From positions 1-34,318 of IMG/VR virus record IMGVR_UViG_3300024520_000279: a stretch of DNA of 34,318 nucleotides; one strand, 5' to 3'. The translations under genes and the position numbers were made by a program. Source of the DNA: a virus. Shown piece after piece: positions 1 to 34,318 of the stretch. Numbering within the stretch: position 1 is the first letter of the stretch; each line of letters begins with the position of its first letter. The notes beneath the pieces were generated by a model. The model saw only the letters and a list, made by a program, of their open reading frames with translations, was not told where the DNA came from and searched no databases.

Positions 1-57
1 CGACCACGACCACGACCGCGACCCCGACCCCGACCGCGACCGCGACCGCGACCGCGA
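1..57. repeat. GC-rich hexamer tandem repeat (CGACCN)n
   Basis: Nine hexamers of the form CGACCA, CGACCG or CGACCC run without interruption from the window edge to base 54, followed by CGATAA. The array is almost pure G+C apart from the A at position 3 of each unit, in strong contrast to the AT-rich genome. It probably continues beyond the window. On the minus strand it reads in frame as Ser-Arg, Ser-Gly and Ser-Trp dipeptides. Confidence 0.9.
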
Positions 58-93
58 TAAACCATAACCTTTACTTAAAATACATGCGTTCAT
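1..93 (-). CDS. Possible partial small Ser-Arg repeat peptide, cut by the window edge
   Basis: On the minus strand an ATG at 93-91 opens a frame that starts with Met-Asn-Ala-Cys-Ile-Leu-Ser-Lys-Gly-Tyr-Gly-Leu. It then continues through the hexamer array as alternating Ser-Arg, Ser-Gly and Ser-Trp without a stop to base 1. Short peptides with dipeptide repeats encoded by hexamer arrays occur in Bacteroidetes mobile DNA, from memory. Here the only evidence is the open frame and the fact that the N-terminal part is duplicated at 109-177. Function unknown; it may not be translated. Confidence 0.25.
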   Translation of the reverse strand, partial: MNACILSKGYGLSRSRSRSRSGSGSRSWSWS

Positions 94-180
94 TTGAGTG
101 TTTTTTTATTATATTGTTGATAACCGCGACCGCGACCGCGATAAACCATAACCTTTACTTAAAATACATGCGTTCATTTG
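39..180. repeat. Two direct copies of a 58-bp block (39-96 and 123-180)
   Basis: Bases 39-96 and 123-180 are identical over 58 bp and are separated by 26 bp of AT-rich sequence. Each copy carries three CGACCG-type hexamers and the same unique 40-bp tail. The second copy overlaps the stop codon (174-176) of the neighbouring minus-strand gene, so the duplication appears to have landed at that gene's 3' end. Either a real tandem duplication or an assembly effect at a contig edge could explain it. Confidence 0.9.
109..177 (-). CDS. Possible duplicated Ser-Arg mini-peptide (22 aa)
   Basis: This is the second copy of the frame at 1-93. It has the same 18 N-terminal residues, ending in three Ser-Arg pairs, but the array is short here and the frame runs into a TAA at 109-111 after 22 residues. 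The ATG lies at 177-175 and overlaps the 3' end of the upstream gene (stop 176-174). It is either a truncated duplicate or non-coding repeat DNA. Confidence 0.18.
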   Translation of the reverse strand: MNACILSKGYGLSRSRSRLSTI

Positions 181-503
181 CTTATTGTTGGTAGGGGAAA
201 ATCTACCTTTTGAGCATCTATAATAGACTTCCTGTTTATTATCATGACATTTTTTTTATTAAACATTTCTACTTCTTTAAAATCACCTTCTTTCAACATT
301 TGATTAAACCTTCCTGTGTCAGGAATCCAAGACGCGTTAGATAAAACCAACTCATTATCAGTCACTTTTTCTAATTTACCCAAATCAATCATAGTTACCG
401 TTCTAATAAGATAATTTTCACCAATTTCCCAATGTGAATCGTTTTTTTGCTCTTCTTTTTTAAGGGCTTTTTTAATTAACTTTAAAATTTTTAATGATTT
501 CAT
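174..503 (-). CDS. Conserved hypothetical phage protein (109 aa)
   Basis: This is a soluble 109-residue protein with a very basic N-terminus (about residues 1-20, Lys-rich) followed by a compact core. The core contains the stretch EIGENYLIRTVTMIDLGKL at about 26-44 and NASWIPDTGRF at about 56-66. I recognise this pattern from small phage proteins of many hosts: an RTVTM strand, then a Trp-containing ADTGRF-like motif. I know of no assigned function. It starts 11 nt after a TTAGTTTTAGTTAG block (plus-strand view) that also precedes the lipoprotein gene at 34233. A TATGTTTG -7 element lies at 541-548. It is the last gene of the minus-strand left-end group. Confidence 0.75.
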   Translation of the reverse strand: MKSLKILKLIKKALKKEEQKNDSHWEIGENYLIRTVTMIDLGKLEKVTDNELVLSNASWIPDTGRFNQMLKEGDFKEVEMFNKKNVMIINRKSIIDAQKVDFPLPTISK

Positions 504-540
504 TTTGTGTTTAGTTTTAGTTAGTAATCGTTTCTTGCGA

Positions 541-548
541 CAAACATA
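541..548 (-). promoter_or_regulatory. Candidate Bacteroidetes -7 element for the gene at 174-503
   Basis: The minus strand reads TATGTTTG here, a perfect match to TANNTTTG. It would start a transcript about 30 nt before the ATG at 503. A clear TTTG -33 box is not visible at the right distance; only a T-rich stretch is. Unlike the four promoters described elsewhere, it has no palindrome 47-48 nt upstream. Confidence 0.4.
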
Positions 549-590
549 AAAACATTAATCCGAATAAAAAAATATTTCGTTGATTATTTA

Positions 591-640
591 CCAAACTTAG
601 GTTGTTTTTTGCCAAACTTGGGTTGTTTTTTACCAAACCG
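591..640. repeat. 21-bp tandem repeat, 2.4 copies, upstream of 174-503
   Basis: The units are 591-611, 612-632 and a partial 633-640, each beginning CCAAAC with a T6 tract near the end. The first two units differ at only two or three positions. On the minus strand each unit carries AAGTTTGG, and one (592-599) reads TAAGTTTG, itself a match to TANNTTTG. The repeat lies in the 177-bp gap between 503 and 681 and may be a protein-binding array or a promoter region. Confidence 0.7.
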
Positions 641-680
641 CTACCCTTACCTCGTCGCTTATATGCATATAATAATACGT

Positions 681-1496
681 TTACTTGTTGGAAACTATAT
701 TTTTTGTTTTAAAATAATCAATTAAAACCATTTCTTTTGCTATTGAGATAGCCCTTTGATTAACATCCAGTTTGTTTGAATCTTTTCTAACTGTTGTAAA
801 CCTAGAATTAAATGCATTTTTTTGTTCTATTCCTTCGCTTTTAGCGCTTTTAATTGCCCTTTTATAGACTACTTTTTTGTACGCCTCATCTTGATTTAAA
901 AGACCTTTCTTTTTTAAAAAATCATACAAAAAATCATTTACACCTGAAATTTTTCCAGACTGTTTAAATTCATTAAACAATATTTTTTCATAATTAAGCA
1001 GCCTCTTCTCTTTCTCCTCGTCCGAGATAGTCGCTTTAATATCTATTTTTTTTAGCAACTTTTTCGAATTATTAATAGCTTTGTCTTTCCAAGCTTCATA
1101 TTTTTTTAAAACATCAGATACATATTCAGAGTTAAAAAGCCCAAAATGGCCTACCCTTTCATCATAAACACCATGCCTGTTTAATTGAAACGCCTTACTT
1201 ATTTCTAATAATGATAAATGCTTATATTCTGTTAATATCATGTCAATAATATCGCGCCCATTTATTTGATCAACCTCACCCTTTACCCCTGATTTTACAG
1301 ATATTCTAGTAAATAAGCACGATAATTTTGCGAAAAAATCTTTATCTTTATCGATCTTACACATTATTCGATCTTCTTTCGGTTTATTTTTAAGCCTTTT
1401 AATGAACTTAAAATCATCCTCGGTACATTGAGTCTCTAAATCATCCAAAGTGTTAGCTATGATCTCCTCTGTTGTTTGTGGCGTAGTTAAATGCAT
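681..1496 (-). CDS. Phage replication-associated protein (271 aa)
   Basis: This is a soluble, Lys-rich protein of 271 residues. The middle segment (about 86-130) reads MILTEYKHLSLLEISKAFQL, then a histidine-containing stretch with FGLFNSEYVSDVLKKYEAWK. I recognise this arrangement from Bacteroidetes phage proteins encoded next to DUF6291-type replication genes, where a helicase-loader or primosomal role is often guessed. I see no Walker motif or nuclease motif. Its start overlaps the end of the upstream gene (1453-2205) by 44 bp, so the two are translated from one message. The function is inferred from position; identification is tentative. Confidence 0.6.
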   Translation of the reverse strand: MHLTTPQTTEEIIANTLDDLETQCTEDDFKFIKRLKNKPKEDRIMCKIDKDKDFFAKLSCLFTRISVKSGVKGEVDQINGRDIIDMILTEYKHLSLLEISKAFQLNRHGVYDERVGHFGLFNSEYVSDVLKKYEAWKDKAINNSKKLLKKIDIKATISDEEKEKRLLNYEKILFNEFKQSGKISGVNDFLYDFLKKKGLLNQDEAYKKVVYKRAIKSAKSEGIEQKNAFNSRFTTVRKDSNKLDVNQRAISIAKEMVLIDYFKTKNIVSNK

Positions 1497-2205
1497 TTGC
1501 AGTTTGATTAATTTCTGAAATTGTTTGTCTTCCTATTTTTTTTTCGCTGTTTGATGCTGTTTTTTCTTGTAACCAATCGCTTTTAAACCCCTGCCATGAA
1601 CGTTCAGCGCAAAGCCTTACGATGTCGTTTGCTAATTTTCCTGATTTCTTCACCTCGCGCTCAAACCCATTAAAAGCAGTTTCCGTATTTGCTGCGCCCT
1701 TTTTTTTTCGAACTGTCATCCAATCATCAACGATTTTTTTTTCGCACCCAATTGCTAAAAGCGAATCAGAAAATGAAAATTTTTTTTTTATATTTTTTTT
1801 ATTAGTAACAGTATCTGTAACAGTATCTGTAACAGTAACAGTATCTGTTACAGCGACGTTTGCGACTGTTTGCGACTGTTTGCGACATTTTGCGATAGAT
1901 TCAGCTGTTTCAATCGTGATATTCCCAGTATCTACATCCTTGAAAAGATCAGGGTTCCAACGTTTTAAATTACCTAATTTTCCGGCCTTACTTCTAATGT
2001 CTATTTTATCCTCCCATTTTTCAAAATCTCGGTCTAGCTGCAACTTTATAGGCTCAACTACCGCCTGCAATAATCCTTCCAGTGGCTTAGGGCCGTTATT
2101 GTTTACGTGGTTTAAAATCCACATTATCACCTCCCCTACTTGCTCATTTTCAAGATACTTAAACGTATGAATTAAATCACAGTACATCAAAAAAGATTTT
2201 TTCAT
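1453..2205 (-). CDS. DUF6291-like phage replication initiator protein (250 aa)
   Basis: The N-terminus (about 1-85) opens KKSFLMYCDLIHTFKYLENE and continues through LNHVNN, EPIKLQLDRDFEKWE and RSKAGKLGNLKRW. This is the signature of DUF6291 proteins of Bacteroidetes phages and mobile elements. The C-terminus (about 190-215) has the CAERSWQGFKSDWL motif typical of primosomal, DnaD/DnaT-like phage proteins. Between them lies a linker of Val-Thr-Asp-Thr repeats (about 118-134) encoded by tandem DNA repeats. It is probably a replication initiator or helicase-loader-like protein. It is first in a minus-strand operon whose candidate promoter lies at 2240-2273, facing the plus-strand early operon. 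Confidence 0.72.
   Translation of the reverse strand: MKKSFLMYCDLIHTFKYLENEQVGEVIMWILNHVNNNGPKPLEGLLQAVVEPIKLQLDRDFEKWEDKIDIRSKAGKLGNLKRWNPDLFKDVDTGNITIETAESIAKCRKQSQTVANVAVTDTVTVTDTVTDTVTNKKNIKKKFSFSDSLLAIGCEKKIVDDWMTVRKKKGAANTETAFNGFEREVKKSGKLANDIVRLCAERSWQGFKSDWLQEKTASNSEKKIGRQTISEINQTANAFNYATNNRGDHS
1805..1898. repeat. Two adjacent iteron-like tandem arrays inside the replication gene
   Basis: Array 1 holds GTAACAGTATCT at 1805-1816, 1817-1828 and 1835-1846, with a half unit between the last two. GTAACAG-TAT-CTGTTAC at 1835-1851 is a perfect palindrome with a 3-nt centre. Array 2 has four consecutive decamers at 1859-1898: TTTGCGACTG twice, then TTTGCGACAT and TTTGCGATAG. They encode the repetitive linker of the protein but are conserved at DNA level. 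The position within an initiator gene recalls the iterons in the lambda O gene, so a replication origin is possible. Confidence 0.6.
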
Positions 2206-2239
2206 ATTTTAGTTTTTTTAAAGTCTTCATTTTACAGCA

Positions 2240-2273
2240 CAAATATTATACGATTTAATCGTTTATAAGCAAA
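2240..2273 (-). promoter_or_regulatory. Promoter for the minus-strand replication operon, with palindrome in its spacer
   Basis: On the minus strand TTTG (2273-2270) is followed after 22 nt by AATATTTG (2247-2240), one mismatch from TANNTTTG. The perfect palindrome ACGATT-T-AATCGT (2250-2262) sits between the two boxes, a position suited to a repressor. The larger palindrome at 2296-2311 ends 48 nt upstream of the -7 element. The start codon at 2205 would be about 30 nt downstream of the transcription start. Confidence 0.5.
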
Positions 2274-2295
2274 ATATTATGGTGGTTTTTTAAAT

Positions 2296-2311
2296 TACCC
2301 ATAAATGGGTA
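2296..2311. promoter_or_regulatory. Palindromic operator site O1 (TACCCAT-AA-ATGGGTA)
   Basis: The site has two perfect 7-bp arms around an AA centre. With the adjacent AT it forms an 18-bp inverted copy of the site at 2340-2357. It lies exactly 48 nt upstream of the minus-strand -7 element at 2240-2247. Variants occur at 31048-31063 and 31784-31799 at nearly the same distance from their promoters. Confidence 0.75.
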
Positions 2312-2339
2312 TTGTAATTGCCGAATATTGTGTAGACTA

Positions 2340-2355
2340 TACCCATTTATGGGTA
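2340..2355. promoter_or_regulatory. Palindromic operator site O2 (TACCCAT-TT-ATGGGTA)
   Basis: This is the reverse complement of O1, centred 44 bp from it, about four helical turns. The gap between its right edge (2355) and the plus-strand -7 element (starting 2404) is 48 nt, the same as for O1 and its own promoter. The arrangement is symmetric about the middle of the divergent region. Confidence 0.75.
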
Positions 2356-2378
2356 ATCTAAAATTCTACCAATTATAT

Positions 2379-2411
2379 TTTGGAACAAATTAAATTTTAG
2401 GTATATGTTTG
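2379..2411 (+). promoter_or_regulatory. Promoter of the plus-strand early operon
   Basis: TTTG (2379-2382), a 21-nt spacer and TATGTTTG (2404-2411) give a full Bacteroidetes-type promoter. Transcription would begin around 2416-2418, leaving an A-rich leader of about 15 nt before the ATG at 2433. This is why I choose 2433 and not the upstream TTG at 2409, which lies inside the -7 element. Confidence 0.7.
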
Positions 2412-2432
2412 TACCCAACAAAACAAATAAAA

Positions 2433-2684
2433 ATGGGACTATCTGAAATAAATATCAAAAAAAACAAAGAATGTGATAGGGGCAAGCTTAGTGATGTTGA
2501 GAAAATTATTTATATTAAACTTGATAAATGTTTTGAGGAATTATCAGAAATATTAGGCTGTTATATGTGTACTTTAATTATTAGGGGAATAAAAAACGGC
2601 TCCTTAATGAGAGACTGTAAAAAGCTTGAAAAAACCATAAAAGAATTTAAACATATTGAAAATATTAAATTTTTAGAATTATGA
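2433..2684 (+). CDS. Hypothetical early protein (83 aa)
   Basis: This is the first gene of the plus-strand early operon. It encodes a small Lys-rich protein, predicted mainly helical, with two or three cysteines in the middle (about residues 43-47, GCYMC). I do not recognise it. An in-frame TTG start at 2409 is possible but overlaps the promoter, so the ATG at 2433, preceded by AACAAATAAAA, is the better start. The stop overlaps the next start (ATGA at 2681-2684), indicating translational coupling. Early position suggests host takeover or regulation, but that is only inference. Confidence 0.65.
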   Translation: MGLSEINIKKNKECDRGKLSDVEKIIYIKLDKCFEELSEILGCYMCTLIIRGIKNGSLMRDCKKLEKTIKEFKHIENIKFLEL

Positions 2685-2875
2685 ATAAAATATTAGTGAA
2701 CAACAAAAACACATGTAATACAATTTTACTAATGGCCGATAAAGTATTGTTAAATAATGACAGCACAAAAGATCAAATTGAAAACGCTATCAAATTACTT
2801 AACCTTATACAGCCAAATACTAATGAAATGAAATGTAAAATTTCGGCTAAAATACAAGAATACTCAAAATATTAA
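2681..2875 (+). CDS. Hypothetical small early protein (64 aa)
   Basis: This is a 64-residue protein, predicted all-helical, with no membrane segment and no motif I recognise. It contains three scattered cysteines or short polar stretches and a helical second half (about 28-60). It is coupled to the previous gene by a 4-bp ATGA overlap, and 28 bp separate it from the next gene, so it belongs to the early operon. Function unknown. Confidence 0.6.
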   Translation: MNKILVNNKNTCNTILLMADKVLLNNDSTKDQIENAIKLLNLIQPNTNEMKCKISAKIQEYSKY

Positions 2876-2903
2876 TATATTACTAACCATTAAAATAAAA
2901 AAC

Positions 2904-3344
2904 ATGGAAACCGAAGAAATTCAAGCAAATGAAAATCAAGGATTATCAACAGTAAATCAATTCGAAGGAGTTAATTTATATGAGGACTTGCAAGAATCTA
3001 GTGTTGATTTATCTAGTGACTACTGGACACCCAAAGACGTGGGAGAATTAAAACGAGGGGTGTTGTCTTCAATAGAAAATAGCGTTTACAAAAACGAAGA
3101 TACTGGAGAAGAAATACAATTGCCCTGTATTATCCTGTTAGAACAAACAGAAGATGGACAGTTGCGGCGCATTAGAAACGGCTCTAAACGATTAGTTGCT
3201 ACGCTTGAAAATGCTATAAGCGTTGGTAATATAATTTTAAACAAAACCCCTATTCAAATAAAATATCTAGGGAAAGAAAAAAATAAAAATAATTCTTTTT
3301 TTTCTGATAGATGGAGCGTTGTACCGTTACAATTAAAAAAATAA
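2904..3344 (+). CDS. Conserved phage protein of the early operon (146 aa)
   Basis: This is an acidic, soluble protein. The first 35 residues are low-complexity and Glu/Asn/Ser-rich. A core follows with SDYWTPKDVGELKRGVLSSI at about 39-58, a strand-rich middle (about 70-90, LPCIILLEQ) and a C-terminal part with IQIKYLGKE. I recognise the YWTP...KRG pattern from Bacteroidetes phage early operons beside recombination genes, without a known function. A single-stranded DNA-associated role would fit the context (NinB-like and VRR-NUC genes downstream) but is inference. A strong hairpin follows the gene at 3355-3389. Confidence 0.65.
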   Translation: METEEIQANENQGLSTVNQFEGVNLYEDLQESSVDLSSDYWTPKDVGELKRGVLSSIENSVYKNEDTGEEIQLPCIILLEQTEDGQLRRIRNGSKRLVATLENAISVGNIILNKTPIQIKYLGKEKNKNNSFFSDRWSVVPLQLKK

Positions 3345-3354
3345 ATACACAAAC

Positions 3355-3389
3355 AACCAGTTGTTCGGAAATCACGGACAACTGGTTTT
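3355..3389 (+). terminator. Hairpin with 13-bp stem, possible partial terminator
   Basis: The arms AACCAGTTGTTCG (3355-3367) and CGGACAACTGGTT (3375-3387) pair over 13 bp with one G-T wobble around a 7-nt loop. Only a short T run follows (3386-3389, then AAAA). It may be a leaky terminator that lowers expression of downstream genes, or an RNA processing or stability element between 2904-3344 and 3410-3805. Confidence 0.55.
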
Positions 3390-3409
3390 AAAATTAAATA
3401 AATAATTTT

Positions 3410-3805
3410 ATGGAAGCATTAAAAATAATACAAGACCTAAGAGATGGAAAAGAAAACCCGTTAAAAGCACTTGCGCTGTTTAAATTGCAAAAGGATCAAA
3501 TTCAAAAATACATTGATGAAGTTGAACCGCTAGCAATGGATGAAGCTAATAAATACGAAAGTAATAGCTTTAAAGATTACGGGTTTTCTTTTGAAAGGAG
3601 AACTGGAGGCCCAATATACAACTATAAAAGCATTCCACAATGGCAAGAAGCAGATAAAAAAAAGAAGGAAATTGAAAAAAATCACAAATCAGCCTATTTA
3701 AGTTACCAAAATGGTATAAATTCCGTGGATGAAAACGGGGAAATACTTATGATGCCTGAAGTTTCAAATAGAAAGGATAGTATTGTTGTTAAAAGGCAAG
3801 CATAA
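3410..3805 (+). CDS. Conserved phage protein with a YNYKSIPQW-type motif (131 aa)
   Basis: The N-terminal half (1-50) is a predicted helix-rich region containing LRDGKENPLKALALFKLQK and ending in MDEANKY. The centre has RRTGGPIYNYKSIPQWQ at about 64-80, followed by a Lys/Glu-rich helix. This order (helical coiled region, then a basic Y-x-Y-K...W motif) matches a conserved Bacteroidetes phage protein found beside recombination and nuclease genes. I know of no biochemical function. The last base of its stop codon is the first base of the next ATG (TAATG), so translation is coupled. Confidence 0.65.
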   Translation: MEALKIIQDLRDGKENPLKALALFKLQKDQIQKYIDEVEPLAMDEANKYESNSFKDYGFSFERRTGGPIYNYKSIPQWQEADKKKKEIEKNHKSAYLSYQNGINSVDENGEILMMPEVSNRKDSIVVKRQA

Positions 3806-3960
3806 TGAATGTGCCAAGATTAAATATAGATAGTTTATTGTCAAAAGAACTCGATCAAGGCAAGATAATAAGCATACTTTATAATCATTTGAACCAACAC
3901 AAACAATATGAATTTATACTAAAAGAAAAAATAAAACGCTTAAAGAAATTAACAAAATGA
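3805..3960 (+). CDS. Small hypothetical protein (51 aa)
   Basis: The gene starts at ATG 3805-3807, which overlaps the previous stop as TAATG, and stops at TGA 3958-3960. The product has 51 residues with a helical, Lys-rich C-terminus (KEKIKRLKKLTK). No motif is recognised. It is supported as a gene by the overlaps on both sides: the next ATG begins at 3957, inside this gene's last codons. It is probably a small regulatory or accessory early protein. Confidence 0.55.
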   Translation: MNVPRLNIDSLLSKELDQGKIISILYNHLNQHKQYEFILKEKIKRLKKLTK

Positions 3961-4109
3961 ACAGACCAACACATGAAGAATTTAGCGAAAAACTAGAAAC
4001 TTTACACGACCTTTCGGAAATGTTTCGTCATTCAATTGATCATATAAACCATCAAGAATTATATATTAATTATTTAATTAAAGTTATCCAAGAAAAATAT
4101 GATCTATGA
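3957..4109 (+). CDS. Small hypothetical protein (50 aa)
   Basis: The ATG at 3957-3959 overlaps the previous stop as ATGA, and the TGA stop at 4107-4109 lies 11 bp inside the next gene. It encodes 50 residues, predicted helical, rich in His, Glu and aromatic residues. No known domain is apparent. The tight overlaps on both ends fit an operon gene and argue against chance. Function unknown. Confidence 0.55.
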   Translation: MNRPTHEEFSEKLETLHDLSEMFRHSIDHINHQELYINYLIKVIQEKYDL

Positions 4110-4536
4110 TTTAAGTGACGATATATCCGTAGCAAGAGCACGAACAAGATTTGATTTTTTTATTTCTCGTGGGAAAAATATCGTTATGCGAGAAATGAAA
4201 AAAAAACGGTCTTTTTCTCAAAATAGATATTTACATATGGTTTTAGCTTGTTTTGGTAAAGAGTTTGGGTATACTACCGAAGAAGTTAAACAAGATATTT
4301 TTAAAAAAATTGTAAATCGTGAGATTTTTTATGAAGGGGAAGCCGAAGGTATAGTTACCATTTCAAGATTTAGAAGCACTGCCGATCTTTCTAAAGATGA
4401 AATGATAATTGCAATTGATAAGTTTTTAAAATTTAGCGCAGAACACGGATGTAGACTGCCTGAGCCAACAGACCTAACAATGTTAATGCAAATTGAGGAA
4501 GAACTTGAGCAAATACAAAATAAAAAATACTTATAA
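4099..4536 (+). CDS. NinB-like recombination protein (145 aa)
   Basis: Residues about 33-45 read MKKKRSFSQNRYL, followed by HMVLACFGKEFGYTTEEVKQ and a DIFKKIV segment. A later stretch has SRFRSTADLSKDEMIIAIDKFLKF and a terminal RLPEP motif. The order (basic patch, S-x-x-Q-N-R, helical segment, S-x-R/S-T...L-x-x-x-E, helix) follows lambda NinB (Orf family), whose members bind single-stranded DNA and assist RecBCD/RecFOR-type recombination. Neighbours include a VRR-NUC nuclease, which fits a recombination module. Sequence identity to NinB is low by eye, so the family call is moderately confident. Confidence 0.6.
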   Translation: MIYDLSDDISVARARTRFDFFISRGKNIVMREMKKKRSFSQNRYLHMVLACFGKEFGYTTEEVKQDIFKKIVNREIFYEGEAEGIVTISRFRSTADLSKDEMIIAIDKFLKFSAEHGCRLPEPTDLTMLMQIEEELEQIQNKKYL

Positions 4537-4538
4537 GC

Positions 4539-4724
4539 ATGCTTATTTTGTCAATAAAAACAATCTTATTAACATTGGTTTTTTTCGCTTGCTTATGCAC
4601 TTCCGTATCAGGAATGTTTTATTTTGTTCTTAATAAACAAAAAAGAATAAGAAATTTAATTATATTTGTGTTCTTTTCTTTTGTGTGTATTGTTTTGATA
4701 CACGCTATTAATGATTCGTTATGA
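4539..4724 (+). CDS. Small membrane protein, two TM segments (61 aa)
   Basis: Two hydrophobic segments (about residues 5-30 and 38-57) are separated by a short basic loop (NKQKRIRN), which predicts a hairpin membrane protein with both ends outside. The gene starts 2 bp after the upstream stop and overlaps the next start by 4 bp. Early position and small size fit a phage protein that modifies the host membrane or blocks superinfection. A holin is less likely in an early operon. Confidence 0.55.
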   Translation: MLILSIKTILLTLVFFACLCTSVSGMFYFVLNKQKRIRNLIIFVFFSFVCIVLIHAINDSL

Positions 4725-5128
4725 TTTATGAAAAGTATTTAGGGAAAGAGACTGATTTTCAAATGTCAGCTATACGATACCTAGACATGAATGGAATACT
4801 ACGGAACCATTGCCCTAACGAGATGAAAGCTCAAAAATTACATTACTACGCAAAACGCAAAAGAATGGGTGTAAGTAAAGGGTTTCCGGATGTTTCAGTA
4901 TATCACCCAACATCAATATATCATGGCCTTTTTATAGAGTTAAAAGTGCATCCTAATAAAGTTAAAAAATACGATAATCAATTTAACTGGATTGAAAATT
5001 TAATAAAAGTGGGGTATTTTGCATGTTGGACTAATTCAATGGATGAATACATGAAAATAGTCGATGACTACTTAGATAACAAAAAAATACCTGTTGATGA
5101 AAATTACAGGCTAATTTTAAAAAACTAA
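4721..5128 (+). CDS. VRR-NUC domain nuclease (135 aa)
   Basis: The protein has the PD-(D/E)xK core of the VRR-NUC family: an early Glu region, G54-F-P-D57 and then E73-L-K75 in FIELKV. Gln87 or similar polar residues follow in the helix after KKYDNQFNW. Phage VRR-NUC proteins are about 90-150 residues and act as structure-specific endonucleases, with Holliday junction cleavage reported for some. Here it probably processes replication or recombination intermediates together with the NinB-like protein upstream. The start overlaps the membrane protein gene by ATGA. Confidence 0.82.
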   Translation: MIYEKYLGKETDFQMSAIRYLDMNGILRNHCPNEMKAQKLHYYAKRKRMGVSKGFPDVSVYHPTSIYHGLFIELKVHPNKVKKYDNQFNWIENLIKVGYFACWTNSMDEYMKIVDDYLDNKKIPVDENYRLILKN

Positions 5129-5131
5129 ATC

Positions 5132-5326
5132 ATGGAAATAAAAGAAAGGTTAAACGTACAACAATTAAAAACTGTTGGAAATGAAGGTACAACGTTAGAG
5201 CTTTGGGCAGATAACGAAAAAGGATATTATATAGGTGTTAGAGATTTTAACGGCAATATAACTAGGGTTACAATGGAAAAAAATAAAGTACTTGATTTAA
5301 TAGCCAAAATATTTGTAGGTAAATAA
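5132..5326 (+). CDS. Hypothetical protein (64 aa), last gene of early operon
   Basis: This is a small soluble protein with a predicted beta-rich middle (about 20-48: ELWADNEKGYYIGVRDFNG, then NITRVTME) and a C-terminal helix. No family is recognised. It starts 3 bp after the nuclease gene, with only A-rich sequence between them, and is followed by a rho-independent terminator, so it closes the plus-strand operon. Confidence 0.6.
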   Translation: MEIKERLNVQQLKTVGNEGTTLELWADNEKGYYIGVRDFNGNITRVTMEKNKVLDLIAKIFVGK

Positions 5327-5374
5327 AAATATTACTATATTTACACAAGTTTCATGATCTATTTTTTTAGTTTT

Positions 5375-5398
5375 ACCCACCACTCGGTGGGTTTTTTT
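5375..5398 (+). terminator. Rho-independent terminator of the early operon
   Basis: ACCCACC (5375-5381), loop ACTC (5382-5385) and GGTGGGT (5386-5392) form a 7-bp stem with a tetraloop, followed by T7 ending at 5398. It lies between the plus-strand operon and the convergent minus-strand genes. The last minus-strand stop (5397-5399) is in its T tract. Confidence 0.9.
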
Positions 5399-5675
5399 AA
5401 TTCAAACAAACTTCATTAGCGGTAAAAACTGATTGAATTATTTTTTTAACTGAATACATTTTACATTTAAAAATCTCTTTTTGTATTTTAGTGAAATATA
5501 ATTTTTCGCCTCCAAAATCAATACAATATTGTAGATCGTTATTTCTTCTTTTGCAAAATGAACCATGTAGCGATATACTGTCAATTGAATAATCAAATGT
5601 TAATATATCCCCAAATTGAATGAACTTTATGTTGTGTAGGATTTTTTTAAATACCTCGTCTGTTATGTAAGCCAT
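5397..5675 (-). CDS. Hypothetical protein, end of the late operon (92 aa)
   Basis: I choose the ATG at 5675-5673 (MAYITDEVFKKIL) because the longer frame, from 5777, would overlap the upstream gene by 58 bp and add an unlikely Cys- and Ile-rich start. The product is 92 residues with a predicted strand-rich core (about 20-62) and a basic helical C-terminal part. No family is recognised. It is the last gene before the convergent terminator. Its place after a holin-like gene makes a lysis role conceivable, but no lysozyme or amidase motif is present. Confidence 0.55.
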   Translation of the reverse strand: MAYITDEVFKKILHNIKFIQFGDILTFDYSIDSISLHGSFCKRRNNDLQYCIDFGGEKLYFTKIQKEIFKCKMYSVKKIIQSVFTANEVCLN

Positions 5676-5719
5676 AACCCAAAGATAAATAAAAAAAATT
5701 AAATCTGTTAGTTGTGTGT

Positions 5720-6151
5720 TTAGCCGATTAGTCGTTTGATCAAAAATGCTATAATTAATGCAGCAAATATTGACCAAATAGTATAGCTGAATCTATAAAC
5801 AAGTTTAATCTGACCTTTAATTTCGCTATTGGAAACCTCCAAGTCAATAAGTCTTTTACCATGGTCTGTTTTAATGTGCTCAAACTCATCAACTAAACCC
5901 AACCTCTGTACGCCCTCACCGGTAGACAGCCATCCATACATCTTTTCCACCTTTGCACCCTGTTCATCGAATTTCTTGCCTTGTTCATCGAATTTTTCTC
6001 CCTGTTCATCGAATTTTTTACCTTGTTCATCGAATTTCTTTATAATTTCGGTAAACATATCCTTCATCTCCTTGCTCTTACAGTTAAGCTCAGCCGATTT
6101 ATTTAAAGACGCATCTAGTTGTTTTTGTAATTCGGAAACGGGGTTTTTCAT
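5720..6151 (-). CDS. Coiled-coil membrane protein with KFDEQG(K/E) heptad repeats (143 aa)
   Basis: Residues about 1-70 are predicted coiled coil. Within them KFDEQG(K/E/A) repeats four times (about 39-66), encoded by 21-bp DNA repeats. A conserved-looking middle (about 71-112) is followed by one C-terminal transmembrane segment (about 122-140), ending in a short basic tail. The topology is a long soluble N-terminal region anchored by a C-terminal TM. Its neighbour at 6148-6381 overlaps by 4 bp and looks like a holin. A lysis role, such as spanin-like or holin-regulating, is plausible. A structural anchor is an alternative. Confidence 0.55.
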   Translation of the reverse strand: MKNPVSELQKQLDASLNKSAELNCKSKEMKDMFTEIIKKFDEQGKKFDEQGEKFDEQGKKFDEQGAKVEKMYGWLSTGEGVQRLGLVDEFEHIKTDHGKRLIDLEVSNSEIKGQIKLVYRFSYTIWSIFAALIIAFLIKRLIG

Positions 6152-6381
6152 TTTCTTTTTTTCAAATATTCAGATATGATTTCACCTATTACAGTTGTTG
6201 TTTTTATTGTACCCTCTACAACAAGCCAAATAGTTAGTATAAACACCCAATTATCTTGTCCTAGTAATCCAATTGAAAAATAAAAACTAGCCATAATAAC
6301 GCCTAAAAACTTTCTTGAAATCCATTTTTTGACGTATTTATCAAATATAGGATTTTCTTTTGATGTTTTTGTTTTATTCAT
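6148..6381 (-). CDS. Holin-like membrane protein (77 aa)
   Basis: The charged N-terminus (about 1-22, ending KYVKKWISRKF) is followed by two hydrophobic segments (about 25-41 and 44-65) and a basic C-terminal tail (EYLKKRK). Size, two TM segments and the strongly basic tail match phage holins. The location after the tail fibre genes and the ATGA overlap with the coiled-coil membrane protein support a lysis cassette. The family cannot be named from sequence alone. Confidence 0.5.
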   Translation of the reverse strand: MNKTKTSKENPIFDKYVKKWISRKFLGVIMASFYFSIGLLGQDNWVFILTIWLVVEGTIKTTTVIGEIISEYLKKRK

Positions 6382-6392
6382 TTTTTTATTAT

Positions 6393-6674
6393 TTAGCTAA
6401 TATCTTCAATATACCCAAGATCAATTAAATCTTGTGCTGATTTAAGGTCTTGCCCTATTCCAGTAAAACTTGTACTTCTAGGGTCGTCTACCGCATCCAA
6501 ATCATCCATGATACTGAAATAAAAATCTGTTTGCTCGGTGTCCATATTCGGTCTGCAAGACGCATATCCAGTTGTCGTTGAATTTGGCAGGCCTTTCGAT
6601 GTCTTAACCTGCTCGTGCCAAGAATCAAAATTTTCTTGCGTGTCTACTATTAAAAACCCTATTGATTTAGTCAT
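6393..6674 (-). CDS. Hypothetical phage protein downstream of tail fibre genes (93 aa)
   Basis: This is an acidic soluble protein with predicted mixed alpha/beta content and no TM segment. The start MTKSIGFLIVDTQENFDSWH suggests an N-terminal strand and helix, and a C-terminal segment reads DLIDLGYIEDIS. It lies 8 bp after the lectin-like fibre gene and 11 bp before the holin-like gene, so it is co-transcribed with both. It could be a tail fibre assembly protein, which often directly follows the fibre gene, but I see no diagnostic motif. Confidence 0.5.
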   Translation of the reverse strand: MTKSIGFLIVDTQENFDSWHEQVKTSKGLPNSTTTGYASCRPNMDTEQTDFYFSIMDDLDAVDDPRSTSFTGIGQDLKSAQDLIDLGYIEDIS

Positions 6675-6682
6675 TGTTGTTT

Positions 6683-7768
6683 TTATTTAATATCGTATAT
6701 GTTTTTGTTATAATTAAACACCTTTAAATGTTCAACACCTTCTAGCTTGTCGTTAAATACACCGAGGTTTCCTAAAAGCCCTTTAAGATACAAGCTAGTG
6801 CCGAGTAGTGACATTAGATACGATGGAGTTGAATTGTTTACTTGAAATCCTGATGCGCGCTCTGATTTGCGATCAAAAGTGATGTTGTTGTTTTCAATAA
6901 TTGCATTATCAGCTTCTACAATTAAGTCTTTTATCGACCCTGAACAGACCTTGGGGGATAGACCAGCCGCTCCTGGTGTTACTGAACCCTCAAGAGCCGA
7001 TCCAGTCTCCCAAATTTGAAAAATAAGATTAGCTAAATTAGACCAATAAAAGTCAACGCCTTTTGAATTTGGGGGATTTGATAATCTGGTGGAAAAAATG
7101 AAGGAGTTAGCGCTCGCCGTACTGTTCAGTTGAGTAACAGCAAAAATATGTTGACTCGAAGTGTTTAATGCTGCTGTATAAGCTCTCGAAAAATAATCAT
7201 CTACGCCATCACCTAAAATAGCAGGGTAACCGTTGATCCCCGATGTTTGATACAAAGGCATATTCGCCAAAGTCCCTTGTGAGTGATCATAGCCATTAGA
7301 ATTACTATCGCCCCAAGTTGTTACTGGATCATTGTTTGCGGGTGTCCCCCCTCCATTTTTAGTCAATGACGCTAAGTTTTGTGCATTAAAAAAAGACACA
7401 TTATTCGCATGATCTTCTGGGTTAATAGCTATATCATAATCACCGTATAAATCAAAAACCGTAGAAGATTGAACTTTAACATCTACTTTCCCAGTTATAA
7501 AAACATATTCAGGGTCAGATATTGTAGTATTGTTTTTTATAGCATTAAAAGTTACTCCTGATGCAGGTATCAGCCTCTTCCTTCCCGTTCCGACTTTTGA
7601 AATAGAAAAAAAATCGTCTACAGTCCACGTTGCTGTAGGAATTGTGCAGTCTTGGTCTCCATTAATAGTAAGCCTTGTTATCTTATTTCGATAAGAAGTA
7701 ACAGGCGTAAGGCTAAAAGATGAAGAAGTCGTGTTTTGAGATGATATTGAACTTTCTTTATAAGACAT
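6683..7768 (-). CDS. Tail fibre / receptor-binding protein with lectin-like (LamG-type) domain (361 aa)
   Basis: The N-terminal part (about 1-120) is Ser/Thr-rich and beta-strand rich. The middle and C-terminal part has features of concanavalin-like jelly rolls: GYPAILGDGVDDYF at about 178-191, then FAVTQL and a long strand-rich segment to the end. The GDGVDD motif is frequent in LamG/laminin-like domains that bind sugars. The protein is last of the large fibre genes and so is a good candidate for the tip that contacts the host cell. A hairpin at 7789-7811 precedes the gene. The domain family is inferred by pattern, not alignment. Confidence 0.65.
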   Translation of the reverse strand: MSYKESSISSQNTTSSSFSLTPVTSYRNKITRLTINGDQDCTIPTATWTVDDFFSISKVGTGRKRLIPASGVTFNAIKNNTTISDPEYVFITGKVDVKVQSSTVFDLYGDYDIAINPEDHANNVSFFNAQNLASLTKNGGGTPANNDPVTTWGDSNSNGYDHSQGTLANMPLYQTSGINGYPAILGDGVDDYFSRAYTAALNTSSQHIFAVTQLNSTASANSFIFSTRLSNPPNSKGVDFYWSNLANLIFQIWETGSALEGSVTPGAAGLSPKVCSGSIKDLIVEADNAIIENNNITFDRKSERASGFQVNNSTPSYLMSLLGTSLYLKGLLGNLGVFNDKLEGVEHLKVFNYNKNIYDIK

Positions 7769-7788
7769 TTACCTTTATTTTTTATAAA

Positions 7789-7811
7789 GCACCCCGCTTA
7801 TCGCAGGGTGC
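7789..7811 (-). terminator. 9-bp hairpin between two tail fibre genes
   Basis: On the minus strand GCACCCTGC pairs with GCGGGGTGC (one T-G wobble) around a GATAA loop, followed by TTTATAAAAAAT. The T run is too short for an efficient terminator. It probably modulates read-through or protects the RNA end between the genes at 7827 and 7768. Confidence 0.45.
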
Positions 7812-7826
7812 AATTGTTTTTATAAT

Positions 7827-8666
7827 TTAAAATGCTGACCATTCCGACCCATTCCAAGCAAATTTAATGCTTTCGTAAGGGCTGTTCAGGACATAAGTTA
7901 GTGCGCCATCGATTGTTTCTGCCGCGTTTCCATCAACAGTAACAGTGTTTGAATCAGCTTGTTTTTTGACCTCAACAACAAGACCTGCTGCACCTGCGGG
8001 CAAATTAACCGTAGAAGCTCCACCGCTCGCATCGTAAACAATTAATTCGTTATCGCTCGCAGTATACGGACTGTCTCCGAAAGCTTTTGAAACAATAGTT
8101 TGCTTTACAACAATATTGCCCACTGCAATACCTGAATCTTGAATGGTCTTGCCGCTAGTCCCGTTGAAAGATGAAATATTTCCACTAACAGAAGACGCAG
8201 GGCCTGATACTACACCATCTTCGTTTTTCTGAACAATAGACCAATCTGATAAAGCAGTTGGATTATCAACCTTTGAATACAAGTTGTCTCCAACTTCTAA
8301 AGGCTCAGTAAAAAACGTTCCCGCTACTGATGTAATATATAAATCCCCTTTAACAATTCCTGATGGTGATGTGTCAAGATCAGGACTATTAGTCGCAGCA
8401 TCATAATCGCCAATAAACGTTACTCCACCAGTCATAGCAGTAGAAATTCTACTGTCGACTTCACTTGCAGATACAATGTCTGTGACCCCAGTACCTGCGT
8501 CATTAATTAACAATGTTGATGCTTGTGTTACCGTACCATCAATTGGGTCAGCTGCGCCACCTGTATTATTTATTTTAACAGTGTTAGCGGCCATTTGACC
8601 CTGTTTTGCATTTGTTACTGCGTTGTCTACAATTTGTGCAGTTCCTACTTGTTCTTTGAATGCCAT
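7827..8666 (-). CDS. Tail fibre protein with shared C-terminal beta module (279 aa)
   Basis: The start resembles phage fibre stalks: MAFKEQVGTAQIVDNAVTNA, rich in Gly, Asn, Thr and Val, with a segment rich in GTVTQASTLLIND. Residues about 185-279 form a module with SDNELIVYDASGGASTVNLP and an aromatic ending (EWSAF). The same module, with about 40% identity by eye, ends the neighbouring protein at 8713-9336. It is probably a structural fibre subunit whose C-terminal beta domain trimerises or binds receptor. A poly-ATT tract (8682-8700) lies just upstream of the start. Confidence 0.65.
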   Translation of the reverse strand: MAFKEQVGTAQIVDNAVTNAKQGQMAANTVKINNTGGAADPIDGTVTQASTLLINDAGTGVTDIVSASEVDSRISTAMTGGVTFIGDYDAATNSPDLDTSPSGIVKGDLYITSVAGTFFTEPLEVGDNLYSKVDNPTALSDWSIVQKNEDGVVSGPASSVSGNISSFNGTSGKTIQDSGIAVGNIVVKQTIVSKAFGDSPYTASDNELIVYDASGGASTVNLPAGAAGLVVEVKKQADSNTVTVDGNAAETIDGALTYVLNSPYESIKFAWNGSEWSAF

Positions 8667-8712
8667 TTTTTAAAATTTAAATTATTATTATTATTATTAC
8701 GCTTACATTTCT

Positions 8713-9336
8713 TTACCAAAGGCTCCATTTAGATGGGCCGCCGCGAAGGACAACCGATTCATCATTTGTTAAAAGCTCATACGTTCCTGAATCATTTATT
8801 AAATCCCCACCAGAGCCATTTATAATTACTTTATTTACTGAATTTTCATCTTTTGATACGCCTATTACAAAATTTTGACTTGATGCCAATGATGGTAAGT
8901 TTATATTAGTCTCTCCACCTGACGCATCAACAACAATGTATTCTCTGTTTGATGGAATATATCCATCGTCAGCAAATGTTTTTTCAACAACAGTATCATT
9001 TGAGCCAGTAGAAGATATTATCCTTGCTGCCCAAATTGAGCCATTAAACTCCCAATACTGGGATAATGTTGTTAAATACACAACATAGTTTTCTAACGGA
9101 GAAGATGCATCCCAAGTCGTGCCGTTAAATTGCACCAGTGAATTGGCGGCCGCACCATCCCAATTTGCATGTGAAGCCCCTGTATTGTCAATTATATATC
9201 TATCACCTTCTACTTCTGTAGGAGGGGCTACAGTATTATCAACTATATTTATAACCTTTTGAAATTCTCCAAAGGTTTCTTTTTTTTCTACTCGGTAAGC
9301 TCCCTTAACTAAATCTACGCCATAATATTCAGACAT
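8713..9336 (-). CDS. Tail fibre protein with DUF2793-like and shared beta module (207 aa)
   Basis: The N-terminal half carries PPTEVEGDRYIIDNTGASHA and then NWDGAAANS at about 38-65, a DUF2793-like motif that also ends the two large fibre proteins at 9351 and 12197. The C-terminal half (about 120-207) carries SNREYIVVDASGG and LP motifs shared with the protein at 7827, ending KWSLW. It is thus a chimera of two modules found separately in its neighbours, which suggests domain shuffling. It sits 46 bp from the previous and 14 bp from the next gene. Confidence 0.65.
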   Translation of the reverse strand: MSEYYGVDLVKGAYRVEKKETFGEFQKVINIVDNTVAPPTEVEGDRYIIDNTGASHANWDGAAANSLVQFNGTTWDASSPLENYVVYLTTLSQYWEFNGSIWAARIISSTGSNDTVVEKTFADDGYIPSNREYIVVDASGGETNINLPSLASSQNFVIGVSKDENSVNKVIINGSGGDLINDSGTYELLTNDESVVLRGGPSKWSLW

Positions 9337-9350
9337 ATTTTTTTAAATTT

Positions 9351-11285
9351 TTAATTATTAACTGTTACCGTTCTGCAATTTGTAGCAGAATTTGTATCAT
9401 CTGCGTTTATTTCAACATCTCCACATAAACTAATTCTGTTTTCTGATGGTGTAAAGTCACCTGCCCAAATATTAGGGTTAATTGTATCAAACTCTGGAGT
9501 AGTTCCTTTTGCGGCTCCATCCCAATCGCCATGAACAGCCCCTGCTATATTAGGGTTTAAATAATACCTGTCGCCTGTTACTTCTGTCGGAGGAGGTAGG
9601 GTGGGGTCAACTAAAAGCGAACCAACTCGCACATTTAATACATTATCTAAGTTAGACGCTCGGCAACTGTCAGATTCTAAATAAACTTTTCCGCCTGCAA
9701 TAAATCCTGTATTAAATGATATTTCTGTACCTCTAGCAATTAGATTGGTTGTAACCTGCCCCCTAAAATTATTTATTTTTGTTCTTGAACATAGTATCGG
9801 GGTCTGCGCTGCTAAAAAAGAAAAATCCTCTATTACGTGATTTTCAGACCCAGCAGCAGTATTTAAAATAGAATTTGTTATATGATTCAATGTAACCCAA
9901 TCAGTGAACGAACCAATAACAATTTCGCCGCCGTTCAGGTCACAATCAGAAAGTTTTGTGTTAGTAGAAGGAAAAATATCTAATTGTTGGTTACTGATAC
10001 ATTTTATATTTTCTGCATCCCAAAAAAGGAATATACTTGTATCTGTGTTTGCATCAAAAACTATATCTTTAAATCCTCCAACCTCTGAACCAACAAGTAC
10101 TGTTAATTCATTTTCGTCAAACGACCCATCAATCGTTAAATCATAAAAATTAGTCTCCTCGAATATATATATTATTTCAGAACATGTTGTATCGTCCCCT
10201 ATCAATATAACGTTTTCGATAGTGTTAGTAAATCCGCTTGGCGTATTTGATATAGATATGCCGTTTCCTTTCCCTTTTGTCCTTAATGTGAAATTCCTTA
10301 AGCATTGTTTGTTTAGATCAGATACAGGACATGTTTCAACGCCGATAGTTGGGTCAATTTCAATATATGTTTCATCAATACTTAAAAACTGAAACCCTGA
10401 TTCAACAGCTTTTTTAATAAAAGGATTACTTGTTGAAGTAGGAGAATAAATAATTTCACCCCCTCCTTTTAAATAAAAATTAAGAAAGCTGTCAATAACT
10501 ATTTGATTTTCTAAAAACATCATTTGCGCTGTTGGGTCTAAAACAACTAATGTGTTAGATGTAACAATGCTATCTGCCGTTTCGATTATTGAAGAGGATA
10601 ATGTTACATCAATTGTACCTGTCGCAGGGGTCACAGGAGTACCAGTTACAGTAAATTCAAATGATGATGCAGTAACATTTGATATAACTTCACTTGTAAC
10701 ATTGTATTCGGCTTGATCAGCTCCAACTATATTAACTCTTTGACCATTAATATATGTGTTCGGTGCTGTTACAGTCGCTATTGAACCCGATCTGGTTATA
10801 TTAACGTCAGACAAAAGCAATTCGTCTTTTAGCCCTTTTACATTTATTATTATTTTACCATCTGCAAGTGCTAAATTAAGTTCAGGGTAATCATCCGTGC
10901 TATTATTCCCAACGGTAGCATCGAATCGCTCCCTTAATTCATCAGGGGTTGGTGTAGCGGCCCCCCCCGCTTTGTTAAAATTTCCTATTAATGGCTCTAA
11001 ATAATCTTGTACGTCCTGTCGTATTCCCCCCCCTGATACTGGAAGTGCTGCGCCTGCCTTATCTTTTATTTCAGAAAAGTCAAACGAATCTGAATCAACT
11101 GATACAGCTCCACCCAATTTTGTAACTGGCAAATACCCATCTGTTTTATGTATAAAACGTACCTGAGTGTCAGTAAAACGAGCTTCAACGTCGTTTCTTC
11201 CGTACTGATCAGTGTCCGAAGATTGCTTAAATCGTACATGCCTACTGTTAACGACATCCTCGACCCATACTCTTATATCTGCCAT
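9351..11285 (-). CDS. Large tail fibre/spike, probable beta-helix, with two G8 tracts (644 aa)
   Basis: The N-terminal 115 residues look like a virion-binding region (VEDVVNSRHVRFKQSSDTDQ, then a Gly/Ala-rich linker). A head-binding-like RERFDATVGNNSTDDY follows at about 118-133, then a long strand-rich repeat region (about 250-560) typical of pectate-lyase-like beta-helices. The end (about 575-625) is the DUF2793-like module shared with 12197-13747. Two runs of eight C (10961-10968 and 11026-11033; G8 in the coding strand) encode Gly-Gly stretches near the N-terminus. A late-type promoter at 11315-11363 starts transcription just upstream. Host-surface binding, possibly with glycan cleavage, is likely. 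Confidence 0.7.
   Translation of the reverse strand: MADIRVWVEDVVNSRHVRFKQSSDTDQYGRNDVEARFTDTQVRFIHKTDGYLPVTKLGGAVSVDSDSFDFSEIKDKAGAALPVSGGGIRQDVQDYLEPLIGNFNKAGGAATPTPDELRERFDATVGNNSTDDYPELNLALADGKIIINVKGLKDELLLSDVNITRSGSIATVTAPNTYINGQRVNIVGADQAEYNVTSEVISNVTASSFEFTVTGTPVTPATGTIDVTLSSSIIETADSIVTSNTLVVLDPTAQMMFLENQIVIDSFLNFYLKGGGEIIYSPTSTSNPFIKKAVESGFQFLSIDETYIEIDPTIGVETCPVSDLNKQCLRNFTLRTKGKGNGISISNTPSGFTNTIENVILIGDDTTCSEIIYIFEETNFYDLTIDGSFDENELTVLVGSEVGGFKDIVFDANTDTSIFLFWDAENIKCISNQQLDIFPSTNTKLSDCDLNGGEIVIGSFTDWVTLNHITNSILNTAAGSENHVIEDFSFLAAQTPILCSRTKINNFRGQVTTNLIARGTEISFNTGFIAGGKVYLESDSCRASNLDNVLNVRVGSLLVDPTLPPPTEVTGDRYYLNPNIAGAVHGDWDGAAKGTTPEFDTINPNIWAGDFTPSENRISLCGDVEINADDTNSATNCRTVTVNN
9479..9608. 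repeat. 130-bp repeat shared with 12322-12451
   Basis: Bases 9479-9608 and 12322-12451 match at 123 of 130 positions in the same orientation. The segment encodes the PPPTEVTGDRYYL...HGDWDGAAKGTTPEFDT module of two tail fibre genes. Flanking sequence is unrelated at DNA level, so this is a recent module duplication or gene conversion. Confidence 0.9.
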
Positions 11286-11314
11286 ATTTTAAGTATTACG
11301 GTTAAATAACTTAA

Positions 11315-11363
11315 CAAATGTAAGCAAAAAACGAAATACACAAAAAATATGTAAGCTATTTTT
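11315..11363 (-). promoter_or_regulatory. Late-type promoter for the tail fibre operon
   Basis: On the minus strand the block AAAATAGCTTACATATT (11363 to 11346 region) is followed after 23 nt by TACATTTG (11322-11315), a perfect -7 element. A TTTG lies 18 nt upstream of it. The start codon at 11285 is about 24 nt after the expected start of transcription. The portal promoter at 28604-28656 has the same two elements with the same 23-nt gap. Confidence 0.65.
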
Positions 11364-11378
11364 GTTTTTTTTTTAAAA

Positions 11379-11717
11379 TTAGTTGTTTTTGTTCTTGAAT
11401 GAGACAGAAGCAGTATGTGTCGGGTTGTCCGATAAATGCTCATTAATTTCTGATTTTGAATGAAAAACACCTACGCAATCAGCACATTTGTAAATTGCTT
11501 GCACTACATCCTGTGGCACAACATGGTTTAGTACCAATGTGTCCAAAGCCGTTTCGTCATTAAAGGAATCGCCGTGTATTGTAATTTCTCCGCTTTCTAT
11601 TACAATACCTTCGTATGTTGTTACATGTGTTGTGTCTGCTATTTCAGAATCTAATTTATCACAGTCAACAGATGATCCCGTTATGTCAGTTGAAATATTG
11701 TATGTTTTTAATTCCAT
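11379..11717 (-). CDS. Hypothetical virion protein with C2H2 zinc-finger-like C-terminus (112 aa)
   Basis: Residues 1-70 are beta-rich and acidic (MELKTYNISTDITG start, with VIESGEITIHGD at about 39-50). Residues 76-101 read Y-K-C78-A-D-C81, then F85, I91, H94 and H101, that is C-x2-C-x3-F-x5-I-x2-H-x6-H, close to the classical C2H2 zinc-finger spacing. It lies 1 bp from the gene at 11719 and is the last gene before the late promoter at 11315. A metal site in a tail protein could stabilise folding. DNA binding is another possibility. I do not recognise the rest. Confidence 0.55.
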   Translation of the reverse strand: MELKTYNISTDITGSSVDCDKLDSEIADTTHVTTYEGIVIESGEITIHGDSFNDETALDTLVLNHVVPQDVVQAIYKCADCVGVFHSKSEINEHLSDNPTHTASVSFKNKNN

Positions 11718-11718
11718 G

Positions 11719-12192
11719 CTATTGTACTTTAAAAATTCTTAGATTTCCGAAAAATAATGACGCTGTCCCTGAACCTGATTGTGAAAGTTCTAAATTAATG
11801 TTTGTTTGCCCTGCTATAAATGTATGATCTATTGAAATAGTTCGTGCATATCTTTGATCTGCACCCGGATCAATTCCCTCTTCTTGTACAGAAGTGTTTA
11901 ACAAGCTAGTGTTTAAGCCACCTCCTAAAACCCCCTCGGTTATATCTATAATCCAATCCCCTATTGCGCTTGAATTTCTGCAAATCCAACTGGAACTTAT
12001 TAAATAATTACCTGCCTCCAAATCTCCTGTTAATAAAGATAAATAAACGACATCAGGGCCTGTCGTTTGTACTTCGTCCGTTCTTTCATTATACCCATAA
12101 AATTTACTTGGCAAGTCTGTGATTAATGCAACATCGACATCACTTACCTTGTACCTATTTGATGAGTTTAAATTTTTGCAATTCGTAGCCAT
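11719..12192 (-). CDS. Tail-associated beta-sandwich protein (157 aa)
   Basis: This is a strand-rich protein with segments such as AGNYLISSSWIC at about 80-91, SIDHTFIAGQTNINLELSQS at about 118-137 and a final SLFFGNLRIFKVQ. The pattern of alternating polar and hydrophobic strands, and the SSAIGDWIIDI and SGSGTAS turns, fit the C1q/TNF-like jelly rolls often found at phage fibre tips. I infer a fibre-tip or baseplate decoration role from fold pattern and position. It starts 4 bp after the large spike gene. Confidence 0.5.
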   Translation of the reverse strand: MATNCKNLNSSNRYKVSDVDVALITDLPSKFYGYNERTDEVQTTGPDVVYLSLLTGDLEAGNYLISSSWICRNSSAIGDWIIDITEGVLGGGLNTSLLNTSVQEEGIDPGADQRYARTISIDHTFIAGQTNINLELSQSGSGTASLFFGNLRIFKVQ

Positions 12193-12196
12193 ATTT

Positions 12197-13747
12197 TTAT
12201 ATTAATCCTGTTAAAATTTCTTTTGTATCTGTTACGTTGTCCGTTATTCCACCCGACGATGTTCTGTTTCCTGATAATGTCGTGTCTACTGGCGTAAAGT
12301 CTCCATCCCAAGTACTTGGGGTAATTGTGTCAAACTCTGGTGTAGTTCCTTTTGCGGCCCCATCCCAATCGCCATGAACGGCCCCTACTATACTAGGGTC
12401 TAAATAATACCTGTCGCCTGTTACTTCTGTCGGAGGAGGTAGGGTGGGGTCTGCTAAAGTAGCACCAACTATCAAGCTATTGGATTGACAGTTATTTAAA
12501 GTGTTTTTATCTTTGTAAACACTTAGAACACCATCATCTAAAATTTGTCTAGTTATAGTTGAGTTCTTTGTGTCTATTATAACGTTTCCTGCGCTATTTC
12601 TTTTACAATCTACTAAGGACATTTTTTCTCCTAAAATAGTCATGTCTACACCTGCTGCTTTAGAAAAAATGACATTATTTAATGTTCCCAACCATGTAAA
12701 GTCATCACCAACATATTCAATTATACTATTTCCGGTTATAATAAAGTCTTTCCTAAAGTTTGTCTCAAACGTTCCGCCTCTTGCACTTATATTATGAAAT
12801 GACCCATCGTCAGATGTTAACTTTATATTAACCTTATAGGGCGATATACACGACAAATCGTTTAATGTGGCGTCACCTATTCCAATTTTTGGAACTAGTT
12901 CAGTGGTAAATGCTATATTTTTAAGAATCGCGCCTTTAAAACCAAGTGGGTTTTCAATTACATATTCATCCCCTGTACTACTCACAATACCTGAAATGGT
13001 ACATTTTTGTATTGTTCCTAATTGTATTTGTATAACCCTGTAACACCCAGTACCTCCACCTATAATCTCTATGTTTTTAGCAAGGTTTGAATCTTTTTTA
13101 AAAAATATGCCATTCCCTACTTGATCATTTATATAAATAGCACAATTTTGTATATCCTGATAATCTGCATTAGTCAATAAACAATCATCTTCTGATGATT
13201 GATTTCTAAAAACACCTGACTTGAAAATAAATTTATTGTCCACAAACGTATCCTGATTAAAAAACACCTTTGACGCTACCGTTGAGGTGTATTTTATTTC
13301 TCCTTCCCCTTCTTTTACGAGCGTTGTGTTATCAGCACCTGATGTTATATTAAACCCTGCAAAATCTGCTGTGACATCAGGCATAACATGCACTAACAAG
13401 TCCTGTGTTATTGTAATATCTGCTGTTTCTGTCGAATCGTTTATATATAGTAAATTTCGTTTTCCTGCATCATAAGCAGCTTTGATTGTAGTGTAAGTCG
13501 CATCAACTGCACCAACGGAAGCATCAAACCTTTCTACTGCGGTCGCTGTTGAAACCGCATCATTAATTATTTTTTGTAGTTGTAATTTTTCAGGCGTTGC
13601 CGCTCCTAATTGGACTAAAACAAATGCTAAAGAGTTAAGGACAACCATTTCTGAATGATCATCAATATTTTGTGCTTCGGCTAGTATTTGATTTATAGCC
13701 TCTGTATTTGCTGTTATTGCTGCTACTTCATTTGGTGTCGCTGCCAT
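12197..13747 (-). CDS. Large tail fibre/spike, paralogue of 9351-11285 (516 aa)
   Basis: The N-terminus (about 1-70) is helical (NEVAAITANTEAINQILAEA) and probably attaches to the tail. Residues about 73-110 carry VERFDASVGAVDATYTTIKA, a variant of the RFDATVG segment in the other spike. The region about 115-425 is strand-rich with regular Asn/Asp/Gly turns, as in beta-helices. The C-terminus (about 435-485) has the shared DUF2793-like module, encoded by DNA 95% identical to the other gene. It starts 3 bp after the tail gene at 13751. Confidence 0.7.
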   Translation of the reverse strand: MAATPNEVAAITANTEAINQILAEAQNIDDHSEMVVLNSLAFVLVQLGAATPEKLQLQKIINDAVSTATAVERFDASVGAVDATYTTIKAAYDAGKRNLLYINDSTETADITITQDLLVHVMPDVTADFAGFNITSGADNTTLVKEGEGEIKYTSTVASKVFFNQDTFVDNKFIFKSGVFRNQSSEDDCLLTNADYQDIQNCAIYINDQVGNGIFFKKDSNLAKNIEIIGGGTGCYRVIQIQLGTIQKCTISGIVSSTGDEYVIENPLGFKGAILKNIAFTTELVPKIGIGDATLNDLSCISPYKVNIKLTSDDGSFHNISARGGTFETNFRKDFIITGNSIIEYVGDDFTWLGTLNNVIFSKAAGVDMTILGEKMSLVDCKRNSAGNVIIDTKNSTITRQILDDGVLSVYKDKNTLNNCQSNSLIVGATLADPTLPPPTEVTGDRYYLDPSIVGAVHGDWDGAAKGTTPEFDTITPSTWDGDFTPVDTTLSGNRTSSGGITDNVTDTKEILTGLI

Positions 13748-13750
13748 TTT

Positions 13751-15970
13751 TTATGCTTTTACAAATCCTAGTTGTCCAGTTAATAGTGCCGGTATTTCTG
13801 ATTGCTGAGGCACTTCATTTCCTACTCCTTGGATTTCTGTGTTAAATATTTTTCCTGTTCTTAACATTTTTGCTGTAACTGTGTATAAATTAGATTCTCC
13901 AAGCCTTTCTAATTCTGGCTCACCATTTAAAACAGACCCAGCCTGATTTATTTTTACAATATTGTGCGCTAACACATTTCTCAACCTTCTTGCCATCTCA
14001 GTGGGCACTGGACCGAATACATATTCATCACCTTGATAAATGCTGGCATTCAACATTATTGTTGTTGTGTCAGTTTTTTGTATTTCTGTTTCTACATCTG
14101 ATGATATAGAAACACTTTGCGCTTTAACTCTTATTTTGTGTTTTATTCTTAAGTTTCCATCATTACCAATATAAAGTATTTCGCCATTATCAGTATTGTA
14201 ATACTCTATTTCCAATAATTGTTCAGGTATTCTAGTGGTATGCAATATTTTCACATCGATAATCTCGCTAACATAATCTACATCAGGGAAATTATCCAAT
14301 GGATGATCCATATGCAACTTTACTGAAATTCTTTGATCTATATAAAAAGACATGTCCGTGGTATACTCGTAAACTTCAAAATTAGCAACACTATATTTTA
14401 CTTTAGCCACTTTTATATCTGGAGAACCCGCATACACAAAATCAAATACTAAGACTTTTGCATTGACGATCTCATTTATTGTAACCTCCTCTATTAAAAA
14501 CGTTCCTATTCCTATTATTTCAACGTATGTGCCTACTACTCCATATTCAGGTAAATTACCATTTAACGCATACGTTCCAGTAACTAAACCAGTTGTAAAA
14601 TCATAAAGATTACCGCTTGTATAATATAGTCCTGTTTTCCCTCCGCCTAAACTAAATATATTCGCATCCCTTCTGTCTTCGCGCTCTAAATTGTCAGTAA
14701 CTTTTGTTAATGGTAAAACCGTTTCAACGCCATTAGGATCAACTGTTATCGCTTCAATATTATCGTAATTGCTTTTAAACTGAGTAGTAATTATATCACA
14801 GCTATTATAGTCTTGCACTGCTTTGTACCGAACTTCTTCCTCAACAGGTTCTTGGCATGATAGTAGTGTGTCTGAGTTTTGATAATCTCCACAAGGGTTT
14901 TGCGATAATTGACGCAATGCGCTACCATTTGTCCAGTCTGTTGGCACTTGACCTGTTGCAACGAAGATTTGACCAGTTGCATTTGCAGCAGCACCAATAT
15001 TTAAAAAATCATCCCCAGTTTGATATTTTACAATTTCATACGTTTGGTCATCGTCAAGTAATCCGCTTGTTTCGGTGGCAGGGACTTTTTTTGCATATCG
15101 TATCGAGTTTTGATTCGACACAAATTCATACGGCTCTGTTACTGCAAGTAAATCACTAATTATAAAAGGTTTGCTTACAGTGCATCCAAATTGATCGCGA
15201 ACATAAGCCGTATATGCTCCTACTGGTTGCCCTGAAAAAACATTTGATGATTGAAATATAACATTGTCTAGTGAGTACTCTAAATCTAGTTGGCTCGTAT
15301 TTGTTACATTAACAGTTGCAGTACCACCCGATAAATTTTTTACAATATTTATAGTTATGTTTTGATCACTCAATACATCAGGAGTGATTTGTGTTGTATT
15401 GTCTGTTGTAGTTCCCAGTGTATCATGGATAACCTCGGTTATATCCCAACTTGATTGCCTCGGCCAATCAAATGTTATCGGGTTTGTATTAACTGGGTCA
15501 ATTACAACCGGCAAGGTCATTTCATCAGCTTGCGGTGATGTTGTTACCTCAACACCTATATGCGTACACACATCTTCAATAGTCGCCGTTACAAAATCAA
15601 TACTATCTATTGTTATGACAGGCGTTGCAGGAACATTATTTATAACTGTTGTAACTGCGCCCGCAGTTGTGTTACTTACTATACTAAAAACAACCCCTTC
15701 GTTTAATGCTGTTATCAATACTGCAGGGTCTGGGCCATCAAACACTTCTGTTATCGTATAAAAATTTGCAGTATTGTAGTCTAAATCTACCGCATTTCTA
15801 TAATTTACTCTTGTTACAAAATTATTATTTCCTATTGTTGTTATTCCTGACGAAAACCTAGCAAAAAATGTTTCGTCCATATCAAACGCGTGTTCACTTG
15901 ACGCTATATTTAATACCGTAAAAGGAGATGGGTTGCTGCTGAACGTTACTAATACTGTTGAGTTTGCCAT
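13751..15970 (-). CDS. Large tail protein with Ig-like and SprB-like repeats (739 aa)
   Basis: Residues about 1-205 are strand-rich and Thr/Val-rich. Residues about 205-275 resemble one SprB repeat: strand, YSLDN at 232-236, then GAYTAYVRDQFGC at 251-263 and a closing strand. SprB repeats typify Flavobacteriia gliding adhesins. The C-terminal third (about 470-739) contains further strand-rich domains and ends near a segment with LRTGKIFNTEIQGVG. By size and position after the tape measure and the 774-residue protein it should be a tail tip or baseplate component. The start shares its base (TAATG-type overlap) with the stop of the upstream gene. Confidence 0.6.
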   Translation of the reverse strand: MANSTVLVTFSSNPSPFTVLNIASSEHAFDMDETFFARFSSGITTIGNNNFVTRVNYRNAVDLDYNTANFYTITEVFDGPDPAVLITALNEGVVFSIVSNTTAGAVTTVINNVPATPVITIDSIDFVTATIEDVCTHIGVEVTTSPQADEMTLPVVIDPVNTNPITFDWPRQSSWDITEVIHDTLGTTTDNTTQITPDVLSDQNITINIVKNLSGGTATVNVTNTSQLDLEYSLDNVIFQSSNVFSGQPVGAYTAYVRDQFGCTVSKPFIISDLLAVTEPYEFVSNQNSIRYAKKVPATETSGLLDDDQTYEIVKYQTGDDFLNIGAAANATGQIFVATGQVPTDWTNGSALRQLSQNPCGDYQNSDTLLSCQEPVEEEVRYKAVQDYNSCDIITTQFKSNYDNIEAITVDPNGVETVLPLTKVTDNLEREDRRDANIFSLGGGKTGLYYTSGNLYDFTTGLVTGTYALNGNLPEYGVVGTYVEIIGIGTFLIEEVTINEIVNAKVLVFDFVYAGSPDIKVAKVKYSVANFEVYEYTTDMSFYIDQRISVKLHMDHPLDNFPDVDYVSEIIDVKILHTTRIPEQLLEIEYYNTDNGEILYIGNDGNLRIKHKIRVKAQSVSISSDVETEIQKTDTTTIMLNASIYQGDEYVFGPVPTEMARRLRNVLAHNIVKINQAGSVLNGEPELERLGESNLYTVTAKMLRTGKIFNTEIQGVGNEVPQQSEIPALLTGQLGFVKA

Positions 15971-18294
15971 TATTGATTAGCTTTTAATATTTTCCATTTA
16001 CCCTTTCCGTTTGGTTTAAGATTCAACAAATATCCATATTCTTTTTGATTTTTTTCGTTATTAAACTCAATTAAACCGTAAAAATTTTCTATTATTTCAC
16101 CGTTTGATTTTGTAGTTTTGCCATCCACTTGTGCCAACTCCTTATATGTTACTTCATGTTCAAATTCTATTATTTCAGGCAAAAACCTAGGTATTTCAAA
16201 AGTATTATTAACAAAGTCCCCATCTTCTCGTATTTCGGACGACCCTATTAATTGTGTTGCCATTGCGCTATTTCCTTGTGAGCTTATGTAATTAGTTTTT
16301 TTGTTTAGGTATTTTTCTAACCCTGCACGTATAATCCATGAACTCCTAAGCAATGTGTTCGCAGGCGAGAATCTATATTCTGTTCCTGAATCAGGATCGA
16401 ATATGCCAGTGGGTGACGTTGAAAAATCATCTTGCCATTTTCTTTGCTCAAATACAGATGTTGGCCCCCTTTTCAAATCTAAAAAGAATTTTAAACTGTC
16501 GTACTTTGTGTCCTCATTAGGAAAAGAACTTTTTTGCTTTCTCCTAGCAAATTCTTTATTATACATCGAGGTACTATAAGCATGCAATAATTCTAATTTA
16601 TTTTTTAACCTAGTTATAATCGTTGAGAATTTAGATTTTTTGTTAGGCTCATCAAGCCCCATGACCTCCTCGGGCTCAACATCACGTTTGTTACCGACTT
16701 CTATTTCGCTATAAATATGGTTTTTTGAAACTGTTCTTTTTACATTAGAAATTTTATTGGGTAGACGTATTGTTATTATATTTTGATAAAAATGTTTCAT
16801 TTCTTCAAAACGTAAATATTGGTTTGGGCCATCTGTTTCAATAGACCAACCCGTATTCCAAAGCGCACTAAAACTATCTAAGAAATCAGCAAGAGAAGTT
16901 TTAAACCTTTGATCTTTTCTTTCTCCTGTGTCAAAATCAGTTTCATCAAAGCCGCGTATTAAAATTCCTGTTGTGATTCCTGTTAATGCACCTTCTCCAT
17001 CTTGCTCATGCCCTAAGTCTGTCCTGCCTAAAAAATCACTTTTAAAAACGTTTGATCTCGTTTGTGATAGCGCAGGGTCTGCAACATCATCAACAATTAT
17101 TTGCGTAAGCCTTTCACCTAATTCAAAAGGTAGTAAAAACTTAGCTTGGCTTTTGTCAAAAAAACTGTCTTCTTTTATTTCAATGGTTGCATTTGTTTCT
17201 TGTGTTTCAAAATCCCATCTACCATTTGTTATACCGCCCCAACCCATTCTAGCCTGCCCATATAAAACAAGCCCAATCCCATCATTTTTATCTAATATCA
17301 CTACTTCTGTTCCTGAATAGGAAAACCTATTACCATCTTGTGATTTTGGTGTGTCTATATTTAATAATGTAGTGCGTTCTTTAAATGCAGTGGGTATTGG
17401 TGCTGTATTATCTGCAACATCTTTATATATTAATAAATCTATTCTTGATATTTTATTTTCCGTAGGTGAATCATGGTCAATTATTCTAAAAAGAAAATCA
17501 AACGATATATTTAATGTTAGCTCTCTTGGATTATCCAACGTGTTTACAAGAAACAACATCGAAACCTCTCCGGCCCCAGTACCTGCACCGCCGCCACTAC
17601 CTAACCCAACTCTTATAGGTACTGGCGTTATCACATCATTATCCGATGAAAATTTAATTTCAACAGGAAGCGGAATTGCCATAGACCTAGTTGCATTGGA
17701 TTTGCTCATTAAATCTATTATTGATGCAATTCCGTTTTCAACCGATAAATTAGAATCTAAAAATATTTTTTTACCATCCAATGCAACGGTGTCAAATCCT
17801 AGTTTTCCAATTGCAGTACCTTCTAAGGTCGTCAATCTTTCTACTTCAATTTCTTGATTCAGCCTAGACATTATTATTTGTCCAATACCTTCATCCTTAG
17901 ATTTTATTTTAATTCTTCTGCCTTTTTCGTTGTCAATAATCTCTAACGTAGAGTAGTCAAATGTTAATTGATACTCTACCGCCTTACGGTTTCCTGATGG
18001 GTCGCTAGCATCTTTAACGTATCTCCTTAGAATAACCTCAGCGTTTATTCCGTAAAGATTAAATAAATCAATTATAATCTGATAGCCGTTTCCCTTTCCT
18101 TCAACAACCGCATTAGGGAACTCTAAACTATTGTTTTGACCTTTTGTCCTTTTTCCGTGCGCCTTTGGGTCTCGAATTATTTCTTTTGCGTCATCTTCCC
18201 ATCCTATTGGCTCGGACACAACTACCTCGCCAATACTACTATGGAATATAGTGTATTCTACAAAATTGTGATATTCGTTTAAAATTATTCCCAA
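15970..18294 (-). CDS. Tail tip / baseplate protein downstream of tape measure (774 aa)
   Basis: The N-terminus reads MGIILNEYHNFVEYTIFHSS, then EPIGWEDDAKEIIRDPKAHG and VVEGKGNGYQIIIDLFNLYGIN. That pattern recurs in Bacteroidetes phage tail proteins encoded directly after the tape measure, where distal tail or hub proteins sit. Long strand-rich segments follow, with a Gly-rich linker (about 222-240, GLGSGGGAGTGAGE). Near the C-terminus (about 640-660) is a DSGTEYRFSPANTLLRSSW segment. It overlaps the tape measure end by 10 bp. The assignment rests on gene order and composition, with no enzymatic motif seen. Confidence 0.65.
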   Translation of the reverse strand: MGIILNEYHNFVEYTIFHSSIGEVVVSEPIGWEDDAKEIIRDPKAHGKRTKGQNNSLEFPNAVVEGKGNGYQIIIDLFNLYGINAEVILRRYVKDASDPSGNRKAVEYQLTFDYSTLEIIDNEKGRRIKIKSKDEGIGQIIMSRLNQEIEVERLTTLEGTAIGKLGFDTVALDGKKIFLDSNLSVENGIASIIDLMSKSNATRSMAIPLPVEIKFSSDNDVITPVPIRVGLGSGGGAGTGAGEVSMLFLVNTLDNPRELTLNISFDFLFRIIDHDSPTENKISRIDLLIYKDVADNTAPIPTAFKERTTLLNIDTPKSQDGNRFSYSGTEVVILDKNDGIGLVLYGQARMGWGGITNGRWDFETQETNATIEIKEDSFFDKSQAKFLLPFELGERLTQIIVDDVADPALSQTRSNVFKSDFLGRTDLGHEQDGEGALTGITTGILIRGFDETDFDTGERKDQRFKTSLADFLDSFSALWNTGWSIETDGPNQYLRFEEMKHFYQNIITIRLPNKISNVKRTVSKNHIYSEIEVGNKRDVEPEEVMGLDEPNKKSKFSTIITRLKNKLELLHAYSTSMYNKEFARRKQKSSFPNEDTKYDSLKFFLDLKRGPTSVFEQRKWQDDFSTSPTGIFDPDSGTEYRFSPANTLLRSSWIIRAGLEKYLNKKTNYISSQGNSAMATQLIGSSEIREDGDFVNNTFEIPRFLPEIIEFEHEVTYKELAQVDGKTTKSNGEIIENFYGLIEFNNEKNQKEYGYLLNLKPNGKGKWKILKANQ

Positions 18295-21200
18295 GATGAA
18301 AGACCGCTTTTTAAGTAATCAGATGTTGATTCTGAATTGATATTGTTTTGTATACTAAATTTAACCTTTTTAAACCCTTCGTCAATTCCTTTCTTTATAT
18401 TACCCTCTAGTGCATCAAAATTCCTATTGAAAGCATTTGAAATTTCTGATACATCCATTTTGTTTATGTCTGATTGTACAGATGTTAGTATTGATGACCT
18501 CATTAAATCATCCATAACCCCCGATTCTTTAGCATATTCACCGACATTACTATATACATTTGCTCCTTTTGGAAGATTGTATAATGTGTCTTTTGATGGG
18601 GTAACGCCAATCAATTTTTTATTTCTATCTGTTATGACCTCGGGTACGCCACCATCACCTAATATAGCCGCACCCCCTTCAAAGTTCTGTACCCCTTCTT
18701 TAAATTTAGGTATTGGCTGTGCTAATACTACTGCCAATTGCGCCGCTCCTATTGCTGCTGCAATTGCAGAAAATGGCAAACCACCTGTTAGTGGACTTGC
18801 AGCAACTGATTTCACAATTGCCGCTGCTGTATTTGATATTATATTTAAAATTGATACGCCTTTATCAAATTTAGCTTGTTTTTCTTGCTCTTTTCTTTTC
18901 TTCTTTTCTAGCTGACCCCTTTTTATTTCACGTTCTTTTTCTAATAAAGCAGTTTGCGTTTCGTTACCTCTTGCAAGTTCTAACTGCCTATTGAATTTTT
19001 CTTCATTAGCCTGTATTTCTGCATCTATCTTGTCAATGTTTGACTGAAATATACTACCGCTTATTTCACCAATAAGTGAAAAGGTGCTAGCGGCTAGCTC
19101 TCCAAACCTTTCAAACTTACTTTCTCCTTCTTCTAGTTTTTGTGTTAAGCCATCGAATACATTTATAATATTGTTAGTCGAAATATTAAGCGTATCCGCT
19201 ATGACACTGGCAGTACCGGCAAAACTTTCTTTTATAGATTCTTGTTGTGTTTTTTGAATCTCCTCTAACTTTTTTTGTTCTTCTTTAGCTTTTTGCGTTA
19301 CAAGATCAAAGTTTTTAAGTTTCACCTTTGTTAATTCATCGTCTATGATTTGACTTTGGTCGCCTGTTATCCCTTCTACTTTTAATATCCCTTTTAAGTA
19401 TTCAGTTTTTTTATCAAATACCTTTTCCGCATTATCTATTTTTATTTTTGCAATTTCTTCTTCGGCCTTTTTTATTTTTTCAGGGTCTGTACCTGCCTGT
19501 TCCTTTACTTTAATTATTTGTTGTGATGCAATCCTATTTTGCTCCTCCTCAAATCGTTTTAATGCGCTTATCCTAGCATTGAACGTCTCCTCAATGGATG
19601 CTAATTGTATGTCTCTTATGTTTTCCCCTGCTTGCTTTTCTATTAGCTCTGTTTCAGATTCTGTTAATTCCCTCAGTCTTTTTGTTTCATCCCTAACAAA
19701 AGCCTCAAATGCTATTTCTTTTCCTGTTTTTTCTGCTATTAAATCAAGCCTTTTGTCTATTCCAAGCTGTTCGTTTTTTAACTGCTCCTGAATTTTTTCA
19801 ATTGCTACTTGTCGCTCTAGTTTAGCGATTTCAAATACTGCCTTTTTTTCTCTTTTTATTTTTGCATCTAACGCTTTTTGCTCAGTATCAGAAAGCACCG
19901 CAATTGTATTTTTAGATGCGTTATTTCTTAAGATTTCCTTTTGAATTAAACTTTCAGTTATTTCAAGCTCTTTTTCAATCGTCTTTATAATTTTTTCAAG
20001 AGCTTTATTTTCCTGTGCTAATTCAAACGCCGTATCTTCACCTTCAACTTTTCCAAATCCAAAAACACCCCTTCCCTCAATAGCCTTGTCAATTCTTTGT
20101 AACTCTTTTTCGTTTTCTTTGATTTTTTTATTAAACTCGTCTATTTCGGCTAACGCATCTTTAGCAACAACACCCTTAAACAATTCTTGGCCAGATTCCT
20201 CAAGTGTCTTCCCTAACTCTTTAGCACTGTTTTCTATAAGTTTAAAATTTTGTCTTGCGTTTTTAGTCGCTTCTTTACTAATTACTTGCTCGTCAGATGA
20301 AATAAACTCATTTAACTTATTGCCTATCGATTCAAGACCGTTTAATGTTCTTATTATAAACCTAGAAACAGTACTTTGTCCTGATGTTATATTCGTAAAA
20401 AGATTACCAAATGCTAAAGATGTGTTTTGTACTGACGCTGACCATTGAGCCTGACTGTTTGCCGCTTCATCCAATACATTTCCAGCCTGTGCAATTTCTC
20501 TTTTTGCTATATTAGCAACCGCCTCAGTAAAAGAACCTGCTTTTTTAAGCTCCTCATTTAATTCTGTCACGGAAATACCTAAATTGTCAATTCTAAGTTT
20601 GCTCTCTTTTGATAGCCCTTCAACAAGTGAATCTCTTAAACTGTCAATACTTTTTCCAGTTTGTGTTGCTCTTAATGACAAAAATTCAAATAAAGAAGCA
20701 GAATCTTTTAAGCTTAAATTAAAGTTGTCAAATTCAACAATAGACCTTTTTATATCTAAATCAGATATAAGCCCTCTTGTACTTTCTCTAACCTCATCAA
20801 ATGCATTTCTCGCTGATTGCCCAATGTTATCAAATGCAAATTGAACCCCTTTTGCCTCATTTGCAAGTCTAAATGAATCCCTTGTGAAATCTGCAAAAAA
20901 TCTTATTCCCTGAAATAATCCAAACGCCCCTACAAATCCAACAAGCGCACTTCTTGCGCTTTTAAAAAGTTTTGGGTAATTACCTACATTAGCTTGAAAC
21001 TTTCCGTTTGCTTCGTCTATCTTGCGTATGCTTCTTTCTAACTTTTGAAACTCTTTAGTGCTTTGTTTTAGTTCTTTCTGTTCTGCATTACTAAGCTTAA
21101 TACCTAATGCTTTCTTTGCATTTAAGTCTTCAACCCTTTTTCTTGCCTCTGTGCGTCTTCTATTCAATTGGGCATATGCACTATTAAGCTTCTCAACAAC

Positions 21201-21578
21201 CCTCTTTTCCTTTTCAGATACACGTGTAATCGCTTCCTTTTGCCGCCTTTGCGTTTCTGAAAGCCGAATATCTGATGCAGCAGTTTGGTTTGCTGACCTT
21301 TGCGCCCTTTCTAGTTTGGCTACGGTTGCTAACTGCTCTTTTTGCTCTTTTGTTAAAGCTTCTTGTGCCTTTGCAGCTTTTAAAATAGTATCTGCCTGCT
21401 CTTTTTTAAGTGTATTAAATTCTTTTTCGCCTGTTGCATTAGAGAATCTCTTTGCAGTTTCACCAAATTTAATAGTAGCATTAACGGCTTTTTGAACATT
21501 TTTCTCATAATCAACACCCCATGTCAACGCATCGTCTGTAATTACATCAGGTCTTTGTATGGTGCCATCATTAGCCAT
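18285..21578 (-). CDS. Tape measure protein (1097 aa)
   Basis: This is the longest gene in the window. It is rich in Lys, Glu, Gln and Ala and predicted mostly helical, with long coiled coils (about 40-190 and 430-800). A hydrophobic block lies at about 208-224 (SALVGFVGAFGLFQGIRFF). The C-terminal region has a Gly/Ala-rich hydrophobic stretch (about 905-950) and GGAAILGDGGVPEVITD at about 967-983, common in tape measures of Bacteroidetes phages. The protein sets tail length: about 1100 residues corresponds to a tail of roughly 160 nm by the usual 0.15 nm per residue. Its position after the chaperone-like gene and before the tail tip genes is canonical. Confidence 0.9.
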   Translation of the reverse strand: MANDGTIQRPDVITDDALTWGVDYEKNVQKAVNATIKFGETAKRFSNATGEKEFNTLKKEQADTILKAAKAQEALTKEQKEQLATVAKLERAQRSANQTAASDIRLSETQRRQKEAITRVSEKEKRVVEKLNSAYAQLNRRRTEARKRVEDLNAKKALGIKLSNAEQKELKQSTKEFQKLERSIRKIDEANGKFQANVGNYPKLFKSARSALVGFVGAFGLFQGIRFFADFTRDSFRLANEAKGVQFAFDNIGQSARNAFDEVRESTRGLISDLDIKRSIVEFDNFNLSLKDSASLFEFLSLRATQTGKSIDSLRDSLVEGLSKESKLRIDNLGISVTELNEELKKAGSFTEAVANIAKREIAQAGNVLDEAANSQAQWSASVQNTSLAFGNLFTNITSGQSTVSRFIIRTLNGLESIGNKLNEFISSDEQVISKEATKNARQNFKLIENSAKELGKTLEESGQELFKGVVAKDALAEIDEFNKKIKENEKELQRIDKAIEGRGVFGFGKVEGEDTAFELAQENKALEKIIKTIEKELEITESLIQKEILRNNASKNTIAVLSDTEQKALDAKIKREKKAVFEIAKLERQVAIEKIQEQLKNEQLGIDKRLDLIAEKTGKEIAFEAFVRDETKRLRELTESETELIEKQAGENIRDIQLASIEETFNARISALKRFEEEQNRIASQQIIKVKEQAGTDPEKIKKAEEEIAKIKIDNAEKVFDKKTEYLKGILKVEGITGDQSQIIDDELTKVKLKNFDLVTQKAKEEQKKLEEIQKTQQESIKESFAGTASVIADTLNISTNNIINVFDGLTQKLEEGESKFERFGELAASTFSLIGEISGSIFQSNIDKIDAEIQANEEKFNRQLELARGNETQTALLEKEREIKRGQLEKKKRKEQEKQAKFDKGVSILNIISNTAAAIVKSVAASPLTGGLPFSAIAAAIGAAQLAVVLAQPIPKFKEGVQNFEGGAAILGDGGVPEVITDRNKKLIGVTPSKDTLYNLPKGANVYSNVGEYAKESGVMDDLMRSSILTSVQSDINKMDVSEISNAFNRNFDALEGNIKKGIDEGFKKVKFSIQNNINSESTSDYLKSGLSSWE

Positions 21579-21714
21579 TAGATAGTAATTTTGTTATATA
21601 AATTATAAGCAGCACAACTGAAATCAAAAAACATGAAATCAAAGAATATAGCCCTATTTCTAGGTTATTTACTTTTGTTTGACATTTTTTTAATTTGCTT
21701 TTGCTTTTCTTCAA
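21571..21714 (-). CDS. Possible TTG-initiated membrane mini-protein or frameshift extension (47 aa)
   Basis: In the +1 frame relative to the chaperone-like gene, a frame opens at TTG 21714-21712 and ends at TAA 21571-21573, within the first codons of the tape measure. It encodes a Lys/Ser-rich start, then a strong TM segment (about residues 21-41) and a short tail. No ATG or GTG is available. Either it uses TTG, or ribosomes enter it from the upstream gene by a +1 or -2 shift near the A7 run (21684-21690). Gene pairs with a frameshift are typical directly upstream of tape measures, but a TM in the extension is not. Confidence 0.35.
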   Translation of the reverse strand: MKKSKSKLKKCQTKVNNLEIGLYSLISCFLISVVLLIIYITKLLSNG

Positions 21715-22237
21715 CTTCTTCTTTTATTGCGTAATACTCTGATACTGTTACTTTATTCGCGTTAGCTATTTTAAATCCCATTATTATATTGAACCTTACA
21801 ATTACTTTGTCAAAATTTAACTTTTCGTCGCTTTTTTCAGATTCTAATTCATCAGTCAATTGCTTTATCCTGTCTTTTATAGCTATTGAAAATCTCTCCG
21901 CACGTGTAATGTCATCTAAATAGTTGTCGTCACGACGTATAACATACCCATACGACGATAACATTTTTATTATTGATTCTTCTTTTCTTATTTTCAAACA
22001 CCAAAGACCCAGTTTAATAGCATTGTACTTGCAAACCAAATGCTCTATATGTCGTATTTTAGAAAACTGCTTTTTAAATATATCGTCAGGGTCTATTTCT
22101 TTAAATTCCTCAATGATCTTTCCCCAACAATCATTTAATTGTTTTTCGTCACCCTCTCCAAGTAAATTTAAATCACCAGTTTGCGTAACCTTTAAAAAAA
22201 TACGCATTGGTAATATTTCAATACTATTGTAAATCAA
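21665..22237 (-). CDS. Tail assembly chaperone-like protein (190 aa)
   Basis: This is a helical, charged protein just upstream of the tape measure, the usual site of tail assembly chaperones (gpG type). It opens IYNSIEILPMRIFLKVTQTGDLNLL, a start I recognise from Bacteroidetes phages at this locus, and ends in a Lys/Glu-rich helix. The frame opens at TTG 22237-22235, overlapping the previous stop (TTGA). An ATG 30 bp downstream (22207) is an alternative. I favour TTG because the residues before that ATG look conserved. The small frame at 21571-21714 overlaps its end. Confidence 0.55.
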   Translation of the reverse strand: MIYNSIEILPMRIFLKVTQTGDLNLLGEGDEKQLNDCWGKIIEEFKEIDPDDIFKKQFSKIRHIEHLVCKYNAIKLGLWCLKIRKEESIIKMLSSYGYVIRRDDNYLDDITRAERFSIAIKDRIKQLTDELESEKSDEKLNFDKVIVRFNIIMGFKIANANKVTVSEYYAIKEEVEEKQKQIKKMSNKSK

Positions 22238-22683
22238 ATCCTTAATTCTTCTCGTATAAATTTCAAATAACGTGGCAATATTTCCTCCTGTATAATTCTT
22301 GTCAAATTTTGATTTGTTAACCCAAATAACTTCTTTGACAGTAACCGCCTGTTTGACAAAATCTCATCAACCTTACCATCATCAGAACCAAAAACTATAC
22401 TATCTCCTTTTACTCTCGCGAACAAATCTCTTAGAAAATTACCCGTATCAAACATATTATACGGTTGACCTTCCTTTTTTCTACCTCCTGTTATATTTTC
22501 GGTAGCCTTGGAATAAAACCCAATAGGATTGCCAAAAATATCTGAGCTGTTTTTAAACAGCTGGTCTCTATTTGCGCCAGTAAAATCAGTTTCAATCCTC
22601 CTGACTATCCGAAATATCTCCCTCTCCAGTGTCAGTGGATTTACTTTCTTTGCGTTTCTTAGTGCTTGTCTTAATGTCGCCAT
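22234..22683 (-). CDS. Head-tail joining / tail completion-type protein (149 aa)
   Basis: A helical basic N-terminus (about 1-40) is followed by a middle with GQPYNMFDTGNFLRDLFARV (about 72-91) and a C-terminus with KKLFGLTNQNLTRIIQEEIL. The GLT-x-x-N/D motif near the end recurs in small phage proteins between the major tail protein and the chaperone, some related to Mu gpG-type virion morphogenesis proteins. I infer a tail assembly or head-tail joining role. It overlaps its upstream neighbour by 92 bp, which is long, and the downstream TTG start by 4 bp. Confidence 0.5.
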   Translation of the reverse strand: MATLRQALRNAKKVNPLTLEREIFRIVRRIETDFTGANRDQLFKNSSDIFGNPIGFYSKATENITGGRKKEGQPYNMFDTGNFLRDLFARVKGDSIVFGSDDGKVDEILSNRRLLSKKLFGLTNQNLTRIIQEEILPRYLKFIREELRI

Positions 22684-22834
22684 TTGTCGCTACTTTGTAC
22701 GCATTTTTAAATTCCTTCTCCCTTTCTTCATCAGAAAAAGATTTGAAATATTTTAAATGACTTACTATTTTTTTAAATTCGGCAAAGGTCATTTTCAGAC
22801 CTTCACCAAATTTAATACCATTATAAACTATCAT
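22592..22834 (-). CDS. Hypothetical tail-region protein (80 aa)
   Basis: The N-terminal 50 residues are well composed (IVYNGIKFGEGLKMTFAEFK, then a helix). The last 30 are Lys/Ser/Asp-rich and disordered, coinciding with the 92-bp overlap with the next gene, so the tail may be free to vary. It lies 9 bp after the major tail protein. Small proteins at this position are found in many Bacteroidetes phages, with no function known to me. Confidence 0.5.
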   Translation of the reverse strand: MIVYNGIKFGEGLKMTFAEFKKIVSHLKYFKSFSDEEREKEFKNAYKVATNGDIKTSTKKRKESKSTDTGEGDISDSQED

Positions 22835-22843
22835 AATTTTATA

Positions 22844-23719
22844 TTAGATTGCTGAAATAGTTGCTTTATTAGCTGTTGGAGATTCCAACATGATGTCGGG
22901 CTGTGCTACAACTCCATCCAAACCAACAACATCACCATTCGCAAATGCTGCTGCACTCGCCAATTCGTATGCGTCGTTTGTAGCGTTGTAAGTTACTGTT
23001 GTTACTACAACTGCTGCACCTAATGAATCTACAACCTCAAAATCAGCCAATACTAGATTTGTAACACTTTCATTATTACACACTTTCTTAACTTGTATGT
23101 TAAGAAGTGATGATGTAGATGTCAAAATTTCTGTCATTGTAACATCAACAATACCCTGTAAATCTAAATAGGAAAAATCAAGAACACCCGTTGCAGGATT
23201 ATTGCTAAATGCCTTTGGGTCTGAATACCTAAATCCAACAGTGGTAAACGCATTTTCAGAACCTACCGCAGTTGTTTGTATGTCAACTGAAAGTATTCCT
23301 TTTTGTCCTGAAACTTTACCATCTGATTCAATAATTCCCTTGTATTGATTAGATTCTGTTATTTCAAAAATTTTAACAGCCCTTTGATCCCAAGATTCTA
23401 ATCGCCCTTGTATGCATTCGGGTGTCCAAACTTGAAAATTCGTCCGCTTTATTGTTGGCTTTGTTTTAAGTGTTATTGTTGCTCCCTCTACAAATTCAGC
23501 TTCTGTATTTGCTGATTCTTCTGTTTGTATTACAGGAAAAACAAATAAATCTTTTGCTTCAATTGCAGCGTCCCAAACGGCTTTATCTTTCATTGCTGCC
23601 TGTGATGAAAATTTATAATCTGTTAATGTTGCAGCAAATCTACCTGTTCTTAGAAGCGCTGAACAAGAAGTGTTTGGAACGTTTCCAACATCTCCAAAAC
23701 TGCATGTTTCTGTACTCAT
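22844..23719 (-). CDS. Major tail protein (291 aa)
   Basis: This is a beta-rich protein of typical length for a tube subunit. Segments include ALLRTGRFAATLTDYKF (about 21-37), AEFVEGATITLKTKPTIKRT (about 74-93) and a C-terminal Ig-like part (about 205-291: LADFEVVDSLGAAVVVTTVT, VVAQPDIMLESPT). The C-terminal region may be a surface decoration domain. It lies after the head-tail connection genes and before the chaperone and tape measure genes, as expected. The name rests on order, size and strand content. Confidence 0.72.
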   Translation of the reverse strand: MSTETCSFGDVGNVPNTSCSALLRTGRFAATLTDYKFSSQAAMKDKAVWDAAIEAKDLFVFPVIQTEESANTEAEFVEGATITLKTKPTIKRTNFQVWTPECIQGRLESWDQRAVKIFEITESNQYKGIIESDGKVSGQKGILSVDIQTTAVGSENAFTTVGFRYSDPKAFSNNPATGVLDFSYLDLQGIVDVTMTEILTSTSSLLNIQVKKVCNNESVTNLVLADFEVVDSLGAAVVVTTVTYNATNDAYELASAAAFANGDVVGLDGVVAQPDIMLESPTANKATISAI

Positions 23720-23737
23720 TTTATTTGATTTTTAATA

Positions 23738-24235
23738 TTAATAATTAATTTGTGTAAATGTGCAGGCATTAACTTTAATGCTGCACGTTAATTTGATAGC
23801 ATCCCAAATATGGATTGATTTAGTATAATTAGGCACCTTGACTACACTAAAAAAAACATTATCACCAATTGGCATCACCTGCGTAATGCCTGAACTCATT
23901 AATGCTGTTTTAACATTTTTAAGCATTGGATTTAATATGTTAGAATATGTTTTTTTCATCCTTTGTTCGTTTAGCATTGGAATAATGTTTTTTGCAGCGA
24001 TAATAAATGTCGTTGATTGTGAAATTAAAAATTTATTATTTCTGTCGTGCTTTTCTTCATTTCCATATACTAACCAAACAAGAGGGTGTACAGCTTGATT
24101 AATCTTTGCTTTTAGAAATTGGCTCAGCTCCAAATCATCACCGTAACCGAATGCAGGTTTAAATGACCCATCCGCGTTTACAATGTCAGGTAACGTGTCG
24201 AATATTTCCGCTAAACGTTCTTCTAAAACAATCAT
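23738..24235 (-). CDS. Tail terminator / completion-type protein (165 aa)
   Basis: This is a mixed alpha/beta protein with an N-terminal helix (about 1-18), a middle HPLVWLVYGNEEKHDR at about 50-65 and strands thereafter (STTFIIAAK, VFFSVVKVPNY). Size (165 residues) and position between the connector and the major tail protein match the tail terminator family (gpU/neck type). It overlaps the connector gene stop by 4 bp (ATGA-like). No diagnostic motif is visible, so the call depends on context. Confidence 0.5.
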   Translation of the reverse strand: MIVLEERLAEIFDTLPDIVNADGSFKPAFGYGDDLELSQFLKAKINQAVHPLVWLVYGNEEKHDRNNKFLISQSTTFIIAAKNIIPMLNEQRMKKTYSNILNPMLKNVKTALMSSGITQVMPIGDNVFFSVVKVPNYTKSIHIWDAIKLTCSIKVNACTFTQINY

Positions 24236-24918
24236 ATACCTAATATATTTTGATCAACAAAAATAAACGGCTCCCAATTAGGGTACTTGTCTTCTGTTAG
24301 GCTATTTTGATCTCGTAAAAATTCATACAAAGACCTCTCACTATTACCCGACCCGTAATAATCTATCCCCGATAAACTATATTGGTTGTAATAATATTTG
24401 GCGTTACAATAGTTCCCTACTGTTAAATTGTAAAAATTATTCCAAGCTCTAGTAGCTTTACCCATAATACTGACCCCTTCTGAATTAGCCGCCTTTATCC
24501 TGTTTACACCTGCTGATGAATAGGTGTCTATGTCTTTCCTTATATAGAAATAATAAACATAGTACGCTATCAATGATTGTTTTCTAACAGCATCATCAAA
24601 AGGAACCGCTTCGTCTGAGAAGCGGACACCTCTAAAATTAACTGTTTTACCATCAATTGTATACTCTAAACCATTCATTAGCTCATCCCATTTAGGATCG
24701 GCGGTAACCTTTAATCCATTTGATTCGTTGCTATCTAATTCATCAGAAAATAACTTAAATAAAGAATATCCCAAAGACTTGACAAGTATTTCACGTTCGT
24801 ATTGTTCAATATCAGAGTTCAATTCATCAGACACGCCAGTAGTTGAATCACTTACATCAGGCTTAGCGTGATCAATGAAAATTTCCCCTTGAAAATAGTC
24901 TTGTGTTATAATTGCCAT
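24232..24918 (-). CDS. Head-tail connector protein, DUF6712-like (228 aa)
   Basis: A helical N-terminus contains a SDIEQYEREILVKSLGYSLF segment (about 34-53). Later come RKQSLIAYYVYYFYIRKDID and AWNNFYNLTV. The EREIL...LG-x-x-L/F and YYVYY-type patterns are those of DUF6712 proteins, which occupy the gp6-like adaptor position in Bacteroidetes phages. It should form the ring under the portal. The gene lies between the capsid region and the tail completion gene. Confidence 0.68.
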   Translation of the reverse strand: MAIITQDYFQGEIFIDHAKPDVSDSTTGVSDELNSDIEQYEREILVKSLGYSLFKLFSDELDSNESNGLKVTADPKWDELMNGLEYTIDGKTVNFRGVRFSDEAVPFDDAVRKQSLIAYYVYYFYIRKDIDTYSSAGVNRIKAANSEGVSIMGKATRAWNNFYNLTVGNYCNAKYYYNQYSLSGIDYYGSGNSERSLYEFLRDQNSLTEDKYPNWEPFIFVDQNILGI

Positions 24919-24924
24919 TTCTTG

Positions 24925-25056
24925 TTATTTATCTTTTTTCTCTGTTTTTTTTCCGACTACTTTTTCAAAAAGACTTTTATCCTTTTTTGCAATTCTTACT
25001 TTTTTTCCATTCAATTCTACCTCAACGGTAGAATCTTTGTAAAAAGACTTTGACAT
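24925..25056 (-). CDS. Small basic protein between capsid and connector (43 aa)
   Basis: The ATG at 25056-25054 and TAA at 24927-24925 define 43 residues: a short strand-like start (SFYKDSTVEVELNGKKV), then Lys-rich helical sequence. It fills the gap between the major capsid gene and the connector with 6 bp to the next start, and codon use is consistent with coding. A similarly placed tiny gene is frequent in Bacteroidetes phage head modules. Function unknown. Confidence 0.55.
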   Translation of the reverse strand: MSKSFYKDSTVEVELNGKKVRIAKKDKSLFEKVVGKKTEKKDK

Positions 25057-25078
25057 AATTATGTGTTTTTAATTATTA

Positions 25079-26311
25079 TTAAGGTTTAAGAATTAACGCA
25101 ATAGCAGATGTAAAGTCACCAGTAACAAAAGCAGGATAGTTATTAGATTTTACCCTATGTACCAACCGGCATTCTGCCAAAATTGTAACAAAGTTTTTAG
25201 TGAAATCGTCATTTTCTAAACCTACATTAATTGTTAAATCTTTTTTAGTGAAAACCCCTGATTTTGTGAAGTCTCCTACTAAAAAGTCACCTTCTGTTAT
25301 TCCTGTATTTGCAACAATCCTAACTCCTTTTACTGATGTCGCGTCAATAGCAGAAAAAGGAGGCATAACATAATGTCCATCTGATCCTTTTTCTAACTCC
25401 ATCATTGCAACATCTGATGGATGCATTAAAATATAATTAGGCCTGAATTGTTCCACAATTATTTGATTAATTGCGACACGTAAAACATCAGTCCTGTTTG
25501 CTTCTTGAACGTTCAAAGCAAATGGTGTGCCTACTACTGAAAAAGGTGTAGCGTTTGTGAGAATACCTGTAAGGTTGTCACCTGTTCCATCTCCGCTTAA
25601 AATTTGTTCATCTTTTTTAAGACTGATTAGCTCAACAAGTTCTTGATTTATTTCTGATTCCATTAAGGGAATATCTTCTAAAATCTCATTACTTGCTTTG
25701 ATATAGGCTGTTACCTTTTTTACTGATGCTTCAGCTGCAACCAAATCAAAATCCGCTTGTGATTTTGCTGCACCCTCTGCTGTCATGCCCGCACCTCCAT
25801 CAGGATTTTTTTGTTCAACCCAGCTCAATAAGTTAGATGAAATTGTCCCAGACTGTACTAATTCTGAAATAAAAGGATCACGCCTTACAACTCTGGTAAT
25901 CCCTGATTCTCTTTCAGCTTGTGGAATTTCACCAGTTACATTTGTTCCTATGGCAATAGGGCCTGCAACTTTCAAAACCATATTTACATTTGCCTGTGGG
26001 CCTTTGTCTCTAAAACTTTTTAGCGCATCTTTATTGTTTTCTAAGGCTTTGCGCAATTCTTTACGAAAAGAAGGATAAATATTGTCTTTGGCGACTGATT
26101 TTGTTCTTAAATCTGTTATGATTTTACCCTGCTCTTTTAAAGCTTCTCCGTTTTTTGAAATGCTGTCACTTATACTATCAATTTTCTTGTCTGTTTCAAG
26201 CTTAATGACCTTATCGTCTTTGCTTGACTGTTTTAACCCTTCAACATCTTCTTTAAAAGAATCAAGTTTAGCGTTAATGTCTTCAGCTAATTTTTCTGCT
26301 GTATTTTCCAT
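25079..26311 (-). CDS. Major capsid protein, HK97 fold (410 aa)
   Basis: The N-terminal 75 residues are a charged coiled coil, the delta/scaffold domain that the protease removes. Beyond about residue 110 the sequence is typical of HK97-fold subunits: an N-arm with AIGTNVTGEIPQAERESGI, an E-loop region, the helix NEILEDIPLMESEINQEL and the strand region ILSGDGTGDNLTGIL. Then come FRPNYILMHPSDVAMMELEK and a C-terminal P/A domain part. The protease gene is directly upstream (1-bp gap). Length 410 agrees with full precursors of this class. Confidence 0.9.
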   Translation of the reverse strand: MENTAEKLAEDINAKLDSFKEDVEGLKQSSKDDKVIKLETDKKIDSISDSISKNGEALKEQGKIITDLRTKSVAKDNIYPSFRKELRKALENNKDALKSFRDKGPQANVNMVLKVAGPIAIGTNVTGEIPQAERESGITRVVRRDPFISELVQSGTISSNLLSWVEQKNPDGGAGMTAEGAAKSQADFDLVAAEASVKKVTAYIKASNEILEDIPLMESEINQELVELISLKKDEQILSGDGTGDNLTGILTNATPFSVVGTPFALNVQEANRTDVLRVAINQIIVEQFRPNYILMHPSDVAMMELEKGSDGHYVMPPFSAIDATSVKGVRIVANTGITEGDFLVGDFTKSGVFTKKDLTINVGLENDDFTKNFVTILAECRLVHRVKSNNYPAFVTGDFTSAIALILKP

Positions 26312-26312
26312 T

Positions 26313-27155
26313 TTAAAATTGTATTTTGTTTATAAAATTTGTTAGTTCTTGAAGTGCTTTTGCGGCTTCTTTATCTTGAAGTGCTTTATCGGCTTCGTCT
26401 TGAAGTGATTGTGCGGCTTCGTCTTGAAGTGCTTTTGCGGCTTCGCTTTTATCTTCTAGTGTTGGTGTTAATTCATTTGACCCCATCAATACAGCACTTA
26501 TTTCAATAAGTTTAGCCTCCTTGACTAGGTAAAAAAAACCTTGCTCTTCGGCTCTTTCTTTATTTGCTATTTTATCAATGTTGTCATTGTATAATTTAAA
26601 CTCTTCTTTTTTTGTTTCGTCATTAATAGCAAGATCAATTAACACATACTTCATTCCAACGGAATGCTGATTGATTTTACCATTTTTATAAGCATTGAAT
26701 ATATTAGGCTTGTTGTCTTTTATTATTTTAGATTCCATCATTAAAGACTGTGTAGTGCCTAATTTTTCAACACCTAGTGATTTCCATGCTATATCTTGTT
26801 CATATATTTTTAACGGCTCACCTACTATTGCATCAATTTGGTACTTATGATCATGTAAATGAAAAACCTTATTTGCCCTCTCTGAAATGCTTTTTGTAAA
26901 TGTTCCCTTTAAATGAACGTCATCGTGTGAATCCATCCAATTATATGTATTAGCAACAATAGTCTTTACTAAATCTGTACTGGTGCTATTTTCATGTCCT
27001 TTAGAAACCTCATCTTTTTTCTTAATTGTTGAAAAATTACCAACAGAATCACTATACTTTATAGCAGATTTTTTCATGTTTAAAATCTTGGTCTTATTCT
27101 TTGCCAAATAATTAAACAGGTCTTTTTTTGTACTAAATTGGGATACGTCAATCAT
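26313..27155 (-). CDS. Prohead protease with repetitive C-terminal tail (280 aa)
   Basis: The core (about 55-230) fits the herpesvirus-like phage protease family (U35). A histidine cluster FHLHDHKY lies at about 98-104, with catalytic His probably 101 or 103. QHSVGM carries the likely nucleophile Ser165, and LIEISAVLMGSN lies at about 216-227. It matures the capsid by removing the coiled-coil delta domain. The last 40 residues contain three or four copies of a KALQDEA-type repeat (about 240-270), absent from most relatives and encoded by DNA repeats at about 26345-26445. It overlaps a tiny gene by ATGA at its start. Confidence 0.85.
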   Translation of the reverse strand: MIDVSQFSTKKDLFNYLAKNKTKILNMKKSAIKYSDSVGNFSTIKKKDEVSKGHENSTSTDLVKTIVANTYNWMDSHDDVHLKGTFTKSISERANKVFHLHDHKYQIDAIVGEPLKIYEQDIAWKSLGVEKLGTTQSLMMESKIIKDNKPNIFNAYKNGKINQHSVGMKYVLIDLAINDETKKEEFKLYNDNIDKIANKERAEEQGFFYLVKEAKLIEISAVLMGSNELTPTLEDKSEAAKALQDEAAQSLQDEADKALQDKEAAKALQELTNFINKIQF

Positions 27156-27271
27156 TTTTTGATTATTTTATCTTCTTTTAATGCTTTTTCTTTTTTTTCA
27201 ATTGACCTTCTTAATAATTCTTTTTGAAGATCATTTAAAAGTTTGGCACGCTTTTGATTATCCTTCTTCAT
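27152..27271 (-). CDS. Tiny Lys-rich protein between portal and protease (39 aa)
   Basis: The ATG at 27271-27269 overlaps the end of the portal gene by 14 bp, and the TGA at 27152-27154 overlaps the protease start as ATGA. It encodes 39 residues in a single basic helix (KRAKLLNDLQKELLRRSIEK). The double overlap supports translation. It could be a translational bridge for the protease or a small assembly factor. Confidence 0.5.
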   Translation of the reverse strand: MKKDNQKRAKLLNDLQKELLRRSIEKKEKALKEDKIIKK

Positions 27272-28496
27272 TTTGTGTTTGATTTTCGTTTACTAATTCT
27301 AAATTTGATAATTCAACTTCTGTTATTGCACTATCCCTTTCTACCCCTACTGACATTAAGTCAGATGCAGACTTTGCTTTCTGTGAAATAACATTGAATT
27401 TTTTATTATTTTCTTCTTGCATGATTGGTAAGTGATCATATTTCCCTACAAGACTATACCCTTCTTCCTTTAAATATTTATTCGTCATGCCATTTGTAAA
27501 ATCATCCATTTCAGTTTGGATAGTGTTCTGTAACACTTTTACCTCTGCCATTCTTTGATTTTCAAATGTTGATTTTTTGGGGTCATATTTTAGCGCATCA
27601 GATGGTATACCATTGCCGAGTACAACTTTTTCAGCATCTTTTATAATACTATCATCAAGCCCCAAATCACTTAATGCTATATGCAGTGATTGATATTTTA
27701 TTTGTGAGCCTGATACTATTGCTCTACTTCTACCATTACCTAAACCCCGTGTTTCATTTAGTTTTGATTCGATTTTTCCTTTTTCTTGTTCCGTTAAAGG
27801 TTTTCCGTTTTGGCTTGTTTCTGCGCTTGAATACAACTCTTTACCATTCGATGTTATTGCAATATTCTTAGCATTATACGCTAAATCAATACTGCAAATC
27901 GGCTTTCTCATAGCGTCTAGCCTAGATGTTGAGGTTAACATATTTTCACCACACACGCCATTAGGCATATCAAAATACGGTATAACATCCCTCATACTTA
28001 TTGTCTTTTCTTTACCTTTTTCCGTGTAGTTAAATTCTGTTTTTATTATATCATCGGAATACAAAAATCCTGACGTTTCGTTTTCTTTAAACTCAATAAA
28101 TGAAGATTTTAAGTTATACCATGCAGGGGAAACGTCTAATTTTTCACCTCCTGTAATTGAATAATCAAAAAGATATACATACCCCCACGCCCTTTTAAAC
28201 CAAAAATTTTCTTCTAAAAAGTTTTCCTTTGTTTGGTATGGGTTTGGGTTTTTAAGCGCTTCTAAAATCCAGTGATCGACTTCGTTTCCATCTTCATCCA
28301 AAACAAAAAATTCAGCAGATGCGTAAAGCCTTGATAAATAAATAAAACAAGCATTTACAACTGGGTTTACCTTTGTTATTTGAAGTAAGTCGTTATTTGC
28401 CCAATTAGCATTCTTAGAATACCAATGATTGCCCGCTAAATCCCTTTCATAAAACAACCCTCTAAACCTGTTGGAAATACTATTTAGTAAACCCAT
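27258..28496 (-). CDS. Portal protein, HK97 type (412 aa)
   Basis: The opening MGLLNSISNRFRGLF and the helix NPVVNACFIYLSRLYASAEFFV (about 44-65) are characteristic. Then come NPNPYQTKENFLEENFWF and a middle with VCGENMLTSTSRLDA, a variant of the G-x-S-P/xL motif of portals. C-terminal features include GIPSDALKYDPKKSTFENQ and a helical crown ending in an acidic tail. It forms the dodecameric DNA channel. It is the first gene of the head operon, with a late-type promoter at 28604-28656 and no terminase directly before it. Confidence 0.88.
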   Translation of the reverse strand: MGLLNSISNRFRGLFYERDLAGNHWYSKNANWANNDLLQITKVNPVVNACFIYLSRLYASAEFFVLDEDGNEVDHWILEALKNPNPYQTKENFLEENFWFKRAWGYVYLFDYSITGGEKLDVSPAWYNLKSSFIEFKENETSGFLYSDDIIKTEFNYTEKGKEKTISMRDVIPYFDMPNGVCGENMLTSTSRLDAMRKPICSIDLAYNAKNIAITSNGKELYSSAETSQNGKPLTEQEKGKIESKLNETRGLGNGRSRAIVSGSQIKYQSLHIALSDLGLDDSIIKDAEKVVLGNGIPSDALKYDPKKSTFENQRMAEVKVLQNTIQTEMDDFTNGMTNKYLKEEGYSLVGKYDHLPIMQEENNKKFNVISQKAKSASDLMSVGVERDSAITEVELSNLELVNENQTQNEEG

Positions 28497-28603
28497 GCTT
28501 TTTGCTCTTGTTTTTTTGTTTTTTGCTAAATTTTATCTTGCAAAATATGCAATTACAATTCTTAACGTGAGTGTTTATAACGTCTCTTATCGTAAACATG
28601 TAA

Positions 28604-28656
28604 CAAATGTAACTAAAATTTGACATAATAAAACAATATGTAAGCTATTTTAGCTT
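28604..28656 (-). promoter_or_regulatory. Late-type promoter upstream of the portal/head operon
   Basis: The minus strand carries AAAATAGCTTACATATT (28651 to 28635) followed after 23 nt by TACATTTG (28611-28604). The same two elements with the same gap occur at 11315-11363. Here the upstream element also forms part of a palindrome AAGCTA-TTT-TAGCTT (28642-28656). Transcription should begin about 100 nt before the portal ATG, giving an untranslated leader of about 100 nt. Confidence 0.65.
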
Positions 28657-28694
28657 TTTTGTTGAAAATTGTAATTGTAATTTGAGGTAAAAGC

Positions 28695-28728
28695 AAAAAA
28701 AATCCGACCCAGTTTCCCGAATCGGATT
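28695..28728 (-). terminator. Rho-independent terminator downstream of the tRNA-like element
   Basis: On the minus strand AATCCGA (28728-28722) pairs with TCGGATT (28707-28701), followed by T8 (28702-28695). It insulates the tRNA-like RNA from the portal promoter. Confidence 0.7.
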
Positions 28729-28751
28729 AAACCAATTAACCTAAAAAATTA

Positions 28752-28829
28752 TCGGAGGGCAGGAATCGAACCCGCAATGTAAATTACTGGCCTATTAATA
28801 ATCTACAGCACCCCATTTGATACCCCCGA
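28752..28829 (-). tRNA. Degenerate tRNA or tRNA-like RNA
   Basis: The 78-nt element has a full 7-bp acceptor stem (TCGGGGG with CCTCCGA, one G-T), extendable to 9 bp, and a perfect T-arm (GCGGG-TTCGATT-CCTGC with one G-T). The D-arm is poor: at most 3 bp, with a 15-nt loop. The anticodon arm can be drawn with a 5-bp stem, one A-G mismatch and loop TAGGCCA, giving GGC (Ala), but position 33 is A instead of U. Alternatively a 9-bp hairpin with a 12-nt loop forms. No CCA end is encoded. It is either a decayed tRNA or an RNA that mimics one. Confidence 0.5.
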
Positions 28830-28842
28830 TATACAATCTTTT

Positions 28843-28875
28843 AAAAAAAAACCGACAACCCCCTACAATTGTCGG
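28843..28875 (-). terminator. Rho-independent terminator upstream of the tRNA-like element
   Basis: On the minus strand CCGACAA (28875-28869) pairs with TTGTCGG (28858-28852), a perfect 7-bp stem, followed by T9 (28851-28843). It ends the accessory gene operon at 28894. Confidence 0.85.
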
Positions 28876-28893
28876 CCACTTAGGGTGTTTGCC

Positions 28894-29055
28894 CTACCAT
28901 TTAAACCCTATTTGCCTCTCGCTCTTATCAATTTCATCTACTTTTTTTTTATAGTACTCAGCCCTTTTTTTGTGAAATTTTTCTTTTTTCTGAAACTCTT
29001 CTTTTTTTTTCATGTCTTGTCGTATGTAATGTTTTAATCTAAAATCTGTTTTCAT
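28894..29055 (-). CDS. Small Lys-rich helical protein (53 aa)
   Basis: I choose the ATG at 29055-29053 (MKTDFRLKHYIRQDMKKKEE) because the longer frame from 29097 overlaps the upstream gene by 35 bp. The product is strongly basic, almost entirely Lys/Glu helix, ending IGFKW. No motif is recognised. It is the last gene of the accessory operon, followed directly by a terminator at 28843-28875. A nucleic-acid-binding role would fit the charge, but this is only composition. Confidence 0.5.
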   Translation of the reverse strand: MKTDFRLKHYIRQDMKKKEEFQKKEKFHKKRAEYYKKKVDEIDKSERQIGFKW

Positions 29056-29062
29056 AGTCTTT

Positions 29063-29473
29063 TTATCGTTTAGACTTCTTTCCCCAAGAATCCTCATCTA
29101 TATGCTTCAGCCTTCTTTCATTTGCAATTTTTATAGCGTGTGCCTCGTCTTTTGCAAAAAATTCACAGACCATTAAATCCTTATCGTAATAAAATGAATA
29201 CTTTGTATGATTAAACAGAGGGCTTGCGCTAGCAAGTTCTACCTCTACGTTACCTTCCTTGTCCATTGTAACCGTATAAGGTTTTTCACCATTTTCAATA
29301 TTTGCTTTATTTGGGTTTAATTCCCATTCACTAATAATCATATCTTTCCTGCCAAATTCGTCGCCATTATAAAATTCTGCTATGTATTTTTGCGCGAGTT
29401 CCTTGGTGTCAAAAATTGCATCTATTGCATGATCAAAATGTACGCCAAAATTTACTACATAAAGTGTTTTCAT
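29063..29473 (-). CDS. Hypothetical phage protein (136 aa)
   Basis: The N-terminus (MKTLYVVNFGVHFDHAIDAIFDTKELAQKYIAEF) reads as a strand, a loop and a helix, as in small phage proteins that follow the pattern: strand, 'D-x-I-x-A-x-F-D-T', helix. The C-terminal part has CEFFAKDEAHAIKIANERR, a similar strand-helix unit, so the protein may be built of two related halves. There is no catalytic motif. It lies 15 bp after the gene at 29489 and is part of the accessory operon. Confidence 0.6.
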   Translation of the reverse strand: MKTLYVVNFGVHFDHAIDAIFDTKELAQKYIAEFYNGDEFGRKDMIISEWELNPNKANIENGEKPYTVTMDKEGNVEVELASASPLFNHTKYSFYYDKDLMVCEFFAKDEAHAIKIANERRLKHIDEDSWGKKSKR

Positions 29474-29488
29474 GATATTTATTTTTAA

Positions 29489-29668
29489 TTAAATAATAAT
29501 ATATTCCCATTTCACAACATCGACCATCAATGCATGACTTGTAACAGCACAACGCCATTCAGCACAATTTTCGTTTGCACAATCACACCTAAACACAGTG
29601 GTTTTAGAGCCGTCTTCTAACGTTGCTGTTACATCTTTTCCTTTAGCGGGAAATTTATTTTCTTTCAT
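29489..29668 (-). CDS. Small Cys-containing protein (59 aa)
   Basis: I choose the ATG at 29668-29666 (MKENKFPAKG) over the upstream one at 29695 because the longer version overlaps the previous gene. The centre has VFRCDCANENCAEWRC, four cysteines within 13 residues, suggesting a bound metal ion or disulphides. The C-terminal segment VDVVKWEYIII is strand-like. No family is recognised. A zinc-ribbon-like fold is a possibility. Confidence 0.5.
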   Translation of the reverse strand: MKENKFPAKGKDVTATLEDGSKTTVFRCDCANENCAEWRCAVTSHALMVDVVKWEYIII

Positions 29669-29684
29669 AATAAAATATTTTAAT

Positions 29685-29888
29685 TTAAGAAACACTAACC
29701 TTTCTCACTTTATAAACAATTGTCCTAAAAGGGTGTGTTTCTTTTACTTGCTTAATTCGGTCATTAGCCCTTTTTTTATTTTCGAAAGTTTGTGCACTTT
29801 TAAGATTTAGTGTTCTTGGCGGGTCTCCATATTCATCTGAATCTACCCAACATTTATTCCTACTATTTATAATTTCTATTACATACAT
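29685..29888 (-). CDS. Hypothetical phage protein (67 aa)
   Basis: A basic protein with a strand-rich start (YVIEIINSRNKCWVDS), a helix FENKKRANDRIKQVKE and a final strand (RTIVYKVRKV). The layout (strand, W-x-D, helix, strand) resembles small phage accessory proteins that contain an N-terminal beta hairpin packed on a helix. No function is known to me. It follows a hairpin at 29932-29981, so it may begin a sub-operon. Confidence 0.55.
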   Translation of the reverse strand: MYVIEIINSRNKCWVDSDEYGDPPRTLNLKSAQTFENKKRANDRIKQVKETHPFRTIVYKVRKVSVS

Positions 29889-29931
29889 ATTTTATAGTTT
29901 CCATTTTTTTTTATATGTTCTTTCTGTTTTT

Positions 29932-29981
29932 ATAAAACGAGTGCCATACGTATTCTGATATTCCGAACATAAGACACTCGT
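29932..29981 (-). terminator. Possible weak terminator after 29988-30281
   Basis: On the minus strand ACGAGTG (29981-29975) pairs with CACTCGT (29943-29937) around a 31-nt loop, followed by TTTTATA. The long loop and short T run make it weak. It may be a partial terminator or processing site between the genes at 29988 and 29888. Confidence 0.4.
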
Positions 29982-29987
29982 ATGTTG

Positions 29988-30281
29988 TTAAAATTCTTCA
30001 ACTACTAAAAGTCCGTGCTTTTTTGAATAGATAACTGTATAAAAAATTTCTTCTTCTATTGCAATACTAAAACGTTTTAGTATTTCTTTATAATATTTTT
30101 TTGGCATATTTTTTCCCTGTAAAAGTTTTGTGTCGTTTGAGTAAACGCCCTTTTCGTCCATTCCTATAAACTCTTTAATATAAGCTATTCCTTCTATAGA
30201 CTTTCTGTCTATTCGATTTATCAATTTTTGTGAACTAGGAATCATGTAATATTTCTGTTCAAATTCTTCTTCTGGCTCCAT
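29988..30281 (-). CDS. Hypothetical protein (97 aa)
   Basis: The N-terminus is acidic (MEPEEEFEQKYYMIP), followed by a mixed alpha/beta middle and a C-terminal strand region (IEEEIFYTVIYSKKHGLLVVEE). It has no TM and no motif I recognise. It lies 25 bp after the Cys-rich gene at 30307-30561 and is probably co-transcribed from the promoter at 30993-31000. Confidence 0.55.
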   Translation of the reverse strand: MEPEEEFEQKYYMIPSSQKLINRIDRKSIEGIAYIKEFIGMDEKGVYSNDTKLLQGKNMPKKYYKEILKRFSIAIEEEIFYTVIYSKKHGLLVVEEF

Positions 30282-30306
30282 TTTTCTAAGTTTTCAGATT
30301 AAATCA

Positions 30307-30561
30307 TTAACAACACTTATTAAGCGCTGTACATATTTCAATAGCTTCTTCTTTTTCAAACGCTTCGCACATTGACCTATTCCAGTAACATTGTTTTGTC
30401 ATCCACTTTCCGCCTTTAGTATCAATAATCGTGTATCCAAAACAGCAGTGCGCGCTTATACTTTTTTTAATTATTATATATCTATCAGTATTGCCAATAT
30501 CGGACATACTTAATTCCTCGTTTTTATATATTTTACAGCTTTCAGTTTTAGTTAAATGCAT
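30307..30561 (-). CDS. Cysteine-rich hypothetical phage protein (84 aa)
   Basis: Seven cysteines in 84 residues, including HCCFGY (about 38-43) and a terminal CC. The middle IIDTKGGKWMTKQCYWNRSMCEAF, followed by the helix EKEEAIEICTALN, is a recognisable arrangement of small phage proteins of unknown role. The ATG at 30561 overlaps the stop of the leucine-rich repeat gene by 10 bp, so the two are coupled. An alternative start at the next Met (about codon 19) would shorten it to 66 residues. Confidence 0.55.
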   Translation of the reverse strand: MHLTKTESCKIYKNEELSMSDIGNTDRYIIIKKSISAHCCFGYTIIDTKGGKWMTKQCYWNRSMCEAFEKEEAIEICTALNKCC

Positions 30562-30953
30562 ATGTCTATGTTTGTAAAGGATTCTTTAAGCTTTTTAGCA
30601 ACCTCAATACTTATGTTATTTTCTATTAAATAGAGTTCTGTTATCCGTGTCTTAGGCAGTACCCTTGCCAGTTCTTCACAGCCCTTGTCACCTATCTTAT
30701 TGTTATTTAAAGAGAGCCATTGTATCTGTGTACTAGGCAGTACTTTTGCGAGTTCTTCACAGCCCTTGTCACCTATCTTATTGTTATTTAAAAAGAGCCG
30801 TTTTATCTGTGTCCTAGGCAGTACCCTAAAACATAAAAGCAGAAGAAATATTAGAACTGATGCCAGTTCTTTACAGCCCTTGTCACCTATTTCATTGCTA
30901 TCTAAATCAAGAGTATCACCATCTATTAGTTCTAATATTTCTTCTGCTTTCAT
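30552..30953 (-). CDS. Leucine-rich repeat (ribonuclease inhibitor-like) protein with an in-frame insertion (133 aa)
   Basis: It contains about four LRR units of 27 residues with the consensus LxLNNNKIGDKGCEELAxVLPxTxI. This is the ribonuclease-inhibitor-like LRR class, which usually mediates protein-protein contact. DNA repeats have an 81-bp period (starts of a common motif at 30681 and 30762), but the next is 114 bp away (30876). The extra 33 bp encodes IFLLLLCFRVL (residues 35-45), which breaks the pattern between ASV and PRTQ. The protein has no signal peptide. LRR proteins are rare in phages of this size. It is first in an operon driven by the promoter at 30993-31000 and coupled to the next gene. 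Confidence 0.75.
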   Translation of the reverse strand: MKAEEILELIDGDTLDLDSNEIGDKGCKELASVLIFLLLLCFRVLPRTQIKRLFLNNNKIGDKGCEELAKVLPSTQIQWLSLNNNKIGDKGCEELARVLPKTRITELYLIENNISIEVAKKLKESFTNIDICI

Positions 30954-30959
30954 GTTTTA
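30827..30959. repeat. 32-nt inverted repeat in the LRR gene (30827-30858 and 30928-30959)
   Basis: The plus-strand segment 30827-30858 matches the reverse complement of 30928-30959 at 31 of 32 positions. The right arm is the gene's own start (start codon plus codons 2-9). The left arm corresponds to the 33-bp insertion that disrupts the repeat unit. The spacing between arms is 69 nt. Confidence 0.9.
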
Positions 30960-30970
30960 CGGTTTTTAGT

Positions 30971-31040
30971 TTATTAATTGGTTCCTATACTACAAACATA
31001 CCCAAGGCATCAACACAAAAAAAATCTTAATTGGTTGAAT
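30971..31040. repeat. 70-bp promoter block duplicated at 31707-31776
   Basis: The two 70-bp blocks differ by one substitution and two single-base homopolymer indels. Both are in the same orientation and contain the TATGTTTG element and the AACCAATTAA pair. The further upstream palindrome is diverged between them. Confidence 0.9.
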
Positions 31041-31063
31041 TTTTATACCCCTATTTATAGGTA
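30993..31063 (-). promoter_or_regulatory. Promoter A with upstream palindrome, for the LRR operon
   Basis: The minus strand has TATGTTTG at 31000-30993. A palindrome related to O1 and O2, CCTAT-TT-ATAGG within TACC...GGTA (31048-31063), lies 47 nt upstream. A TTTG is found at 31019-31016, but its 15-nt spacing is short. The AACCAATTAA decamer flanks the core on both sides (minus strand; plus-strand 30973-30982 and 31026-31035). The start codon at 30953 is about 33 nt downstream of the expected start site. Confidence 0.65.
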
Positions 31064-31194
31064 TATTGTATTTCTTTATTATCCTCTACATTGACAACAA
31101 ATTTACCGTGACATGTGCTCTTGCAAGATGTCAGGAATAGTACAGCTATACATATAGCTATCACAATAAATATTTTACTTTTTAGTGTTTTCAT
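31051..31194 (-). CDS. Small lipoprotein (47 aa)
   Basis: The ATG at 31194-31192 starts MKTLKSKIFIVIAICIAVLF, a clear signal sequence, followed by the lipobox L-T-S-C (Cys24). The mature part has only 24 residues (CKSTCHGKFVVNVEDNKEIQ and four more). The stop is at 31051-31053, within the diverged palindrome of promoter A. Small lipoproteins of this size in phages can be Rz1-like outer-membrane spanins or superinfection-exclusion factors. The location in the accessory operon, away from the holin-like gene, makes exclusion more likely. Not certain. Confidence 0.6.
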   Translation of the reverse strand: MKTLKSKIFIVIAICIAVLFLTSCKSTCHGKFVVNVEDNKEIQYTYK

Positions 31195-31212
31195 GTTTTA
31201 CGTTTTTTTTAT

Positions 31213-31350
31213 TCATAGTTTTTCTGTTAATGTGTCTTTGCAATAACACAGCATCTCATTGGTATTAAAATACTTTTTGTACACCGGATACCACCTATTT
31301 GGATTAAATTCGGATGTTTGATGCGATAAAATTGTGTTAGTTGTGTTCAT
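31213..31350 (-). CDS. Small hypothetical protein (45 aa)
   Basis: The ATG at 31350-31348 and TGA at 31215-31213 define 45 residues, with a central FNPNRWYPVYKKYF segment and a CYC motif near the end. It lies 18 bp before the lipoprotein gene and 11 bp after the gene at 31362, so it fits the operon. The W-Y-P-V-Y-K pattern recalls small phage proteins that follow 'xxRWYPVYxxYF', whose function I do not know. Confidence 0.5.
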   Translation of the reverse strand: MNTTNTILSHQTSEFNPNRWYPVYKKYFNTNEMLCYCKDTLTEKL

Positions 31351-31361
31351 GGTTTGGTTAT

Positions 31362-31595
31362 TTAATTATCTTCATCTTCCCATATATCATAAACTGCAAA
31401 TTCTGTATTAAACCGTATATCAGAGATAACAAATGGCTCGTCTTTGTCAAAATCTTTCCGTGTAATATTTTCACTTTTACAATATCTACTTATTGCATCC
31501 TCTTTGTCTATATTCAAATAACATTTCTTTACGCCTAAATACCCTATACTAATAATACTATTCATAATTAGGTTTCCAGATTTTGTAATTTTCAT
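31362..31595 (-). CDS. Hypothetical protein (77 aa)
   Basis: A small mixed protein with a hydrophobic N-terminal patch (about 9-20, LIMNSIISIGYLG), a DKEDAISRYC helix and an acidic end (DIWEDEDN). An internal ATG at codon 11 (MNSIISI) is an alternative start. It is preceded by promoter B and a terminator hairpin (31630-31661), so expression may depend on read-through. No family is recognised. Confidence 0.5.
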   Translation of the reverse strand: MKITKSGNLIMNSIISIGYLGVKKCYLNIDKEDAISRYCKSENITRKDFDKDEPFVISDIRFNTEFAVYDIWEDEDN

Positions 31596-31629
31596 GTTGA
31601 TGTATTTTAAAGCCTATTTTCTTTGTTTT

Positions 31630-31661
31630 AAAAAAAAGGGAGGCATACCCCTACACCTCCC
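31630..31661 (-). terminator. Strong rho-independent terminator in the leader of 31362-31595
   Basis: On the minus strand GGGAGGTGTA pairs with TATGCCTCCC (10 bp, two G-T wobbles) around a GGGG tetraloop, followed by T8 (31637-31630). It lies about 65-95 nt after the expected start of transcription from promoter B and 35 nt before the ATG at 31595. Confidence 0.85.
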
Positions 31662-31673
31662 AGTAATATAGCT

Positions 31674-31724
31674 ATGAAAAAATTGCTTTTATTTTATAGT
31701 TTTAGGTTATTAATTGGTTTCTAT
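31674..31724 (-). ncRNA. Possible short leader RNA or small RNA from promoter B
   Basis: Promoter B should start RNA near 31722-31724, and the terminator at 31630-31661 would end it, giving a transcript of roughly 90 nt with no ATG on that strand. It could be an attenuated leader of the downstream operon, or a stable small RNA in its own right. The span given is the non-terminator part. Confidence 0.4.
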
Positions 31725-31728
31725 ACTA

Positions 31729-31799
31729 CAAACATACCCAAAGGCATCAACACAAAAAAATCTTAATTGGTTGAATATTTTTACACCTAGAAATGGGGG
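31729..31799 (-). promoter_or_regulatory. Promoter B with diverged upstream palindrome
   Basis: The minus strand has TATGTTTG at 31736-31729. A diverged O1/O2-type site (plus-strand ACCTAGAAATGGGG at 31785-31798, 11 of 14 matching O1) has its near edge 47 nt upstream. The core block is a near-perfect duplicate of promoter A. Confidence 0.6.
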
Positions 31800-31812
31800 G
31801 TTAGTTAATTAT

Positions 31813-33327
31813 TTAAATTGAAATATTTAAGTGTGTTTTCATGTATGTTGTTACATAGTTGATAGAATCCATTGTATGATCATCTCTTTTTATTGGTCTT
31901 TCTAAATTCATGCCTCTTGCAAATTCCCATTCGTACATATCGTATTCAGACCATATATTTGAACTATTCCGTGTTACTACTATATTAGCCCTTTGAATAA
32001 ATGAAATACCCGAGAATACACTCCCTGCTCCTTTTTTAGCAGGCACGGCCCAATAGTCGGCATTTCTTAACTCTTGGATATTATCAGGCTTGTTACTGTC
32101 ACATACAATAATATCAGTGTCTTTTTTTATTCCAAAGGAATCAAGATAGTACGGTATTATACCGAGACCTTTTTTTTGTAAAATTTCATGCCATCCCTCG
32201 CCTAATTGTTTTTTGACCTTTTCGGTTATGCTTATTTCAGATTCGTATAACAATTCGTTGAGGTAAAACGTTCCATCCCCATCATATTTGCATACAACTA
32301 TTGCAGTAGGAGAAGTAAGACCCCAATCAAGACCATAATAAGCCTGATAAGGTAATTGATCAAATTCTTTTAAACTGCATTCTTTCCAATTCCTGTATAT
32401 TTTATTAGGCATTTCAGCCTTAATACCCAAACCCATAACAGCCCATAAATATTGGTCTGCTGTGCCATTTTTTATATTTTGTTCTGTTGGCTCATAGCTA
32501 TCTATTTTCAGTGCCTGTTCAGGAGGGCAAAAGGGATTTTCTTTATAAGTAGAATGTATTACAATTGCTCTTTCATGCCTTGAAAGATCATCAATAAAAT
32601 GTTTTTGTTTTGGGTTCCAATCTAACACAACAAAATCAGTAGTACGTTGATCTAATTGATCAAATATTAATTTACTAAACCGATAAGGCTCATTGACCCA
32701 CAGTACAGATTGTGACTTACCCATAATACTATCAATATCATCAGCACCGGTAAATCTCAATAAGCTTTTTGATGTAGTTTCATACGTATGATCGGTTTTA
32801 TTTCTATCCAAAGTGTTTACTAACGTTTCCTCTGTCATTATATCTGCAAATTCATCGTTATGTATTTCTCCCTTTTGCAGCTCTAACACCCTACCGTTCG
32901 GGTCTCGCATCCAATCTAAAAAATCAGTCTCAACCAATTCACGGCAATGTTTTGCTATATCCCTAAGTATCGTAATATGCTTGTAATTATAGGATGTAGC
33001 ATACCTATATAAACATTGATTAATAGACCAAGTTTTTGAACTTCTTGAACTTCCTGTGTTTATTACATACCGAAAACGCCTGTAAAGCATTTCACTACCA
33101 AACTCTTGAAGATCGTTAATGTCAGATAAATATGTAATATGATCGTAAACGTCTATTTGGTACTTACTCTCGTCTACTCCCTTTGTAAATTCTTCAATAA
33201 ATCCCTTTCTTACATCTTTGCTATAAAAAGTATACATTCCATCTTCTCCCTTCTTTACATAATAACACTTTAAATTTATAGCTTTCCAGTTTTTGACTGC
33301 AACATTAGTAACTTTTAAGCTTGTCAT
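31813..33327 (-). CDS. terL: Terminase large subunit (504 aa)
   Basis: The ATPase part has Walker A GSSRSSKT (92-99), Walker B SVLWVNE (207-213) with catalytic Glu213, and a motif III-like VVLDWNP (233-239). The nuclease part has GLDWG (332-336), an aspartate at 410 (VCDSNKP) and DDHTMD (482-487) just before INYV, the typical final acidic motif. The length is normal for PBSX/Terminase_3-type large subunits. It cuts and pumps DNA into proheads. About 75 residues before the ATPase core are not typical and may bind the small subunit. The gene lies 6 bp after the small subunit gene. Confidence 0.93.
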   Translation of the reverse strand: MTSLKVTNVAVKNWKAINLKCYYVKKGEDGMYTFYSKDVRKGFIEEFTKGVDESKYQIDVYDHITYLSDINDLQEFGSEMLYRRFRYVINTGSSRSSKTWSINQCLYRYATSYNYKHITILRDIAKHCRELVETDFLDWMRDPNGRVLELQKGEIHNDEFADIMTEETLVNTLDRNKTDHTYETTSKSLLRFTGADDIDSIMGKSQSVLWVNEPYRFSKLIFDQLDQRTTDFVVLDWNPKQKHFIDDLSRHERAIVIHSTYKENPFCPPEQALKIDSYEPTEQNIKNGTADQYLWAVMGLGIKAEMPNKIYRNWKECSLKEFDQLPYQAYYGLDWGLTSPTAIVVCKYDGDGTFYLNELLYESEISITEKVKKQLGEGWHEILQKKGLGIIPYYLDSFGIKKDTDIIVCDSNKPDNIQELRNADYWAVPAKKGAGSVFSGISFIQRANIVVTRNSSNIWSEYDMYEWEFARGMNLERPIKRDDHTMDSINYVTTYMKTHLNISI

Positions 33328-33333
33328 AAAATA

Positions 33334-33717
33334 TTATTTTGTCACCTCCCACTTAAATGTTTTATCTCCAACATTTTCAAGTGTAGTAGGTTGCATAGGC
33401 TTTCCTAAAACATGTTCCATAATCTCCCTGATTTTAGTATAGTCAGCCTTTTTTAATGCAGTATAAATTTGATTTGCCGTAATTCTCATTATGGCAGGCT
33501 TGCTCTCATCTTTAAAAACTTCTTGCAATTCTTTAATAGTATACCACCCCATTTCATTAAATGCTATTTTAATGTCCTCACCACCATACCCTTTTTCTTT
33601 CAAAATAGTATAAATCTTTTTGGGTCTGCCCTTCCTATTTATCGCGTCTTTCCTGTGTTTAAGAGAATTAACACCGCTATTAGGATGTTCATGTATTTTT
33701 TTATTTCCTCCTGCCAT
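33334..33717 (-). CDS. terS: Terminase small subunit (127 aa)
   Basis: NRKGRPKKIYTILKEKGYGG (about 27-46) followed by EDIKIAFNEMGWYTIKELQE, and a C-terminal IMEHVLGKPMQPTT, are the pattern of small terminases in Bacteroidetes phages. The basic N-terminus with the GRPKK motif probably contacts DNA. A helix-rich centre forms the oligomer, and the KPMQ segment near the end is a common conserved piece. It recognises the packaging site and hands DNA to TerL, immediately downstream. I see no promoter or other gene in the 126 bp upstream. Confidence 0.85.
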   Translation of the reverse strand: MAGGNKKIHEHPNSGVNSLKHRKDAINRKGRPKKIYTILKEKGYGGEDIKIAFNEMGWYTIKELQEVFKDESKPAIMRITANQIYTALKKADYTKIREIMEHVLGKPMQPTTLENVGDKTFKWEVTK

Positions 33718-33843
33718 AACTCGATTGTTTGTCGATTGTTTTAATTTACCTCTTTTATTTGCAAAACCTCATTCATATTTATACAAAAACTTGTATCACC
33801 TTCTGAACAAAATACACCTGAATGAATTTCATTTTTTTAGATT

Positions 33844-34233
33844 TTAATTATTCATAACTTCAAGATCGAAACAAGTCCTTAAAGAGCTAGAGAAAAACCC
33901 TAATTTAGTTGATTTAACATATTCTTCATCGTTTAGATTTGACTGTATAGAATAGTCTGCTAAAGTTTTAAACTTCTCTCTACGATCTTGGCATTCTTCA
34001 TCATCTATTTTAACATACTCACATAATTGATATAGTTCTACCTCCATTTGGAATAAAAGACTATCCACAAATTCATCAGTAAAATCATTTTCAATTATTT
34101 CATCCGTATGATTGGATATAATTTGGTTGAGAAATCTAGTTTCACATTGTATCCTGTAAGGATCATCATCATTTGAACTGGAACAAGATACAAAAAAAAT
34201 CAATACTGGTAATAATTTACATAAAATTTTCAT
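33844..34233 (-). CDS. Lipoprotein with acidic surface-export-like motif (129 aa)
   Basis: The signal sequence MKILCKLLPVLIFF is followed by the lipobox F-V-S-C (Cys17) and then SSSNDDD (18-24). In Flavobacterium-type bacteria an acidic motif near position +2 to +6 (such as S-D-D-D) directs lipoproteins to the cell surface. The rest is acidic, helix-rich and contains Cys at 30 and others (EC, C-E) possibly in disulphides. Phage surface lipoproteins often block superinfection. The gene starts 5 nt after TTAGTTTTAGTTAGTAAT (plus view), also found before the gene at 503. Confidence 0.65.
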   Translation of the reverse strand: MKILCKLLPVLIFFVSCSSSNDDDPYRIQCETRFLNQIISNHTDEIIENDFTDEFVDSLLFQMEVELYQLCEYVKIDDEECQDRREKFKTLADYSIQSNLNDEEYVKSTKLGFFSSSLRTCFDLEVMNN

Positions 34234-34318
34234 AATTATTTAGTTTTAGTTAGTAATTCAATTTCTTTTTTGTAACCCTACTTGTAAATAGCAATTCATA
34301 TGTTATTTCATAAATTTA

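Follow-up and report, generated by a model that had tools for sequence, protein, structure and literature searches.

A probable template-switch insertion in a phage LRR gene and its predicted hairpin over the start codon

New reverse-complement stems can arise in a single event by template switching, a described mechanism (PMC8794818). In the cases reported there, a reverse-complement copy of a nearby sequence is inserted in one event and a long hairpin is made, as appears to have happened at the locus described here; those cases lie in eukaryotic microRNA and rRNA genes and were compared with reconstructed ancestors, whereas ours lies in a phage protein gene, is compared with internal repeats only and has its stem over a start codon. 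Yeast CYC1 and phage T4 rIIB gave the first recorded cases of quasipalindrome template switching, according to the work cited in PMC7202029. As far as that article and the works it cites describe them, quasipalindrome-associated mutations in E. coli and phage T4 use the nascent strand as a foldback template before returning, a route that the present insert would share; the events described there perfect an existing imperfect inverted repeat, whereas here none is evident beyond a few bases and about 33 nt were added. Template switching in yeast coding genes (PMC8604942) likewise altered the protein sequence, although by arm homogenisation and spacer inversion that led to substitutions rather than by an 11-residue in-frame insertion. 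The mutation class is already known, and the twist here is a self-sequestered start codon.

The gene lies in the 34,318-base record of an uncultivated virus, the whole of which was analyzed and is hereafter called the window. Its 133-residue product matches Pfam LRR_6 above the curated cut-off (E = 1.2e-11; 44.2 bits vs 23.4) and, by sequence, ribonuclease inhibitor in the PDB (E = 1.6e-20). Like ribonuclease-inhibitor-type LRR proteins (Pfam LRR_6), the phage protein consists of 27-residue units of a strand and a helix; it differs from them in being very small (about four units) and in having one unit enlarged by 11 residues.

Insert and inverted repeat in the first LRR unit

The gene, its interrupted unit and two uninterrupted units that serve as internal controls are located as follows.

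30552..30953, minus strand: ORF of the LRR protein, 133 aa, with ribonuclease-inhibitor-like LRR_6 repeats (ORF list, Pfam and PDB match)
30828..30860, minus strand: 33-nt excess (11 codons) within the first LRR unit, with ambiguous ends, recognized by the 114 vs 81 nt spacing and the match to the inverted start region
30690..30770, minus strand: uninterrupted 81-nt LRR unit, internal control, placed by repeat spacing
30609..30689, minus strand: uninterrupted 81-nt LRR unit, internal control, placed by repeat spacing

Direct-repeat analysis of the gene gave unit spacings of 81 nt and 114 nt, the latter at the first unit, which bears out an earlier note's claim that the spacing grows by 33 nt at one unit. 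The 33-nt excess is absent from the other units of the gene. Once it is removed, the 81-nt unit is complete and no native repeat sequence has been lost. The excess encodes residues 35–45, IFLLLLCFRVL, the in-frame translation that had been claimed, and the ORF stays open through residue 133. About 30 nearly identical nt (ATAGGTGACAAGGGCTGTRAAGAACTSGCA) are common to the LRR units between 30658 and 30906; this near-identity suggests that units were recently duplicated or converted within the gene, in the stretch where the putative template switch also lies. Counts of synonymous and nonsynonymous differences between the repeat units were set aside as evidence of selection; the units arose by within-gene duplication.

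The insert forms part of one arm of an inverted repeat whose other arm spans the start of the gene.

30823..30861, unstranded: inverted-repeat arm 1, which contains the insert (36/39 to arm 2)
30862..30924, unstranded: 63-nt spacer between the arms, the loop of the predicted hairpin
30925..30963, unstranded: inverted-repeat arm 2, the source, comprising 10 nt of leader, the start codon and the first codons (36/39 to arm 1)

The two 39-nt arms are complementary at 36 positions (92%), with a 23-nt perfect core, three mismatches and a best stretch of 34/36, and they were the sole inverted pair in the repeat analysis of the gene. Their score of 30 was the maximum for repeats within 300 nt across the window (runner-up, 22), and the best score in 40 dinucleotide-preserving shuffles of the window was 17 under the one scoring scheme used. 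The inverted repeat is real and chance is excluded. The insert itself matches the inverted start region at 31 of 33 positions in seven equivalent placements, with any first position between 30823 and 30829. The gene's start is therefore present as an inverted copy much as the earlier note had described it, although the count of 31 of 32 nt, nearly right, needs slight correction to the figures given here and the arms reach slightly beyond the reported 30819–30959, to 30963. In one placement the triplet AGT precedes the insert in both target and source; across all placements, homology at the switch points is 2–3 nt, depends on the placement and is equally expected by chance.

Reading frame, fold and predicted start-codon hairpin

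We considered what the insert would do to the protein and to the mRNA. By length, one insert in three would keep the frame, and among 69 start regions of the phage's own genes, 33 are open in a given frame when inverted; the open frame is therefore weak evidence of selection at best, and nothing in the data shows selection for the insert. In a single-sequence structure model the LRR solenoid is kept (mean pLDDT 85.3; no alignment was used, and of five models two scored poorly, with means of 34–35). In this model the interrupted unit has a helix at residues 24–41, compared with 13-residue helices at 62–74 and 89–101 in the next two units, and the prediction is less certain in the stretch just after it (block mean 62). 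Thus, the 11 residues IFLLLLCFRVL would lengthen the helix of the first repeat without destroying the LRR fold, as the modeling of the interrupted repeat proposed earlier now predicts; the fold appears tolerant of the insert and the protein, if made, may be sound. A structure search with the model returned viral LRR proteins, mostly from giant viruses, which at the level of the model shows the same fold and not kinship. Of the suggestion that the gene kept its frame and may still be functional and selected, the open frame and a tolerable fold stand, but the inference of selection is weak and the start codon is predicted to be buried. This burial in the mRNA is a consequence absent from the earlier note.

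30951..30953, minus strand: start codon, predicted to be unpaired with probability 0.69 while the transcript stops short of the insert and 0.001 with the insert transcribed
30993..31000, minus strand: Bacteroidetes -7-like box TATGTTTG, putative promoter upstream of the LRR gene (consensus from PMC6847099)
30307..30561, minus strand: next ORF, whose start overlaps the LRR gene stop by 10 nt

In the mRNA, the insert would pair with the gene's own start and enclose the start codon in a hairpin of up to 39 bp. The 206-nt 5' region of the transcript has a predicted fold of -63.6 kcal/mol (z = -6.8). The transcription start was placed from the promoter-like box only. With three assumed transcript starts, the predicted cost of opening positions -12 to +13 is 1.3–1.9 kcal/mol if the transcript stops immediately ahead of the insert and 24–29 kcal/mol when the insert is included. 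Predicted costs for the start regions of 27 other ORFs of the window range from 1.1 to 9.5 kcal/mol, and the LRR gene contains no second in-frame ATG, GTG or TTG. In Flavobacterium johnsoniae, structure around the start codon lowers and tunes initiation, without help from Shine-Dalgarno sequences (PMC6847099).

Given an opening cost of around 25 kcal/mol against 1.1–9.5 kcal/mol elsewhere, and no other in-frame start, translation of the LRR protein is probably strongly reduced, with little protein made. The hairpin should sharply lower initiation; it may also make the mRNA a target for RNase III and lower the output of the next gene downstream, whose 10-nt overlap with the LRR gene stop makes translational coupling possible. 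Silencing may be incomplete, because transcription reaches the 3' arm some 60 nt later, which gives ribosomes a chance to load first. We take the allele to be, most likely, a strong down-mutation in a phage accessory gene that is dispensable.

Origin of the insert

The copy inside the first unit appears, from the internal repeats, to be the derived one, since the start region consists of leader and normal N-terminal codons and the other 27-residue units lack the 11-residue excess. These internal units without the insert supplied the comparison for which the earlier note had looked to an insertion-free LRR homologue; searches of phages, viral contigs and genome contigs, DNA-pattern searches and distant blastn found no usable homologue of the LRR protein. 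The genome-contig search gave one generic LRR match, in a Chlamydiia genome, that is not usable as a relative, and two rows of the viral-contig alignment were the gene's own repeat units rearranged. No LRR_6 match was found in six viral contigs with related terminases, most of them short fragments, and the next gene (30307–30561) had no relatives among viral contigs.

The insert is a reverse-complement copy of a source about 60–100 nt away, followed by a return to the original template at or near the exit point. This inverted, local and templated insertion and its complete target support a template switch with return, and such an origin is very likely on the sequence evidence; the little homology at the joints is as such a switch predicts but is also expected by chance. 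The sequence of events that we infer, including the strand involved, would begin on a growing coding-sense strand that already carried the start of the gene and the greater part of the first LRR unit. Its 3' end would fold back about 60 nt onto the just-made start region, or switch to the complementary strand, and copy about 33 nt of the start region in reverse. Return to the original template at the exit point would then leave an inverted copy of the start with the native sequence kept. The two mismatches could be either later mutations or the mark of a less tidy event. The hairpin-mediated template switch claimed in the earlier note is thus well supported by the sequence (31/33 templated, clean return), and we regard a single such mutation in DNA replication, with the resulting strong down-mutation of a dispensable accessory gene, as probably the best explanation.

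Other explanations fit these observations less well. A foldback chimera that arose in library preparation and entered the contig would be an amplification or assembly artefact; the source is an uncultivated virus record, and chimeras of strand-displacement amplification are mostly inverted-repeat (PMC9484634). However, such chimeras are typically one-way, with two opposite-strand alignments that overlap extensively (PMC9484634), whereas here the sequence returns to the original strand and the unit is intact. Moreover, 2 of the 33 copied positions do not match the source, although almost no differences would be expected had the copy just been made in vitro, and the insert leaves the ORF in frame; we judge an artefact unlikely. 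Inversion of the 63-nt spacer by a DNA invertase acting at the repeats would explain a short segment flanked by near-perfect inverted repeats, but arm 2 is an ordinary LRR gene start and arm 1 interrupts a repeat unit. To our knowledge, the spacer is also far below the segment lengths that known site-specific invertases flip, and this reading is hardly credible.

The strong stem over the start codon could instead be a selected regulatory hairpin, a translational switch responding to timing, temperature or co-transcriptional coupling that holds the LRR gene off. Consistent with this, the C-to-T difference opposite the start codon, as read from the sequence, keeps a G-U pair and leaves the pairing almost intact; yet a near-exact self-copy is the expected product of mutation alone, and we find selection for the hairpin quite improbable. 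A combined scenario, in which a one-step template switch installed a start-enclosing RNA switch, with the protein still readable and the hairpin lock then kept by selection, strikes us as highly improbable.

Under the preferred reading, a template switch that became a down-mutation, the locus offers a clear natural phage example in which one replication error adds residues and builds a predicted RNA hairpin over the gene's own start. If confirmed, it would mean that an in-frame change need not be a harmless one, and that a gene can be silenced, with neither a frameshift nor a stop, by a self-templated inverted copy of its start. The case comes from a single contig without relatives.

Promoter region and phage setting

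Flavobacterial siphophages have terminase, portal and tail genes similar to those of the window. Identity is 41% between the terminase and its counterpart in Cellulophaga phage phi19:1, and 31% between the portal and that of Tenacibaculum phage JQ, its nearest relative. In phage JQ, the interval between terminase and portal holds several small genes; the LRR gene (30552–30953, minus strand) also has small ORFs as neighbors in an interval of this type, which suggests that it is an accessory phage gene.

The fourth base of the -7-like box TATGTTTG is G, which the refined consensus TAHHTTTG disfavors (PMC6847099), and a near-identical copy of the box is found at 31729–31736. The surrounding putative promoter region of about 90 nt occurs twice, at 30964–31053 before the LRR gene and at 31700–31789 just after the terminase gene; the copies are 92–95% identical in two blocks and each contains TATGTTTG. 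About 70 nt past the second box, an intrinsic-terminator-like element on the minus strand (31630–31663) consists of GGGAGGTGTAGGGGTATGCCTCCC followed by a T run, and a short RNA or attenuator is possible there. A small ORF on the minus strand (31051–31194) has a lipoprotein-like start (MKTLKSKIFIVIAICIAVLFLTSCKS...), and its leader and the LRR gene have a CGTAAAACATGAAA-like start context in common. The second-best inverted repeat of the window is a palindrome, TACCCAT(A/T)(A/T)ATGGGTA, present in two copies at 2288–2363 between divergent genes; these copies are probable repressor operators.
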